Shown here one piece after another: positions 1-64,000 of a stretch of 64,000 nucleotides of DNA. The translations under genes and the position numbers were made by a program. The stretch spans positions 240,541 to 304,540 of the forward strand of contig PKUK01000008.1 of assembly GCA_002869535.1 (NCBI GenBank), given 5' to 3'. Position 1 is the stretch's first letter. Each line of letters begins with the position of its first letter. This DNA comes from Arcobacter sp. (GTDB taxonomy: Bacteria; Campylobacterota; Campylobacteria; Campylobacterales; Arcobacteraceae). The notes below the pieces were generated by a model that was not told the DNA's origin, did not search any database, and was given only the letters and a program-made list of their open reading frames with translations.

Positions 1-1099
1 TTGAAAATTCAATATGGTTAAAGTTTGTAAAATCTAAGTATTTTTTTCTTTCATTAGTAATTGCAACATGTGGAATTAAATCTATATTTTTATCTTTTAA
101 CATTATCAAAAACTCATTCCAAGATTTATTAGTGATAAAATTAATCTCTATATTTAAATATTTGCCTACCAACTTCATATAATCTATGCTATACCCTTTT
201 GGAATATCATTTTCATTGAAGTTAAAAGGTGGAAATGTTTTTAAGTTTGCAACATGAAGGACTTTTTTATTTTTTAAATACTCTCTTTCTTCTTTTGTTA
301 AATTTAGATGGTTTTCATCTGGGATATTTTGTGGTGTTGCAAACCACTTTTTACTTATATAGCTTTTTGTATCTTCAGGTATAAAAGCTAAGCCTTTATT
401 TAAAATAGAAATTGCTTCAGGATAATCTTTTCTTATGGAAAATACTAAGTTTAAAGTACTGTTTTGTACTTTATCCACAATTTTAAGATAGGGTAACCTC
501 TCTTTTTGTGCTAAATAAAAAATCTCATGATTGCCAATCGTAGCATCAATTTTTCCAGTTATAAGATTATGCAGTATCTCATCCAATGTTTTTAAGGGAA
601 CTAAAATCGACTCTTTGTATTGGGAAATAAGTTTTTTATCAAATAAATTATTTTCTAAATATCCAATTTTTTTACCAAGTAAATCATCAATAGAATTGAT
701 ATTTTTAGGATTATTATTTAGTGTAATAAAATATTTTTTTGTAGAAGTATAACTATTTGAAAAGTTGAAAAATTTGGCTCTCTCTTCATGTACAGCACTT
801 GTACTTAAGCCATCAATCTCTTTATTGATAGCTTTTTGTACCATATCTTTCCATGTACCAACTTTTAATTGAAAGTTTGCGCCAGTATTTTTATTAACTA
901 AGCTTAATATATCAACATCAAATCCATTAATGGAGTTGCCATTATTTATAACAAATGGTGCCCATGTTGTTTCTGTACCCAATGTGATTACAGGGTGCTT
1001 TGCAAGCCATTTTTTCTCTTTTTGGGTTAATTCAACGTGTGAAGCAAATAAATGAAGTGTAAAAAACAGTGTTAAAATTAAGCTAAATAATCTTTTCAA
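1..1099 (-). CDS. Tandem periplasmic solute-binding-domain protein, C-terminus cut off
   Basis: An open frame runs from a TTG at 1099 to the left edge, giving about 366 residues. AGGAA lies about nine bases upstream of the TTG. The N-terminus (KRLFSLILTLFFTLHLFAS) is a signal peptide. Two family 3 solute-binding modules follow: one begins near residue 35 (HPVITLGTETTWAPF, then GFDVDIL) and a second near residue 265 (KVLHVANLKTFPPF). Tandem modules of this kind usually form the periplasmic sensor of a membrane kinase or diguanylate cyclase rather than a transporter component. The output domain would lie beyond the window, so the signalling role is inferred. The gene is downstream of ureG on the same strand, after about 50 bases. 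Confidence 0.7.
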   Translation of the reverse strand, partial: MKRLFSLILTLFFTLHLFASHVELTQKEKKWLAKHPVITLGTETTWAPFVINNGNSINGFDVDILSLVNKNTGANFQLKVGTWKDMVQKAINKEIDGLSTSAVHEERAKFFNFSNSYTSTKKYFITLNNNPKNINSIDDLLGKKIGYLENNLFDKKLISQYKESILVPLKTLDEILHNLITGKIDATIGNHEIFYLAQKERLPYLKIVDKVQNSTLNLVFSIRKDYPEAISILNKGLAFIPEDTKSYISKKWFATPQNIPDENHLNLTKEEREYLKNKKVLHVANLKTFPPFNFNENDIPKGYSIDYMKLVGKYLNIEINFITNKSWNEFLIMLKDKNIDLIPHVAITNERKKYLDFTNFNHIEFS

Positions 1100-1150
1100 A
1101 TATAAGAATTCCTAATAAAATATTGGATTATATCTAAATAATAATTTAGA

Positions 1151-1738
1151 TTATATTAGTGCTTCAATCCAAGTTGCAAGTTGTTTTAAACTTTTTTCTT
1201 CTTTATTAGATATAAAAACAGAAGGTTTATTTTTTCTATTATTTTGTACATCATCTTTCATTAACTCTAAATCAACTCCTACGTATGGTGCTAAGTCAGT
1301 TTTATTTACTACAAGTAAATCAGAAAAAAGCAATCCTGCACCTTTTTTACGTGGAATATCTGCCCCTTGTGCCACATCAATTACATACATATAATAATCA
1401 ACAAGTTCATAAGAAAAAGTTGCACTAAGGTTATCTCCACCACTCTCCACAAAAGTAATATCTGGATTAAACTTTTCTTCAAGTTCTCGTACAGCTTTTT
1501 GATTCATAGAGATATCATCTCTTATTGCTGTGTGAGGACAACCACCTGTTTCTACACCTATTATTCTATTTTCATCTAAGTCAAGTGTTTTTTTAAGATA
1601 ATTTGCATCTTCTGTTGTATATATATCATTTGTCACAATTGCAAGTGAATATTTATCTTTTAATATATTTGTAAGACTCTCTATTAGTGAAGTTTTACCA
1701 CTTCCTACAGGTCCTGCTATTCCTATTTTTAAACTCAT
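1151..1738 (-). CDS. ureG: Urease accessory GTPase UreG
   Basis: This 195-residue protein has the SIMIBI GTPase layout of UreG. The P-loop [10 protein letters not shown] is at residues 9-18, the metal-binding [11 protein letters not shown] motif is near residue 63, the switch region is FVESGGDNL near residue 95, and NKTD for guanine recognition is near residue 145. UreG hydrolyses GTP to deliver nickel to apo-urease together with UreD, UreE and UreF. It is the last gene of the urea block, 14 bases after ureF. All key motifs are intact and the length is typical of the family. Confidence 0.97.
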
Positions 1739-1752
1739 TTTTTAATTATCCT

Positions 1753-2451
1753 TTACGTTATAAACATCTTTGGTTCTAAATTCTTGTGAGAAAAAATGAT
1801 TTCTTCAAAAAGTGGATTAAAGTTTGTGATTTTTTTATCAATTTTTTCAAAAACAATATTCTCTAATATTTCATCAAATTCAAATAGCATTTGTTGTATT
1901 TGAGAGGGTTTTATTCTTGATATTTTAAGTGTTGTTGCTGCTATGTTTATAAGGTTCTTTTTCGTCCACATCACAATAAAATCTTCCATACAAATATCTA
2001 AATCATAAGCTAATGCACTTAAAACTATTATTTCATTTGCTTCACAAGTTTTATTTTCAATTTCCTTGAAATATTTTATTACTATATCTTTTGAGGCTAA
2101 ACTTTTTATTTGTACAAAATAGTTTTCACCTATATCTTTAGAAGCTTTTGCATACTCAAAAGTTAGATATGCCCCATATTCATTATCAAGCTTTTTTATT
2201 AAATTTAATTTATCTTTTTCTAAAGCTTCATATACTTTTTTAATATATACAAACTCCATTTTAGAGTATTGGTCTATAATTAGATTTTTCAAATAGATTT
2301 TTAAACTCTTTTCATCATAAACTACCTCTTTAACAATATGAGGTTCAAGTCCAAAAGAGTGCACAAACATTCCAGAGGGAAAAGTTCCATCAAGTATTTG
2401 TATAAATCTACTTAGTGATTTAAGACTAGTGTGAGTGGTGTGCTTTACCAT
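1753..2451 (-). CDS. ureF: Urease accessory protein UreF
   Basis: UreF is an all-helical cytoplasmic protein that bridges UreD and UreG in the urease activation complex. This 232-residue product has the family's N-terminal signature, FIQILDGTFPSGMFVHSFGLE at about residues 16-36, related to the usual D-x-x-F-P-x-G-x-F-x-x-S-x-G-L-E. The rest is helical and poorly conserved, as is usual. The start overlaps the 3' end of ureE by 26 bases, which suggests translational coupling. The order ureE-ureF-ureG supports the call. Confidence 0.93.
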   Translation of the reverse strand: MVKHTTHTSLKSLSRFIQILDGTFPSGMFVHSFGLEPHIVKEVVYDEKSLKIYLKNLIIDQYSKMEFVYIKKVYEALEKDKLNLIKKLDNEYGAYLTFEYAKASKDIGENYFVQIKSLASKDIVIKYFKEIENKTCEANEIIVLSALAYDLDICMEDFIVMWTKKNLINIAATTLKISRIKPSQIQQMLFEFDEILENIVFEKIDKKITNFNPLFEEIIFSHKNLEPKMFIT

Positions 2452-2860
2452 TTGGCTTAAAATACCCTTTTGTTTTTTCTATATTTATATCTTTATTTGC
2501 ATAACAATCTTTTATAATATCACCTAAAGAAATATCGTCTAAAATAGTTATTTTAAACTCTTCTATCATCACAGGTTGATGTCGATTCCCTATTTCATAT
2601 GCAGTTTTTGCAAAAATTAGAGCATCTGAAAACTCTAAAACAAAAACTTCATCAGCACTTCGTTTTACTTTTATAGAATAGTCGTCTTCACAAACTAAAA
2701 TATCATTTTCATGTAGATGGGTAAATTTTGCTTTTACTACAAAATTTACTCCACTTTTACTAACAGCAGTTAGGTTTGGTTTTTGCATATCAAACCAAGA
2801 TAATTCAACCTCATCACTGGCTTTTATATCTTTCTTGATTTCTATAACTTTTTTTATCAT
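2426..2860 (-). CDS. ureE: Urease nickel metallochaperone UreE
   Basis: UreE binds nickel and hands it to the UreG/UreF/UreD complex. The 144-residue product has an N-terminal beta-rich peptide-binding half and a C-terminal ferredoxin-like half containing YEIGNRHQP near residue 88, whose histidine matches the conserved interfacial nickel ligand. It ends in a short histidine tail (KAHHSH), a weaker form of the His-rich tail of many UreE proteins. It lies eight bases after ureC and overlaps ureF. Confidence 0.92.
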   Translation of the reverse strand: MIKKVIEIKKDIKASDEVELSWFDMQKPNLTAVSKSGVNFVVKAKFTHLHENDILVCEDDYSIKVKRSADEVFVLEFSDALIFAKTAYEIGNRHQPVMIEEFKITILDDISLGDIIKDCYANKDINIEKTKGYFKPNGKAHHSH

Positions 2861-2868
2861 ACTCTTTC

Positions 2869-4572
2869 CTAGAACATAAAATATTTTTTTGCCATTGGTA
2901 CTGTTGATACATAGTTTGATTCTATTAACTCTCCATCAACTGTTACGTCATATGTCTCTGGATTAACTACAATATCTCCAATAAAGTCATTTAACTTCAT
3001 ATCTTTTTTACCTATACTTCTTGTATTTTTAACAGCAAGTACAGCTTTATCGATTTCAAGTTTATCTTTTATACCTTCTTCAATTGCTATATTTGAAGTA
3101 AAGATTGCACTTGTTTTTGCACTTGCTTTTCCTAAACTTCCAAACATAGGTCTATACATATTTGGTTCTGGTGTTGGAATTGAAGCATTTGAATCACCCA
3201 TCATACTAAGTGCTATAAATCCACCTTTGATAATAATCTCAGGTTTTACCCCAAAGAAAGCTCTATTCCATAAAACTAAGTCAGCCATCTTACCAACTTC
3301 TACACTTCCTACATACTCATCTATTCCACAAGCGATTGCAGGATTTATAGTATATTTTGCGATATATCTTTTGATTCTATTATTATCACTTAGTTCATCA
3401 TCTCCATCTAAAGCACCTCTTTGTTTTTTCATAGAGTCTGCCACTTGCCAAGTTCTTGTAAGTACTTCCCCTACTCTTCCCATAGCTTGTGAATCTGAAC
3501 TAGTTATACTAATAGCTCCCAAGTCATGTAACACATCTTCAGCTGCAATTGTCTTACCTCTAATTCTGCTCTCTGCAAAACTTACATCTTCAGGAATCTT
3601 TGGACTTAAATGGTGACATACCATGAGCATATCAAGATGTTCTTCAATAGTGTTTTTTGTATATGGCAAAGTAGGATTAGTACTTGATGGTAATATATTT
3701 GCTAGTCCAGCCACTTTCATAATATCAGGTGCATGTCCACCACCTGCTCCTTCACTATGGAAGGTATGTATTGTTCTATCTTTAAAAGAGTCAACTGTAT
3801 TATCAACAAAGCCTGATTCATTTAAGGTATCTGTATGAATAGCAACTTGTACATCATATTCATCAGCAACACTTAAACAAGTATCAATAGCTTTTGGTGT
3901 ACTTCCCCAATCCTCATGGAGTTTTAGTCCCATAGCTCCAGCTTTTATTTGAACCTCTAAAGCCTCTTTACAAGAACTATTTCCTTTTCCCATAAAACCA
4001 AAGTTAAGTGGTAAGTTATCAACACTTTGTATCATCTTACCTATATTCCACTCCCCTGGGGTACAAGTTGTGGCATTTGTTCCTGTATTTGGTCCAGTTC
4101 CACCACCTACCATAGTAGTAACTCCACTAGCTAGTGCAACATCAATTTGACCAGGACTTATAAAGTGAATATGTGAATCTATACCACCAGCAGTTATAAT
4201 TTTACCTTCAGCTGATAGTATTTCAGTGTTTGCTCCTATTTCTAAACCTTCTGTAATACCATCACAAAGATTTGGATTTCCAGATTTTCCAATAGCTATT
4301 ATTACACCATCTTTGATACCAATATCAGCTTTATAAATACCTGTATAATCAATAATAACAGCATTTGTAATAATCAAATCAGCAACATCAACAGCCGTTG
4401 GACTTTGTGCCATTCCATCTCTTACTGTTTTACCACCACCAAACTTACTCTCTTCTCCATAAGTTGTATAATCTTTTTCTATCTTAGCTATTAAAGATGT
4501 ATCAGCAAGTCTAAATCTATCACCAGTCGTTGGTCCATACATTGAAGCATATTTTTCTTTTGATATTTTCAT
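2869..4572 (-). CDS. ureC: Urease alpha subunit UreC
   Basis: This is the catalytic subunit, which hydrolyses urea to ammonia and carbamate at a two-nickel centre in the cytoplasm. The 567-residue length is standard. All expected active-site elements are visible: HIHFISPGQ (nickel His pair), GLKLHEDWG (the lysine that is carbamylated), [25 protein letters not shown], the flap [14 protein letters not shown] with its catalytic histidine, and [12 protein letters not shown] with the nickel-binding aspartate. It begins one base after ureAB. Nothing suggests this subunit is inactive. Confidence 0.98.
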
Positions 4573-4573
4573 C

Positions 4574-5254
4574 TTATACTCCTAGGAACTTTTCTAAATT
4601 TTTCATGGCATTTTCTTTTGTTGGAACATCATCTAAAAAGCCTTCAACTAAACCATTAAATCCACTCATATATCTTTTACCACTAAAATCTATTAGATTT
4701 ATCTCTTTTATTGAACCTGGCTCAAATCGCACTGAAGTTCCTGCTGGAACATCAAGTCTTTTGCCATAAGCTTGTGCTCTATCAAAGGCAAGTTCTTTAT
4801 TAACTTCAAAAAAGTGATAGTGTGATCCAATTTGTACTGGTCTATCACCTCTGTTTTCTACTTGTATTGTGGTAAGTTCTTTGTTTTCATTTAGAACTAT
4901 TTCACCTTCATTTACAAAATATTCACCCGGTTCTATTTTTGCTTTTTTACTTGTAGTAATAGGATTGTGAACAGTGACAAGTTTTGTACCATCATCAAAG
5001 GTAGCTTCTATTTGAACCATATGCATCATAGAAGCAATTCCATCCATAACATCATCTTCACCTAAAACTTTCGTAGCATCAACCATAAGTTGTGCTACAG
5101 TTTTACCTTCTCTTGCGCCTTCAAGAATGTATGAACTCAAAATTGCAACAGCTTCTGGATAGTTTAGCTTTAAACCTTTTTCTTTTCGCTCAAGTGCCAA
5201 TTTTGAAGCTGTATAAATCATCAATCTTTCTTGTTCACGATTTGTTAGAAACAT
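4574..5254 (-). CDS. ureAB: Fused urease gamma-beta subunit (UreAB)
   Basis: The 226-residue protein joins two subunits that most bacteria encode separately. Residues 1 to about 100 are UreA/gamma ([20 protein letters not shown], then [15 protein letters not shown]) and residues from about 107 are UreB/beta ([40 protein letters not shown]). The same fusion is known in Helicobacter UreA and in Arcobacter, and supports placement in the Campylobacterota. The gene precedes ureC with one base between, and GGAGG lies upstream of the start. Confidence 0.97.
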
Positions 5255-5273
5255 CTTTTTACCTCCAATTAAT

Positions 5274-6026
5274 TTATTGTTTTCCTAGACTAAATTTTTC
5301 TTTATTTAAATCTTTTCTATAAATTTCCCAAATATGCATAACTTTCTTTTTCAAGTTTGACATATTATTGGAACTAATTACTCCAATTATGATTTTTTTA
5401 TTATGACTAAAAGTAAAAGACTCAAAGCCATTTTGCTGTATATTTTTTATAAAATTTTCATTTTCTTTTGTTTTTATATATATCTTTGCAAAGATAAAAT
5501 TCTGACTATCTTTTCTTTGCATATAATCTTTTAATTCATTGCCACATACATCAAACTTTTCTATATATTCAAGTTTTTTATCACAAATAAAACTATTTTT
5601 AATCAGCATATTTTAAAAATCAAAATCTTCAAAACTTCTTCCACGACTCAAAATATCTGTATAAAAGAATGTTGAACTATCATCATACTTCAAATTAAAT
5701 AGTTGAATATATTTTGAGTCTTTGTATAAGATAAGTTCATCATTTAGAAACTCTAAATTTGAACTGTTTTCTAAAGTAATATCAATTTTTTGAATTCCAT
5801 ACTCTTTTTTTGATGGATAGATTTTTGTAGCTGATTCTGTTGTTAATATTAGCTTTGAGTTATTAAGTTTAAAAGATGTTCGAATTTTATCTTTGGGGAA
5901 AAGACCTTCCCCAATATTAAGAAGTTTTATATAGTTTTCTTCATTTTGAAAATAATAGTGTCTTGAGGGAAGTTCCAATTTATCTAAAGAGAACTTCTCA
6001 TTTTCAAACTTAAACTTAATACTCAT
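5274..6026 (-). pseudogene. ureD: Urease accessory protein UreD/UreH, interrupted by an in-frame TAA
   Basis: Two open segments (6026 down to 5616, and 5612 down to 5274) lie in the same frame, separated only by TAA at 5613-5615, codon 138. Joined they give about 250 residues, a normal UreD length. The first part ends TDILSRGRSFEDFDF, resembling the UreD region around A-P-G-R, and the second part continues NMLIKNSFICDKKL. UreD is the scaffold that binds apo-urease with UreF and UreG during nickel insertion. The stop would leave only the N-terminal half unless read through; a one-base change from GAA is the simplest origin. The sequence is weakly conserved, so the call rests partly on position between urtE and ureAB. 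Confidence 0.8.
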
Positions 6027-6037
6027 ATTTTTCCTAG

Positions 6038-6733
6038 TTATACTGATAAATGTTGTTTTATTATATCATCGCTTAACTGTGAAATCTCTCCTTGGGCAAC
6101 TACACTTCCCCTATCTACAACATAAAAATCATCCCCATGTCGTCTTGCAAATGGCAACTTTTGTTCCACAAGTAAAACTGTCATATCTTCTTCTTTTGTA
6201 AGATAATCAATTACTTCACCAATTTGAGCTACTATATTTGGCTGTATCCCTTCACTTGGTTCATCAAGAATCAAAAACTTTGGATCAATACATAGTGCTC
6301 TTGCGATTGCAAGTTGTTGTTGCTGTCCACCTGATAAATCTCCACCTTTTCTTTTTTGCATATCTTTTAATACTGGGAAAAGTTCATATATCTTTTCTGG
6401 AACTTTTGAGATTTTATTTCTATTTGCCAAAACTCCAATTTGTAAGTTTTCTAGGACGCTCAGTTGTGAAAATATCTCTCTTCCTTGGGGAACATAACCT
6501 ATAGCAATACTTGCACGTTTGTGGTCAGCTAATTTTGAAATATCTTGCCCCTCATAGATGATTTTTCCATCTTTGATTGGAAGTAAGCCCATGATTACTT
6601 TACTAAGTGTTGTTTTACCCACACCATTTCTTCCCATAAGACAAGTACATCGTCCCTTTTTAATCTCCAAGTCCAAATCCCATAAGGTATGACTTTGTCC
6701 ATAAAATTGATTTATTTTTTCTATCTTTAACAT
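6038..6733 (-). CDS. urtE: Urea ABC transporter ATP-binding protein UrtE
   Basis: This is one of two cytoplasmic ATPases of the urea importer. The 231-residue protein has Walker A GRNGVGKTT near residue 35, the Q-loop at GYVPQGREIF, signature LSGGQQQQLAIARAL near residue 133 and Walker B FLILDEPSEG near residue 153, followed by the switch histidine region. The LivF-like short form and the phrase SEGIQP are typical of UrtE. It is 11 bases upstream of ureD and separated from urtD by a structured repeat. Confidence 0.95.
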   Translation of the reverse strand: MLKIEKINQFYGQSHTLWDLDLEIKKGRCTCLMGRNGVGKTTLSKVIMGLLPIKDGKIIYEGQDISKLADHKRASIAIGYVPQGREIFSQLSVLENLQIGVLANRNKISKVPEKIYELFPVLKDMQKRKGGDLSGGQQQQLAIARALCIDPKFLILDEPSEGIQPNIVAQIGEVIDYLTKEEDMTVLLVEQKLPFARRHGDDFYVVDRGSVVAQGEISQLSDDIIKQHLSV

Positions 6734-6753
6734 AATTTTCCCTTCAATTTCCC

Positions 6754-6857
6754 AAAAAATTCAAAGTATGTTGCTAGTACAAGGCAAAGATTTTGAAGTT
6801 TACTATTAGTAAATGAGAAATCTTTAACGCCGCAATAGTGACATAATTTGAATTTTT
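6754..6857. repeat. Nested-hairpin intergenic repeat, copy 1
   Basis: An outer inverted repeat (AAAAATTCAAAGTATGTTGC at 6754-6774 against ATAATTTGAATTTTT ending 6857) encloses an inner one (AAAGATTT with GAAATCTTT) and a central TTTACTATTAGTAAA. AAGGCAA and AACGC lie at fixed places between the stems. The element sits between urtD and urtE and overlaps the urtD stop codon by two bases. The same architecture recurs at 53840-53962. It could act as a terminator or RNA-processing site within the operon. Confidence 0.6.
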
Positions 6858-7644
6858 ATTCTCCTAGATATACTTTTCGAACTTTCTCGTTGTTCTGTAT
6901 GGCATCCATATTACCTTCTGCTAAAACTGAACCCTCATGTAACACAGTTACTTTTGAAGCAATACTTCGTATAAACTCCATATCATGTTCAACTACAACT
7001 ACTGCATTCTCTTTTGATAAACTTGTCAGAATCTCTGCTGTTTTTTCCACCTCTTGTGGTGTCATTCCAGCAACTGGCTCATCTACTAATAGTAGTTTTG
7101 GCTCTTGCATGATAAGCATACCAATTTCTAACCACTGTTTTTGACCGTGTGACAAGATACCTGCGTCCATATTGTAAAGCTCTTTTAGACCAATTAGTTT
7201 CATAGTATCTTCTATTTTATCTTTTTGTTCACTTCTAAGTTTTGAAAAAAGTGTTTTGAAAAATCTTTTGTCATCTTTCATGGCAAGTTCTAGGTTTTCA
7301 AAAACTGAATGATTTTGAAAAACTGTTGGCTTTTGAAATTTTCTTCCAATACCTATTTCTGAAATTGATGGTTCATCTAATTCAAGTAAATTAACAGCTT
7401 CACCAAAAATCACTTCCCCTTCATCAGGAGTAGTTTTTCCAGTTACTACATCCATCATAGTTGACTTTCCTGCACCATTTGCACCAATGATACATCTTAG
7501 TTCTCCATAATTGATTGAAAAACTTAGATTATTTAAGGCTTTAAACCCATCAAAACTAACACTAACACCATCAACTAATAATATTCTATCTCCAATTTTA
7601 AGATTACCAATATTTTGTTCATTTTCATGTCTTAATAGTTTCAT
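6856..7644 (-). CDS. urtD: Urea ABC transporter ATP-binding protein UrtD
   Basis: This is the second ATPase of the importer, of the LivG type, 262 residues. Walker A GANGAGKSTMMDVVTG is near residue 56, followed by the Q-loop region IGRKFQKPTVF, an LSHGQKQWLEIGMLI signature near residue 163 (Ser-His-Gly instead of Ser-Gly-Gly, common in UrtD) and Walker B LLLVDEPVAGM. The C-terminal VEHDMEFI carries the switch histidine. Its start abuts the urtC stop with no gap. Confidence 0.95.
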   Translation of the reverse strand: MKLLRHENEQNIGNLKIGDRILLVDGVSVSFDGFKALNNLSFSINYGELRCIIGANGAGKSTMMDVVTGKTTPDEGEVIFGEAVNLLELDEPSISEIGIGRKFQKPTVFQNHSVFENLELAMKDDKRFFKTLFSKLRSEQKDKIEDTMKLIGLKELYNMDAGILSHGQKQWLEIGMLIMQEPKLLLVDEPVAGMTPQEVEKTAEILTSLSKENAVVVVEHDMEFIRSIASKVTVLHEGSVLAEGNMDAIQNNEKVRKVYLGE

Positions 7645-8756
7645 TATTTAGCCTTTCCAAGTCTTGCGTTGATTTTACTGATAAGCCCAACTACACCTTG
7701 TGGAAGATAAAGAGTTACTAATACAAACAATCCACCTAAGGCATATAACCAAACTTCTGGAAGAGCAGATGTAAAATATGTACTTGCAAAATTTACAATG
7801 ATTGCTCCAATGATTGCTCCATATAGAGTTCCCCGTCCACCTATTGCTACCCAAATAACAAGCTCAATAGAAAATAGTGGTGAAAAAACTCCTGGATTTA
7901 TGATTCCCACTTGTGGAACATAAAGTGCCCCTGCTATTCATGCAAGTATTGCTGAAACTACGAAAATAAATACTTTGTACTGTTCTACTTTATATCCTAA
8001 GAATCTCACCCGACTTTCTGCATCTCTTATAGATATAACCACACGACCAAGTCTAGAGTTTATAATAAATCTACAAATCAAATATCCTAAAACTAAAGCT
8101 AAGAAGGTAATAATCAAAAGCCCTACTCTTGTAGAATCAGCTTGTAAATCAAATCCTAAAATATCTTTAAAATCTGTCAAACCATTATTTCCACCAAAGC
8201 CCATGTCATTTCTAAAAAATGCTAACATAAGAGCATAAGTCATAGCTTGAGTTATGATTGAAAGGTAAACTCCTGTAACTCTTGACTTAAAAGCAAACCA
8301 ACCAAATACAAAAGCTAGGATTGCAGGGATGAGCATAACCATAATAAATGTAAATAAAGGATTATCAAATCCATACCAAAACCATGGCAACTCTTTTAGA
8401 TTCATAAATACCATAAAATCAGGTAAATCAGGATTTCCATAAACTCCTCTATCACCAATTTGTCTCATAAGGTACATGGCAAGTCCATATCCACCAAGAG
8501 CAAAAAATGCTCCATGACCAAGACTTAAAACACCTAAATATCCCCAGACTAAATCTAAAGCAAGTGCTAAAAGTGCAAAGGCTAAATACTTACCTAAAAT
8601 AGTAACCGTAAAAGTTGAGATATAAAACACTGAATCACTAGGAACAAATAAGTTACAAAATGATACTACAAATACTACAATTGCAAGAGTTGAAAGTACT
8701 ATTTTTCCACCCTTGTCATTTTGTAAAATTTTAAAAATTATTGATTCTTTTCTCAT
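7644..8756 (-). pseudogene. urtC: Urea ABC transporter permease UrtC, interrupted by an in-frame TGA
   Basis: UrtC is a LivM-type inner-membrane permease that pairs with UrtB. The frame starting at 8756 stops at TGA 7938-7940 (codon 273) and continues in the same frame to 7644, for about 370 residues, the normal size. The stop falls in a very conserved stretch: SAILA-stop-IAGALYVPQVGIINPG. Homologues have glycine at this place, so GGA to TGA is the simplest explanation. Hydrophobic segments and LSLGHGAFFALGGYG near residue 85 are intact. A truncated product would lack the last membrane helices. Because TGA is the codon, selenocysteine was considered, but no UrtC selenoprotein is known and the residue is a buried glycine. 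Confidence 0.9.
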
Positions 8757-8759
8757 CTT

Positions 8760-10355
8760 CTAATCCTGTGCATCTCGACCTTTTTGAGGAAATAATCCTC
8801 TAGGTCTTTTTTGTATAAATAAAATAATAAATACTAAGATAATAACTTTAGCTAGTACAGCTCCTGATATTGGTTCAATAAATTTGTTAATTTCACCAAG
8901 TGTAAGTGCTGCTATTAAAGTTCCCCATAGATTTCCAACTCCACCAAATACAACCACCATAAAACTATCTACAATATATGCTTGTCCTAAGTTTGGTCCT
9001 ACATTTGTAAGTTGCGATAAAGCAACACCAGCAACACCAGCTATTCCAGAACCTATACCAAAAGTTGCTGCATCAATAAAGCTTGACTTTATTCCCATAG
9101 CACGAGCAATTGGTCTGTTTTGTGAAACAGCTCTCACTTTTAATCCAAGTGAAGTCTTTTTCATAACATAAAGAATTGCTAAAAATACCATCACTGAAAA
9201 TACAACTATATACAATCTGTTGTAGGTAAGAAACAAGGCACTATTAACTTCCCATGCGCCACTCATCCATGAAGGAGTTTTTACCTCTTGATTAAGGGGT
9301 GAATATATTGTTCTCACTAACTGTTGTAAAATCAGACTTACCCCAAAAGTAGCAAGTAGTGTTTCAAGTGGTCTTCCATATAGATGTCTTATAACTAATC
9401 TTTCAATTAAAATTCCCACAATTCCACTTACAACAAAAGCAGCAGGTATCGCAATAATTACAGAGTACTCTATCAAGCCTGGCATTAGTTGCTGAATTGT
9501 ATATGTGGTATAAGCACCTATCATAATAAGTTCACCATGTGCCATATTAATTACTTTCATAACACCAAAGGTAATAGCAAGTCCAATAGCAGCTAAAAGT
9601 AAAACTGACCCCATACTAAGTCCAAAAAATGCTGTTTCTACAAAAGAGTAAAAACTTTTTTTAAGTTCAACTATATCAAGAGAGCTTTTTGCTATCTCTT
9701 TTAGTTTTTCATCTTTACTATTTTTGAGAACATCTTTTAAAGTTACAAGTGTCTTAGAAGATATGAAGCTTCCTAATTTATCAACTGCTTCATACTTTTC
9801 TTTATCACTTCCATACTTGGCTATTAAAATAGTATTTGCTTCATCTAGCACATCTCTTACATTAGAAGACTTTTCACTTTCTAAAGCCTCTACAATAAGC
9901 TCTTTGTCCTCTATTTTTAAATACTTTAACAAGTTCTTTGCTGAACTTAATCTTTTATCTTCATTTCTTGAAAATAGATTTATTTTCGCCAATGAAGCTT
10001 TTATAATATTTCTTAATTTATTATTGATTTTTACTTTTTTAAAATCATATTTTGAAGCTATTTCTAACTGATTATTTGTAAAAACATCAACTGTTAAATA
10101 CTCTTTAGCTTTTTTCTCTTTTAAAAAGACTACTCTTTTATCACTTTTTGTATAGTATAAATCTCCACCTAAAAGTTTTTGTAATAAAACTTCTAACTTC
10201 TCATTATCTTTATAGTTTTTAGTTAAGTTTAAAATAGCTTTCTCTTTTTTAGAAAAACTGTTTGATAAGAGTTCTTGTGAGTCAGTTTGAAGATTTGAAG
10301 CAACTAACGATGTTAGAATTAATAAATTAAGCAATATTATTTTAAATATTTTCAT
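8760..10355 (-). CDS. urtB: Urea ABC transporter permease UrtB with periplasmic N-terminal extension
   Basis: The 531-residue product has a signal sequence (MKIFKIILLNLLILTSLVAS), a soluble helical region to about residue 235 with short alpha-helical repeats (EDKELIVEALESEKSSNVRD resembles HEAT-type repeats), then a LivH-type permease domain. Motifs in the permease part include GLAITFGVMKVINMAHGELIMIGAY and AVSQNRPIARAMGI. Long UrtB proteins with this N-terminal part are known in proteobacterial urea importers. It forms the translocation pore with UrtC. It lies three bases upstream of urtC and follows urtA after a hairpin. Confidence 0.94.
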   Translation of the reverse strand: MKIFKIILLNLLILTSLVASNLQTDSQELLSNSFSKKEKAILNLTKNYKDNEKLEVLLQKLLGGDLYYTKSDKRVVFLKEKKAKEYLTVDVFTNNQLEIASKYDFKKVKINNKLRNIIKASLAKINLFSRNEDKRLSSAKNLLKYLKIEDKELIVEALESEKSSNVRDVLDEANTILIAKYGSDKEKYEAVDKLGSFISSKTLVTLKDVLKNSKDEKLKEIAKSSLDIVELKKSFYSFVETAFFGLSMGSVLLLAAIGLAITFGVMKVINMAHGELIMIGAYTTYTIQQLMPGLIEYSVIIAIPAAFVVSGIVGILIERLVIRHLYGRPLETLLATFGVSLILQQLVRTIYSPLNQEVKTPSWMSGAWEVNSALFLTYNRLYIVVFSVMVFLAILYVMKKTSLGLKVRAVSQNRPIARAMGIKSSFIDAATFGIGSGIAGVAGVALSQLTNVGPNLGQAYIVDSFMVVVFGGVGNLWGTLIAALTLGEINKFIEPISGAVLAKVIILVFIILFIQKRPRGLFPQKGRDAQD

Positions 10356-10382
10356 GGTTACCTTTCATAAATTGTGAAGTAT

Positions 10383-10410
10383 AAAATATGAGAGTTTCCT
10401 CTCATATTTT
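10383..10410 (-). terminator. Hairpin between urtA and urtB
   Basis: AAAATATGAGAG and CTCTCATATTTT form a 12-bp perfect stem with a four-base loop, just after the urtA stop. A partial terminator or stabilising stem here would raise urtA expression over the membrane and ATPase genes, a common arrangement for abundant binding proteins. This function is inferred. Confidence 0.7.
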
Positions 10411-10412
10411 AA

Positions 10413-11690
10413 TTATTTTGCACCTACACACATTTTTGTTTTTGTGTTATAGCTTCCGCAATTAACTGGTTTTGTCCAATCAGAGATTAAATCTTTACTT
10501 CCTGGTAGAAAGTCAGACCAAGCATCTCCAGCAACATCACCTTCAGTAGACCATACAGTTTCAAACTGACCATCTTCTTGAATCTCTCCAATAAGAACTG
10601 GTTTTGTAATATGGTGGTTTTTAAGCATAGTCGCAGTTCCACCTGTAAGGTTAGGAACAGAAAGACCAATAATCGCATCACCTACTTTATCAACATTTGT
10701 AGTACCAGCTTTTTCAACAGCTTTTACCCATAAGTTAAATCCAATATATGTAGCTTCCATTGGGTCATTTGTAACTCTTTTATCATTTTTGATATATTTT
10801 TTCCAAGAAGAAATAAATTCATCATTTAGTTCTGATTCAGCACTTTGGAAGTAGTTCCATGCAGCTAAGTGTCCAACTAGAGGTTTAGTATCAAGTCCTG
10901 AAAGTTCTTCTTCTCCAACAGAGAATGCAATAACTGGAATAGACGAAGATGAAATACCTTGGTTACCTAACTCTTTATAAAAAGGAACGTTTGCATCACC
11001 ATTGATAGTTGAAACTACTGCTGTTTTTTTACCAGCTGATCCAAATTTTTTGATGTCAGATACAATTGATTGCCAATCAGAGTGACCAAATGGAGTATAG
11101 TTAATCATAATGTCAGATGCAGCAACACCTTTTGCTTTTAAATATGCTTCTAAGATTTTGTTTGTTGTTCTTGGATATACATAATCAGTACCTGCTAGTA
11201 CCCATCTTTTAACACCCATATCATTCATTAAATAATCAACTGCAGGGATTGCTTGTTGGTTAGGCGCAGCACCTGTATAAAATACATTTTTACTAGACTC
11301 TTCACCCTCATATTGTACAGGGTAAAATAGTAAACCATTTAACTCTTCAACAACTGGAAGAACAGATTTTCTAGAAACTGATGTCCAACAACCAAATGTA
11401 ACATCAACTTTATCTTTTGTTAAAAGACCTCTCATTTTTTCAGCAAATAAAGGCCAGTTTGATGCAGGGTCAACTACAACAGCTTCAAGTTTTTTACCTA
11501 AAACTCCACCTTTTTTATTTTGCTCATCAATCAACATTAAAACTGTATCTTTAAGTGTTGTTTCTGAAATTGCCATTGTTCCAGAAAGTGAGTGTAAAAC
11601 ACCAACTTTGATAGTATCAGCAGCTTGAGCTATCATACTCATAGTTACAATTGCTGATGCAGCTAAAACTTTTGTGAATCTACTTTTCAT
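10413..11690 (-). CDS. urtA: Urea ABC transporter substrate-binding protein UrtA
   Basis: A 425-residue periplasmic binding protein with a cleavable signal (MKSRFTKVLAASAIVTMSMIAQA). The mature start DTIKVGVLHSLSGTMAISET, the WPLFAEKMRGLLTKDKVDVTFGCWTSVSRKSVLPVVE stretch and LLFYPVQYEGEE are hallmarks of the UrtA/AmiC-like branch of Leu/Ile/Val-type binding proteins. It captures short-chain amides, here most likely urea given the urease genes downstream. AGGAGAA precedes the ATG. An exact tandem repeat lies in its leader (11744-11765). Confidence 0.96.
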   Translation of the reverse strand: MKSRFTKVLAASAIVTMSMIAQAADTIKVGVLHSLSGTMAISETTLKDTVLMLIDEQNKKGGVLGKKLEAVVVDPASNWPLFAEKMRGLLTKDKVDVTFGCWTSVSRKSVLPVVEELNGLLFYPVQYEGEESSKNVFYTGAAPNQQAIPAVDYLMNDMGVKRWVLAGTDYVYPRTTNKILEAYLKAKGVAASDIMINYTPFGHSDWQSIVSDIKKFGSAGKKTAVVSTINGDANVPFYKELGNQGISSSSIPVIAFSVGEEELSGLDTKPLVGHLAAWNYFQSAESELNDEFISSWKKYIKNDKRVTNDPMEATYIGFNLWVKAVEKAGTTNVDKVGDAIIGLSVPNLTGGTATMLKNHHITKPVLIGEIQEDGQFETVWSTEGDVAGDAWSDFLPGSKDLISDWTKPVNCGSYNTKTKMCVGAK

Positions 11691-11743
11691 TAATTCTCCT
11701 TTAATTTTAGTCTTTATGACTACTAAGAAGAAGTATAAAATAG

Positions 11744-11765
11744 AAGTGTTGTTTAAGTGTTGTTT
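11744..11765. promoter_or_regulatory. Perfect tandem 11-bp repeat upstream of urtA
   Basis: The 11-mer AAGTGTTGTTT occurs twice head to tail with no gap (11744-11754, 11755-11765; read as AAACAACACTT on the urtA strand). A possible -10 (TTATACT) follows on the urtA side at about 11731-11738. One helical turn between direct repeats is the usual spacing for OmpR/PhoB-family operators, and an OmpR-like regulator is encoded at 15196-15864. Binding is inferred. Confidence 0.5.
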
Positions 11766-11784
11766 TAAAAAGAACTTTTAAAAA

Positions 11785-14088
11785 TTACTGTATATTTTTT
11801 ATACAGATTTCATTTATCTCTTTATATTTGAAGTTTTCAACTAGATTTTTGAAGTAAGTTTTTAAATCTTCATCTAAATTACTATTTGACAAAAGGTCTT
11901 TGATACTATTTGAATCCATTAGTAAAGCAAACTCATTTAAGCTTGTATAAAACTCTTTATCAAGCTTTGCTAATCTTTCAAAGATATCAATCTCATCTTT
12001 ATCACTTTTCATAAATTTTAGTTTCAAGTTAAAATACTCTGAAAGAACTATCAATAACTCTTTTTCATTAATAGGTTTTGCTAAAAAATTATCTGCTCCA
12101 CTTCTAAGAGCTGTTTGTTTATCTTCATTAAATACATTTGCTGAGACTGCTACTATTAGTATATCTTTGTTTGTTTCTCTTATTATTTTTATAGTTTCTA
12201 GCCCATCAATACCACTCATTTTTATATCCATAAATATAAGATTTAAATTCATTTTTTCAAATATTTCAATTGCCTCATAACCGCTACTTGCTTGAAATAC
12301 TTCAAAACCATAAGAGCTTAATATTTGGGTCATTAAATTCCTATTTACTTCTATATCATCAACTACTAGTATAGATTTTTTTTCTGATATTTTTTCTATA
12401 CCTATGATATCTCTTACATTTGTTTGAACTAAAATTTCACTTTTTTGTGCACTTTTATAATCAACACTAAAATAGAACTCTGTTCCTATATCTACTTTAC
12501 TTTTTACATAAATAGAACCATTCATCAAGTTTATTAACTCTTTTGTAATAGAGAGTCCTAATCCTGTTCCATTTTTATTATAATCATCATGTTTTATCTG
12601 CTCAAATGGCCTAAATATCTTTTTTAAATCTTTATTTTCTATTCCTATACCACTATCTTTTATCTCAAAAAATAGCTTATGGCTTTTTTCATATAAATAT
12701 AAAGAGATTTCTCCTTTATTTGTAAACTTTAAACTATTACTTAAAAGATTTATCAGTATCTGTCTTAGTCTCAAATCATCCATTTTGACTATTTGGGGTA
12801 AATTATCATCTAGTATAATTTTAAACTCTAATCCCTTTTCTTTACATCTAAAAGCAAAAATTGAGTTAATATCTTCTATAAGCTCTTTTAGATTAAAGAC
12901 CTTTGGCATAATCTCTATTTTTCCAGCCTCTATTTTTGATAACTCTAAAATCTCATTTATGATGTTTAAAAGGTGTTCTCCACTTCTTTTTATGATATTT
13001 AGATTGTTTTTTTCTTCTTGGTTTGCATTCATGGATTTTTTTAGAATATTTGAAAATCCAAGTATGGCATTAAGCGGAGTTCTCAGTTCATGACTCATAC
13101 GAGCTAAGAATATTGATTTTGCTCTATTTGCACTTTTTGCATCTTCCATCGCAAGTTTTAGTTGATGTTCACTTTTGATTAGTTTTTCTGTATTATCTTT
13201 AAAAATAGAGACGGCACCAATCATATCTCCAACTTCATCTTCGTACTTATTTTTTTCTAGTTCTACACTCATATCGTTTGACGATAGTCTAAGCATAGCA
13301 ACTCTTAATAAATCTATTGGATATACAATTCTAAACAATATGATAAAAAATGACATCAAGAAAAATATTACAGAAAAAAGAACTATCACATTTACATAAA
13401 ATTCTTGTTCTTTTACCATCTTTCTTGCTTCATTTACCTTCTCTTGTGTTCTACTTTCAAAGGCTTTGTAAAAGTTGTCAAGGGGTTCCATAATTCTTAT
13501 TTTAGCTTTATGATAATCAGGGGAATGCATAAGTTCTCTCGCTAATTTAAAATCAGGTTTACCCTTTATGGTAAATTCTCCCTTGTCATCTTGAAATATT
13601 CCTTTTACTGCATTCATAGCTTTATGTTCTAATTTTGTCAAATCATCTGATTCATTTTGTGAAGCAAAAAGCAAATTTAACTCTGACTCTGGGAAATTTG
13701 CTCTTTTCATGAGCTCTCTTAAGGGTACTTTTTCTCCATCTAAGATAGGGGTAGTATTATCTAAAGTATAAAAATCCCAAAAGATTCCATTATATCTTTT
13801 AGGTCTATTTGCTGTTCCATTTCTAATGTCAAGTACTCTTTTATATTGCTCTTCAAAGCGTTGGTTGCCTGTGATAACATAAGTTCTTGCCATTCTTGTC
13901 AAGTCATCGCTACTTTGTCTTAATTCATGGGCAAGAATAAGTGACTTGTACTGCATTTGATAAGCATCTTCTAGCTTTATAGTAGAGTTTTGATATTTAT
14001 TAATAACTACTGCCACACTAATAAATGAAATAGTATTTAAAATAAAAAGTAACATAAAGAGTTTTTTTAGATTCAAAGGCACCCTCAT
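11785..14088 (-). CDS. Hybrid sensor histidine kinase with C-terminal receiver
   Basis: From the ATG at 14088 the product has 767 residues; a longer frame to 14169 would overlap the divergent neighbour and is less likely. An N-terminal membrane helix is followed by a periplasmic region of about 200 residues, a second helix (FYVNVIVLFSVIFFLMSFFI), a HAMP-like linker, HisKA with H in MSHELRTPLNAILGFS, HATPase boxes ([24 protein letters not shown]) and a receiver (SILVVDDIEVNR, phospho-Asp in LIFMDIKMSG). The gene ends 94 bases before urtA on the same strand, so a role in sensing nitrogen supply or urea is possible but unproven. Confidence 0.88.
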   Translation of the reverse strand: MRVPLNLKKLFMLLFILNTISFISVAVVINKYQNSTIKLEDAYQMQYKSLILAHELRQSSDDLTRMARTYVITGNQRFEEQYKRVLDIRNGTANRPKRYNGIFWDFYTLDNTTPILDGEKVPLRELMKRANFPESELNLLFASQNESDDLTKLEHKAMNAVKGIFQDDKGEFTIKGKPDFKLARELMHSPDYHKAKIRIMEPLDNFYKAFESRTQEKVNEARKMVKEQEFYVNVIVLFSVIFFLMSFFIILFRIVYPIDLLRVAMLRLSSNDMSVELEKNKYEDEVGDMIGAVSIFKDNTEKLIKSEHQLKLAMEDAKSANRAKSIFLARMSHELRTPLNAILGFSNILKKSMNANQEEKNNLNIIKRSGEHLLNIINEILELSKIEAGKIEIMPKVFNLKELIEDINSIFAFRCKEKGLEFKIILDDNLPQIVKMDDLRLRQILINLLSNSLKFTNKGEISLYLYEKSHKLFFEIKDSGIGIENKDLKKIFRPFEQIKHDDYNKNGTGLGLSITKELINLMNGSIYVKSKVDIGTEFYFSVDYKSAQKSEILVQTNVRDIIGIEKISEKKSILVVDDIEVNRNLMTQILSSYGFEVFQASSGYEAIEIFEKMNLNLIFMDIKMSGIDGLETIKIIRETNKDILIVAVSANVFNEDKQTALRSGADNFLAKPINEKELLIVLSEYFNLKLKFMKSDKDEIDIFERLAKLDKEFYTSLNEFALLMDSNSIKDLLSNSNLDEDLKTYFKNLVENFKYKEINEICIKNIQ

Positions 14089-14150
14089 TTTGATTTTATA
14101 TCTTTTATCATATAATCTTAGCAACAAAGTAATATAAAACGAGCTAAATA

Positions 14151-15194
14151 ATGCATAAAAAATATACAATATTAATCATTGATGATAAAAGTGAAAACCT
14201 TCACTATTTAAATAATATACTAAAAAGTTATGATTATAATATAAGAGCTACTACAGATCCTAGCTTTGCTTTAACATCGTCACAAAGCTATCCTCCTGAT
14301 TTAATCTTACTTGATATTAAAATGCCAAATATTGATGGCTTTGAAGTTTGTAAACTATTTAAAAAAGATGAAAAACTTAAAAGTATACCTATAATCTTTA
14401 TAAGTGCAATAGATGATGTGGAAATAAAGGTAAAAGCCTTTGAGCAAGGGGGAGTTGACTATATAACGAAGCCTTTTAAAAAAGAAGAAGTAATAGCAAG
14501 AATAAAAACTCAGCTAAAAATATTTCAGAACAATCAAATGATTTTAAATCTTGTAGAACAACAAGACTTTTTTCTTAAAAAAATAATCCATGAGATGAAT
14601 ACACCACTAAGTGTTATATCACTAAATGTAGATAATTTAGAGAGAGAATTAGGACCTAAAGAGCAATTTGAAGCTATAAAAGCATCTTCAAAATCTCTCT
14701 CATCAATATATAACGACCTATACTATTTAACAAAAAAAGAGAATATCCAAAAACATATAAAAGCCATAAACCTTGTAAACTTTTTATCTTCTAGAATAAT
14801 ATTTTTTGATGAGATTGCAAAAACAAAAAATATAATTATAGATTTAGAGATAGATTCAGAATTTGAAGTTTTTATGGATGAGTATGAGTTAGAAAGAGTT
14901 GTTGATAACACAATTTCAAATGCTATAAAATACTCTTTTGAAAATACTACTTTAACAATCTCATTAAGAGAGTACTTTTTAGAAATAATTAATGAAGGAA
15001 TTAAGATAGAAGATACCTCTTTAGTTTTTGAAAAATACTATCAAGAAAAAGTAAAAAACATAGGTCTTGGTCTTGGATTAAATATTGTAAAATCTATCTG
15101 TGATAGCTATAAAATAGAAGTAGAAATAGAGTCAAATGAATATACAACATTTAGATATATATTCCCAAAAAATCTAATAAATAAAGAGTCATAA
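14151..15194 (+). CDS. Receiver domain fused to a histidine kinase
   Basis: The 347-residue soluble protein begins with a receiver (residues 6-120: ILIIDDKSEN, phospho-Asp in LILLDIKMPN, conserved Lys in YITKPFKKEE). It continues with a short HisKA-like segment carrying histidine in IIHEMNTPLSVISLN near residue 148 and an ATPase domain (NTISNAIKYSF, GLGLGLNIVKS). This order, receiver first and kinase last, suggests a relay that accepts phosphate from the hybrid kinase encoded divergently 62 bases away and passes it to the regulator starting one base after its stop. Confidence 0.88.
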   Translation: MHKKYTILIIDDKSENLHYLNNILKSYDYNIRATTDPSFALTSSQSYPPDLILLDIKMPNIDGFEVCKLFKKDEKLKSIPIIFISAIDDVEIKVKAFEQGGVDYITKPFKKEEVIARIKTQLKIFQNNQMILNLVEQQDFFLKKIIHEMNTPLSVISLNVDNLERELGPKEQFEAIKASSKSLSSIYNDLYYLTKKENIQKHIKAINLVNFLSSRIIFFDEIAKTKNIIIDLEIDSEFEVFMDEYELERVVDNTISNAIKYSFENTTLTISLREYFLEIINEGIKIEDTSLVFEKYYQEKVKNIGLGLGLNIVKSICDSYKIEVEIESNEYTTFRYIFPKNLINKES

Positions 15195-15195
15195 A

Positions 15196-15864
15196 ATGAA
15201 AATATTTTTACTTGAAGATGATTTTTCACTAAATAAAATCATAAGACTCTCTTTAGAAAATAGAGGTTTTTTTGTGGAAAACTGTAGTGATGGATATGAA
15301 GCTGCCACACGAATAATAAACAACAAGTATGATCTTTATATCTTAGACCTAAATGTTCCTGGATTTAATGGACATGAAATACTAAAAACCATACGAAAAG
15401 ATAATACTAACACCCCAGTTATCATGATAAGTGCTGAAATAGATATAGAAAATATCAAAAACTCTTTTGAGTTTGGTTGTAACGATTATATAAAAAAGCC
15501 CTTTGATTTTGAAGAACTATTTTTAAGAATAAAATATCATCTAAACCACATAACTCAAAGCAGTGATGTAAATCTTAGTATTGATTTAGGATATGAGTAC
15601 AGTTTTGATTTGATTAATCAAACTTTATATAAACATGGTCATGAAATAGAACTAACTATAAAAGAGAAACTTCTATTATCACTTTTAGTTAAAAACATAA
15701 ATAAAACAGTAACTTTAGATATGATTCATGAATATGTCTGGGATAGTAAAGAGATGGAATCAGTTAGTATGAGAACAATAGTTCATAAACTTAGAACAAA
15801 ACTAAAAAATGGAATGGTTTTAAATCTAAGAGGTGTAGGGTATAAGCTTTTACAGATAAGTTAA
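15196..15864 (+). CDS. OmpR-family response regulator
   Basis: A 222-residue transcription regulator. The receiver (residues 1-115) has acidic residues in FLLEDDFSLN, phospho-Asp in LYILDLNVPGFNG and Lys in YIKKPFDFEE. The C-terminal winged helix (about 130-222) has the family ending VSMRTIVHKLRTKL...LRGVGYKL. It is likely translationally coupled to the receiver-kinase gene (one base between). Because it sits beside urtA, whose leader holds a tandem 11-bp repeat, it is a good candidate regulator of the urea block. This link is inferred. Confidence 0.93.
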   Translation: MKIFLLEDDFSLNKIIRLSLENRGFFVENCSDGYEAATRIINNKYDLYILDLNVPGFNGHEILKTIRKDNTNTPVIMISAEIDIENIKNSFEFGCNDYIKKPFDFEELFLRIKYHLNHITQSSDVNLSIDLGYEYSFDLINQTLYKHGHEIELTIKEKLLLSLLVKNINKTVTLDMIHEYVWDSKEMESVSMRTIVHKLRTKLKNGMVLNLRGVGYKLLQIS

Positions 15865-15887
15865 GATAGAAACTAAGTTCTATCTTA
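15862..15887. terminator. Bidirectional terminator
   Basis: TAAGATAGAA and TTCTATCTTA form a ten-base perfect stem with a six-base loop, flanked by A and T runs. It overlaps the stop codons of both convergent genes (regulator on plus, ppnP on minus), so it probably ends both transcripts. Confidence 0.8.
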
Positions 15888-16199
15888 ATGTTTTATAAAT
15901 GAACAGCAGTAATCAACTAGTGAAACTACTTTTAATTTAAATCTAGAGTTTGCAGGAACTGAAAAACTTTGAGGAGAAACAATTTTTTTCCAGTCTTGTG
16001 CTGGTAATAATACTTCTAATTCCCCTGATTGTATATCAAGAATTTCTTCGTGAATAGTAGTAAATTCGTACTCTCCAGGTAACATAACACCTAAAGTCTT
16101 TTTTGTTCCATCTTCAAACTCAATTGCTCTACTTGTAACATGACCTTCATATAAAATATTTGCTTTTTTAGCTATTTTTACATTTTCAAACACAGCCAT
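15885..16199 (-). CDS. ppnP: Pyrimidine/purine nucleoside phosphorylase PpnP (DUF1255)
   Basis: The 104-residue cupin-fold protein matches the PpnP/YaiE family across its length: MAVFENVKIAKKANILYEG at the start, KTLGVMLPGEYEFTT in the middle and SFSVPANSRFKLKV near the end. The family phosphorolyses several nucleosides to base and ribose 1-phosphate. The start is set at the ATG at 16199; a TTG one codon upstream is less likely. The gene is monocistronic and convergent with the OmpR-like regulator. Confidence 0.93.
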   Translation of the reverse strand: MAVFENVKIAKKANILYEGHVTSRAIEFEDGTKKTLGVMLPGEYEFTTIHEEILDIQSGELEVLLPAQDWKKIVSPQSFSVPANSRFKLKVVSLVDYCCSFIKH

Positions 16200-16307
16200 C
16201 AAAATTTTCCTTTATTGTAATCTATGCAGAATCATACCATAAGAATAATTATGAAACAAACAAGTAATATTGTTTATTCCAATTATTCTATAAGTAGTAA
16301 CTATTGT

Positions 16308-17822
16308 TTACTTATTATTTTCTCTTTTTGTTTTTTGGATTGTCCAAAATACATCTGAAATCGCTTTATCTATCTCTAATGAGGTACTTAACATATCTTT
16401 AACATCTCCATTTGCATTATCTTCAATAACTCTTTGTACTCCATTATGTACTTGATAATGAACCTCTTTTAGATGTGCCCAGTTTTCTGTTTTTGTGTAC
16501 TCTTTATCTGTATTTTCTTGTTCAAGTATCCATTTTCCTAGGTTACACTCTTTTTCTGATTTAACTTTCCAAATTGTTTTTGAATCTAGTTGTTTATAGT
16601 TTGTATCTTTAAAATTGATATGTTCAAGTTTTAATCTATTTAATGTAAACATTAACTCTATATCTTTAACTTGTTCCCTTGCCTTTTTTATATAAGTAGT
16701 TTTATTAACCACATTAACTAAGTTCTGAGAAAGTGTCTCAATATGTTGACTTTGTGAACTAATTTGAGCTGCTGATGCTGCATTTTGCTGTGTTGTTTGG
16801 TCTAATTCATTTATTGAATCATTAATTTGTTCTATTGCTTGCTGCTGTTCTTTACTAGCAGCTGAAACTTCTTGAATAATACTAAGTTGGCTAGAGATAT
16901 TTTCATTTAATACACTATAACCATCTATCATACTCTGTGCAGTCTGTTTTCCTTCAGAAGCTCTCTCTTTTGCTTTATGAACTATTGAGGTAATCTCTTT
17001 TGCAGCATCTGCACTTAGTGTTGCTAAGTTACGAACTTCTGCAGCAACTACAGCAAAGCCTTTTCCAGCTTCTCCAGCTGTTGCTGCTTCAACAGCCGCA
17101 TTAAGAGATAAAATATTTGTTTGAAAAGCAATCTGGTCAATCATTGACGTTGCATCTTCTATTAAACTAACTTCATTATTTATATTATCCATTGACGTAA
17201 ATGTATTATTTGCAAGATCTTGACCTTTTTTAACTGATTGATTAACTGTTTGAGAAAGTTTTTCCATCTTTGCAGTATTTTCACTTGTACTTATGACCGT
17301 ACTTGTAACTTCTTCTAGAGCAGCTGCTGTCTCTTCTAAACTTGCAGCTTGTTGATTTGATGCAGTTGCCAATGAATTTGAAGCATTTGATAACTCTACC
17401 ATTTCATTATGTAACTCCTCAGAAGTCATATCCAATAGGGCTAAAAGTTCAGAAATACTACTTCCTAATGCTCTAATACCAAGAATAACAGAACCCATTT
17501 TCCCACTTAAATCATTTGTATCTACATTATGTTCAAAATTTGCATTTCCATATTCAATCAGTGTTTGAATACCTCTATCTGCCAAATTTGCATTGTTTAC
17601 AAGTGCATTATTTAAATTATCTTTTATTTGATTTAAATGATTATTCTTACTATCTCCTTTAACAAAAATCCCATAAAATCCTTTTTCAAATTTTAATAAA
17701 ACTTCACTAATCTCTTCAAGTAAAACATCCTCACTTCTATTTTGAGCTTCTAGTTCTTCAACCCTAGCTTTTAATTTAGCTATCTCTTTATCTTTTTCTT
17801 TACTATTACCAAAAAACATCAT
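16308..17822 (-). CDS. Soluble methyl-accepting chemotaxis protein with C-terminal CZB domain
   Basis: This 504-residue protein has no membrane segment. It opens with a coiled coil ([20 protein letters not shown]), then a signalling domain whose hairpin tip reads [38 protein letters not shown], and ends in a chemoreceptor zinc-binding-like domain from about residue 400 ([31 protein letters not shown]) supplying the Cys and three His ligands. CZB chemoreceptors respond to zinc or to hypochlorous acid. GAAGGAAC precedes the start. Confidence 0.92.
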
Positions 17823-17975
17823 GTTCCTTCATTTCTAAAAATATATAATTAGTGTATATAATATACCATAAAATCATCTAAAATACCACTAAATAGCAAA
17901 AACTTATCATTTGAATTTTCAGGTAAAAGTATTATAATTTTTGTTATAATTTTTTAAATTTAAATAGGGAAAGAT

Positions 17976-18233
17976 ATGACTACACAAGAAAAACTTTTAA
18001 ATCTAGTACACAATGAAGTAATACCTGATGTTGAAGATTATTTAGATGAACTTTTTGAACTAGTTGCTTCTAAAAAAAGCGATGATGAGACAAAAGAAGA
18101 GATAAAATATATGCAAGAGATGAGAAAAGAGTTTCAAGATCTTATTGATGATATAGAAGCTGGTGAGATTGATGAAGAAGAAGCTCAAGAGATAATTGAT
18201 GAAATTATAGATATGAAGAGTCTAAAAGAGTAG
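17976..18233 (+). CDS. Small acidic helical protein upstream of recO
   Basis: An 85-residue hypothetical protein, strongly acidic and predicted to be helical or coiled-coil (ELFELVASKKSDDETKEEI, then DDIEAGEIDEEEAQEIIDEI). No enzyme motif is visible. An AGGGAAAG ribosome site lies seven bases upstream, and the stop codon is immediately followed by the recO ATG, so both are probably made from one message. A role with RecO is possible only by association. Confidence 0.75.
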   Translation: MTTQEKLLNLVHNEVIPDVEDYLDELFELVASKKSDDETKEEIKYMQEMRKEFQDLIDDIEAGEIDEEEAQEIIDEIIDMKSLKE

Positions 18234-18851
18234 ATGCAAGGTTATATTATTGATATAAAGTCTGTTAGAGATGATGATTTAATTGTTACAATTTTAACAG
18301 ATGAAAATATCTATACTACCTATAGATTTTATGGAGGAAGGCACTCCAATGTAAATGTGGGCTATAAAATTGACTTTGAATTAGAATCAAATCATAAAAG
18401 TACAATGCCTAGACTTAAAGATGTTATTCAAATAGGTTTTAATTGGATTTTTGAAAAAGAGAAACTCTACTGTTGGCAAAGATTTTTAAAGCTTTTTTAT
18501 CCTCACTTAAAAGATGTAGAAACAATAGATGGCTTTTATTTTAACTTACTTGAAGAACTAGCCCATAAACTTATAAAACAAAATGCCAAAAGAGCTATTT
18601 GTGAAATTTATATAAAACTACTAGAAGAAGAAGGAAGACTTCATAGTGAATATGTTTGTCTGCTTTGCGAGAAAAAAATAGAAAATGAAATCTCACTTGT
18701 AAGAAGTTTTCATCCAGTTCATCCAAACTGTACCTACTCAAAAAAGTTTGAATTTCATAAAATAGATGAACTATTTAAAGAGAAATCTCTTATTTATTTA
18801 GATGATGAAGAAGTGGAATATATTTGGCAGATTCTACTTCAAGGAATATAA
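18234..18851 (+). CDS. recO: Recombination mediator RecO (Campylobacterota type)
   Basis: A 205-residue protein, shorter than the E. coli form but of the size seen in Campylobacterota. It opens with an OB-fold-like N-terminus (MQGYIIDIKSVRDDDLIVTILT), continues with a helical region and has a zinc-finger-like CLLCEKK...HPVHPNC near residues 142-164. RecO loads RecA on SSB-coated DNA in gap repair. It begins directly after the stop of the small acidic protein. Confidence 0.85.
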   Translation: MQGYIIDIKSVRDDDLIVTILTDENIYTTYRFYGGRHSNVNVGYKIDFELESNHKSTMPRLKDVIQIGFNWIFEKEKLYCWQRFLKLFYPHLKDVETIDGFYFNLLEELAHKLIKQNAKRAICEIYIKLLEEEGRLHSEYVCLLCEKKIENEISLVRSFHPVHPNCTYSKKFEFHKIDELFKEKSLIYLDDEEVEYIWQILLQGI

Positions 18852-18865
18852 AAATAGATGAATAA

Positions 18866-18881
18866 AGAGACTTTTGTCTCT
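18866..18881 (+). terminator. Short hairpin after recO
   Basis: AGAGAC-TTTT-GTCTCT forms a six-base stem 15 bases after recO. The stem is short, so this is a moderate terminator candidate for the convergent recO and chemoreceptor genes. Confidence 0.5.
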
Positions 18882-18895
18882 GTATTCAATACTAA

Positions 18896-21175
18896 TTAAA
18901 AACTTTCCCATTCGTCATCTTTATTCTGTTTTGGAGTGATAACTTGAACCTTTGTTTTTTCTTTTTTAAGGGCAGGTTCTTTTTTTGATATTTCTTTTAC
19001 TGTTGTTGTTTTATTATCTTTAGTTTTAGTAGCTGTTAACTTTTTTGTAGATTCTTCAATTTCAGAATGTTTTCTTAACTTAGCATTTTCTTTGCCTTCA
19101 AACTCTTTACTTTGAGCATCACTTATAATCTCTTTTGCTAAAGAATCTGTTTCTATTGCAATCGAATTTGTTTTTGCAGCAATAGAAGCATTTTGTTGTG
19201 TTTGTTGGTCAAGCTGATTTACGGCATCATTAATTTGTTTAATACCTGTTTCTTGTTCTTTACTAGATACTGAAATTTCATCAATTTTTTTAGTAGATTT
19301 TTCGATATTTATTAATAAAGAGTTGTAACCCTCAATCATATCTGCACTAATTTTTTTACCTTCATTTGTTTTTGTTGTTGCATTTCCTACTAACTCTTTT
19401 ATCTCTTTTGCAGCCTCTGCACTTCTTGAAGCTAGATTTCTAACTTCTTGTGCAACAACAGCAAAGCCTTTTCCTGCTTCACCTGCAGTAGCTGCTTCAA
19501 CAGCAGCATTAAGAGAAAGAATATTTGTTTGAAAAGCTATTTGATAAATGATTATAATAGCTTCATTTATCATAGTTACTTGATTTGTAATTTCTTCCAT
19601 TGCCTTTGTTGTATTTGAAGCTTGGGTTTGACCTTGTTTTGCAGAGTCACTTAACTCATTTGCATATTTATTCATTTCTGCAATATTTTGAGAGTTATTT
19701 ATGATTGTACTAGTTATCTCTTCCAAAGCAGCGGCTGTTTCTTCTAATGATGCAGCGGCTGTATTTGAAGAGTTGTTTAATGTCTCAACATTTGATATTA
19801 AAACATTAGAGGAATCTCCTAAAGTTAATCCAATTTCAAGAGATTTTTTAAGAAGTTCAGAAATACTACCTCCCAAGTTATTTACACCAGTTGCAAGTTT
19901 CTCTAAATGTGCTTTTTTATTACCTAATGAAATCTTTGTTCTATAATTTGAATTTGAGTAGTCACTCATTACTTTAAGGATATCATCAATATTTTTCTCT
20001 AAATTGATACTCATATTGTTCATTATTAATGTAAGTTCATTTAAGGAAGGGTTTGAAGATTTTTCATTAATTTTTGGTGTAAAATCACCCTCTTCATAAC
20101 TTTTTAAAATTTTAATTGAACTATTTATTAGACTTCTATCTTCTTCAACCTCTTTTTCAATTAATTTAATCTGCTCATTTACAACTTCAGCCATTTCACC
20201 AAGTTCATCTTTAGTATCAACTTTTAATGGAATAACTGATTCATTTTCTCTACTTAAGTATTTAAAGAAATTAAATAAACCTTCTCTAAATGTCTCAATA
20301 TTTTTTATGATTGATTTGATTGTTAGAATAGACAAAAATGTGATTATAAATACAAAGATTCCACCAATAATAACTATGAGTTTTTCTAGTGCAATTATTC
20401 TTGCATGTACTTCTTTTTCAGTATATTCAACTAATTTTTTTTGTATTGTTTCTGTTTGGTGAACTGTTTCTCTCATTTCACCTTGAAGTCCATGTTTACT
20501 ATTTAAACCAATTAATTCTTCTGCTTTAACTAGCGATAAAAAGTCATTTTTATAATTATTTATATCACTGCTAATATTAGCTGTTACAAAATCTTTTGTA
20601 AGTAACATGTCAATTTTATCTTTAAATTTATCCACATATTTTAAATCACGTCTAAGCATAAAATCTTTTTCTTGTTTTCGTAGGTCATAAACTATTGAAA
20701 GAAGTTCATAGTTTTCTGTTTTTTTTGCATTCTCTTGGACATTCTGAACACTTGATCGTAAACTTCCATACAATCCTAGTTTTTCATTTAGTCCAATTTC
20801 TATTTGAGCTTTTGCAAAACTTTCAAATTTCAATTGATAATCAACTATCACTTTATCAAAACTATTTATATGTTTTGTATCAAAATCATCTAATATAAAA
20901 GCAGCTTGTAAATTTTTGATATTTTAACGTATTTCTTCTATGTTCTTATTAAATTCATCCACATATTTTATATCTTTACGAAGAATAAAATCTTTTTCAT
21001 TTCTTCTTAACATAAGCATATCTGATTTTAAAACTTCTATCATTAGTTTGTTTTCATCTAAGGTCTCAATTTTTAAAGATGAAAAATAAAAAAATATTAT
21101 CAATGAAATCAACCCTGCAACACTTATCAAAGTAGAAATAATAAGCTTCATTTTAATAGTTATATTTTTAAACAT
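18896..21175 (-). pseudogene. Membrane methyl-accepting chemotaxis protein, interrupted by an in-frame TAA
   Basis: The frame from 21175 stops at TAA 20924-20926 (codon 84) and continues in the same frame to 18896, about 759 residues in all. The N-terminal helix (MKLIISTLISVAGLISLIIFF) lies before the stop. The rest of the ligand domain, the second helix, HAMP-like parts and a complete signalling tip ([37 protein letters not shown]) lie after it. The sequence around the stop is EEIR[12 protein letters not shown]. The C-terminus DEWESF resembles the W-x-x-F pentapeptide that tethers CheR and CheB. A restart at 20851 would give a product without its first helix. Confidence 0.88.
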
Positions 21176-21317
21176 TTTACACTCCCGGTGTTTTCTTAAG
21201 ATTATTTTATAATAATAATGCTTATAATTAATAAAAAAAAAAATTATTAATTTCTTTACTAAAGAAAGAACAAATACTTAAATCTTAAAATATAACTAAT
21301 AAATAAAAGGTAATCAC

Positions 21318-21974
21318 ATGTCTTTCAAAACGCAAGTAGAAAAAGTCGCCCAACAAATGCAACAAGTTGGTATAGAGTATGACAAATTATTTGATAACTT
21401 TGGCATTAAACTTTATGAAAAACTATCTATGAAAAAGGGTAGTTGTGAGCAAGTAGATATTGTACATAAAGAACTAGATGAAATCCTTGATGCCTTTAGC
21501 TTATATTTTCCAAGTAAATCAGTTATTGCTTGTCAGGCGAAGTGTTCTTCTTGTTGTTCTTTTCCTATACATTGTCCACCTCAAACTATTGAGCATATTG
21601 CAAAACATATTGAAACAAACTATTCAAAAGAAGAAATTAAAAACCTTATAGTAGCATTTCATAAAAATATAAAAGAAAGAAAAGCTCCGTATTTTAGAGC
21701 CACTTGCCCTTTTTTAGGTGAAGATAAATGCTGTAAAATTTATGAACAAAGGCCATTAGTATGCAGATGGTTTACTTCACCAGATGCCTCACTTTGTGAA
21801 CGTTCTATTCAAAGTGGAGAGACTATTCCCCAACAGCAAACCCAACATCGAATCTATCAGTTAGCAAATACAGCACTTGTTTTAACATCAAAAAATAAAG
21901 AAAATGATAATGCACAAGTGGAGTTTATTCCTGCTATTTTACAAAGATTAGAAGAAGAAAAGTGTGAAGAATAA
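21318..21974 (+). CDS. YkgJ-family cysteine cluster protein
   Basis: A 218-residue cytoplasmic protein with cysteine motifs typical of the YkgJ/UPF0153 group: CQAKCSSCCSFPIHC near residue 72 and CPFLGEDKCCKIYEQRPLVCRWF near residue 135. These probably bind zinc or an iron-sulfur cluster. Members occur next to many kinds of genes and the biochemical role is unknown. The gene is alone, preceded by AAAGGTAATC and followed by a strong bidirectional hairpin. Confidence 0.85.
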   Translation: MSFKTQVEKVAQQMQQVGIEYDKLFDNFGIKLYEKLSMKKGSCEQVDIVHKELDEILDAFSLYFPSKSVIACQAKCSSCCSFPIHCPPQTIEHIAKHIETNYSKEEIKNLIVAFHKNIKERKAPYFRATCPFLGEDKCCKIYEQRPLVCRWFTSPDASLCERSIQSGETIPQQQTQHRIYQLANTALVLTSKNKENDNAQVEFIPAILQRLEEEKCEE

Positions 21975-22034
21975 AATAATTTAGTACTTAAAACTATATC
22001 AAAAAAGAAGAGAGGTTTATATATTTCTTTACTT

Positions 22035-22065
22035 ATCAAAAATAGAGAAAATCTCTATTTTTGAT
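22035..22065. terminator. Bidirectional terminator
   Basis: ATCAAAAATAGAGA and TCTCTATTTTTGAT form a 14-base perfect stem with a three-base loop between the convergent ykgJ-like and ompA-like genes. A and T runs within the stem would suit termination on both strands. Confidence 0.85.
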
Positions 22066-22070
22066 CGATA

Positions 22071-22709
22071 CTACTTATTGAAAAGTTTTAAATCAACTCT
22101 TCTATTTTCTGCATCATTTGTAGAAATTGGTGCAGTTTCTCCATATGACACAACAGATAACTTACCTTCTTCTATTACACTATTTTTTAAAAAATAGTCT
22201 TTTACAGCTTTTGCTCTTTTTAACCCTAAAGCAAAGTTATACTCATCTGTACCAACAGAATCTGTATGCCCTTCTATAACTACTTTGTTACTATTAGAAA
22301 GTTCTAATGATTTCACATCTTTATTAACTTTTTTTATAACATATGAATCAAATGCAAAATTTACAAAACTTTCTACTTCTAGAAAATTTTTGTTTTCATC
22401 TTCCATTGATTTATCATTTTGTAGTTTATCAAGCTTTTGATCAACATTTTCACTTGCACCTGTTTTTTCTTTTTTAGGTTCTATTGAAGCCATTTTGGGT
22501 TCATCTTTAACACAATCATTTTGATATTTGTCTGCATAAAAGACAGTACCAAGTCCCCAAAATGCACCAATAGGACCACCAATAAGTGCTCCTTGTAAAA
22601 TTCCAAGTACTCCAAATGCAATTCTATTTTCTTTTTCTATACATTCATTTGATGAAGCATTTGTTACTAAAATTCCAGCAACTATTAAACTCATTAATAT
22701 TTTTTTCAT
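22071..22709 (-). CDS. OmpA-family outer membrane protein
   Basis: From the ATG at 22709 (AAAGGATAT just upstream) the product is about 212 residues. It has a signal peptide (MKKILMSLIVAGILVTNAS), a glycine-rich hydrophobic segment near residues 30-60 (FGVLGILQGALIGGPIGAFWGLG), a charged linker, and a C-terminal OmpA domain from about residue 110 (VNFAFDSYVI, VVIEGHTDSVGTDEYN, ENRRVDLKLF) that binds peptidoglycan. The single Cys in NECIEK lies after the expected cleavage site but does not form a clear lipobox. It probably anchors the envelope to the cell wall. Confidence 0.88.
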   Translation of the reverse strand: MKKILMSLIVAGILVTNASSNECIEKENRIAFGVLGILQGALIGGPIGAFWGLGTVFYADKYQNDCVKDEPKMASIEPKKEKTGASENVDQKLDKLQNDKSMEDENKNFLEVESFVNFAFDSYVIKKVNKDVKSLELSNSNKVVIEGHTDSVGTDEYNFALGLKRAKAVKDYFLKNSVIEEGKLSVVSYGETAPISTNDAENRRVDLKLFNK

Positions 22710-22830
22710 TTTATATCCTTTCATATTATGAAATTTATATTCAATATTATCACAAATTTTAAAAAATAAGTCAAATTTATTATATAAAGGCTAAACTCTT
22801 TATTTCTTAAACTATTAGAGAAGTGAGTTA

Positions 22831-24774
22831 CTATATATTTTTTTCAAAAGGAGTACATGGGATTTTTATAGTAAACTGTGCACCAATATAATTTTCTCCT
22901 TCAAACTCATACTCTACATTTGAAACTTTTAACTCACCATCCATTCCATCAATAATTTGTTTACTCATATATAATCCTATACCTGTTCCATCATTGTCAG
23001 ATTTTGTTGTAAAGTATGCTTCAAAGATTTTGTTTAGAAATTCATCGGGTATTCCACCTGCATTATCTTTTATTGTAATTATTAATTGATTGTCTTTTTC
23101 ATCTGTATTTATAAAAAGCAATCTTTTTGCCTTTGATTCTTTTTTTACAAACTCATCTTTAGCATTTTTAAAGATATTAATTATCACTTGTAGAAGTTCA
23201 TTCTCATATCCATAAGCTTTTATATCAGCAATATCTTTATGTGTTGCAATAAGGTTATTTTTAAACTGAGAATCTATTAGTTTAAATGTCTTATTAAATA
23301 CCTTGTCAATATAAAAAAAGCTTTTTTCTTTACTTGGTTTAAAAAAGTTTCTAAAGTCATCAATAGTTTGGGATAAATGTTTAACAGAATTATCAATATT
23401 TTCTATGGCTTCGTCTACTTCTTTTTCTTCAACTTTGATTACCTTTGTTTTATCTAGTTGAATTAAAGCATTTGACATACTAATTAAACTCAAAGGTTGT
23501 TTCCATTGGTGTGCAATATTTCCTATCATTTCACCCATAAGTGCCATCTTTGATTGCTGAACTAAAAGCTTTTCATTTTCGATGATAATTTTAGTGTCTT
23601 TTTCTATTTCTTTTTTATAGTCATTAAATTTAAGTGCAATAATTTTAGATAGATAAAAAGATACAATCACAAGAAAAAGAGTAATTATATAACTTACTAC
23701 TATTATTTAATTAATAATATTATTATTGCTCTGTCTTAACTCTTCCTCTTTTTTTATTATTTTACTATTTAAGGAGTCTAAATAAAATCCAGTACCAATT
23801 GTCCAACCCCATTTATCAAATAGTTTCAAGTAAGATATTTTTTCTGTGGTATTTAAAGTATCATCAAGTTTATAAGTTGACTCATAATTATAAAAACCTT
23901 CTTTATTTTCTCTTGTAAAATCTAATAACTCTTTTACTAAATATTTACCTCTATTATTTTTGATATTAAGTCTATTTGTCCCTATATACTCTTCATCTTT
24001 ATGGGATAAGGTATTACCTTCTTTGTCAAAGATAAATATATAATTGCCATTGGAAAATCTAATTTTCCTAATCCATTCTAATACTTCTTTTTTTATATTT
24101 TCTTCAAACTCATCTATATATTGACCTGTTCCAATTACAACATCATATGGTTTAAAATATTTATAAAAAGAGATTTTTTCTGAAGGAGTATTTTGATTGG
24201 GTTTAAACCAATAATATCTATCATATGACTCAGTTTTATTATCTATTGTTTCAATAATTTTTTGACTAAATTTATAACCTGTTATATCTTCAAACTCACT
24301 CATTTTTTTACCTTCAAACTCTTGAATATGAGGCATTAATTTAATTTCGTTTGAACTATAAATAAAAAAATACTTTTTATCTTTATTGTGTGAGATACCA
24401 GATATTGCAGTTTTTATATAAGCAAAAATTTCATCTTTTTCATGATGATGTTTATCATTATTATTTTCATCATATATATTAGTTGCTAAATTATGTACTT
24501 CATAAACTTTTTCTTTTAGGAGTTTTTTTAACTCTTTTTCTGAATTTTCAACATTAAACTGTATATAGTCATAGACCCTTAAAACTTCATTTTGAACTAC
24601 TCTTTTATTCTCTTCTAAATAGGTATTTTTGATAGATTCAATATCTTTTTTTAAGTCTTCATTTTTCTGCTGTATAAACATATAGGTCAGAATTAAAGAA
24701 ATAGTTAAAATCCCAACAATAGCGCCATATTTTATAATATTTAATATATTTTTTTCTGTCTCAATAATTTTCAC
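22831..24774 (-). pseudogene. Double-Cache sensor histidine kinase, interrupted by an in-frame TAA
   Basis: The frame stops at TAA 23707-23709 and continues in the same frame to 22831. The GTG at 24774 is chosen as start because it aligns with the start of the paralogue at 35665 and gives 647 residues against its 648. The first segment holds a membrane helix and two Cache modules (NKDKKYFFIYSS, DVVIGTGQYIDEFE, GNYIFIFDKEGN, WGWTIGTGFYLD). The second holds the second membrane helix and the kinase core (HQWKQPLSL with the phospho-His, INIFKNAKDEF, DNAGGIP, GTGIGLYMS). The stop lies where the paralogue has lysine in SVINKILRIS, so AAA or GAA to TAA fits. Confidence 0.88.
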
Positions 24775-24863
24775 ATTTAATCCAGTTTTTTTTAAGATAT
24801 AATTTATTATATTATATCTTAAAAATATCAAATAAGCTTAATCAATATCAATACATATTTTTT

Positions 24864-26798
24864 TTAAATTTTATCTTCTAAAGGTAAAATAATTTCGAAT
24901 TTAGCGCCTTTGTAGTCTTTACCTTCATACTTAAATACTTCATTGGAAACTGTTATTTTTCCATTCATTACTTTTGTAAATATCTCTTCAGACATAAAAA
25001 GTCCCATACCCGTACCTTGATATTGATGTTTAGTTGTAAAGTATGGCTCAAAGATTCTAGGAAGTATATCTTCTGGAATTCCGCCTGCATTATCTTGTAT
25101 AGTGAAATATATCTCACTATTTTTAATTTTTGCACAGATTATTAAAAGTTTATCTTTTTCATTTATTTTTTCAAACTCATCACTTGCGTTCTTAAAAATA
25201 TTTATTAAAGCTTGAACAAATTGATTTTCAGCACTTTGCATCTCTATTTCATCAATATTTTTGATAATTCTTATTCCACTATTTTCAAACTGTCCATATG
25301 CTAAATTAATAGCTTTTTCAACGACTCTTTCAATTTTAAAACAGGTTTTTTCTTTATTATCTTTAAGAAAATCTTTAAAGTCTTCTATTATGTGAGATAA
25401 ATACATTGACTGTTCTACAATTACATCCATAGAAGTATCAATATCTGTATCATTTGAAATACCTAATTCTTTATTTAGCTTCACACCGCTTGCAGCTGTT
25501 GTTATTACAGATAGTGGCTGTCTCCATTGGTGTGCAATATTACCTATCATCTCTCCCATTGCGCTCATTTTACTTTGGTGAGCTAAAACATCTCGTTGAT
25601 GATTATTTTCTTTTACAAACTCTTCTATCTCAATCTTATAATCTTTAAACTTCTTTTGTAAAATCATAGATACATATTTTGAAACAAATAATAAAATTAT
25701 CATCAATAAAATACTTATGATAAAGATATTTTTAACATATGTTTTAAATTTTTCTTCTAATATAACTCTTTTCTCTTCCAAGGCTATTTCATAATCATCT
25801 TCATAAAAACCTTGTCCAATAAACCACTCCCAGTTTTGTATACCCTTTACAAAACTAGTTTTAGTAGTAGGTTTTCCACTAGTTGGTTTATTATTTTGTA
25901 TATAACTCAAATAACCTTCACCTTGATTTTTTGCGATATTTATTGCCTTTGAAACAACGTCGAAACTATTTTTTACATCAGGAGTACCTCTTGGTTTTAT
26001 ACCGTTTGTTCCTATAACCTCTTTTTTTATATGATTTAAATAAGTTCCATCATAATCTAGCACAAAAATATAGTTGTTATTTAAATATTTTAAAGTTTTT
26101 ATATAAGAAAGTGCTTTTTCTTTAATACCCTCTTCAAACTCATCTAAATATTCCCCCGTACCAATAAACCAATCAAGAGGTTCAAAATATACATTAAATC
26201 CTATTTTTCTATAATTATTGTTTTTATCACTTGGCTTATAAAAATACCAACTCAAAAAACCTTCATTTGTCTGTTTTAATTGAGTAATTATATCTCTAGT
26301 TAAATACTTTCCGTTTCCATCTTTAAAATTATAAAAGTTTTTTCCCTCAATCTCTCTATTTAAAGGAAATAAAATACACTCATAATCCATAGAATAAATA
26401 TAATAATAACCTCTGCCCTCATTAAATCTAATGTCAACCAAAGCATCTTTTATCATCTTAGTAATAGCTTCTTTATCTTTACTATCTTTGTTTTCATTAT
26501 AAATTCTAGTTGCTATTTTTTTAGCTTCATATACTCTCTCTTTAATTGATTTTTTCAATTCAGATTCTGTATTTCTTTGCATTTCCAATATAGTGTTATA
26601 GACAGTTTCAACATTATTTTTAATTATTTTTTTATTGTATTTCACAAACTCTTTTTCCATTAGCTGTTTTTCTTGGAGGTATGTTGTTTTATATTCAAAA
26701 TATAAGAAAATAATTAAAAAGATTGACATAGAAATAATAAATATTGGAGGAGTAAATTTAATAATTTTTAAAATAGTTTGTTCATTTTTGTAATTCAT
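24864..26798 (-). CDS. Double-Cache sensor histidine kinase
   Basis: A 644-residue membrane kinase. Helix 1 (FTPPIFIISMSIFLIIFLYF) is followed by two extracytoplasmic Cache modules (GRGYYYIYSMDYE, DWFIGTGEYLDEFE; NNYIFVLDYDGT, WEWFIGQGFYEDD), helix 2 (IFIISILLMIILLFV), a short coiled coil and a kinase core with phospho-His in [13 protein letters not shown], an N-box INIFKNASDEFE, DNAGGIP and GTGMGLFMS. Such Cache modules bind small organic acids or amino acids. No response regulator is adjacent. It is intact, unlike its downstream neighbour. Confidence 0.92.
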   Translation of the reverse strand: MNYKNEQTILKIIKFTPPIFIISMSIFLIIFLYFEYKTTYLQEKQLMEKEFVKYNKKIIKNNVETVYNTILEMQRNTESELKKSIKERVYEAKKIATRIYNENKDSKDKEAITKMIKDALVDIRFNEGRGYYYIYSMDYECILFPLNREIEGKNFYNFKDGNGKYLTRDIITQLKQTNEGFLSWYFYKPSDKNNNYRKIGFNVYFEPLDWFIGTGEYLDEFEEGIKEKALSYIKTLKYLNNNYIFVLDYDGTYLNHIKKEVIGTNGIKPRGTPDVKNSFDVVSKAINIAKNQGEGYLSYIQNNKPTSGKPTTKTSFVKGIQNWEWFIGQGFYEDDYEIALEEKRVILEEKFKTYVKNIFIISILLMIILLFVSKYVSMILQKKFKDYKIEIEEFVKENNHQRDVLAHQSKMSAMGEMIGNIAHQWRQPLSVITTAASGVKLNKELGISNDTDIDTSMDVIVEQSMYLSHIIEDFKDFLKDNKEKTCFKIERVVEKAINLAYGQFENSGIRIIKNIDEIEMQSAENQFVQALINIFKNASDEFEKINEKDKLLIICAKIKNSEIYFTIQDNAGGIPEDILPRIFEPYFTTKHQYQGTGMGLFMSEEIFTKVMNGKITVSNEVFKYEGKDYKGAKFEIILPLEDKI

Positions 26799-26916
26799 AT
26801 TGTCGCCATAAGTATTAATATCATAAAGAAGCTATTGTATGATATTTATACTTATTTTAAACTATAAAATATAGATTATTATTAGATAAAAAATTAAATA
26901 ATAATTTTTTTAGTTT

Positions 26917-29475
26917 TTATTCAACCAAATTATCTTTTAACATTGCAATATCAAGTATTGATAATAATTTAGATTCTTTATCTTCCTCTTGTGGCACAAC
27001 AACTTTATTTATTAATGTACAACTTCCTAATAAATAGTTATCTATTTTTTTAATTCTTGTTTTTTGAACTTCAGGGATATCTCCTAGTTCATTTACAAGT
27101 ATTCCAATATAGTTTTCACTATTTTTATCAAAGTGTTTTATAATTACTACTTCTTTATACTCCCTATCAATCTCTTCACCTAAGAAGTTTTTGATATCTA
27201 TTACTCCAACTGCATTATTCTTATAGATTAATGTACCTTTAAAATAGTGATCGTTATCTAAAGTTGGTGATAATTCAAGTTTATCAACACTTACCACTTC
27301 TATTACATTCTCTATCTCAACACCTAGCCATTTGCCACCAATATAAAAAGTACCTACTTCTTGTGTATTTTCTATTTTATTTCCACTTACTTCTTTGAAT
27401 ATCTCTTTTGTATGAGATATCTTTAACTCAGCAGAACTAATATATGAGAAAAATATTGCATACACATCATTAGAGTAGTTGTCACTCACTTTGTATTCCC
27501 TATACCCTTGAGAACACTTCACCCCAATAGCATAATAGTTCCCATTATAAACTATAATTTCACTATGAGTTTCACCATTTACCATATTGAAAAGTTTTGA
27601 ATCTATATCTAAAACTGTACCTACTTTTAACTCCTCATTTGTAGATGAAATTATTAGTCCACTTTTATCTGTAAATACTCCAAATCTTTTTTCATCTTCA
27701 CTTGATTTAAAGTTTGGAATTGACTCTTCAAGCATAGCTTTAAATTCAACCTTTGAATCAAAAACAACTCCAATACCACCTACTACCTTTTCATCTGATT
27801 TGATTGAGGCATAATAGTTATACGTAAAATCATCATTATAAAACTTTGTCTTTTTAAATTTTGATACAAAATAATCATTGTTATCTTTTATATCCATAGT
27901 TTTTTCAACTGTATTATCATTTAATTGCATTCCAATAAGATGTTTCTCTTTTTCATTTGAAACAGCCAAAATTATTCCATTTGTATCATAAATGAAAAGG
28001 TTTGTATAAACTGTATATAGATTATTTATATATTTTAATATCTCAGTTAATTTTGGGTTGTGAGTTTTATCAACATTACTTGATGTTAATACATCCATAA
28101 AGTCTTGTGTCAACGCCCACCATCTACAATCATTTGCTCTTTCATATAAGTTTCTATCCATAATGTCTACCATTAAAGAAGCTACATAAGTGGCATTGTT
28201 TAAAATAATTGTTTTAGTCAAATTAGCTATTGATAAATCAAAGATTTTTTTAGTCTTTTCACCTGTTGAACTTATCTCATTTAATAGGGCTCTTGAAAAA
28301 GTTCTTGTCATCTCACTTTGGTCATGTTCACCTTTATTGATATTTCCATTCCAAACAAGTCTATTTAGATTTACTTGTATATTATTCGCCTCTAAGGGAA
28401 TCTTCTTTAACTCATCACTAAAGCCTTCACCCTCTTGTAAAATAGCCAATAATATATCTTGGTCTATATTTAAATTATCATCTTCACTTACAAAGGCATA
28501 CTCTAAAGGAACCATGATATGACCATACCACTCTTGACCAAAATATCCTTGATATCCTGTTGTTTTACAAGTTTTAGCTAAGTAGTCTCTACCCGCATGG
28601 GAAACAACTGAGAACTTGCTATTTGGATTAAATTCTAAAATTGTTCCTAAGTTGACATGATATTTATCACTACTTGCAATTACTACACCATCTTTATCCA
28701 AAATAGTTAAACACTCTTTATTTTTGTTATCTTTTAGATTATTAAAAATACCTTTCATCTCATCTTGAAATCTAAAGCATAAACATAACACTCCAATTGC
28801 TTCAGAGTTAGGGTCATTAGTTTTAGTAACTTTTGAAGCATATACTAAACTCTTTTTTCTGTTTGGTATAAAGTCATGATATTTAAATGACTCTACGTAG
28901 TCATTACTACTCAACGATAAATTAATAATCTCATCTTCTGATTTATCTATTTTTTGATTTTTATCTAGCTGAACTAGAACTTTACCTTTTGTATCCATTA
29001 ACACAATGTCATAATAAACACTATACTTTTGTGTATATTCTAAAAATCTATTTCGTAGTATCTTTACATTATTTGTAAAATCATGGTCGTATCTATTTTT
29101 ATTATTTTCAATAAACTCTCGAATGTCATTATCAGTAGATAAAAATCCAATATCAGCAGTTCTTTCAAATAGATTTCTAATTACTATATCAATTGAAATT
29201 TGTGATTTAAAATTCATTTGTCTTATTGTTTTTTCTAACAATTCATTTGATAAGTGATTTAATAGTTTTGAAGTTAGCTTAGAAAAGTTATTTTTTGTTT
29301 CATTTATATTTGCACTGCTATTACCAAAATGGCTAAGCAATGATAAGTTATCCCAACTTTTTGATAATGATACTAATTCTTCTCTGTATTCATCTACTAA
29401 AACCATATGTTTAAAATATTGAAGTAAGTCTGATTTTACCTCTATACCTTTATAATTTATTAATTGATTATTCAT
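26917..29475 (-). CDS. Large soluble Cache-domain protein with C-terminal CheW domain
   Basis: An 852-residue protein with no obvious membrane segment. Two sensor-like regions repeat a similar plan: residues about 110-330 (SVYYDIVLMDTKGKVLVQLD, CLTILDKDGVVIASSDKYHVNLGT) and about 480-690 (YTNLFIYDTNGIILAVSNEKEKHLIG, FGVFTDKSGLIISSTNEELKVGT). A CheW module ends the protein (FYIGGKWLGVEIENVIEVV, GTLIYKNNAVGVIDIKNFLG). It could couple a cytoplasmic signal to CheA arrays. The family is not named with certainty. Confidence 0.82.
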   Translation of the reverse strand: MNNQLINYKGIEVKSDLLQYFKHMVLVDEYREELVSLSKSWDNLSLLSHFGNSSANINETKNNFSKLTSKLLNHLSNELLEKTIRQMNFKSQISIDIVIRNLFERTADIGFLSTDNDIREFIENNKNRYDHDFTNNVKILRNRFLEYTQKYSVYYDIVLMDTKGKVLVQLDKNQKIDKSEDEIINLSLSSNDYVESFKYHDFIPNRKKSLVYASKVTKTNDPNSEAIGVLCLCFRFQDEMKGIFNNLKDNKNKECLTILDKDGVVIASSDKYHVNLGTILEFNPNSKFSVVSHAGRDYLAKTCKTTGYQGYFGQEWYGHIMVPLEYAFVSEDDNLNIDQDILLAILQEGEGFSDELKKIPLEANNIQVNLNRLVWNGNINKGEHDQSEMTRTFSRALLNEISSTGEKTKKIFDLSIANLTKTIILNNATYVASLMVDIMDRNLYERANDCRWWALTQDFMDVLTSSNVDKTHNPKLTEILKYINNLYTVYTNLFIYDTNGIILAVSNEKEKHLIGMQLNDNTVEKTMDIKDNNDYFVSKFKKTKFYNDDFTYNYYASIKSDEKVVGGIGVVFDSKVEFKAMLEESIPNFKSSEDEKRFGVFTDKSGLIISSTNEELKVGTVLDIDSKLFNMVNGETHSEIIVYNGNYYAIGVKCSQGYREYKVSDNYSNDVYAIFFSYISSAELKISHTKEIFKEVSGNKIENTQEVGTFYIGGKWLGVEIENVIEVVSVDKLELSPTLDNDHYFKGTLIYKNNAVGVIDIKNFLGEEIDREYKEVVIIKHFDKNSENYIGILVNELGDIPEVQKTRIKKIDNYLLGSCTLINKVVVPQEEDKESKLLSILDIAMLKDNLVE

Positions 29476-29526
29476 TTTTACCCTTTCTATATTCCGGTAA
29501 AATTATACTTTTTTTTGTAGGAGTTT

Positions 29527-29567
29527 TTTTTACAATTTTGTATAAAAACTATACAAAACTGTAAAAT
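29527..29567. repeat. Long inverted repeat between ychF and the Cache-CheW gene
   Basis: TTTTACAATTTTGTATA (from 29527) and TATACAAAACTGTAAAA (to 29567) form 17-base arms with one mismatch around a short loop. The element lies about 50 bases before the start of the Cache-CheW gene and about 44 bases after ychF, both on the minus strand. It could be the ychF terminator or an operator; the sequence does not decide. Confidence 0.55.
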
Positions 29568-29610
29568 TATTTTTTGAGTTATTTTATGTTAGTATTATTT
29601 CTTCTGTAGG

Positions 29611-30714
29611 TTAAACATTGAATCTAAAGTGCATCACATCACCATCTTGAACTACATAATCTTTACCTTCAAGCTTAAGCTTTCCAGCCTCTTTACATTT
29701 GGCTTCTCCACCTAAAGAGACAAAATCTTCATAGGCAATAACTTCTGCTTTAATAAACCCTTTTTCAAAGTCATTATGAATCACAGCTGCAGCTTGTGGT
29801 GCTTTTGTATTCTTCTTAATTGTCCAAGCTCTAACCTCTATTTTACCTGCTGTAAAATATGATTGAAGTCCTAATTTATCAAAAGCTTTATGAATAATTT
29901 GCTCTAACCCTGACTCTTCAACACCTAAATCAGTTAAAAACTCTTGTGCCTCATCATCTTCAAGTCCTACTAACTCTTCTTCAATCTTTGCACAAAGAAC
30001 TATTACATCAGCATTTACACTATTTGCATGCTCTTTTAATATATCAACAAATTTATTTCCACCATCAGCTAGTGAATCTTCATCAACATTTGCTCCATAA
30101 ATCACATCTTTATTTGATAAAAATCTAAGCTCTTTATCAAGTGCCATAAAAACTTCATCATCAAGTTTTTCAAAAGTTTTAACAGGATTTAACTCTTCTA
30201 AGTGTTTAAATAGTTCTTCCGCAACTACAAGTGCAGCTGCAGCCAACTTATCAAACTTAGCTTGCTTTTTAAGTCTATCGATTTTTTTCTCTAATTGAGT
30301 AATATCAGCATAAATAAGTTCTGTCTCAATTATCTCAATATCTCTTAAAGGATTTACATCACCTTCCACATGAGTAATATTTCCATCTTCAAAACATCTA
30401 ACCATATGCAAAATCACTTCAACTTCTCTAATGTTTGATAAGAACTGATTACCTAAACCTTCACCCTTAGAAGCTCCTCTTACAAGTCCAGCAATATCAA
30501 CAAAATCAATTGTTGAGTATTGGATTTTATCAGGTATAACTATTTTTGCTAAAGCATCAAGTCTTTTATCAGGTACTGGAACAATCGCTTTGTTTGGTTC
30601 AATAGTACAAAATGGATAATTTTGAGCCTCTGCATTTTGAGCTTTTGTCAAAGCATTAAAAGTTGTTGATTTACCTACATTTGGAAGTCCTACTATTCCT
30701 ACACCTAATCCCAT
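29611..30714 (-). CDS. ychF: Obg-like ATPase YchF
   Basis: A 367-residue translation-associated P-loop NTPase. Motifs are GLPNVGKSTTFNALT (P-loop, residues 9-23), DFVDIAGLVRGASKGEGLGNQFL (G3 region) and the C-terminal TGS domain (RAWTIKKNTKAPQAAAVIHNDFEKGFIKAEV, YVVQDGDVMHFRFNV). YchF prefers ATP to GTP and is linked to ribosome function and oxidative stress response. Length and motifs are standard. It is a single housekeeping gene among sensory genes. Confidence 0.97.
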   Translation of the reverse strand: MGLGVGIVGLPNVGKSTTFNALTKAQNAEAQNYPFCTIEPNKAIVPVPDKRLDALAKIVIPDKIQYSTIDFVDIAGLVRGASKGEGLGNQFLSNIREVEVILHMVRCFEDGNITHVEGDVNPLRDIEIIETELIYADITQLEKKIDRLKKQAKFDKLAAAALVVAEELFKHLEELNPVKTFEKLDDEVFMALDKELRFLSNKDVIYGANVDEDSLADGGNKFVDILKEHANSVNADVIVLCAKIEEELVGLEDDEAQEFLTDLGVEESGLEQIIHKAFDKLGLQSYFTAGKIEVRAWTIKKNTKAPQAAAVIHNDFEKGFIKAEVIAYEDFVSLGGEAKCKEAGKLKLEGKDYVVQDGDVMHFRFNV

Positions 30715-30891
30715 TTTTTACCTTTTATCTTAAATATTTGTTTTTTTATTTAATCGCATTATAAACGATAATGGCAAAGAAGTAGCTAAAGAGCTTTTAT
30801 TTATTAAATAGACTTATTAAAAGTTATAAGCTTTTTAAATAATAACTTTATGTTTATTGTTTAATTTAGTATCTTTTAGTTAATATTTCTT

Positions 30892-32334
30892 ATGAAAGAT
30901 AACAAAAATAATAATGGCGAAATTGATTTTAAATATAGAAAATCAATTTTAAAGACATTGATAATTTCTACTTTACTTATATTTGCTGCATTTGTAATAA
31001 TTGAAAAATATTTTTTAGAAAATGAGTTTAAAAAACAGATATTAAATAGCTTTGGTGTAAGTATCATAAAAAAAGAAAATGAATTAAATAAATTAATATT
31101 TGACACAGAAAATACATTAAAATATATCAGTAATTTAAAAATCTTTAAAGAAGCTGTTGCTAATAACAATTTACAAGAATTAAAAACTCTATTTTTAACA
31201 ATATCTCAAACAAATATTTATTTTATGCAGTTAAGATTTGTCGATAACCAAGGAAAAGAACAACTAAGAGTTGATAGAAGTAGTCTATCAGTTAATCCAA
31301 CCAACGTAACTAAAAATAATCTTCAAGACAAGTCAAATAGAGATTATTTTATAGAATCAAAAAAAATGAGTGATATTTATATTTCAAACCTTGATTTAAA
31401 TATTGAAAATGGACATATTTAGTTTCCATTTAGACCAACATTAAGAATAATTTTACCAGTTTTACAAAATGATAAGTTTGTTGGAGAACTAATAGTAAAT
31501 CTAGAAGTTAATCTATTTTTTGATTCTACACTTTTTAATGTCATGATTTGTGATTCAAATGGAAAAGTAATTTTGCCATTTGATAAAGAAGATAAGACAT
31601 ATAATAGCAGGTTGAATAGTTATTTTCCTGATAGTTTTAGAGATATTTTAATTAAAAAAGAGCATATAGGTGAAAACTATATTTCAAATAAATTTGATAC
31701 AACAATAAAAAATAATGTAATTATAGTCTCAAAATTAAAAGAAGAATATTTTAAAAAATTGCAAAATGACCAATTTAAACTAAGAGTTTTTATTTTCACT
31801 TCATTGATGATATTTATTGCTGTTGTTATCTTTTTTGTATTTAAAAAAATCAATGAAATTTTTTACTTTCACTACAAATCTAAACTAGAAGACAAAGTAA
31901 AATACAGTAACCATGAGTATAAACTTGCTAATAGTTTTTTATCAAAAAATATTGATCCTAAACTAATACTTTCTCAGGCTTCTACAAGTATGATTCTTAC
32001 AGATGACAAGGTAAATATTTTATATGTAAACAACTCTTTTACAGAACTTTTTGAATATACACAAGAAGAAGTTTTAGGTAAAAACCCTGGGTTTTTAAGA
32101 AATGAGGATTTAGAACAAAAAGGTATAACCATATTAAAAAATGCAATTGAAAACGATAAAAGTACAACTGTAGTTTTAAGAAATTATACAAAAAGTAATA
32201 AACTAAAATATATTGAGCTATCAATTTCTCCAATCTTTGATGAGAAAAATGATACAATAATTTATTATTTAGGTATTCAAAAAGATGTTACAAAAGAACA
32301 AAAAATATTAAGAGAATTAAGAAGAATATTTTAA
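30892..32334 (+). pseudogene. Membrane PAS sensor protein, interrupted by an in-frame TAG
   Basis: The frame stops at TAG 31420-31422 (codon 177) and continues in frame to 32334, about 480 residues in all. Before the stop are a membrane helix (TLIISTLLIFAAFVII) and most of an extracytoplasmic Cache-like domain (LRFVDNQGKEQLRVDR, NRDYFIESKKM). After it come the rest of that domain (FRPTLRIILPVL, VGELIVNLE), a second helix and a PAS domain (TSMILTDDKVNILYVNNSFTELF, GKNPGFLR). ENGHI-stop-FPFRP suggests GAG, AAG or CAG to TAG. No output domain is encoded; the CheB-CheR-kinase fusion begins eight bases later and may be its partner. Confidence 0.82.
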
Positions 32335-32342
32335 GGGTTATT

Positions 32343-35300
32343 ATGAATTATAAAGATGTATTTATTGTAGGCATTGGAGCCAGTGCTGGTGGATTTGAAG
32401 CTTTACAAAAATTTTTATCAAAAATCCAAATGGATGATAGAATATCTTATGTAATTTGCCAACATTTAGATGCCAAAAAACCTACCTTACTAGGTGAACT
32501 TTTAAGTAAATTTTCTGGATTTAATATATCTGCTATCTCTGAAAAAGAAGAGATCAAGGGCAATCATATATATTACTGTCCACCTGATAAAAATTTAATT
32601 GTACAAGATGGTAAATTTTTATTTTATGAACCTACAAAAAACATACATTCCCCTAAACCATCAATTGACATTTTTTTTAAATCACTTGCTCAAGAAAAAA
32701 AAGAAAAAGCTATTGGTATTATTTTAAGTGGAACGGGAAGTGATGGCACAGAAGGTATAATTGAAATTGAAAAAAATGGTGGTATTGCTTTAGCTGAAGA
32801 TGAAGCTGCAAAATACTTTTCTATGCCAAAATCAGCAATAGACTCTGGTAAAGTATTAGTAGCTCTACCTCCAGAACTTTTAGCTGATGGAATAATAAAC
32901 CTAATAGAAGATAGAAAGTATTTTGATAAATACTTTGAAATAGAAGACTCCCTAGAAAAAATATTTAGCATCTTAAAAGACGAAACTTTTGTAGACTTTA
33001 GTTCTTATAAAAATGCTACGGTTACAAGAAGAATAAAAAAAAGAATTGTTGAAAAAAAAGCTGAAGGTGTCAATGAATATATAAAAATTCTACAAAGTGA
33101 TGCAGATGAAGTTACTAAATTAAAAGATGAACTTCTTATAATAGTAACATCATTTTTTAGAGATGAAGATGCTTTTGTGGAGTTAAAAAAACAATTAACC
33201 TCACTCATTGAAAAAAAACTAGATAATAATATTAGAATTTGGGTCACAGCCTGTGCAACAGGAGAAGAAGCATACTCAATTGCCATGATAATTAGTGATA
33301 TTCTAGAAGAGCATAATAAAGTAAAAAAAGTAACTATATTTGCAACAGATGTTAGTGATAAAGTTATAAATGAATCTAGAAATAGAGTATTTAAAGCTGA
33401 TGAACTGCATGGAGTACGCAAAAGCCATATAGATAAATATTTCGAAAAAACTCAAAAATCATATAAAGTAAATAAAAAAATTAGAGATATGATTGTCTTT
33501 TCTAAACATGATATAATAAAAGATCCACCATTTTTAAACCTTGATATGATAAGTTGTAGAAATTTATTAATTTATTTTAATAATGAATTACAAAAAAGAA
33601 TTTTGAGTATATTTTATTATTCACTAAGATATGAAAGTTTGTTATTTCTAGGTAAAAGCGAAACTATTGGAACCTTAACTTCTCTATTTTCAGTTATAAG
33701 TAATAAATCTAAAATATATAAAAAACTTAATGACCTGGCAAAAGTTGACCTTGAAACATTAACCTATGGAAAAAGAAATTCAACCTTTGCCAAAGATAGA
33801 TACATAAATAATCAAGCTACTAATTTAATTGATATTGATATTTCAATTAATAAATCAATAAGTAATAGGTTTATACAAAATGGTATAGTAGTAGATGGAA
33901 CTAGTTATAATATTCTTTTTTATAAAGGTGACTGCAAAGAGTTTTTACACCATCCTCAAGGTGTTCATACCAATGAGTTATTTAGATTAGTTGTAGATTT
34001 TCTAAGATTAGATGTAAGGGCAACAATTAGTGAAGCAAAAAAAACAGGTTCTTATGTATCTTCAAAAAAAATAAGAATTTTGCCAATCTCAGAGCCTAAA
34101 GAGTATGTAATAATCAATGTATACCCACTAGAGAAAAATAAATTAGGAGAAGATACATATTTTGTTTCTTTTGACAAAATAACAGATACAAAGTCAAGTG
34201 TCAGTGAAGATAAATATGACCCAATCGATTTTAATGACACAGATATGAATGTACTTGAAGATGAATTATTAACATTAAAAGAGAGACTTCAAATAACTAT
34301 TGAAGAGTTAGAAACATCAAATGAAGAACTACAAAGTACTAATGAAGAACTACAAAGCACTAATGAAGAACTACAAAGCACAAATGAAGAGCTTGAGACA
34401 AGTAATGAAGAACTACAAAGTACTAATGAAGAGTTACAAGCAGTAAATGATGAGCTAAATACTTCAAATATAGAATTAGATTTTGCAAATAATGCCTTTA
34501 ATAATGTATTGGCAAATCTAGGTGCACACGTAGTAATACTTGATGACAAATTAAATATTGTAAAATATACAGCTGGAATTGCTGACTTCTTTGATTTATC
34601 TACAAATGATGAGGAGAGTTTTTCAAATGTATTATTAAATTCTAATATTGAACTACCAAATTTATTAGAAAACATTAAAAAGTGTTTAAACTATGATTTT
34701 GAAACTGGTTATGATGTTACATATAAAAAAAGAAATTATTATTTTAGTATCAAAAGAATAAATTTACCCATGAGTGAAGATAAAAGTAATAAAGCTATTG
34801 TACTTAGTTTTGTGGATAAAACTGAATTTATTGAACAAGATAAAATAATTTTCCAACAAGCAAAACTTGTATCAATGGGAGAGATGATTGGAAATATATC
34901 GCACCAATGGAGACAACCATTGAGTGTAATTACCACCGTTGCAAGTGGTATAAAATTGGAAGCTGAATACAAAACCTTAGCACTTACATCTATAGATGAA
35001 AATATGAATGTGATTTTAGACCAAGCTAAATACTTATCTAAAACTATTGATAACTTTAGAGATTTCATCAAAGAGAGTAAAGACTTTGGAAAAACAAATA
35101 TTAAAAGAGTTGTTAATGAAACAATCAATTTAGTTGAAGCTTCCTTAAGAAACAATTTTATTACTTTGGTTATACATATTGATGACAACCTAGAAATAGA
35201 TGGTTCCACAAATGAACTTATTGAAGCTATGATAAACATAGTTAACAATAGTAAAGATGCTCTAAAAGAAAAAATTAAAAATGAAGATGATAAATTTATT

Positions 35301-35576
35301 TTTATCAATACAAAAAAACTTTCACCAAATTCAATTGAATTAAAAATTACAGATACAGCTGGTGGAATAGATGAAAAAATAATTAATAGAATACAAGAGC
35401 CTTATTTTACAACAAAACATGAGTCTGTAGGAACAGGACTAGGCCTCTCAATTGCAAATAAGATAATACAAGAAAGACATCATGGAAAGATAAATATTTA
35501 TAATGATGAATTTGAATATAACTCTAAACATTATAAAGGCTTAACAACTAGTATAACTTTTGAAATTAATAAATAG
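32343..35576 (+). CDS. CheB-CheR-PAS-histidine kinase fusion
   Basis: A 1077-residue soluble protein in four parts. Residues 1-190 form a CheB methylesterase without receiver (Ser in [11 protein letters not shown], His in VICQHLDAK, Asp in [10 protein letters not shown]). Residues about 205-465 form a CheR methyltransferase ([28 protein letters not shown]). A coiled coil at about 640-710 is built of seven-residue repeats (STNEELQ). A PAS domain follows, then a kinase core ([41 protein letters not shown]). Such fusions occur widely and probably link receptor methylation to phosphorylation. It follows the PAS sensor gene by eight bases. Confidence 0.93.
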
Positions 35577-35664
35577 TTTTCTTAATTTTGCAAAATAGTC
35601 ACACTTTAATTTTATATTAGATAGAATAGAAATAATTTTAATATACTATTAAATTAGGAATACA

Positions 35665-37611
35665 ATGAAAATTTTGGATAACGAAAAATATATCTTAAAT
35701 ATAATCAAATATGGGGCAATAGTTGCTGTTGTCATCTTTTCACTCATAATAACTAACATTTTTATAGAACAAAAAAAACAAGACTTAAATAGTGACATTC
35801 AAACTTTAAAAAAGAATTATCTTAATCAAAATAAAATAATAATAAAAAAAGAGATTTATAATGTCATAGATTTGATTAATGGTGAAATTAAAAAATCAGA
35901 AGAGAGTCTAAAAAAATCCATAAAAAAGAAAGTATACGAAGCATATAAAGTGGCAAATAGTCTTTATCAAGGTGAATCAAAAGATTTAAATGACAATGGA
36001 CACTACCATTCTAAAAAACATATATTAGAAACAATTAAACGTGCCCTAACAGGAATGTCATATAACAATGATAGAGGTTACTTTTTCATGGATGATGTAA
36101 ATGGAGTAAAAATATTACAACCTTTTAATAAAGCCTTTGAAGGTAAAAATATGATGGAATTTGAAGATGCAAAGGGATATAAATTTGTAAAAAAGATTTC
36201 ACAAACAATAAAAGATAAAACTGAGGCCTATGATAAGTATTATTGGTACAAGCCAAATGATAAAACTAAAGTCTATGAAAAAATTAGTTTTTATAAATAT
36301 TTTGCTCCATATAATGCAGTTATAGGTACAGGTGAATATGTAGTTGACTTTGAGCAAGAATTAAAAGAGAAAATTTTAGATTGGATAAAAAAGATAAGAT
36401 ATGGGGATAATGGTTATATTTTTATTTATGATAAAAATGGTGTGTGTTTATCTCATATTGTAGAAGAGAATATTGGGAAAAATAGACTTAATATACAAGA
36501 CAAAAATAAGAACTATCCAATTAATGATATTATTACTTTTGCAAAAGAGAAAAAAGAGGGGTATATTAATTATCTATCTACTTTCAATAATAACATGCGC
36601 TCATCAAATAAAATTTCTTATGTTGAACTTTTTGAAAAATGGGACTGGGTCATAGGAACTGGTTTTTACTTAGATGGCTTAAGCAAAGATATAAAACAAA
36701 GAGAAAAAGAACTTGTAAAAAATAATGAATCAGTAATAAATAAGATTTTAAGAATTAGCATACTTGTTACAATTTTACTTGTTGCCATATCTTTTTATAT
36801 TTCAAATATAATCTCAAAAAGGTTTACTCAATATAAAAATAATATACAAGAAGAGATAAACAAAACTATTGAAAAAGAAAAACTTCTAGTTCAACAATCA
36901 AGAATGGCTGTTATGGGAGAAATGATAGGAAATATTGCTCACCAATGGAAACAACCTCTAAGTTTAATTAGTATGTCAAATACTCTAGTTAAATTAAATA
37001 AAGAACAGGAAGGTTTAAATACACAAGAAGAGATAAATGAAGCTATTGAAAATATTGATAATTCGGTTATTCACTTATCTACTACCATAGATGATTTTAG
37101 AAATTTCTTTGACCCTCATAAGAAAAAAACACTATTTAGTACAGAAACTATTTTGGAAAAGACTTTTAAACTAATAAATTCAGAGTTTAAAACTAGCAAT
37201 ATAGAGATTATTAAAAATATTGACAGCATTAAGATTTCTGGCTATCAAAATGAGCTATTACAAGTTCTTATCAATATCATTAAAAATGCAAAAGATGAGT
37301 TTCTAAAAAAAGATACTAATAATAAACAGTACTTATTTATAGATACATATAAAGAAAATAATAATGTATATATAAAAATTAGAGATAATGTCGGTGGTAT
37401 TCCAGAGGATATTATAAATGAAATATTTACTCCATATTTCACAACAAAAAAAGATAGTGATGGAACAGGAATAGGTCTTTACATGAGTAGACAAATAATT
37501 GAAAATATGGATGGTAAACTTGAAGTTGCAAATGTAGATTTTGAATATAAAAATCAACAATTCAAAGGTGCAGAGTTCCAAATAATTTTGCCAATAGATA
37601 GTGAAAACTAA
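35665..37611 (+). CDS. Double-Cache sensor histidine kinase, intact paralogue
   Basis: A 648-residue kinase closely similar to the broken one at 22831-24774 (the N-termini share EK-x-ILNIIKYGAIV). It has helix 1 near residues 15-35, two Cache modules (RGYFFMDDVNGV, NAVIGTGEYVVDFE; NGYIFIYDKNGV, WDWVIGTGFYLDG), helix 2 (ILVTILLVAISFYISNII) and a kinase core with phospho-His in IAHQWKQPLSLIS, INIIKNAKDEF, DNVGGIP and GTGIGLYMS. GGAATAC precedes the ATG. The intact frame makes it the reference for judging the damaged paralogue. Confidence 0.93.
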   Translation: MKILDNEKYILNIIKYGAIVAVVIFSLIITNIFIEQKKQDLNSDIQTLKKNYLNQNKIIIKKEIYNVIDLINGEIKKSEESLKKSIKKKVYEAYKVANSLYQGESKDLNDNGHYHSKKHILETIKRALTGMSYNNDRGYFFMDDVNGVKILQPFNKAFEGKNMMEFEDAKGYKFVKKISQTIKDKTEAYDKYYWYKPNDKTKVYEKISFYKYFAPYNAVIGTGEYVVDFEQELKEKILDWIKKIRYGDNGYIFIYDKNGVCLSHIVEENIGKNRLNIQDKNKNYPINDIITFAKEKKEGYINYLSTFNNNMRSSNKISYVELFEKWDWVIGTGFYLDGLSKDIKQREKELVKNNESVINKILRISILVTILLVAISFYISNIISKRFTQYKNNIQEEINKTIEKEKLLVQQSRMAVMGEMIGNIAHQWKQPLSLISMSNTLVKLNKEQEGLNTQEEINEAIENIDNSVIHLSTTIDDFRNFFDPHKKKTLFSTETILEKTFKLINSEFKTSNIEIIKNIDSIKISGYQNELLQVLINIIKNAKDEFLKKDTNNKQYLFIDTYKENNNVYIKIRDNVGGIPEDIINEIFTPYFTTKKDSDGTGIGLYMSRQIIENMDGKLEVANVDFEYKNQQFKGAEFQIILPIDSEN

Positions 37612-37705
37612 TCAATAAATTATAAAACTTGTCTTAATAAATTGTTAAGTTATTTTTAAATAACTTATGTTATCTTTGATTCTAACCTAGAAAAAAGGAT
37701 AAATA

Positions 37706-38203
37706 ATGAAAAAAATGTTTGAAATATTTATCACCATTATCTATTTTGGATTTGCATTAATATTAGCAGGAATATCATTTTGTATTTTGTGGTGGTCTAC
37801 AAATGAAGTACTATATGCAGTAGATAACTATATAGGTAAAGATAAATTTATTCTTGTGATGCTTCAATCTGTTAGTACCACAATTATTTCTATTGCCATT
37901 TTAGATATTGCAAAATATTTTATTGAAGAAGAAGTGTTTAGAAATAAAGAGCTAAGAGAAGTAAAGGAAGCAAGAAGAACCCTTACTAAAATAATGACAA
38001 TTATTGCTATTGCTGTTAGTGTTGAAGGTTTAGTTTATATCTTCAAAGCTGGAACAAAAGACGTAACACTGCTAATCTATCCATCTGCCTTAATATTAAC
38101 TGCTATATTTGCTATAATAGGACTTGGGATATACCAAAAATTAACTCATAACTTAGAAGAGACAAAAGAGGTATCATGGAAACAAAATATAATGAAATCA
38201 TAG
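37706..38203 (+). CDS. Four-helix membrane protein of the amidoligase operon
   Basis: A 165-residue inner-membrane protein of unknown function. Helices are visible at about residues 8-30 (IYFGFALILAGISFCILWW), 47-68 (FILVMLQSVSTTIISIAIL), 92-113 (LTKIMTIIAIAVSVEGLVYI) and 120-142 (VTLLIYPSALILTAIFAIIG). A charged loop (FIEEEVFRNKELREVKEARR) separates the second and third. Its 3' end overlaps the amidoligase start by 28 bases, so the two are probably co-translated. Its job is inferred only from that: perhaps anchoring or export for the modifying enzymes. Confidence 0.75.
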   Translation: MKKMFEIFITIIYFGFALILAGISFCILWWSTNEVLYAVDNYIGKDKFILVMLQSVSTTIISIAILDIAKYFIEEEVFRNKELREVKEARRTLTKIMTIIAIAVSVEGLVYIFKAGTKDVTLLIYPSALILTAIFAIIGLGIYQKLTHNLEETKEVSWKQNIMKS

Positions 38204-39195
38204 AAAAAAAGTATCTTTCTAGACTATATTTAAATAAAAAAAACAAACCAAGACATCTTGGTATTGAAATAGAGTATTCAAATCTTTCTTTAGAAAGAAG
38301 TGCCAAGATTGTATCTCAATTGTTTGGTGGAGACTTAAAAAAAGTTACAAAATATGAACTATTGTTAAAAGATACGAAGTATGGGGATTTTAAATTTGAA
38401 CTTGATGCACAGTTACTTCAAAAAATGCAAAGTGACAATCTTTTTGATAAACTTAGCAAAATCATAGGAAATGTTTCCCATGATATAGATGATATAGTAG
38501 ATAAAACATCTAAGAGATTTGTACCATTTGAAATAGCTGCACCTCCTATACCCATTGAAAATATTCATGATGCAGATATAATGGTTGAACAGCTAAGGTT
38601 AAATGGTGCTTTAGGAACAACACATACCCTCTATTATGCTTTTGGAGTTCATTTTAATATAGAACCACCAAGCCAAGATATAGAAGATGTACTTAAACTT
38701 TTTAAATCATTTTTACTAATCCAAAAATGGATAGAAATACAAAGTGAAGTTGACATTGCTAGAAAAATATCACCTTATATAAATGATTTTCCAAAAGAGT
38801 ATATTAAAAAAATAATAGACTTAGATTACAAACCCACGCAAGAAGAGTTTTTAGAAGATTATATTAAAGATAATCCAACTAGAAATCGTATTTTAGATAT
38901 GTTACCCCAACTAGCTTTTTGGGATGAAAAAAAAGTAAGAGGATATCTTCCAAACGAAAAAATTAACCCAAGACCAACCTATCATTATAGATTACCAAAC
39001 TCAAAAGTAAATCTTTTTAGATGGAATCTTTCTCAAGAGTTTCAACTTTGGGTTATAGTTGAACTTCTTGCAAATAATGAAGAGATATTTGAAAAAATGA
39101 GTAAAGAGTTTTTAATACAACTTGATTCACCTTTATTTAACAAAAATGAATGGATAGACCAATGTCACAGCCATATACTAGACCTCTTATCATAA
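38176..39195 (+). CDS. Putative amidoligase (Amidoligase_2 type)
   Basis: A 339-residue protein with features of the glutamine-synthetase-fold amidoligase family: HLGIEIEYSNL near residue 25 matching the G-x-E-x-E metal motif, FELDAQLLQ near residue 72, EIAAPPIPIENI near residue 118 and LGTTHTLYYAFGVHFNIEPP near residue 150, with the expected histidine and asparagine. The family is predicted to use ATP to form amide or peptide bonds; its substrates are mostly unknown. It overlaps both its neighbours, a membrane protein and a class I glutamine amidotransferase, a partnership reported for this family. Target unknown. Confidence 0.82.
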   Translation: METKYNEIIEKKYLSRLYLNKKNKPRHLGIEIEYSNLSLERSAKIVSQLFGGDLKKVTKYELLLKDTKYGDFKFELDAQLLQKMQSDNLFDKLSKIIGNVSHDIDDIVDKTSKRFVPFEIAAPPIPIENIHDADIMVEQLRLNGALGTTHTLYYAFGVHFNIEPPSQDIEDVLKLFKSFLLIQKWIEIQSEVDIARKISPYINDFPKEYIKKIIDLDYKPTQEEFLEDYIKDNPTRNRILDMLPQLAFWDEKKVRGYLPNEKINPRPTYHYRLPNSKVNLFRWNLSQEFQLWVIVELLANNEEIFEKMSKEFLIQLDSPLFNKNEWIDQCHSHILDLLS

Positions 39196-39845
39196 TCACA
39201 GGTCCTAAAAAAGGATTTATATCTAGATTTTTTATTATGTTTTCACTTTTCTTATGTGGAGCACGTAGTAAAATAATCACTCCAAATGTTCCTTATGATG
39301 ACTGGGAAATGGATGGATTATTAATTAGTGGAGGCAATGACTTATATAATGCTTTCATAGAAGAAGAGAGTTGCAAAATAGAAGATGTAATTACTTATCA
39401 AAGAGATGTATTAGAGTACAAACTTTTAAATAAAGCCGTAGAAGAGAACAAGCCTGTTTTTGGCATATGTAGAGGTCATCAACTAATAAATATATTTTTT
39501 GGTGGAGAACTTTTTAAAGATGTAAGAAAGGATGGCTATAGATATAAGTATACACCTTTGCCTTGGAAAAATATAACCATAAAAAAAGGTGGTGTTTTAG
39601 AAGCTTGTTTAGAAAGTACAACTATAAAAATAAATACCTTACACCACCAAGCTGTAAAAAAAACACCTGCCTCATTTAAAATAGAAGCAATGGATGAATA
39701 TGATATTATTCAATCCATATCAAAAAAAGATGAAAAGAATTTGATATTTGGTGTGCAATGGCACCCTGAATATCTTTTTTATAAAAAGAATCATAGAAAA
39801 ATATTTAAAGCATTTGTAAACGAAGTTAAAGCAAATATGAAATAA
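39150..39845 (+). CDS. Class I glutamine amidotransferase (peptidase C26-like)
   Basis: A 231-residue protein of the gamma-glutamyl hydrolase/PuuD type. The catalytic cysteine is in VFGICRGHQLINIFFGG near residue 105 and the His-Glu pair in FGVQWHPEYLF near residue 205; GLLISGGNDLY supplies the usual glycine turn. It overlaps the amidoligase gene by 46 bases, or by 34 if the ATG at 39162 is used. It may release ammonia for the amidoligase or hydrolyse the gamma-glutamyl-type bond that enzyme makes; the sequence does not decide between these. Confidence 0.88.
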   Translation: MDRPMSQPYTRPLIIITGPKKGFISRFFIMFSLFLCGARSKIITPNVPYDDWEMDGLLISGGNDLYNAFIEEESCKIEDVITYQRDVLEYKLLNKAVEENKPVFGICRGHQLINIFFGGELFKDVRKDGYRYKYTPLPWKNITIKKGGVLEACLESTTIKINTLHHQAVKKTPASFKIEAMDEYDIIQSISKKDEKNLIFGVQWHPEYLFYKKNHRKIFKAFVNEVKANMK

Positions 39846-39955
39846 CCAACACTAATTCTCTCTTTAAGATTTTATTAGATTTTTATATTGCTTTTGTTTA
39901 TTATATGCACTAAAGTTTTACTTGATATATTTTAAAAAATATTATAAGGATTTAT

Positions 39956-40465
39956 ATGTCAAAAATTGGAATATTGGTTGCAAGTGCAAACAACAACAGA
40001 AAACTTGGAGATAAACTTAAAGAGTTAGCAACAATACAAAACGTTGAAACAGAAGTTATTAATTTAGTAGATTTAAATCTACCATTATATAGTACAGTAG
40101 AAGAAGAAAAAAATGGCATACCAGATACGGCAAAAGAGTTAGCAGAGAAAATCTTAGCACTTAAGGCTTTTATTATTGTAGCTCCTGAGTATAATGGAGT
40201 TATGCCACCAGTTCTTAATAATGCTATGGCTTGGACATCAAGAGCAACTGAGTCTTGGAGAGATGCTTTCAATGAGAAGATTGTAGGTTTAGCAACACAT
40301 AGTGGTGGAGGTGGACAAAAAGGTCTTCAAGCTATGAGAATCCAATTTCAACACTTAGGTGCAAATATTCTAGCAAGAGAATTACTAACAACCTATGAAA
40401 AACCACTAAGTGAAGATAGCGCTAAGATTATGATTAATCAGCTAGTAAAACTTTCAAGAGTATAA
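39956..40465 (+). CDS. NADPH-dependent FMN reductase family protein
   Basis: A 169-residue flavodoxin-like oxidoreductase. The phosphate loop is LVASANNNRKLGDKL near residue 5, the aromatic FMN loop region is APEYNGVMPPVLNNAMAWTSR near residue 80, and HSGGGGQKGLQAMR near residue 116 completes the FMN site. The group reduces FMN, quinones or azo compounds with NAD(P)H. It is probably monocistronic, with AAGGA upstream of the start and a hairpin after the stop. Confidence 0.88.
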   Translation: MSKIGILVASANNNRKLGDKLKELATIQNVETEVINLVDLNLPLYSTVEEEKNGIPDTAKELAEKILALKAFIIVAPEYNGVMPPVLNNAMAWTSRATESWRDAFNEKIVGLATHSGGGGQKGLQAMRIQFQHLGANILARELLTTYEKPLSEDSAKIMINQLVKLSRV

Positions 40466-40470
40466 ACATC

Positions 40471-40491
40471 TGGCAAAGTTTTACTTTGCCA
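40471..40491. terminator. Bidirectional terminator
   Basis: TGGCAAAG and CTTTGCCA form an eight-base stem with a five-base loop between the convergent FMN reductase and fhs genes. It is the most GC-rich spot in the interval and fits a shared terminator. Confidence 0.75.
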
Positions 40492-40493
40492 TC

Positions 40494-42170
40494 TTAGAAA
40501 AGTCCTGTAATAACACCACTATCATCTATATCTATTCTCTCAGCAGTTGGCACTTTAGGAAGTCCTGGCATAGTCATCATATTTCCTGCAATTGCTACAA
40601 TAAATCCTGCCCCATTTTCTAGCTTTACATCACTTATTTCAATAATATGCCCACTAGGAGCCCCTTTTAAGTGTGGATCTGTTGAAAATGACATCTGCGT
40701 TTTTGCCATACATACAGGAAGTTTTCCATACTCTTTTTGTAGTTTTTCTATTTCATCATGTACTTTTGCACTTGCAACTATCTCTTTTGCTCCATATATT
40801 TTAGTAGCTATTGTCTCTATCTTTTTCCAAATAGGAAGTTTATCTTCATACAGGTAATCAAAACCAGCTTCCCTATTATCAACTATATCTACAATCTCAT
40901 GTGCCAACTCTTCTGCACCTGCTCCACCTTCTGCCCAATGTCTAGAAATCACACACTTAACACCCAACTTTTCACACTTTTTCTTTAACAGTTCTGTTTC
41001 ATCATCTGTATCATAAGTAAAATGATTTATACTAACTACTACAGGAAGATTATAATTCTTTGTGATATTTATAATATGTCTTTTAATATTTGAAAAACCC
41101 GCTTCTAGAGCTTCAAGATTTTCTTGATTTAGATGGTCAATTTCAACTCCACCATGATACTTTAGTGCTCGAACAGTTGCCACTAATACAACAGCAGAAG
41201 GTTTTAGTTTTGAACTTCTACATTTGATATTTAAAAACTTCTCAGCTCCTAAATCTGCCCCAAAGCCAGCCTCTGTTACTGCATAGTCTGCAAGTTTTAG
41301 AGCTGTTTTAGTAGCAGTTACAGAGTTACATCCATGGGCAATATTTGCAAAAGGACCCCCATGAACTATGGCAATATTGTTCTCTAAAGTTTGTACAATA
41401 TTTGGTTTAATTGCATCCTTTAACACAGCAGCCATTGCCCCATGAGCTTTTAAATCACTTGCATATACAGGTGTTATCTTATCAGTCTTATATCCAATAA
41501 TTATTCGCCCTAATCTCTCTTTTAAATCAGCTCTATTGGTAGCCAAACAAAGTATTGCCATAACTTCAGAAGCAACCACAATATCAAAGCCATCTTCCCT
41601 TAAAAAGCCATTTCCAACACCACCTTGACCCACAGTTATTTTTCGTAAAGCCCTGTCATTCATATCTAAAACACGCTTCCACTTTATACGTCTTGAGTCT
41701 ATAGTTAAAGCATTACCATGATGAATATGATTATCAATCATCGCTGCCAGCAAATTATGGGCAACTCCAATAGCGTGAAAATCACCTGTAAAATGAAGAT
41801 TTATATCTTCCATAGGCACAACTTGAGCATATCCTCCACCAGCAGCTCCACCTTTTAGACCAAAACATGGTCCCAAAGATGGCTCTCTTAGACAAATAAT
41901 TGTCTGCTTTCCAATTCTATTTAAAGCATCACCTAAACCAACTGTTGTAGTTGTCTTTCCTTCACCTGCAGGAGTTGGGCTTATTGCAGTTACTAAGATA
42001 AGCTTTCCCTCTTTATTTTGATGACTTAAACTATCAACATACTCTAAAGAGAGTTTTGCTTTATAATGACCATAAGGATCCAAATGTTCAGGGGGAATAT
42101 TAAACTTTGTTTTGGCTAATTCAATTATGGGTTTCATAGAGGCTTTTTGTGCTATTTCGATATCTGACAT
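40494..42170 (-). CDS. fhs: Formate-tetrahydrofolate ligase
   Basis: The enzyme makes 10-formyltetrahydrofolate from formate, ATP and tetrahydrofolate. The start is set at the ATG at 42170, behind AGGAAG, giving 558 residues; upstream codons in the longer frame do not resemble the family. Motifs include the P-loop [18 protein letters not shown] near residue 65, [48 protein letters not shown] and [12 protein letters not shown]. It is a single gene here, though formate is also the substrate of the fdh operon 15 kb away. Confidence 0.97.
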
Positions 42171-42329
42171 ATGTCTTCCTAATATATTAAAATATAGATA
42201 TTTTATTCTACTACATCTGCTATTAGAAATATATTTGTAAGTCATTAAATATATAAATTTACTGTATATATTTTAACCATCATTTTTTATTCTTTTTGTT
42301 ACAATACAAAAAAATACAAAAGGCACTTT

Positions 42330-42728
42330 ATGGAAATAGAAATCTCCACCCCAGCCCTACTTTTCCCAGCAATTTCACTACTGCTTTTAGCATATACAAA
42401 TAGATTTTTAACAACAGGTCAACTTATTCGTTCACTTAGTCGACAAGCTAGAGAACACGGTGAGCAAGAGCTTAGTGGACAAATAGCAAATTTAAAAAGA
42501 AGACTAGAGCTAACAAAATGGATGCAGTTTTTTGGAGTAGTATCTATGCTTTTATGTACTATTTCAATGTTTGCACTTTTTTTAGGATTTTATGATGTGG
42601 GTAAAAAAGTATTTGGACTAAGTTTAATAACTATGTGTCTATCTTTATGTATCTCTTTGTGGGAAGTATATATCTCATCAAATGCTTTGAACTTAGAATT
42701 AAAAGATTTGGATGAAAGGTGTAGTTAG
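42330..42728 (+). CDS. DUF2721 family membrane protein
   Basis: A 132-residue inner-membrane protein. The first helix (TPALLFPAISLLLLAYTNRF) is followed by a conserved basic stretch (IRSLSRQAREHGEQELSGQIANLKRRLELTK) and two further helices (FFGVVSMLLCTISMFALFLGF, FGLSLITMCLSLCISLWEVY). This matches the DUF2721 pattern, whose function is unknown. It converges on and overlaps the small gene on the other strand by four bases. Confidence 0.85.
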   Translation: MEIEISTPALLFPAISLLLLAYTNRFLTTGQLIRSLSRQAREHGEQELSGQIANLKRRLELTKWMQFFGVVSMLLCTISMFALFLGFYDVGKKVFGLSLITMCLSLCISLWEVYISSNALNLELKDLDERCS

Positions 42729-42910
42729 AAATTATCTTGAAGAGGTAAACCTCTCCGCTTTCTTACTTTTTCATCTTCTAAATCTTTTTCCATGATTTGT
42801 TTTAGCATCATATCAAAGTCATTGTGAGCTTTCCAATCATGAACTTTCTTAGTCTCTTTTTCTTTAGAAGCTTTTTCAGAGTATGTATCGTGACTTTTAT
42901 CTACTTTCAT
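42725..42910 (-). CDS. Small charged hypothetical protein
   Basis: A 61-residue soluble protein rich in Lys, Glu and Asp (YSEKASKEKETKKVHDWKAH, then KQIMEKDLEDEKVRKRRG). No known fold is recognised. AAGGAAAATTT precedes the ATG. The last 12 codons (VRKRRGLPLQDNF) are encoded by a 36-base sequence that recurs with one mismatch at 46283-46318, on the far side of the gene cassette region. Confidence 0.65.
   Translation of the reverse strand: MKVDKSHDTYSEKASKEKETKKVHDWKAHNDFDMMLKQIMEKDLEDEKVRKRRGLPLQDNF
42735..42770. repeat. 36-bp direct repeat, left copy
   Basis: This matches 46283-46318 in the same orientation with one difference (C at 42755, T at 46303). It contains the partial palindrome AAGAGG-TAAA-CCTCTT. 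The left copy encodes the C-terminus of the 61-residue protein and the right copy is noncoding. The two copies bracket the cassette region. Confidence 0.75.
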
Positions 42911-42997
42911 AAATTTTCCTTAGTATTTTTATACTTGGGAATGATTTTATTGTTTTATTGTGTAGTGTAAATAAAGGTTGTTAGTCGCTTTTGAAAA

Positions 42998-43129
42998 CTT
43001 TAACGACCGACTTAAGGGACAATACCCCTCAAACAGTTCGCTGATTTCTTTTTGTAACCACTGGATGATAGCTAATAAATGCTATAAAATTCGCTGGGTT
43101 ACTTGTTCCTTTTCTAGGCTTTGTTATAC
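42998..43129 (-). other. attC-like integron recombination site, long (VCR-like) form
   Basis: Read on the minus strand, the site begins GTATAAC directly after the stop of the gene at 43130 and ends GTTAAAG, close to the R-Y-Y-Y-A-A-C and G-T-T-R-R-R-Y box rules. The outer arms pair imperfectly (AACAAAGCCTAGAAAAGGAAC against the complement AACGACCGACTTAAGGGAC), and an inner stem pairs GTAACC...TATAGC with GCTAT...GGTTAC. Length 132 bases, similar to long chromosomal attC sites. Recombination activity is inferred. Confidence 0.68.
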
Positions 43130-44275
43130 TTATATAAAACTAGAATCAACTATCTTTTCAAGCATCTTTTTATATCTAGTTTTATATTCATCCCTTTTAG
43201 GAATAAAGAAAACTTTTTCTAATTCATTTCTATTATTTAATTCATAACATAATTCTGTTCTTAATTTATCAAATATAGAAAGATCATATTCATTATAAAA
43301 TCTTCTTTCATTAATAAACATACAATCTTCTATAAAAATATTCCTTTTATGTTCCGATAAATTATCAATAATTGATGGTTGCACATACCAATCATCATGC
43401 GAAGCCATAATCGCTTCAATAAAATTTAATATTGTAAGTTTAGTTGTAAAAAAATTATTTATTTTATTTACAATCTCTTGAAATTCTAAGAGTTCATTAG
43501 GTATTAAAATAATAATAACTGTTTTATTTTCAAATGGAATTACGGTAATATAATAGTTAACTTTTTTTTCTTTAATAATAAGTTTATTAAGTGAATTAAT
43601 TGCTACTGGCATTTGAAAATCAGTGATATAATATAACAATGTGTATTCCATATTTTCTGTTGTTAAAGTATTTAAAATATTATCTTTTAGTTGATTGTTA
43701 TTAGATTGAGGTAATAATTTATATTCTAAATACTTTAATAAATTATCTATTGTTATGATTTCAGAATCTGTATGTTCACTGACCTCAAAAATGATTTTTT
43801 TCTTTATCGCTATTAATATTTCATCATTATTTAAATGTTCTATTAACGAATCATATCCTTTCCTCTGTAAATATATTTTAACTTCTTCTATTGATATTAA
43901 TTCTGGTTTATTCCAATTTTTGTAATTATATGTACTTAATAAAGCATTTTTTTCATTATTTAATAAAATTGCTAAAGAACGAAATGTTTGTAAAATAATA
44001 TCTTCTACTGTAAATATACCTTTTGTATCTAATTTTTCAAATATATCATCATGTTTTTTACAAAAAATATAAGAAGCAGTGGCTTCATTAATTCCAATAT
44101 TATCAAAATACGGTTTTTTAGTATATTGACTATTTTGTTTTGGAAGAAAACATTTTAAATGTTGATTCTCAGAAATAGATTGTAAGGATATCTTATTGGA
44201 AATTGCATGTGCATTAATCGCTATATTTTGGCATTCAGGATAATAGCAACTGTCAGTATTAAAATGTGTGTACAT
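43130..44275 (-). CDS. Cassette-borne hypothetical protein with zinc-finger/HNH-like N-terminus
   Basis: The ATG at 44275, behind AAAAGGAAAAAA, gives 381 residues; an upstream TTG at 44317 would start inside the attC site. The N-terminus carries CYYPECQNIAINAHAISN and later ASYIFCKKHDDIFEKLD, a Cys-x4-Cys, Ala-His, Cys-x2-His-Asp pattern that suggests a treble-clef zinc or HNH-like fold. The remaining 280 residues are helical and not recognised. Its 3' end abuts one attC-like site and its 5' end follows another, so it appears to be a complete gene cassette. Low GC matches the surroundings. A defence role is plausible but not shown. Confidence 0.7.
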   Translation of the reverse strand: MYTHFNTDSCYYPECQNIAINAHAISNKISLQSISENQHLKCFLPKQNSQYTKKPYFDNIGINEATASYIFCKKHDDIFEKLDTKGIFTVEDIILQTFRSLAILLNNEKNALLSTYNYKNWNKPELISIEEVKIYLQRKGYDSLIEHLNNDEILIAIKKKIIFEVSEHTDSEIITIDNLLKYLEYKLLPQSNNNQLKDNILNTLTTENMEYTLLYYITDFQMPVAINSLNKLIIKEKKVNYYITVIPFENKTVIIILIPNELLEFQEIVNKINNFFTTKLTILNFIEAIMASHDDWYVQPSIIDNLSEHKRNIFIEDCMFINERRFYNEYDLSIFDKLRTELCYELNNRNELEKVFFIPKRDEYKTRYKKMLEKIVDSSFI

Positions 44276-44294
44276 TTTTTTCCTTTTCAATTTA

Positions 44295-44364
44295 GTATAA
44301 CGTTTAAAATGAGCCAATAAATTGCCCGCAGGGGTAATTTATTGGCTCCTCTGATTTGTTATGT
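44295..44364 (-). other. attC-like integron recombination site, short form
   Basis: On the minus strand it runs from ACATAAC to GTTATAC. The core is a near-perfect stem: GAGCCAATAAATTACC with GGCAATTTATTGGCTC around CCTGC. Spacer bases AAATCAGAG and ATTTTAAAC separate the stem from the end boxes, the expected attC layout. The stop codon of the HNH gene lies inside the first box, as is common in cassettes. At about 70 bases it is a typical attC size. Confidence 0.75.
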
Positions 44365-45747
44365 GTAGATTTCAAATAACTCATCCTCAGTAATTTCTAT
44401 GCCAAACTCTTTTAGTCTGTCATTTTTTATTTCTAATAATTTGTTTAATATTTCTGTTTTATCTTCTATAAAACCAAAATGTAATTTTCTATGACAAGTA
44501 GGGCATACAGAAACAATATTTGCGGGGATATCTAAACTATACAAAAACTCTTCTTGAAATTGTAGAGGTACTAAGTGATGTGCTTCCATATATTGTTCAT
44601 TTGTTGCTCTTGAGAAAAAAGTTTTATGTGTACTATCCACTTCACATATAAAACTTGCTTCTTCCAAGGCTTTTTTTGCATATGCTAAATTTCTAGGATA
44701 TATTTTTCCACCATTTTTTTCTTTTGACGATTTTACCGGCTGTGGTTTATGTTCGGGTTCATTTGAATTTATATTTTCTATATTTTCTTGCAATTCTACA
44801 TCCGCTGAATTATCATCAAGATAGTAAACTTTTTGGGAATTTATATGGTCAATAACTTTTTTACTCGTTATATTGTCTAATAACTGATAAGTTCTAAAAT
44901 TTCCTAACTGTGGCTTTACTATTTCTAAAATTGTTTGATAATCAATATAATCAACCAATTCTAGATTATATGAATAATCCAATGGATATTCTTTGTCATC
45001 TGTTTCTTCAATGTTTGTAATATTTCCCATCGCAAATACATTAGCATTTTTTACAAAAAGAACAATGGCACCATTTGACTGCAGCCATTGTTGTTTATAT
45101 CTTTCTTTTTCTGCCCATCTACTATTGTTATATTCTAAAAAATCATCAATAGAATTATGTGTTCCAATAGGTTGTACAACAATTAACTGTTTTTTTGAAT
45201 CAATTGTGTAATATTCATATGGTTTTTTTGTCTTGTCAACTTTTATTTTTTCATGTTGTGTATTTGAAATTAAGACAGCACTAAGTGTACCTCTAATCTT
45301 TTCTTTTGATGTTTTTTCAGTTTTTGTATAGTTTTTGTCATAGTCTGGGTACATTTTGATATATTTCTCTACCAACTGTGCTTCTGTTGCTCTTCCACCT
45401 AATTGTTGTAATGCGAAATATGCTTTATCTTTGATTGTTAGCATGTTATTTTTTTGTGTAGATTTTTCAATCAAGATATTTTCATTATGTTCTTTTAAAA
45501 ATTCGATATATCTATTTAATGCACTATTGTACATATTTTGACCACGACGATTTTTTTCATAATATTCATCAATCTTAAAGTAATCGGTTTTAATTTTTTG
45601 AATAGTCTGTACATTATTTATTGAGTATAAATCATGATTTGTATATTTTATTTTTTCTAAGTCTTTTGAAATAGTTATTATTGTTTTAGCATATCTTTCT
45701 GGTCTGTTGTTGTCAATTAACCAAGTTTCAAACAGTTTTTGTTTCAT
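44359..45747 (-). CDS. HNH endonuclease, restriction-like, in a gene cassette
   Basis: A 462-residue protein. The C-terminal HNH domain is clear: CEVDSTHKTFFSR, MEAHHLVPLQFQ (catalytic histidines), then NIVSVCPTCHRKLHFG, with four cysteines for structural zinc. The layout resembles McrA/Type IV-like nucleases. Residues about 105-190 (IKDKAYFALQQLGGRATEAQLVEKYI) look like a HARE-type winged helix found in restriction proteins. The N-terminal 100 residues are unrecognised. It follows the 80-residue gene by six bases and ends in an attC-like site. It probably cuts modified or foreign DNA, by analogy. Confidence 0.82.
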   Translation of the reverse strand: MKQKLFETWLIDNNRPERYAKTIITISKDLEKIKYTNHDLYSINNVQTIQKIKTDYFKIDEYYEKNRRGQNMYNSALNRYIEFLKEHNENILIEKSTQKNNMLTIKDKAYFALQQLGGRATEAQLVEKYIKMYPDYDKNYTKTEKTSKEKIRGTLSAVLISNTQHEKIKVDKTKKPYEYYTIDSKKQLIVVQPIGTHNSIDDFLEYNNSRWAEKERYKQQWLQSNGAIVLFVKNANVFAMGNITNIEETDDKEYPLDYSYNLELVDYIDYQTILEIVKPQLGNFRTYQLLDNITSKKVIDHINSQKVYYLDDNSADVELQENIENINSNEPEHKPQPVKSSKEKNGGKIYPRNLAYAKKALEEASFICEVDSTHKTFFSRATNEQYMEAHHLVPLQFQEEFLYSLDIPANIVSVCPTCHRKLHFGFIEDKTEILNKLLEIKNDRLKEFGIEITEDELFEIYT

Positions 45748-45753
45748 AGTTAA

Positions 45754-45996
45754 TTAAACTCTTTCCCATTCTGTTGGATCTTCTGGAATTCCAAAAGTAG
45801 ATGTATCCAGCAGTTCTCCTGTTTCTGGATGAAGCACTGAAAAAGTGACATCATTTGCTAAATCTTCTGATGCTTGCCAAGCTTCAGCATAACTGCCTAA
45901 ACTTTCATTATCAAATATTGGATGAAATCTTCCATCTGAAGACTGTCCTATATAAAATGTACCAACTTTCGTTGGATATGCTAATAATAATCTCAT
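45754..45996 (-). CDS. Small hypothetical protein coupled to the HNH nuclease gene
   Basis: An 80-residue protein (MRLLLAYPTKVGTFYIGQS at the start, EDPTEWERV at the end) of mixed strand and helix character, with no membrane segment or known motif. Its base composition is less AT-rich than its neighbours, pointing to a different origin. It starts just after GAAGGACAGACA and ends six bases before the nuclease gene, so the two form a unit. It could regulate or accompany the nuclease, or be an unrelated passenger. Confidence 0.7.
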   Translation of the reverse strand: MRLLLAYPTKVGTFYIGQSSDGRFHPIFDNESLGSYAEAWQASEDLANDVTFSVLHPETGELLDTSTFGIPEDPTEWERV

Positions 45997-46096
45997 TGTC
46001 TGTCCTTCACATAATTATTTATTGAACATTCATTATATACAAAATAGCCTTGAATTTGTGATATTTATAACATAAATAATGTTGGTTTAATGTATG

Positions 46097-46126
46097 AAAG
46101 AAAAGCCTTTATTTAGGCTTTTCTTT
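46097..46126. terminator. Strong hairpin
   Basis: AAAGAAAAGCC and GGCTTTTCTTT form an 11-base perfect stem with an eight-base loop, ending in T-rich sequence on the plus strand and A-to-T-rich sequence on the minus. It lies about 100 bases upstream of the small cassette gene and may insulate it from other transcription. Confidence 0.7.
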
Positions 46127-46282
46127 TAATTATTGATTTCAATTTGTCTATATTGTAATATTTTTAAAGTATATTTATGAAATTTTATGTATGGTTTACC
46201 CCTGTATTTACCTAATAAAACTACATTATGTATAACTATTTGTCAGAAATCGTGATAAAACTACATTTTGTTATATTTATTC

Positions 46283-46836
46283 TCTTGAAGAGGTAAACCT
46301 CTTCGCTTTCTTACTTTTGTATTGACGAAAAGTAAGCAAAAACAACTACGGCTTCGGAGCCAAAGGTTCCCTCATTTATTATTTTTAATTTCTAGCTTGC
46401 GGAACTCCTAAAAAAGAGTGAGTTTATCACTCTTTTTTACTCAAACAAGTCCTCAGCTTTCTCCGAAATGAAAAATAAACATTCGGCTCCTGCAGATGTA
46501 GAAAGAAATCCCTTCGGTTGTTTCTTCTTCTGTACAGTCTTTATATTAATTAGAGTAAGTAAAAGTTTGGAATCTAAACAAATCAAAAGTTCAAATGTCC
46601 TTATCACACCTTTGTTTCCAACATCTACAGAAGCTGAGTGTTTGTTTTATCTTTTCGGAAAAGGCTTGCAACTGTTTGAGTAAATAAATATGCTAAACGC
46701 ATATTTATTTATGAGTTTTGCAAGACAGGAAAGATAAAACAATAAGCGAAGGTACCCAAAGGGCTTCGCAGCCGTTGGTGGTTTTGCTTACTTTGTCCAC
46801 ACAAAGTAAGAGAAGCGAAAACCTTTAGGTATTCAT
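46283..46836. repeat. Large imperfect inverted repeat made of two diverged copies of a ~270-base structured unit
   Basis: The left unit (from 46283) and the right unit (ending 46836, read in reverse) share the same order of blocks: CGCTTTCTTACTTT and a complementary AAAGTAAGCAAAA, CAACGGCTTCGGAGCC-like bases, CTTGC-x-x-AACTC, a variable hairpin (AAAAAGAGTGA/TCACTCTTTTT left; AATAAATATG/CATATTTATT right), TTACTCAAAC, TCCGAAA, and CATTCGGCTCCTGCAGATG. The variable hairpins differ in sequence but keep pairing, which suggests selection for structure. It is more GC-rich than its surroundings and has no credible gene. Confidence 0.65.
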
Positions 46837-46844
46837 GAGAAAAA

Positions 46845-47462
46845 TTAAATATAAAACCGAATCAACCTACCCTCTATCTCAACCCGAGAAAACCCGAACT
46901 CCTCTTTTATCCACTCAAAAGTTCTTCTTTGATACATAAAAATATGCGTTGGGTCATTTTTGTAGTACCAGGTATCAAAGTCTATATTTTCATCATAAAT
47001 ATCTGTCATAAGATATAGACTACCATCATCTTTTAGAAGTGATTTTAAAAGAGTAAACTCCTTATTTGGCTCTTGAAAATGCTCAATAACCTCACTACTA
47101 GTTATGTAATCATATTTTTTTTCTAAAAGCCCTTTATCATCTAAATAAAATAGATCATAGCCATGTATATCATAAGCATTGTCTTTAAGTACTTTTATAA
47201 TCGCAGAATCTTTTCCACAACCAAAATCAAGACCTATACTATTATTAGGCTTATCTTTTAAAACTGAGTTTGTAATAGGAGAGAGGAAGTTTTGGTATCT
47301 TATATCACTTGAATCATTTTTATGTTTTTCATAAATATTTTTTTCATCAACACCAATTAAGTGAAACTCTTTTGCCTTGAATATACCAGTACAACACTCA
47401 CACTTGTAGTGAGTATTATTATAAAAAAGTTTTGCATTATTAAAACATAAAGGACAAGTCAT
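46845..47462 (-). CDS. SAM-dependent methyltransferase with N-terminal zinc ribbon
   Basis: A 205-residue protein. Residues 1-26 hold two Cys pairs (CPLCFNNAKLFYNNTHYKCECC), a zinc ribbon. The methyltransferase core has the glycine motif IGLDFGCGKDSAII near residue 75, then IHGYDLFYL and YDYITSSEVIEHFQEP. This class I fold methylates unknown targets. Its ATG follows the selB stop directly, so it belongs to the selA-selB transcript; a link to tRNA or to selenium metabolism is suggestive only. Confidence 0.85.
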   Translation of the reverse strand: MTCPLCFNNAKLFYNNTHYKCECCTGIFKAKEFHLIGVDEKNIYEKHKNDSSDIRYQNFLSPITNSVLKDKPNNSIGLDFGCGKDSAIIKVLKDNAYDIHGYDLFYLDDKGLLEKKYDYITSSEVIEHFQEPNKEFTLLKSLLKDDGSLYLMTDIYDENIDFDTWYYKNDPTHIFMYQRRTFEWIKEEFGFSRVEIEGRLIRFYI

Positions 47463-49292
47463 TTAGGCAAAAACTCTTTTTGTCTCTACTTTTTTTATCT
47501 CTGAATAGTTATCAAGATAATCTAAGTATGCAATTAGATATTTTCTACTTAGTTCAAATTTCTCTTTGAAGTTTGATAGTTCTATATACCCCTCTTCTTT
47601 TATGATACTTTTCATAGCTTTTACTATGCTATTTAGACTCTCAAAATGAATAAAAAGGTTATGTTGTAGTCTTATTACTTGTTTTTTTGATGTCAATGAT
47701 TTTAAGATGTCATCACCTAATTTTCTATCAATATCTAAATCATCATAGATATTATATGGAGCAGTTGGACTTATATCTTCTTCTTTTAATCTATTTAAAA
47801 CTATCTCTTCTAAATCTTTTAAAAAATCCTCTTTTATATTGGCATTTTTATATAAATTGCCCTCTTTAATTAAAAAGCTTTCTTCTACTAATTCATCTAA
47901 AACAGCATCTATAAATAGTGCACTTGCCCATTTTGCTCTCAATGATATAGAAGAGTTTGAAAGCATAGCATAGGAGTTCTTTTCGTATATATTTTTAATC
48001 TGCTCTTTTAACTCTTCTTTTGTAGAGTTTGGATAGATGATTAAATCTTTTTCATCCACAAATACCTCATCAAGTCTTTTTGCAAACTCTAAAGCCTCTT
48101 CATGACTTAGGGCAAATCTTTGAGTTGAAGAGATTATTCCAAGTCCTTTTTTGTGAGCATTTAAAAGTTCATAATAAGCACTTGTAAAATCACTTTTATC
48201 TAAAGCTTCTAGCAATCTTCTTTTTTGATTTTTTTTCATGGGGTCAATTACTGGATTTAGAACTTTTCCACCACATATGGTTTCATTGCCACTTCTAAGT
48301 ATCACTTTCTCACCAAAAACTGTATAGAGTTTTTCTTTTGCTTTTAGTGTTGCAAATCCTGTTTCAAGTGAGCTAATACAATCAAAAAGTAAAGTTTTCA
48401 CCTCCACTTTTTTTGCTCCAATAAATAGTGTGTAAGTTTTATCATGCAGTAGTTTTTTATCTTTCAAGCAAGAAAAAGAGATATCTATTCCATCAAATCC
48501 CCTTACATATCCTCTTTTAGTAATCAAGTCACCTCTTGTTATACTTTTCACATCTACATTTTGTAAGTTTAGTGCTGCCCTATTTGAGATATTTGCTTCT
48601 AAGACATTTTGATTGTGTACTTGTATGTTTTTTAATTTTGTCTCTTTTTGAATTTCACTAATAAAAACTTTTTCATTTAGTTCTACTTTTTTTCCTAAGA
48701 CTGTTCCTGTTACAACCGTACCTATACCTTTAGGAGAAAATACTCTATCCACATAAAACCTAAAGAAATTCTCTTCTTCTTTTGTACTATTACTTATGGT
48801 AAAAAGTTGATTTTTTAGTTTCTCTATTGAAGCTTCATCATAAATAGAGACTTCACTTACAAATTTTATCTCAAAATCAAAAGTTCCTAAGAACATCAAT
48901 ATCTGCTCTTTTTTTAAAGCTAACTCTTCGACACTTACTAAATCTTTTTTTGTAAGTACTACTATTAACTCTTTTATTCCAAGTAAGTTTATGATTTCTA
49001 TATGTTCTACTGTTTGAGGTTTTATACCTTCCACTGCACTTACAACCAACATCACATAATCAAATCCAAAAGCTCCAGCAATCATATTCTTAACTAACTT
49101 TTCATGACCAGGGACATCTATAAAAGCTATGTTTTGTTGACCTCGACTTAGGTTTGAAAAGGATAAATCAATAGTAATACCCCTTTCTTTTTCTTAATTT
49201 GTATCATCACCCTCAAAACCATTTAAAGCTTTTATTAAAGCTGTTTTTCCATGATCTATATGTCCAGCTGTTCCAATAATGATATTTGACAT
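47463..49292 (-). pseudogene. selB: Selenocysteine-specific elongation factor SelB, interrupted by an in-frame TAA
   Basis: SelB carries selenocysteyl-tRNA to UGA codons marked by a SECIS hairpin. The ATG at 49292 overlaps the selA stop by one base and begins [20 protein letters not shown], a perfect G1 motif. TAA at 49194-49196 (codon 33) interrupts the switch region, GDDTN-stop-EKERGITIDLSF, where relatives have glutamate, so GAA to TAA fits. The frame then continues for 576 codons with DVPGHEKLVKNMIAGAFG, TKKDL, beta-barrel domains and C-terminal winged helices. Restart inside the G domain could not give an active GTPase. Confidence 0.92.
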
Positions 49293-50638
49293 TAATTAAA
49301 TACCTTTTTTATTATACTTTCTATTTGTTCTATCTCATCTTCTTGTATTGTTCTAAAATCTAAGAGTACTTTTTCATTCTCTATTCTACTAATAAGATTA
49401 TGCTTTCTTAACTCTTGTTCTATTTTATTTGCTTTGTAATCTTTAAACTGCAAACTTAATGCAATAGTAGGTATCTTTTTATTTGGAGTTGTACCACCAC
49501 CAATTAATGTTTGGGTATTTATTACTTCACATTTACATATATCACCTATAAGAGTTTTAAGTCTATTGGCTCTTTGTTCTAGTACTTCTATCTTAATATG
49601 TAGCATATTTAGTGTAGGAATATTTTCTAAATCATTTTTTAAATATGAATTTAGTGTATCTTCAATTATTGCTAAAGTGATTTTATCAACCCTCAACATT
49701 CGTAAAAGTTGATTCTTTTTAATCTTTTCTATTAACTCTTTTTTACCTATGATTATGCCTGCTTGTACGCTTCCTAGAAGTTTATCCCCTGAAAAACTCA
49801 AAAGTGAAGGGTTGTATTCCATTATTTTTAAAATAGAGGGTTCAGCACTTGATAGATTGAAAGGCAAGTCAATCATATGTCCGCTTCCCATATCATAATA
49901 ATCTATTACATCATGTTCAAAAGCTGTTTTTACTATATCTTCAAACTCAACTTCACTGGCAAAGCCTTCAATAGTATAGTTTGATTTATGCACCTTCATA
50001 AGCATAGAGGTATTTTCATTTATAGCATTTTCATAATCTCTTAGGTGAGTCTTATTTGTAGTACCTATCTCTTTTAAAACTGCTCCACTTTGAGCCATAA
50101 CTTCTGGAACTCTAAAGCTTCCTCCTATCTCTACAAGTTCTCCTCTACTTACTACCACTTCTTTGTTTTTAGCAAAAGTATTCATGATAAGAAAAACTGC
50201 ACTGGCATTGTTGTTTACAACTATGGCATCTTCACATCCAGTTAGAGCTTGTAGTGTTTTTACTATATGAGAATATCTCTCTCCCCTTTGACCTTTTTGT
50301 AAATCATATTCTAAGTTATTATAAGAAGTTGCTATTTCCATAGCTTTTTCTAGGCTTTGTTTACTTATTAAACTTCGTCCTAGATTTGTATGTACTATTA
50401 TTCCTGTGGCATTTATAACTTTTTGTAGTGAAGGAGAAACTATATCTTCATATTTGCTAATAACCTCTTTTACTAAATCATCTTCATTTATATTTGTAAC
50501 ATTACTTTGAAGTATCTCATTTCGCAAACTATCAATTACCTCTTTTGATATTTTAGTAATCAAGTTTTTTGAGTATCCATCAAAACAAGACTTTGATACA
50601 AATTTGTCTATCTTTGGAATAGATTTTAGTAAAATCAT
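49292..50638 (-). CDS. selA: L-seryl-tRNA(Sec) selenium transferase SelA
   Basis: A 448-residue pyridoxal-phosphate enzyme that converts seryl-tRNA(Sec) to selenocysteyl-tRNA(Sec) using selenophosphate. Family motifs are [19 protein letters not shown] near residue 80, [16 protein letters not shown] near residue 134 and the PLP lysine in [20 protein letters not shown] near residue 285. Length is normal and the frame is intact. Its start lies 53 bases from the divergent tRNA-Sec gene, and its stop overlaps the selB start. Confidence 0.96.
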
Positions 50639-50691
50639 TTTTACCCTTTCAGATGGTTTTAAAATTTTTTAATGTAATATTCTTTCTTACA

Positions 50692-50792
50692 TGGGAGATA
50701 AGTGTACCTGGTGGGCACCACAGGCTTCAACCCTGATTGACGGTTTATGTGTAATACGCCGTGGGAGGTTCGATTCCTTCATCTTCTCGCCA
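50692..50792 (+). tRNA. selC: Selenocysteine tRNA, anticodon TCA
   Basis: The 101-base gene has an anticodon loop CTTCAAC closed by CAGG/CCTG, giving anticodon TCA. It also has a long variable arm (ACGG...CCGT), a T arm GGAGG-TTCGATT-CCTTC and an encoded CCA at 50790-50792. The eight-base acceptor strand TGGGAGAT pairs with ATCTTCTC except at the first position, where T1 faces C. Selenocysteine tRNAs normally begin with G, so T1 is odd. The gene lies between selA and selD and is convergent with selD. Confidence 0.93.
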
Positions 50793-50793
50793 A

Positions 50794-51828
50794 TCAATAA
50801 ATTATAATTGGTGTAACTCCCCTTGGAATAACTTCCCCAATAATCGTGGCATAACCGTAAGTTAACTCTTCTACTTTTTTTATGTACTCTTTCGCATCAT
50901 CTTTATCCATAGCAACTAACAATCCACCCGAAGTTTGGGCATCGCAATACATAGTATAACACTTAGATGTAGCACACATAATAGTTGTCTTATCTTCAAG
51001 ATATTTCATATTTCTTTTTGTTCCACCTGGTATTACATTTTGCTCAGCTAAATCCTGAGCGTCAGGCATAACAGGAACTATTCCACAATGTATTGCAAAT
51101 GATGTCAAAGGATTTGTAGACTCTAAGGCATGACCTAAAAGACCAAATCCAGTTATATCTGTACAAGCACTCACATCATATTGTCTAAGTATTTTAGATG
51201 GTAGATAATTTAGTGTCTCCATTATTTTAATAGCTTCATCTCTTGTCTCATCACTTAAAATATCTCTTTTAATTGCAGTTGTTAATATTCCCATTCCAAG
51301 AGGTTTTGTTAGAACTAATACATGTCCTATTTTAGCTGTATTGTTTCTATATATTTTATCTGGATGAATCATCCCCGTAACTGACAGACCATAATACATC
51401 TCAAGACTTTCAATAGTATGTCCACCCAATAGTACTCCACCACACTCTTTTATCTTCTCGTTTCCACCATTTAACATCTCAGCCAAAACTTCTTTTTTGT
51501 GATTTTTCACATCAAAACCTACTATATTCATAGCAGTTTTAACTTCGGCTCCCATGGCAAAGACATCACTTAAAGAGTTTGCAGCAGCAATTCTCCCAAA
51601 AATATATGGGTCATCAACTACTGGTGTGATAAAATCAAGTGTTTGAACAAGTGCATTATCATCACTTATTTGATAAACACTAGCATCTTCACTTGTATCA
51701 AAGCCTACTAAAACTCTTTCATCTGTTGGTTTAAGATTGCAAATAGATTGTTTGAGATCACCCGGACCCATCTTTGCAGCTCAACCAGCAGCTTGAACGA
51801 ATTTTGTTAATTTATATTCGTTGTTCAT
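50794..51828 (-). CDS. selD: Selenophosphate synthase SelD, itself a selenoprotein (in-frame TGA)
   Basis: SelD makes selenophosphate from selenide and ATP. The frame starts at ATG 51828, and TGA at 51781-51783 is codon 16: KFVQAAG-U-AAKMGPGDLKQ, the known catalytic Cys/Sec position. About 344 residues follow the family throughout (VGFDTSEDASVYQISDDNALVQTLDFITPVVDDPY, ALESTNPL-type region, SGGLLVAM). A possible SECIS-like stem with GGTC in its loop follows the TGA. The gene needs SelB to be made, so the selB stop would also block this protein. Confidence 0.95.
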
Positions 51829-52124
51829 AACTACCCTTGTGATTGCATTTTGTGGATTGATTTAATATAAGACGCAGTAGAGAACATTTATGTAAACCCA
51901 ATCCATGAGTTAATGCAATTTATTACAGAGATTATATCTTTTTATTTTTAAATATAGATTTAATTATAGTAAAGTATTTTTTACTTTTTAAGCTTTTGTT
52001 TATAAAGCATACTATATTATTCCACTATAAATTTAGTTCAAGACCATAGGTTATGGTTTGACATAAAGTAGATTTACTTACTTTATCTCTTAATAGAACA
52101 AAACACTATTAGAGGTTATTACCC

Positions 52125-53216
52125 ATGAAAAGAAGAACATTTTTAAAAGGTTCAGCACTACTTTCAACAACTATGTTGATAAATCCAAGTTTATTAAGCG
52201 CAAAAGAGACAAATGCTTTTGGAATCAAAGAGGGAACTAGAAAATTCTCTATTACTAACAGCTTTGAAATTCAGCCAAGCCAAGAAGAAGCACAGTTATG
52301 GGTTCCAATTCCTTTAGACTCATCATATCAAAAAGTTGCAGAGTTAAAATATGAAGGAAATTACAAAGAAGCATATATCTCTAAAAATGATTATGATGCA
52401 AAAGTTCTTTACGTAAAATGGGACAAAGGAACAGAAAAAAGAGAGTTAACTGTTCATATGAATGTTGTAACTATGCAAAAAGAGCATAATCTTAGCCTTG
52501 CAAAAAATGATATGAATTATCCAAGTGAAGTGAAAACTTTCCTAGAAGGAACTGCTCATATTCCAGTAAGCAATAAAATGAAAACTTTCACACAAAACAT
52601 TATAAAAGATGCAAATACTCCACTTGAAAAAGCACAAGCTATTTATGACTGGACTGTTACTACTATGTATAGAGATAACAGTGTTATTGGTTGTGGTATT
52701 GGTGATGCAAAAAGAACTATTGAAGAGAAAATCTATGGTGGGAAATGTACAGATATAAGTTCTGTATTTGTAGCCTTACTTAGAAATGCAAATATTCCAG
52801 CAAGGGAAGTATTTGGAATAAGAGCTGGTAAATCAAAGATTTCAAAAGTTTGTGGAAAAGCAGATGCTTCTGGTTTAGCAAAAATAACTGGTGGTCAACA
52901 TTGTCGTGCAGAATTCTACCTTAGTGGTTTAGGTTGGGTTCCAGCTGATCCTGCTGATGTTACAAAAGTTAGACTTGGTGAAAAACTAACAAATGAAGAT
53001 AAAAAAACAAAAGATACAAAAGCCTTTATGTTTGGAAATTGGGAGATGAACTGGGTAGCATTTAACTATGCTAGAGATTTTGTATTAAATCCAAAACCTG
53101 CTCAATACCCACTAAATATGTTAGGTTATCCTTATGCTGAACTTGGTTAAGATGCACAAGATTATTATGATGCAAAATCATTTGCATATAGTTATATCTC
53201 ACAAGAAGTTGTATGA
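52125..53216 (+). pseudogene. Tat-exported transglutaminase-like protein, interrupted near its end by an in-frame TAA
   Basis: The N-terminus MKRRTFLKGSALLS is a twin-arginine signal. The transglutaminase-like core has the catalytic Cys in IYGGKCTDISSVFVALLRNANIPAREVFGIR near residue 205 and His in GGQHCRAEFYL near residue 255, with Asp in WVPADPADV. TAA at 53148-53150 (codon 342) is followed in frame by 21 codons (DAQDYYDAKSFAYSYISQEV) ending at a TGA that overlaps the next gene's ATG as ATGA. That overlap argues the tail is real, so GAA to TAA is likely. Loss of 22 residues may or may not inactivate it. Substrate unknown. Confidence 0.85.
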
Positions 53217-53539
53217 GTAGAATAAATATTCCGATAATTGGGGCAGTTTTTACTGCTCTTTTATCAACACTATGTTGTTTACCAGCATTTTTATTTATAT
53301 TTTTTGGAGTATCAAGTGGAGTATTAACTTACTTTACAAGCCTTGATTATCTAAGAGTTCCAATGGCTATACTTACTATTGCACTTTTATTTTTTGCAAT
53401 AAAAAGATTAAAGAAAAAAATCTCATGTGAGTGTTCAAAAAAAGATATTATTATGCAGTGTTCACTTTTTATTGCATTTTTTTCTTTAATCTTTTTTTTA
53501 CTTTTTTACCCTGAACTAATACCACTATTTATGGATTGA
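53213..53539 (+). CDS. MerT-like small membrane transport protein
   Basis: A 108-residue inner-membrane protein with three helices. The first carries a Cys pair (ALLSTLCCLPAFLFIFFG) as in the mercuric transporter MerT, and a cytoplasmic loop has a second Cys pair (KKISCECSKKD). MerT passes metal from the periplasmic MerP to the cytoplasm. No mercuric reductase is present, so the substrate may be another soft metal. ATGA overlap with the preceding transglutaminase-like gene suggests co-translation. Confidence 0.78.
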   Translation: MSRINIPIIGAVFTALLSTLCCLPAFLFIFFGVSSGVLTYFTSLDYLRVPMAILTIALLFFAIKRLKKKISCECSKKDIIMQCSLFIAFFSLIFFLLFYPELIPLFMD

Positions 53540-53541
53540 TT

Positions 53542-53820
53542 ATGAAAACACTTATACTATTTTTATCGTTATGTTCTTTTTTATTTGCTTCAAATATTAG
53601 CATTATAAAAGTTGAAAAAATGCACTGTCCTTTATGTACAACAGCTGTTAAAAAAGCTATAAAAAAACTCGATGGCATAGAAAAAGTAAGTGTGAGACTA
53701 AATACAAAAGAAGCAAAAGTCATCTATGATGAAAAAGTAAAACTTAAAGATATTCTAGATGCAATAAAAACAACTTCCTATGAAGGGGTGGTGCTTTCAA
53801 CCTCTCAATACAAAAAATGA
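53542..53820 (+). CDS. MerP-like periplasmic heavy-metal-binding protein
   Basis: From the ATG at 53542 the product has 92 residues: a signal peptide (MKTLILFLSLCSFLFAS) and one heavy-metal-associated domain with the metal site KMHCPLCTTAVKKAI (C-x2-C) and the family pattern of strands (IEKVSVRLNTKEAKVIYD). It would bind a soft metal ion in the periplasm and hand it to the MerT-like protein encoded just upstream. The start lies right after the upstream stop. Confidence 0.85.
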   Translation: MKTLILFLSLCSFLFASNISIIKVEKMHCPLCTTAVKKAIKKLDGIEKVSVRLNTKEAKVIYDEKVKLKDILDAIKTTSYEGVVLSTSQYKK

Positions 53821-53839
53821 TTAATTTAATTATAAATTA

Positions 53840-53962
53840 CAAAGTTCATATTTTAAAATAGTTCAAGGAAAAGGCAAGTTTCAAAAGCGGAGTGTACAAG
53901 CAGTACATGAGCATTTTGAAACTTGTCTTTGACGCAGAAATCTTTTAAAAGATGAACTTTAT
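53840..53962. repeat. Nested-hairpin intergenic repeat, copy 2
   Basis: The outer stem pairs AAAGTTCATATTTTAAAATA with the complement of TTTTAAAAGATGAACTTT. The inner stem pairs CAAGTTTCAAAA with TTTTGAAACTTG, and the centre is TGTAC-AAGCA-GTACA. AAGGCAA and GACGCAGAAAT occupy the same relative places as in copy 1 (6754-6857). The right edge overlaps the stop codon of the minus-strand regulator by four bases, as copy 1 overlaps urtD. Confidence 0.6.
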
Positions 53963-54621
53963 AAGCTCTCTAAGCTAGCTTCATTAAACCTATAAGTCTT
54001 ATGCTGAACTTTTACTAAAATGTTTTTTTCTGCCAACTCTTTAAATAGCTTTATTAAGGTAGGTTTAGAAATAGAAAACTCTTCCATTACATCTGAATAA
54101 GAAGCAGTAAAATGGTTTTCATTATCTAATTTGCTTATTATGTACTTTACAATGGCAACTTGTTTACTATCAGTAATTGCAGCAATTGTTCTTATAACAT
54201 TTGCATTTGTTCTTATCTCTTTTTCTTGAACAATAGGCAATAAGATATCATGTAAAGTATTAAGTAACTCTTTTATATTTATAGGTTTTACTATGTAGTT
54301 TTCAACTTTTAATTTTATGGCATCAAGCAAATAGTTTGTATCAGTATGTGCTGTTGTAAGTATGGTAGGAATATTTATATTTTTACTTTTTATATGTTTT
54401 AAAAAATCAATTCCATTTTCATTTTCAAGTAAAATATCTGAAATAATCGCATCAACTTTCTTATTTAATAAGACTTCCATAGCTTCATTTGATGTCTTAA
54501 CTGCATATATATTATTTACAAAATCCTCCAAAACATCTGAAGTGTGTTTTAAAAGATTTTCATCATCTTCTAAATACAAAATATTGAAATCATGTAAAAT
54601 ATTTAGATTTCTATCATTCAT
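53959..54621 (-). CDS. Response regulator with winged-helix output
   Basis: A 220-residue protein. Residues 12-130 form a receiver (ILYLEDDENLL, phospho-Asp in DAIISDILLENENG, Lys in YIVKPINIKEL). The C-terminal 75 residues look like a winged helix (FTASYSDVMEEFSISKPTLIKLFKELAEKNILV) rather than the OmpR or NarL type. It overlaps the kinase gene by eight bases and is surely its partner. It is a candidate binder of the palindrome in front of the formate dehydrogenase operon; this is inferred. Confidence 0.88.
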   Translation of the reverse strand: MNDRNLNILHDFNILYLEDDENLLKHTSDVLEDFVNNIYAVKTSNEAMEVLLNKKVDAIISDILLENENGIDFLKHIKSKNINIPTILTTAHTDTNYLLDAIKLKVENYIVKPINIKELLNTLHDILLPIVQEKEIRTNANVIRTIAAITDSKQVAIVKYIISKLDNENHFTASYSDVMEEFSISKPTLIKLFKELAEKNILVKVQHKTYRFNEASLESL

Positions 54622-56194
54622 TTATTTCTCCATCATTTATTGGTATTTTTATTGTAAAAAGAGAGCAACTATAATTTTTGTTATCTTTTATTTTATGCAT
54701 TACATTTTTATAAATAATTGAACCACTTATATGTTTTTCAATTATCTGTTTTGACATATAAAGCCCTATACCTGTACCTGCACTTTTATACTTTGTAGTA
54801 TAATAGGGTTCAAATATTTTAGGTACAATTTCTTGGGAAATTCCACCACCATTGTCCATCATATTTATAATTGCATTATTTTTATGTTTACTAACTATTA
54901 TTTTAATTATTCTATCATTTTTATCAATATTTGAACATAAAGCATCTTTTGAGTTAGAAATAATATTTAAAAAAACATGTGAGAGTTCATTGTAGTAACT
55001 ATTTATTGTAATTTTATCTTTTACTAGTAACTCTATTTTTATATTCTCTTTTGTTAAAAGATATTTTGATAACTCTATTGTATGTTCAATACAGTTTTGA
55101 ATATCAAATTTTATTTTTGTTTTATCAGGTGAAAAAAAGTTTTTAAAATCATCCAAAGTATTTGACATATTACTTGCAAGTAATAAGGCATCATTTACCT
55201 TATCATCTACAAACTCATTTGTAAGTTTTCCTAGTTGCATTTTTGTTTGGAAACTTTGTACTATCATTGTAATAGAGCCTAAAGGTTGTCTCCATTGGTG
55301 AGCAATATTATTTAACATCTCACCTAAACTTGCCAATCTTGCTTGTTGAAACATAATAATATCTTTTTTTCTATTTTGCTGAACTTCCTTAAATATCTTT
55401 TTTTCCAAAGAGTTATTAAGTAGTGTTAACTCCATGGTTTTTTCATCAACATTTTTCTCCAAAGAATCATGGAGTTTTTTAAAGTTATTTGTAATAAAGA
55501 TTGATAAAACAATGGAAAATAAAAAAACAAAGAAAATGGAGATAATTGAAAATATGATGATGGTATTAAAGACTTTTTGAGTATCACTTTTTTCATTTAT
55601 TGCAATTGCTAAGTAATAGTTTATCAAACTAGTTAAATAAATAGATATGGCATTTATTTGCAAATTTAATTTTGTCAATTGCTTTTCATCAGGCTCATTT
55701 TTAATACTATTTAATGCACTCTCAATAGCTACCATTTTAGTATCTATATTTTTAATAATATTCTCTTTTAATATTTCATTATCATCATTTTTACTTTTTG
55801 TGATTATAAACTCTTTTATAAAAGAGGTAATTATTTCATCATCCTCAAAAGCCATCTCTTTTTTATATAGCTCCCAGTTTTTTCTTATTATCTGTTTTCC
55901 AAGTGAAATTACCTCTCGTCCTTGTTCATAACTTAGGTTTTTATTGTCAAAATCTTTTAAAGTATCTTGAATATTTACCTTATATGTATCTTTTATATTT
56001 TCTAATTTTATAAGAGATTTTGTTCTTTTATTAAAGAATCTATCAAAATCCTCTTTGACTGTAAAAATTGAGACTTGGGACAATAAGACTATACAAACCA
56101 TTCCTCCTGCAATAATAAAAATCAAAAAATATGTTTTATATGCAAAACTTAATCTATCAAAATATTCAAGTATATTTGAGAATTTTTCTTTCAT
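54614..56194 (-). CDS. Sensor histidine kinase of the three-gene signalling set
   Basis: A 526-residue membrane kinase. Helix 1 is at about residues 18-40 (KTYFLIFIIAGGMVCIVLLS). A periplasmic four-helix-bundle-like region runs to about 195, and helix 2 follows (TIIIFSIISIFFVFLFSIVLSIF). A coiled coil leads to the kinase core: phospho-His in IAHQWRQPLGSITM, LNIISNSKDAL, DNGGGIS and GTGIGLYMS. It overlaps the regulator gene by eight bases and the binding-protein gene by one, so all three are probably translated together. Confidence 0.92.
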   Translation of the reverse strand: MKEKFSNILEYFDRLSFAYKTYFLIFIIAGGMVCIVLLSQVSIFTVKEDFDRFFNKRTKSLIKLENIKDTYKVNIQDTLKDFDNKNLSYEQGREVISLGKQIIRKNWELYKKEMAFEDDEIITSFIKEFIITKSKNDDNEILKENIIKNIDTKMVAIESALNSIKNEPDEKQLTKLNLQINAISIYLTSLINYYLAIAINEKSDTQKVFNTIIIFSIISIFFVFLFSIVLSIFITNNFKKLHDSLEKNVDEKTMELTLLNNSLEKKIFKEVQQNRKKDIIMFQQARLASLGEMLNNIAHQWRQPLGSITMIVQSFQTKMQLGKLTNEFVDDKVNDALLLASNMSNTLDDFKNFFSPDKTKIKFDIQNCIEHTIELSKYLLTKENIKIELLVKDKITINSYYNELSHVFLNIISNSKDALCSNIDKNDRIIKIIVSKHKNNAIINMMDNGGGISQEIVPKIFEPYYTTKYKSAGTGIGLYMSKQIIEKHISGSIIYKNVMHKIKDNKNYSCSLFTIKIPINDGEINE

Positions 56195-57339
56195 TATTTT
56201 ATCTCTACAAATTCATTATTTATATATTTAAAAAGATATGTTTTATTTAATAGTTGCGTATTTTTAAAGTTTATATCAATACCAGGTAAAGCATCAACAG
56301 GAGTAGTTCTTAAAGTATAAATTAATTTACCTCTAGTTCTATCCCCTTGAATACGTGATATTGCATTAACTAAAACTTTTGCAGATAAAAATGCTTCAAG
56401 GGAAATAAATCCTAACTCAACTTTTGGATAATATTTTTTCATTAGAGTTTGATACTCTTTTATAACAGCAATTGAAGTTTGTGTATAGCTTGGAACAACT
56501 TGTGAAAAAATCAAATTATTTGCATCTAAATTATAATTGTCAAGCTCTTTTATCATGGCATTTGCATCTCCAAAAGATATATTACAAAAAAGTGTATCTT
56601 TAAAGTGTATATTCTCTTTAGCTTTTTTTATAAATAGTGCATTTGATTTATATGCTCCAATCATAATTATAGCTTCTGGATTTGCATCTTTTATCTCATT
56701 AAAAGCATGGGTTATTGATAAGGTATTTCTTTTATATGACCCCTCTGCAACCAAGGGCAAGTTTCTACTTCTTAAACTTTTTAAAAGAGAGACATAACCC
56801 TCTTCCCCATAATCATCATTTTGATAAAAAACTGCAATTTTCTTTAAGCCTTTTTTATTATGCAAATAATAGACTAAACTCTCTATCTCTTCTGAGTATG
56901 AGCTTCTTAAGTTTATAAAGTTTTTATTATGGTTATTTCTTAAAAACGAGGCCCCTGTAAAAGGAGCAATAAAAGGTATCTTTTCATCATATAGTATTGG
57001 TAAAATTGATTTTACTGTAGGAGTGCCCACAAAACCAAAAAGTGCAAATACTTTATCTTGATAAACAAGTCTGTTTGAATTGTCAATTGTAAGTTCTGGC
57101 TCATACTTATCATCATAAGTTAAAAACTCAATTTTTTTATTTCCCAATAAATTTGTTTCATTTACATAAGTAAAATATGAATTTGCTCCATAAATTACCG
57201 ATTCACCCCAAGACTTAATAATTCCAGTTTTAGGTAGTGAGGAACCTACTACAATCTTATTTTCAGTATATACTTCACTTTTAAAGTAGTAATAAAATAT
57301 AACAAATATAAACAAGATAATTGGGGCTCTTTTAATCAT
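56194..57339 (-). CDS. Periplasmic Leu/Ile/Val-type binding protein, likely co-receptor
   Basis: The ATG at 57339 gives 381 residues with an N-terminal hydrophobic segment (APIILFIFVIFYYYF); a TTG at 57396 is a less likely start. The mature part is a type I periplasmic binding protein: VVGSSLPKTGIIKSWGESVIYGANSYF, LVYQDKVFALFGFVGTPTV, KKIAVFYQNDDYGEEGYVSL, GIDINF near the end. No permease or ATPase is nearby. Its overlap with the kinase gene suggests it presents a ligand to that kinase, as TorT and similar proteins do. Confidence 0.86.
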   Translation of the reverse strand: MIKRAPIILFIFVIFYYYFKSEVYTENKIVVGSSLPKTGIIKSWGESVIYGANSYFTYVNETNLLGNKKIEFLTYDDKYEPELTIDNSNRLVYQDKVFALFGFVGTPTVKSILPILYDEKIPFIAPFTGASFLRNNHNKNFINLRSSYSEEIESLVYYLHNKKGLKKIAVFYQNDDYGEEGYVSLLKSLRSRNLPLVAEGSYKRNTLSITHAFNEIKDANPEAIIMIGAYKSNALFIKKAKENIHFKDTLFCNISFGDANAMIKELDNYNLDANNLIFSQVVPSYTQTSIAVIKEYQTLMKKYYPKVELGFISLEAFLSAKVLVNAISRIQGDRTRGKLIYTLRTTPVDALPGIDINFKNTQLLNKTYLFKYINNEFVEIK

Positions 57340-57458
57340 ATTGAAGTTTACTAAAAATAACAGAAAAATTTGCTTTATCAATAGGTAACACTTCAATAAA
57401 AAAAGGTAAACTATTTTTTAACTTTTAAGTTATTTTTAATATTAAACAACTAAAATAA

Positions 57459-57476
57459 GGTAAAATATATTTTACC
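57459..57476. promoter_or_regulatory. Perfect 18-bp palindrome before the formate dehydrogenase operon
   Basis: GGTAAAATATATTTTACC reads identically on both strands and ends 14 bases before the operon's first ATG. A related half site, GGTAAA, lies at about 57401 in the same interval, which also holds the start region of the divergent signalling set. A regulator dimer site is the natural reading; the AT core could equally overlap a promoter. Confidence 0.55.
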
Positions 57477-57490
57477 AAAGGGCATAGTTT

Positions 57491-59188
57491 ATGCAAGAAT
57501 TTATTTACTACAATCCTAAGGGACTTGACTTTCCTATTAGCGATGATATTTTGGTTACTACTAGCCTAAATGAAGTTCAAAACAAATCATTTTTAATATC
57601 AAATACAAATCTTATATCAAGTGAATTAACAGCAAGAGAAGTTGATTTTTACATAAAAAACTCTAAAGATGCTTTATCAAAAAAAATTGAAAATGTATCA
57701 CTACTTTATGAAATAGCTGCTACAAAGTATGATTTTGCCCAAGATATCTCATATGACCAAGAGGTATCAAAAGATATTCTACTTGTGGCAAATGAAAAAG
57801 AGGATTATGATAATTTTATTGCTTCAACGTTAAACGATTATTTCAACCTTTTTTATATAAAAGAGGATATTTTAAAATCTATCTCTGGACATATTGGAAG
57901 TTTGAGTGTAGTAGTTGATGATGAAAGTAAAGATGTAACATTAAATGTTGCACAAATTGTCTGGTTTGATGCAAAAGAAGAGGGTCTAAAACAAAGTGGA
58001 ACCTTTGACCCAAATACATCTACCCTAGAAGATGTAATAAATACTTTAAGAGAAAATATCACCTCATACTCATACAAAAAGTTTACTACTTATGATAAAA
58101 ACATTTGTCAGTACCACGAAAGAAGAGAAGAGATTTGTAGCAAGTGTGAAGAAGTTTGTCCTACTGTTGCTATTGTAAAAGATGATAAAACAAAAACTTT
58201 AGAGTTTTCACAAATTGATTGTCATGGTTGTGGTGGATGTATCTCTGTTTGTCCTAGTGGTGCACTTGATTATGCTCCATCAAACAAAGAATCACTTTTT
58301 GAATTAAGTAAATTTTATAAAAATAGATACCCTCTAATAATTCCTGCAAAACTGCAACTTGATAATTTAGATGTTTCATTAAAAGAAGATGTTTTACCTT
58401 TTGCAATTGAAGGAGAAAAGTTCTTACATGAAGAGACACTTTTAACACTTCTTCAAATGTCAGGTTCACAACTTATATTCTATACTGACTTTATCTCAAA
58501 AGGTACTGGTGATGCTATTAGAATCTTAAATGATATCTATCAAAAAAAGTACTCAAAAGATGCCATTATAATTGCAGAAAATGAAGAAGAGTTAACTAAA
58601 GCAATAGAAGAAGTATCTTTCATAGAAGGCTCTTATTTTAATTTCAATCAAGATGAACTTAAAAAAAGAGAAATTTTCTCACATAGACTACAAAAAATCG
58701 TAGGCGATGATAATTTAGGTGTAGTTAAAACAGGTGAACATGTGCACTATGGACTAGTAAAAGTAAATGATGCAAACTGTACTTTATGTTTAGTTTGTGT
58801 TGGAGCATGTAATGTGGATGCTCTTCAAGCAGATGCTAGTGATAACACTCTAAGATTAAACCCAAGTTTATGTACTTCATGTGGTTATTGTGAAGTTTCA
58901 TGTCCTGAAGCTGATTGTCTGACAATTGAGAGAGATGTGATTCACTTAGAACCTACTTGGTTTAAAGAAAATATCTTAGCACAAGATACACTTTTTGCTT
59001 GTGTAGAGTGTGGAAAAGAGTTTGCCACTACAAAATCAATAGAAAAAATAGCTGGAATCATGGGACCACTGTTCGCAAGTGATCCAGTAAAAGAAAGAAG
59101 CCTTTATTGCTGTGCTGATTGTAAACCAAAAATTATGATGCAAAACTATTTTGATCAAAAGAACCAAGGACTAAATGATGCAAGATAA
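57491..59188 (+). CDS. Polyferredoxin-like 4Fe-4S protein of the formate dehydrogenase operon
   Basis: A 565-residue cytoplasmic protein. The N-terminal 200 residues have no known motif. Two ferredoxin-like pairs follow: CSKCEEVCP with CHGCGGCISVCPSGAL at about residues 218-255, and CTLCLVCVGACNVDAL with CTSCGYCEVSCPEADC at about 428-478. A zinc-like CVECGKEF...CCADC motif lies near the C-terminus. It probably moves electrons or assists FdhA maturation; similar proteins accompany fdh genes in Campylobacterota. The downstream chaperone gene overlaps its end by 14 bases. Confidence 0.85.
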   Translation: MQEFIYYNPKGLDFPISDDILVTTSLNEVQNKSFLISNTNLISSELTAREVDFYIKNSKDALSKKIENVSLLYEIAATKYDFAQDISYDQEVSKDILLVANEKEDYDNFIASTLNDYFNLFYIKEDILKSISGHIGSLSVVVDDESKDVTLNVAQIVWFDAKEEGLKQSGTFDPNTSTLEDVINTLRENITSYSYKKFTTYDKNICQYHERREEICSKCEEVCPTVAIVKDDKTKTLEFSQIDCHGCGGCISVCPSGALDYAPSNKESLFELSKFYKNRYPLIIPAKLQLDNLDVSLKEDVLPFAIEGEKFLHEETLLTLLQMSGSQLIFYTDFISKGTGDAIRILNDIYQKKYSKDAIIIAENEEELTKAIEEVSFIEGSYFNFNQDELKKREIFSHRLQKIVGDDNLGVVKTGEHVHYGLVKVNDANCTLCLVCVGACNVDALQADASDNTLRLNPSLCTSCGYCEVSCPEADCLTIERDVIHLEPTWFKENILAQDTLFACVECGKEFATTKSIEKIAGIMGPLFASDPVKERSLYCCADCKPKIMMQNYFDQKNQGLNDAR

Positions 59189-59951
59189 AAACTCTATAAA
59201 CAAAGCAAGAGCCCTTTATTATAATATTTTTGAAAACTTTTTTGTAGTTAGTTCAAAAAGTGAAAACTACTTTGAGCTAATAAGATTAATAAACGTATTA
59301 AAAGAGAACCCTTTAGATGTAACTTCTGGAACTTCATTAAATAAGATTTCAGAAACACTTGACCCTACTTCAAATGTAAAGTTAGTCCAAGAGTATGATG
59401 ATCTGTTTCATAATCCCCTTACAAAAAAAATAAGAACAACTGCTTCTTTTTATGACGAAGGAGTTGAGTCTGGTAAAAAAAGAGTTGAAATGATTCAATT
59501 TGTTGCCAAAACAAAACTTAGACGTGATGAAAAAAACTTTTTTGAATATGAAGATTCAGTTGGATTTATTTTTTCACTTATGGCATCTCTTTGTGATGCT
59601 GTTGCAAATGGTAATAAAGAGTATGAAAATACAGTTCACTGTATCTTTGCACAAATTATAAATGAATTTATAGATGAGTTTGCAAAAGATGTTTATGAAC
59701 ATAAAAAATCAGATGTTTTCAGAGAGTTAATGGTAGTTCTTCACTCTTTTGTGGAGTTTGAAAGATTGTATTTAGAAGTTTCAAAACCTGCACCAAAAGA
59801 AAAAGTAGAAAAAGATACTAACGAAACTATCTCAGAAGAAGAGATGGAACGACGAGCTAAAAATAAAGCATTAAAAGCACTAGGACCTAAGAATGCTCAA
59901 GATGAAGCTTGTCCAATTGATATCGCATATGATGTAGAATCAGAAATCTAA
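59175..59951 (+). CDS. TorD-family chaperone for formate dehydrogenase
   Basis: A 258-residue helical cytoplasmic protein. It contains EYDDLFHNPL near residue 77, the family's E-Y-x-x-L-F motif, and the helix-rich layout of TorD/DmsD chaperones. These bind Tat signal peptides and help insert the molybdenum or tungsten cofactor. Its client is presumably FdhA encoded just downstream. The last 60 residues are charged and variable. Either of two ATGs (59175, 59178) may start it. Confidence 0.85.
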   Translation: MMQDKNSINKARALYYNIFENFFVVSSKSENYFELIRLINVLKENPLDVTSGTSLNKISETLDPTSNVKLVQEYDDLFHNPLTKKIRTTASFYDEGVESGKKRVEMIQFVAKTKLRRDEKNFFEYEDSVGFIFSLMASLCDAVANGNKEYENTVHCIFAQIINEFIDEFAKDVYEHKKSDVFRELMVVLHSFVEFERLYLEVSKPAPKEKVEKDTNETISEEEMERRAKNKALKALGPKNAQDEACPIDIAYDVESEI

Positions 59952-60013
59952 TATAGGTAAATCCTATATTAGAGATTTTATAAAGAAAGCCAAGCTTTTT
60001 TTATAAAGTCTCT
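59949..60013 (+). terminator. Two consecutive hairpins between the chaperone gene and the Tat peptide gene
   Basis: TAATATAGG-TAAAT-CCTATATTA (59949-59971) is followed by a longer imperfect stem, AGAGATTTTATAAAGAAAGC with GCTTTTTTTATAAAGTCTCT (59971-60013). They may attenuate or process the message between the maturation genes and the structural genes. Confidence 0.65.
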
Positions 60014-60050
60014 ATATATTAGGGGCTTAATTTCTATAAGGAGGTCAGTC

Positions 60051-60263
60051 GTGCAAAAAAGCAGAAGAGAATTTGCAAAAAAAACAGCAATGATTACTGC
60101 AGGTGCAGCAGCAATTGCTGGTACAAGTGTATTGGCTGCTACTGGTGAATCATCTGTTCAAGATGATAGTAATAATGGTGTTGTTAAAGGAAGCTCTAGA
60201 AATAAAGAGATTCTTTACAAAAAAACTGCAGCTTGGGAAGCGTATTATAAAAACGCAAAATAG
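60051..60263 (+). CDS. Short Tat-signal protein preceding FdhA
   Basis: A 70-residue protein starting at GTG behind AAGGAGG. The twin-arginine motif SRREFAKK and a hydrophobic alanine-rich core (AMITAGAAAIAGTSVLA) form most of it, leaving a 35-residue mature tail ending KKTAAWEAYYKNAK. Similar short Tat proteins precede fdhA in many Campylobacterota. The role is unknown; it may assist export or assembly of the periplasmic FdhA-FdhB complex. Confidence 0.82.
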   Translation: MQKSRREFAKKTAMITAGAAAIAGTSVLAATGESSVQDDSNNGVVKGSSRNKEILYKKTAAWEAYYKNAK

Positions 60264-60278
60264 TTAAAGGAGACATGT

Positions 60279-63101
60279 ATGTCAGCAAATACATATGAAA
60301 CTCTTAATGCTAAGGTTGGTAGACGGTCATTTATGAAAATGGCTGCTGTAGCAACTGCATTTGGAGTAACATCATCTTTTGCTAGTACTACTGCAACTAG
60401 AGAAGCAACAGCGGAAGAGATTAAAAATCCATTCCCTGGTTCAAAATTAGTTAAAACTATTTGTACTGCTTGTTCTGTAGGTTGTGGTGTAATAGCTGAA
60501 GTTCAAAATGGAGTTTGGGTACGACAAGAAGTTGCTCAAGATCATCCTGTATCACTTGGAGGGCACTGTTGTAAAGGTGCTGATATGATTGATATGGTTA
60601 GATCTGAAGTAAGACTTAAACACCCAATGGTTAAGAAAAATGGTCAATGGCAAAGAATTTCTTGGGATGAAGCTTTAAATGGTATAGCTTCTAAACTTGA
60701 AGACTTAAGACAAAAAGATGGTCCTGATTCTACAATGTTTTTAGGATCAGCAAAATTTGGAACGGAGCAGTCTTATTATTTTAGAAAATTTGCTGCAATG
60801 TTTGGAACTAATAATATAGATCACCAAGCTAGAATTTGACATAGCTCAACAGTTGCCGGTGTGGCAAATACATGGGGTTATGGTGCTATGACAAATTCTT
60901 TAGGGGATATTCAAAACTCTAAGGCGATTATTATTTTTGGAGCGAATCCAGCGGTTAACCACCCAGTTGGTTTCCAACATTTCCTCAAAGCAAAAGAGAG
61001 AAATAATACAAAAATAATTGTAGTAGATCCAAGGTATACTAAAACTGCTGCAAAAGCAGATTATTATGCACAAATTAGACCAGGTACTGATATTCCATTT
61101 ATGTATGGAATGTTAAAAATTATATTTGAAAATGGTTGGCATGACAAAAACTTTATCAATGATAGAGTTTATGGTATGGAAGACATTATGAAAGAGGCTA
61201 AAAACTGGCCAATTGAAAGAGTTGCAGATGTTACAGGTGTAGATGCTGATTTGATTGTACAAATCACTAAGCATTATGCACAAAATACTCCTGGAACTTT
61301 GATTTGGGCTATGGGTTTAACTCAACATACAAATGGATCATCAAATACAAGAATGGCTCCAATCTTACAATTAGCTCTTGGAAACATGGGTGTTGAAGGT
61401 GGAGGATGTAATATCCTAAGAGGTCATGATAACGTTCAAGGTGCTACTGATATGTGTTGTTTATCACACACATTACCAGGGTATTATGGATTAAGTGAAG
61501 GTTCATGGAAATATTTTGCAAAAATGTGGAATGTAGATTTTGATTGGCTTCAAGGTAGATTTAAAGATCCATCATGGATGGGTAAAAAAGGATTTACATT
61601 AGCTAGATGGTGGGCAGGTGTTCTTGGAGAAAATCCAGGAGAAGATGCTATTCACAATGCAGGAACAAGATTAAAAGCTCTATTTGTTATGGGTAATGGT
61701 ATTACATCAACAGCTCAAACAAAAAAAGTAAAAGAGGCTTTAGATAACTTAGACCTTGCAGTTTTTTGTGACCCATTTGTTAATGAAGGTGCAATTATCA
61801 CTGATAAGCAAAACGATGTTTATATCTTACCAGCGGCAACTCAATTTGAAACAGCAGGAAGTGTTACTGCTACAAATAGATCTGCTCAATGGAGAACAGA
61901 AGTTGTTAAACCAATGTATGAGTCTAAAACAGACCAAGACATTATGTTTGAATTAGCTAAAAAACTTGGTTTCTTTGAACAATTAACAGCAGGTATGCAA
62001 AAAGGTAAAGATTTTGTTTGGCCAGATGATGCAACAAATGAAATTGCTAGAACTATTAAAACTATTGGATTAACTGGTTGGACTGCTGATAGATTGAAAA
62101 AACATCAAGAAAATTGGCATATGTTTGATGAAGTATCTGGTAGAGGATATGGTGAAATGACTGGTGAGTACTATGGTTTACCATGGCCTTGTTGGACAAC
62201 ATCACACTCTGGAAGCCCTGTTTTATATAATATAAACAGATCAGTAAAAGAAGGTGGTATGGGATTTAGGAATAGATTTGGATTGGAACATGATGGTGTA
62301 GATTTACTAGCAGGTAAAGGAAGTGCTCCAAAAGATTCAAATAATAAAGATGGATATCCTGAAATTACAAAAGATAATATTGAAGCAGTATTAAAAATCA
62401 AGTTAACTGAGGCAGAGAAATCTAAAATTGGTAAAAACTGGAAAGTTGATACGTCAAATATTATTGCTGAAAAATGTATGGAGGCAGGTATTGCTCCTTA
62501 TGGAAATGCAAAAGCAAGAGCAAAAGTATGGACATTTGCTGATCCGATTCCAAAACATAGAGAGCCATTACACTCTCCAAGAACGGATTTGACAAAAGAG
62601 TATCCAAGTTTTGCAGATAAAAAAGATCACTATAGAGTTGATACAAGATATATCTCTGAGCAAACTAAACAAGACTGGGCAAAAGATTTCCCAATCAATT
62701 TAGTTACAGGAAGACTTGTAAACTTAAATGGTGCTGGTATGGAAAATAGAGCAAGTAAATATCTTGCGAAATTAACTCCAGAAATGTTCTGTGATATTCA
62801 TCCAGACTTAGCTGGAACATACGGAATTAGAGATGGTTCAATGATGTGGATTCATTCACCTCAAGGAACTAAAATAAAAGTAAAAGCACACTATTCTTTC
62901 TCTGTTAGTAATGACAGAGTATTTATTCCAATTCACTTTGCGGGTGTAATGGAAGGTGAAAGCTTATTACATAAATATCCTGATGGAACTGCTCCTTATG
63001 CGACAGGTGAAAGTGCAAACACTGTTACTAACTACGGTTATGACATAGTTACACAAATCCCTGAAACAAAAGGTGGTTTATGTCAGATTTCAAGAGCGTA
63101 G
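60279..63101 (+). CDS. fdhA: Formate dehydrogenase major subunit FdhA, selenocysteine enzyme (in-frame TGA)
   Basis: The 940-residue periplasmic catalytic subunit oxidises formate to CO2 at a bis-pterin molybdenum or tungsten centre. It has a Tat signal (GRRSFMKMAAVATAFG), a 4Fe-4S motif CTACSVGCGVIAEV...GGHCCKGADM, and selenocysteine encoded by TGA at 60837-60839 in DHQARI-U-HSSTVAGVANTWGYGAMTN, where the family has Sec or Cys before His. A SECIS-like hairpin follows. The C-terminal pterin domain has NLVTGRLVNLNGAGMENRASKY. AAAGGAGA precedes the ATG. Its synthesis requires the nearby sel genes. Confidence 0.97.
60853..60867 (+). promoter_or_regulatory. SECIS-like hairpin in fdhA
   Basis: TTGCC-GGTGT-GGCAA forms a five-base stem with a G-rich loop, starting 13 bases after the TGA. 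Bacterial SECIS elements lie just downstream of the UGA with guanines at the loop start, which SelB recognises. Position and form fit; recognition is inferred. Confidence 0.65.
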
Positions 63102-63111
63102 GAGAAGTAAC

Positions 63112-63726
63112 ATGAGTAGTAATAAAGTAGACTTTTCAAGAATGAAATTTTACTGCGATGAACACAGATGTATTCATTGTGACGGTTGCTCTGTTGCTTG
63201 TGCCGAAGCGCATGAGTTACCAGTTGAAATCTCTAGAAGAAAAGTAATAACAGTTAATGAAGGTAAGCAAGGGATGGAGTTCTCTTTATCTATTGCTTGT
63301 ATGCACTGTACAGATGCACCTTGTGAACAAGTATGTCCAGTAGATTGTTTCTATATCAGAGAAGATGGAATCGTTTTACATGATAAAGATACATGTATTG
63401 GTTGTTCATATTGTCTATATGCCTGTCCTTTTGGAGCTCCACAGTTTCCTAAAGATGGAGCATTTGGAACAAAAGGTGTTATGGATAAATGTACTATGTG
63501 TGCTGGTGGTCCTGATGAAACTAATAGTGAACACGAAAGAGAACTTTATGGTCAAAACAGAATATCTGAAGGTAAAGTTCCAGTTTGTGCAGCAATGTGT
63601 TCTACAAAAGCATTATTAGTTGGTGATTCAGAATCTATAGCAAACATTTACAGAGAGAGAGTGCTATCATTTGGACATGGAGTACAGTCTATGCCTTATG
63701 GTTGGGACAAAGCATATGGAAAATAA
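63112..63726 (+). CDS. fdhB: Formate dehydrogenase iron-sulfur subunit FdhB
   Basis: The ATG at 63112, behind GGAGAAG and ten bases after fdhA, gives 204 residues; upstream codons overlap fdhA. Four 4Fe-4S motifs are visible: CIHCDGCSVACAEAH, CMHCTDAPCEQVCPVDC, CIGCSYCLYACPFGAP and CTMC with a later CAAMC. The protein carries electrons from FdhA to the membrane cytochrome. It has no Tat signal of its own and probably crosses with FdhA. Its end overlaps the fdhC start by 11 bases. Confidence 0.95.
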   Translation: MSSNKVDFSRMKFYCDEHRCIHCDGCSVACAEAHELPVEISRRKVITVNEGKQGMEFSLSIACMHCTDAPCEQVCPVDCFYIREDGIVLHDKDTCIGCSYCLYACPFGAPQFPKDGAFGTKGVMDKCTMCAGGPDETNSEHERELYGQNRISEGKVPVCAAMCSTKALLVGDSESIANIYRERVLSFGHGVQSMPYGWDKAYGK

Positions 63727-64000
63727 AAGTTTTCTAAGTGAGTATAAAGCCTATTGTATTATAGGCTTATTATTCATCCTTTTAACATATTGGTATTTTT
63801 GGTTAGCAACGATAGCTGATATAAATTATGTATATCAGTTTTTATTGCAAATGGCACAAGGTAATTTTACAGGTCAAGTTGTTCCTTTTGAGAGTTTAAC
63901 TCATTATCAACAAATGGAAGTAGGATTATTTGGTCCAAGATATGATGCAATTGCACCAGAAGTTATAAGAGCATTTGAAGAGAGACAACATCTTCTACCA
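63716..64000 (+). CDS. fdhC: Formate dehydrogenase cytochrome b subunit FdhC, N-terminal part
   Basis: An open frame begins at ATG 63716 inside the end of fdhB and runs 95 codons to the window edge. It has one membrane helix (YCIIGLLFILLTYWYFWLA) followed by a soluble stretch (LTHYQQMEVGLFGPRYDA) seen at the N-terminus of the long gamma subunits of Campylobacterota formate dehydrogenases. The haem-binding helices would lie outside the window. It would pass electrons to the quinone pool. Confidence 0.82.
   Translation, partial: MENKSFLSEYKAYCIIGLLFILLTYWYFWLATIADINYVYQFLLQMAQGNFTGQVVPFESLTHYQQMEVGLFGPRYDAIAPEVIRAFEERQHLLP

What the first reader, a model, noticed from the sequence alone, without database searches (positions are those of the whole stretch)
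42998..46276. Integrase-less integron cassette cluster with nuclease-like cargo
Two sites have attC form: a 70-base site at 44295-44364 with a near-perfect stem and boxes ACATAAC/GTTATAC, and a 132-base VCR-like site at 42998-43129 with boxes GTATAAC/GTTAAAG. Each lies directly behind a minus-strand gene, with the stop codon in or against the first box. They delimit two cassettes, one with an HNH nuclease and a small partner, the other with a zinc-finger/HNH-like protein. No integrase is in the window, so this fits a cluster of attC sites lacking an integrase. Integron cassettes in Campylobacterota are little described, and the cargo suggests defence.
Basis: partly seen in the sequence, partly recalled or inferred. 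Interest (0 to 1): 0.68.

Follow-up and report, generated by a model that had tools for sequence, protein, structure and literature searches.

The report
Integron that lost its integrase gene
A bacterium of the Arcobacter family carries two captured gene cassettes, probably including an anti-phage nuclease, behind the docking site and promoter of an integron whose integrase gene has been deleted, and many relatives carry similar integrase-less docking sites.

Summary
Both attC sites are real. Models trained only on other genomes find 44295-44364 (E 3.6e-17) and 42998-43129 (best hit in the 2.68 Mb genome, E 0.0014). They end two cassettes with exact crossover points: 46014→44301 (80-aa ORF + HNH protein) and 44300→43004 (395-aa protein). 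In both, the R'' box is 7/7 complementary to the first bases of its own cassette. Two congeners carry different cassettes joined at the same nucleotide to the same flank, so the locus is not fixed. So this is an integron that lost intI, with dispersed-repeat sequence in its place. The genome's only IntI is a ~135-residue fragment elsewhere. Among 62 attI-like sites retrieved by motif in Arcobacteraceae, only 8 adjoin a full-length intI. Cargo: the HNH protein resembles McrA-type (type IV) restriction enzymes; defence is likely for it, unsupported for the 395-aa orphan. The class is known and the instance new; the family-wide pattern is the interesting part.

The parts
46014..46276 (-). attI site and cassette promoter (Pc) leader of a former integron; crossover between 46015 and 46014 (AATAAATAA|TTATGT; A in place of the usual G)
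   Evidence: 67-68% identity over ~266 nt, 85-91% over the last 30-50 nt, to the DNA directly upstream of intact intI in relatives
46018..46037 (-). TATAAT-type -10 of the presumed Pc and attI core (TATAATGAATGTTCAATAAATA, 46016-46037)
   Evidence: motif conserved at attI sites of the family, only perfect match in the window; promoter activity inferred, generic sigma-70 scan did not call it
44301..46014 (-). gene cassette 1 (1714 nt): 80-aa ORF, HNH protein, attC
   Evidence: boundaries from crossover points; R'' ACATAAC is 7/7 complementary to GTTATGT of its own 5' end
45754..45996 (-). 80-aa ORF, first gene of cassette 1, function unknown
   Evidence: weak phrog_13590 match
44359..45747 (-). 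462-aa protein with C-terminal McrA-like HNH domain (residues ~330-434), candidate type IV restriction enzyme
   Evidence: PADLOC mREase_IV 4.2e-08; PDB 6ghc 5-methylcytosine-specific restriction enzyme A 5.6e-07; Pfam HNH 3.5e-04, just below its cut-off
44295..44364 (-). attC of cassette 1, short type (70 nt); crossover G|TT between 44301 and 44300
43004..44300 (-). gene cassette 2 (1297 nt): 395-aa/381-aa gene and long attC
   Evidence: R'' GTATAAC is 7/7 complementary to GTTATAC of its own 5' end; this cassette is absent from the same spot in congener G002
43130..44275 (-). orphan protein of cassette 2 (ATG start at 44275), Cys/His-rich N-terminus, function unknown
   Evidence: no Pfam, PADLOC, NCBIfam or PHROG match above noise; only relative found is a 79% identical C-terminal fragment in genome G032
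42998..43129 (-). attC of cassette 2, long VCR-like type (132 nt); crossover G|TT between 43004 and 43003
42882..43003 (.). conserved right-hand flank beginning TTAAAG at the crossover
   Evidence: 81-92% identical over 100 nt in G002 and G001, where it is joined to different cassettes
46276..46781 (.). dispersed-repeat sequence in the place where intI would lie
   Evidence: no IntI similarity; palindromic motif GAAGAGGTAAACCTCT with 6 copies in the genome
42731..42770 (+). copy of the dispersed repeat on the other side of the element, direct repeat of 46279-46318 (95% over 40 nt)

Best explanation
The locus is a chromosomal integron that has lost its integrase gene. It keeps the attI site, the presumed cassette promoter and two gene cassettes on the minus strand. 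A former or trans-acting IntI inserted each cassette by G|TT crossover between the folded attC of a circular cassette and attI (or a neighbouring attC). intI has since been deleted and dispersed-repeat sequence lies in its place. The genome's only other IntI is truncated, so the cassettes are now fixed. The attI also carries A instead of G at the crossover, which should hinder new insertion. The Pc-like promoter most likely transcribes the 80-aa ORF, the McrA-like HNH gene and then the 395-aa gene, giving host-beneficial, probably anti-phage, functions. Shown by sequence: attC identity, cassette boundaries, attI homology, integrase absence, cassette differences between congeners. Inferred: past recombination by IntI, promoter activity, immobility and defence function.
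For: Leave-out models find both attC. The short site is near-identical to attC lying beside intact intI in relatives. R'' is 7/7 complementary to the start of its own cassette for both window cassettes, as in 42 of 55 cassettes of relatives, against 4 of 55 for the linear R'. G002 lacks cassette 2 and has another first cassette, with breaks exactly at the crossover points. G001 has a third cassette joined to the same flank. The leader is homologous to the upstream region of intact intI in several genera and ends ~25-30 nt before the intI start. The own genome (99.96% complete) has only an IntI N-terminal fragment at C6:38702, with four attC beside it. Intact C-terminal HNH domain like EcoKMcrA.
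Against: No recombination, transcription or phage assay exists. The 132-nt site is not a stable fold by itself in the unconstrained prediction. A generic promoter scan does not call Pc, though this scan covers only -35/-10 promoters. Whether intI was lost before or after G000 and G002 diverged is unresolved because the two deletions end at different points of the leader.
Confidence: 0.9

Rival explanations
1. The cassettes were inserted off-target into an ordinary chromosomal site (attG-type insertion) by an IntI located elsewhere, so no integron ever stood here.
For: attG insertion is an established IntI activity (mentioned in PMC12444791 and PMC12901181). Other IntI loci exist in the genus. 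Cassettes changed between G000 and G002 at a locus that lacks intI in both.
Against: About 260 nt upstream of the first cassette are homologous to attI regions next to intact intI in several genera, which a random genomic target would not show.
Confidence: 0.05
2. An integrase-less attI/promoter platform that is still served in trans: attI-Pc copies without intI are loading sites for cassettes handled by a single IntI elsewhere in the genome.
For: Several attI-like sites per genome in relatives, most without full intI (62 sites: 8 full, 17 partial, 37 none). The first cassette differs between G000 and G002 although both lack intI at this locus. G002 has a complete 325-aa IntI on another contig.
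Against: In this genome no complete IntI remains and the attI crossover base is mutated, so it cannot be active now. Order of intI loss and cassette exchange is not settled. The pattern equally fits repeated independent loss of intI.
Confidence: 0.3
3. The hairpins are terminators or dispersed repeats behind ordinary genes, not attC sites.
For: Stem-loops directly behind stop codons; dispersed repeats do occur at this locus.
Against: Box geometry, leave-out model hits, arrays next to intI in relatives, R''/cassette-start complementarity and exact cassette presence/absence. Rfam finds no known RNA there.
Confidence: 0.01

Closest known systems
CALIN (cluster of attC sites lacking an integron integrase; Cury et al., as used in IntegronFinder, PMC9024848)
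   Same: Two attC within a few kb, no integrase gene nearby.
   Different: Keeps a recognisable attI and promoter leader, so origin by loss of intI is visible rather than assumed.
Sedentary chromosomal integrons with inactivated or deleted intI (Xanthomonas, PMC12444791; pseudo-integrons, PMC2426708)
   Same: Chromosomal, intI truncated or absent, cassettes kept and lineage-specific.
   Different: Campylobacterota; several attI-bearing loci per genome in the family rather than one ancestral ilvD locus; deletions leave the last ~57 nt or more of attI/Pc.
Vibrio superintegron VCR sites
   Same: The 132-nt site has VCR-like length and layout (resemblance recalled, not tested against VCR sequences).
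   Different: Sequence belongs to a long attC type found in Arcobacteraceae arrays.
McrA / type IV methyl-directed restriction enzymes with C-terminal HNH
   Same: C-terminal HNH domain matches EcoKMcrA (6ghc) and PADLOC mREase_IV; many plasmid relatives are annotated HNH endonuclease or DUF3578 proteins.
   Different: The N-terminal ~330 residues match nothing known; target recognition is unknown; 80-aa partner ORF.

Membership tests
attC recombination site | R'' (RYYYAAC-like) and R' (GTTRRRY-like) boxes enclosing a foldable imperfect inverted repeat | tested here: met
   the linear R' of the long site is GTTAAAG, not complementary to its R'', as expected after integration
attC recombination site | recognised by a model built on other attC sites | tested here: met
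attC recombination site | recombined as folded bottom strand by IntI | not testable with these tools
   needs a conjugation or in vivo recombination assay
gene cassette | crossover G|TT; R'' complementary to the cassette's own 5' end | tested here: met
   7/7 for both cassettes
gene cassette | presence/absence between relatives with breaks at the crossover | tested here: met
CALIN | at least two attC, no intI within about 4 kb | tested here: met
complete integron | functional intI next to attI | tested here: not met
   no IntI similarity beside attI; only a truncated IntI elsewhere in the genome
complete integron | attI site with G|TT crossover | tested here: inconclusive
   attI leader present by homology, but the base before TT is A, not G
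complete integron | Pc promoter driving the cassettes | tested here: inconclusive
   conserved TATAAT motif; not called by a generic sigma-70 scan; activity not measured
type IV restriction enzyme (McrA-like) | HNH nuclease domain | tested here: met
type IV restriction enzyme (McrA-like) | modified-DNA recognition domain and cleavage of modified DNA | tested here: inconclusive
   no N-terminal family match; AlphaFold model without alignment uninformative

The most novel reading that the evidence does not exclude
In Arcobacteraceae, integrase-less attI-promoter platforms are a regular genome feature: intI is repeatedly removed while attI and Pc are kept under selection, and where one IntI survives it loads cassettes into several such platforms in trans.
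Probability: 0.3. Interest if true: 0.68.

Novelty: new member of a known kind. Interest (0 to 1): 0.5.

Why it matters
CALINs are common but how they arise is mostly inferred: off-target insertion, loss of intI or rearrangement (PMC8618304). Here the attI and promoter left behind show loss of intI directly, and congeners show different cassettes at the same nucleotide. Arcobacteraceae, with many attI-like sites and few intact intI, would let one test whether loss of the integrase fixes useful cassettes and whether integrase-less sites still load cassettes in trans. It also shows that integrons are widespread in Campylobacterota, a group little covered in the integron papers held here.

Tried and rejected
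IntegronFinder was not available; own profile and covariance models were used instead, with the window's sites left out for the decisive tests. Rfam gave no hit at the locus. A first loose hairpin scan gave many false candidates and was replaced by a stricter one. cmsearch with default filters missed the long site; with filters off it is the best hit. One long candidate (L016) lacked a standard R' and was dropped from the model. Looking for IntI remnants in the window gave only chance-level hits. AlphaFold models of both cargo proteins without alignments were useless (pLDDT 33), so no fold search was made. The genome contigs and plasmid scans found no relative of the 395-aa protein; phages gave none for the HNH protein. 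Off-target (attG) insertion and terminator hairpins were considered and rejected on the leader homology and on cassette comparison.

Full report
Where it is. The window is part of contig C5 (240541-304540) of a 2.68 Mb, 99.96% complete genome. The family is Arcobacteraceae: relative G050 in the same family carries a 97,678-base contig equal in length to that of Arcobacter sp. CECT 8985, which came up with the same intI region. The identification of the family rests on this link and on the MAG names around it.

The two sites. The 70-base site folds into a near-perfect stem on either strand (z -6.2 to -6.6, 0 of 200 shuffles). The 132-base site does not beat its shuffles in an unconstrained fold. 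Searching the intI neighbourhoods of relatives turned up arrays of 69-71 nt sites nearly identical to the short one, and 130-135 nt sites with the same ends as the long one. To avoid circularity the decisive models left this genome out. For the short site, nhmmer gives E 3.6e-17, against 4.7 for the best hit in 1.28 Mb of shuffled sequence. For the long site, a covariance model from eight foreign sites ranks it first in the whole genome (37.4 bits, E 0.0014, and 7.2e-06 on 14 kb with filters off). The base pairs of that long model were set by hand from the ends, so its evidence is mostly sequence and layout.

The cassettes. In an integrated array the R' box of each attC is split: its GTT belongs to the junction and the rest is the next cassette's start. 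The original partner of R'' should therefore be the first bases of the same cassette. For cassette 1 the R'' is ACATAAC and the cassette begins TTATGT (with G: GTTATGT), 7/7 complementary. For cassette 2 the R'' is GTATAAC and the cassette begins TTATAC, again 7/7. Their linear R' boxes (GTTATAC and GTTAAAG) match less well. In 55 cassettes of relatives the rule gives 7/7 in 42 cases, against 4 for the linear R'. Cassette 1 runs from 46014 to 44301, cassette 2 from 44300 to 43004.

Comparison between species. In congener G002 the gene order fhs, DUF2721 ... methyltransferase, selB, selA, selD is conserved. There the right flank (window 42882-43003) is joined at the crossover directly to a short attC 92% identical to the window's, so cassette 2 is missing. 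The first cassette is a different gene (232 aa), whose start TTAGGC is again 7/7 complementary to its R''. In congener G001 the same flank is joined at the same nucleotide to yet another cassette (a 112-aa protein with a diverged attC), preceded by a HepT/MntA-like pair that ends in a further attC-like site. The flank is 81-92% identical over 100 nt among the three, the cassette side only 57-65%.

The missed part: attI and promoter. Upstream of cassette 1, 46014 to about 46276 is homologous to the DNA directly upstream of intact intI in relatives of several genera: 67-68% over about 266 nt in G024, G044, G020 and G010, and 85-91% over the last 30-50 nt in more. The shared end is TATATAATGnAnnTTCAATAAATAG|TTA, the attI core with a TATAAT-type promoter. 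Homology stops about 25-30 nt before the intI start codon. From there to about 46781 lies unrelated sequence containing a palindromic repeat (GAAGAGGTAAACCTCT) with six copies in the genome. A second copy lies at 42731-42770 (95% over 40 nt). In the window the base before TT at the crossover is A instead of G.

Integrase. No IntI similarity exists in the window. The genome's only IntI match is an N-terminal fragment (about 135 residues, 90% identical to the G002 IntI) at C6:38702, with its own attI and four attC, next to a guaB-like reading frame. So unless one hides in an assembly gap, the cassettes cannot move at present.

Family pattern. 34 of 150 relatives have IntI matches at E 1e-30, 24 above the curated cut-off. 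40 of 90 have short-type attC. The attI motif occurs in 33 of 90 genomes, often several times per genome; the reversed pattern hits once. Of 62 sites examined (60 retrieved by motif plus the window and G002 loci), 8 adjoin full-length IntI, 17 a partial IntI and 37 none, although 1.3 kb of upstream DNA was available for nearly all. Homology to intact attI regions reaches from 30 to 446 nt upstream, usually 57 nt or more (two diverged sites gave none). Caveat: the motif selects conserved attI and misses diverged ones beside intact intI, such as those of G024:C1 and G002:C24, so 8 of 62 is a lower bound for intact ones. Still, intI-less attI sites clearly outnumber intact integrons.

Loss or trans loading. 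In G001 and on G002 contig C18 about the first 17 codons of intI remain, then repeat-rich sequence. This points to repeated deletion of intI from its 3' end. Whether such platforms kept receiving cassettes from a distant IntI is open. The differing first cassettes in G000 and G002, both without intI here, would argue for it if intI was lost before they split, but the two leaders end at different points and repeats have rearranged the locus. I leave this at 0.3.

Cargo. Residues 328-434 of the 462-aa protein match EcoKMcrA (PDB 6ghc, E 5.6e-07) and the PADLOC type IV restriction model (4.2e-08). The motifs EAHHLVP and CPTCHRKLH are intact by eye. Plasmid relatives share only the C-terminal part. 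The 80-aa ORF directly before it has only a weak phage-family match. The 395-aa protein is an orphan; its C-terminal 77 residues recur at 78-79% identity in G032, followed by a degraded start of the same long attC, so gene and attC have moved as a unit. Its N-terminal Cys/His residues may bind zinc, but nothing shows a nuclease.

Novelty. Integrons in this phylum and integrons with dead or missing intI are both known (PMC8618304, PMC2426708, PMC12444791). I found no paper in the held library that describes Arcobacteraceae integrons, which is not proof that none exists. The locus is a new member of a known kind.

Noticed in passing
L102:3407-8135 (genome G001, syntenic neighbourhood): A QatABCD-type defence system and a HepT/MntA-like toxin-antitoxin pair lie beside the cassettes at the corresponding locus of a congener, so the spot looks like a defence hotspot.
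   Followed up: partly
G000:C6:37758-37817 (L036:17758-17817): GC-rich 60-nt attC behind a 221-aa ORF, unlike the AT-rich local type; looks like a cassette from another bacterial group.
   Followed up: no
window 42739-42766 and 46287-46314; G000 C4, C5, C9: Palindromic dispersed repeat GAAGAGGTAAACCTCT, six copies in the genome, at the edges of the element.
   Followed up: partly
window 46095-46128: Strong terminator-like hairpin inside the attI leader (14 pairs), shared with G002, between the intI side and the promoter.
   Followed up: no
window 4143-4424: Match to Rfam 5_ureB_sRNA (63.4 bits, gathering 40) outside Helicobacter.
   Followed up: no
L246, L247, L250 (genome G023): Three IntI copies of full model length with in-frame stop codons plus further fragments in one genome: integron duplication in progress or decay.
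   Followed up: no
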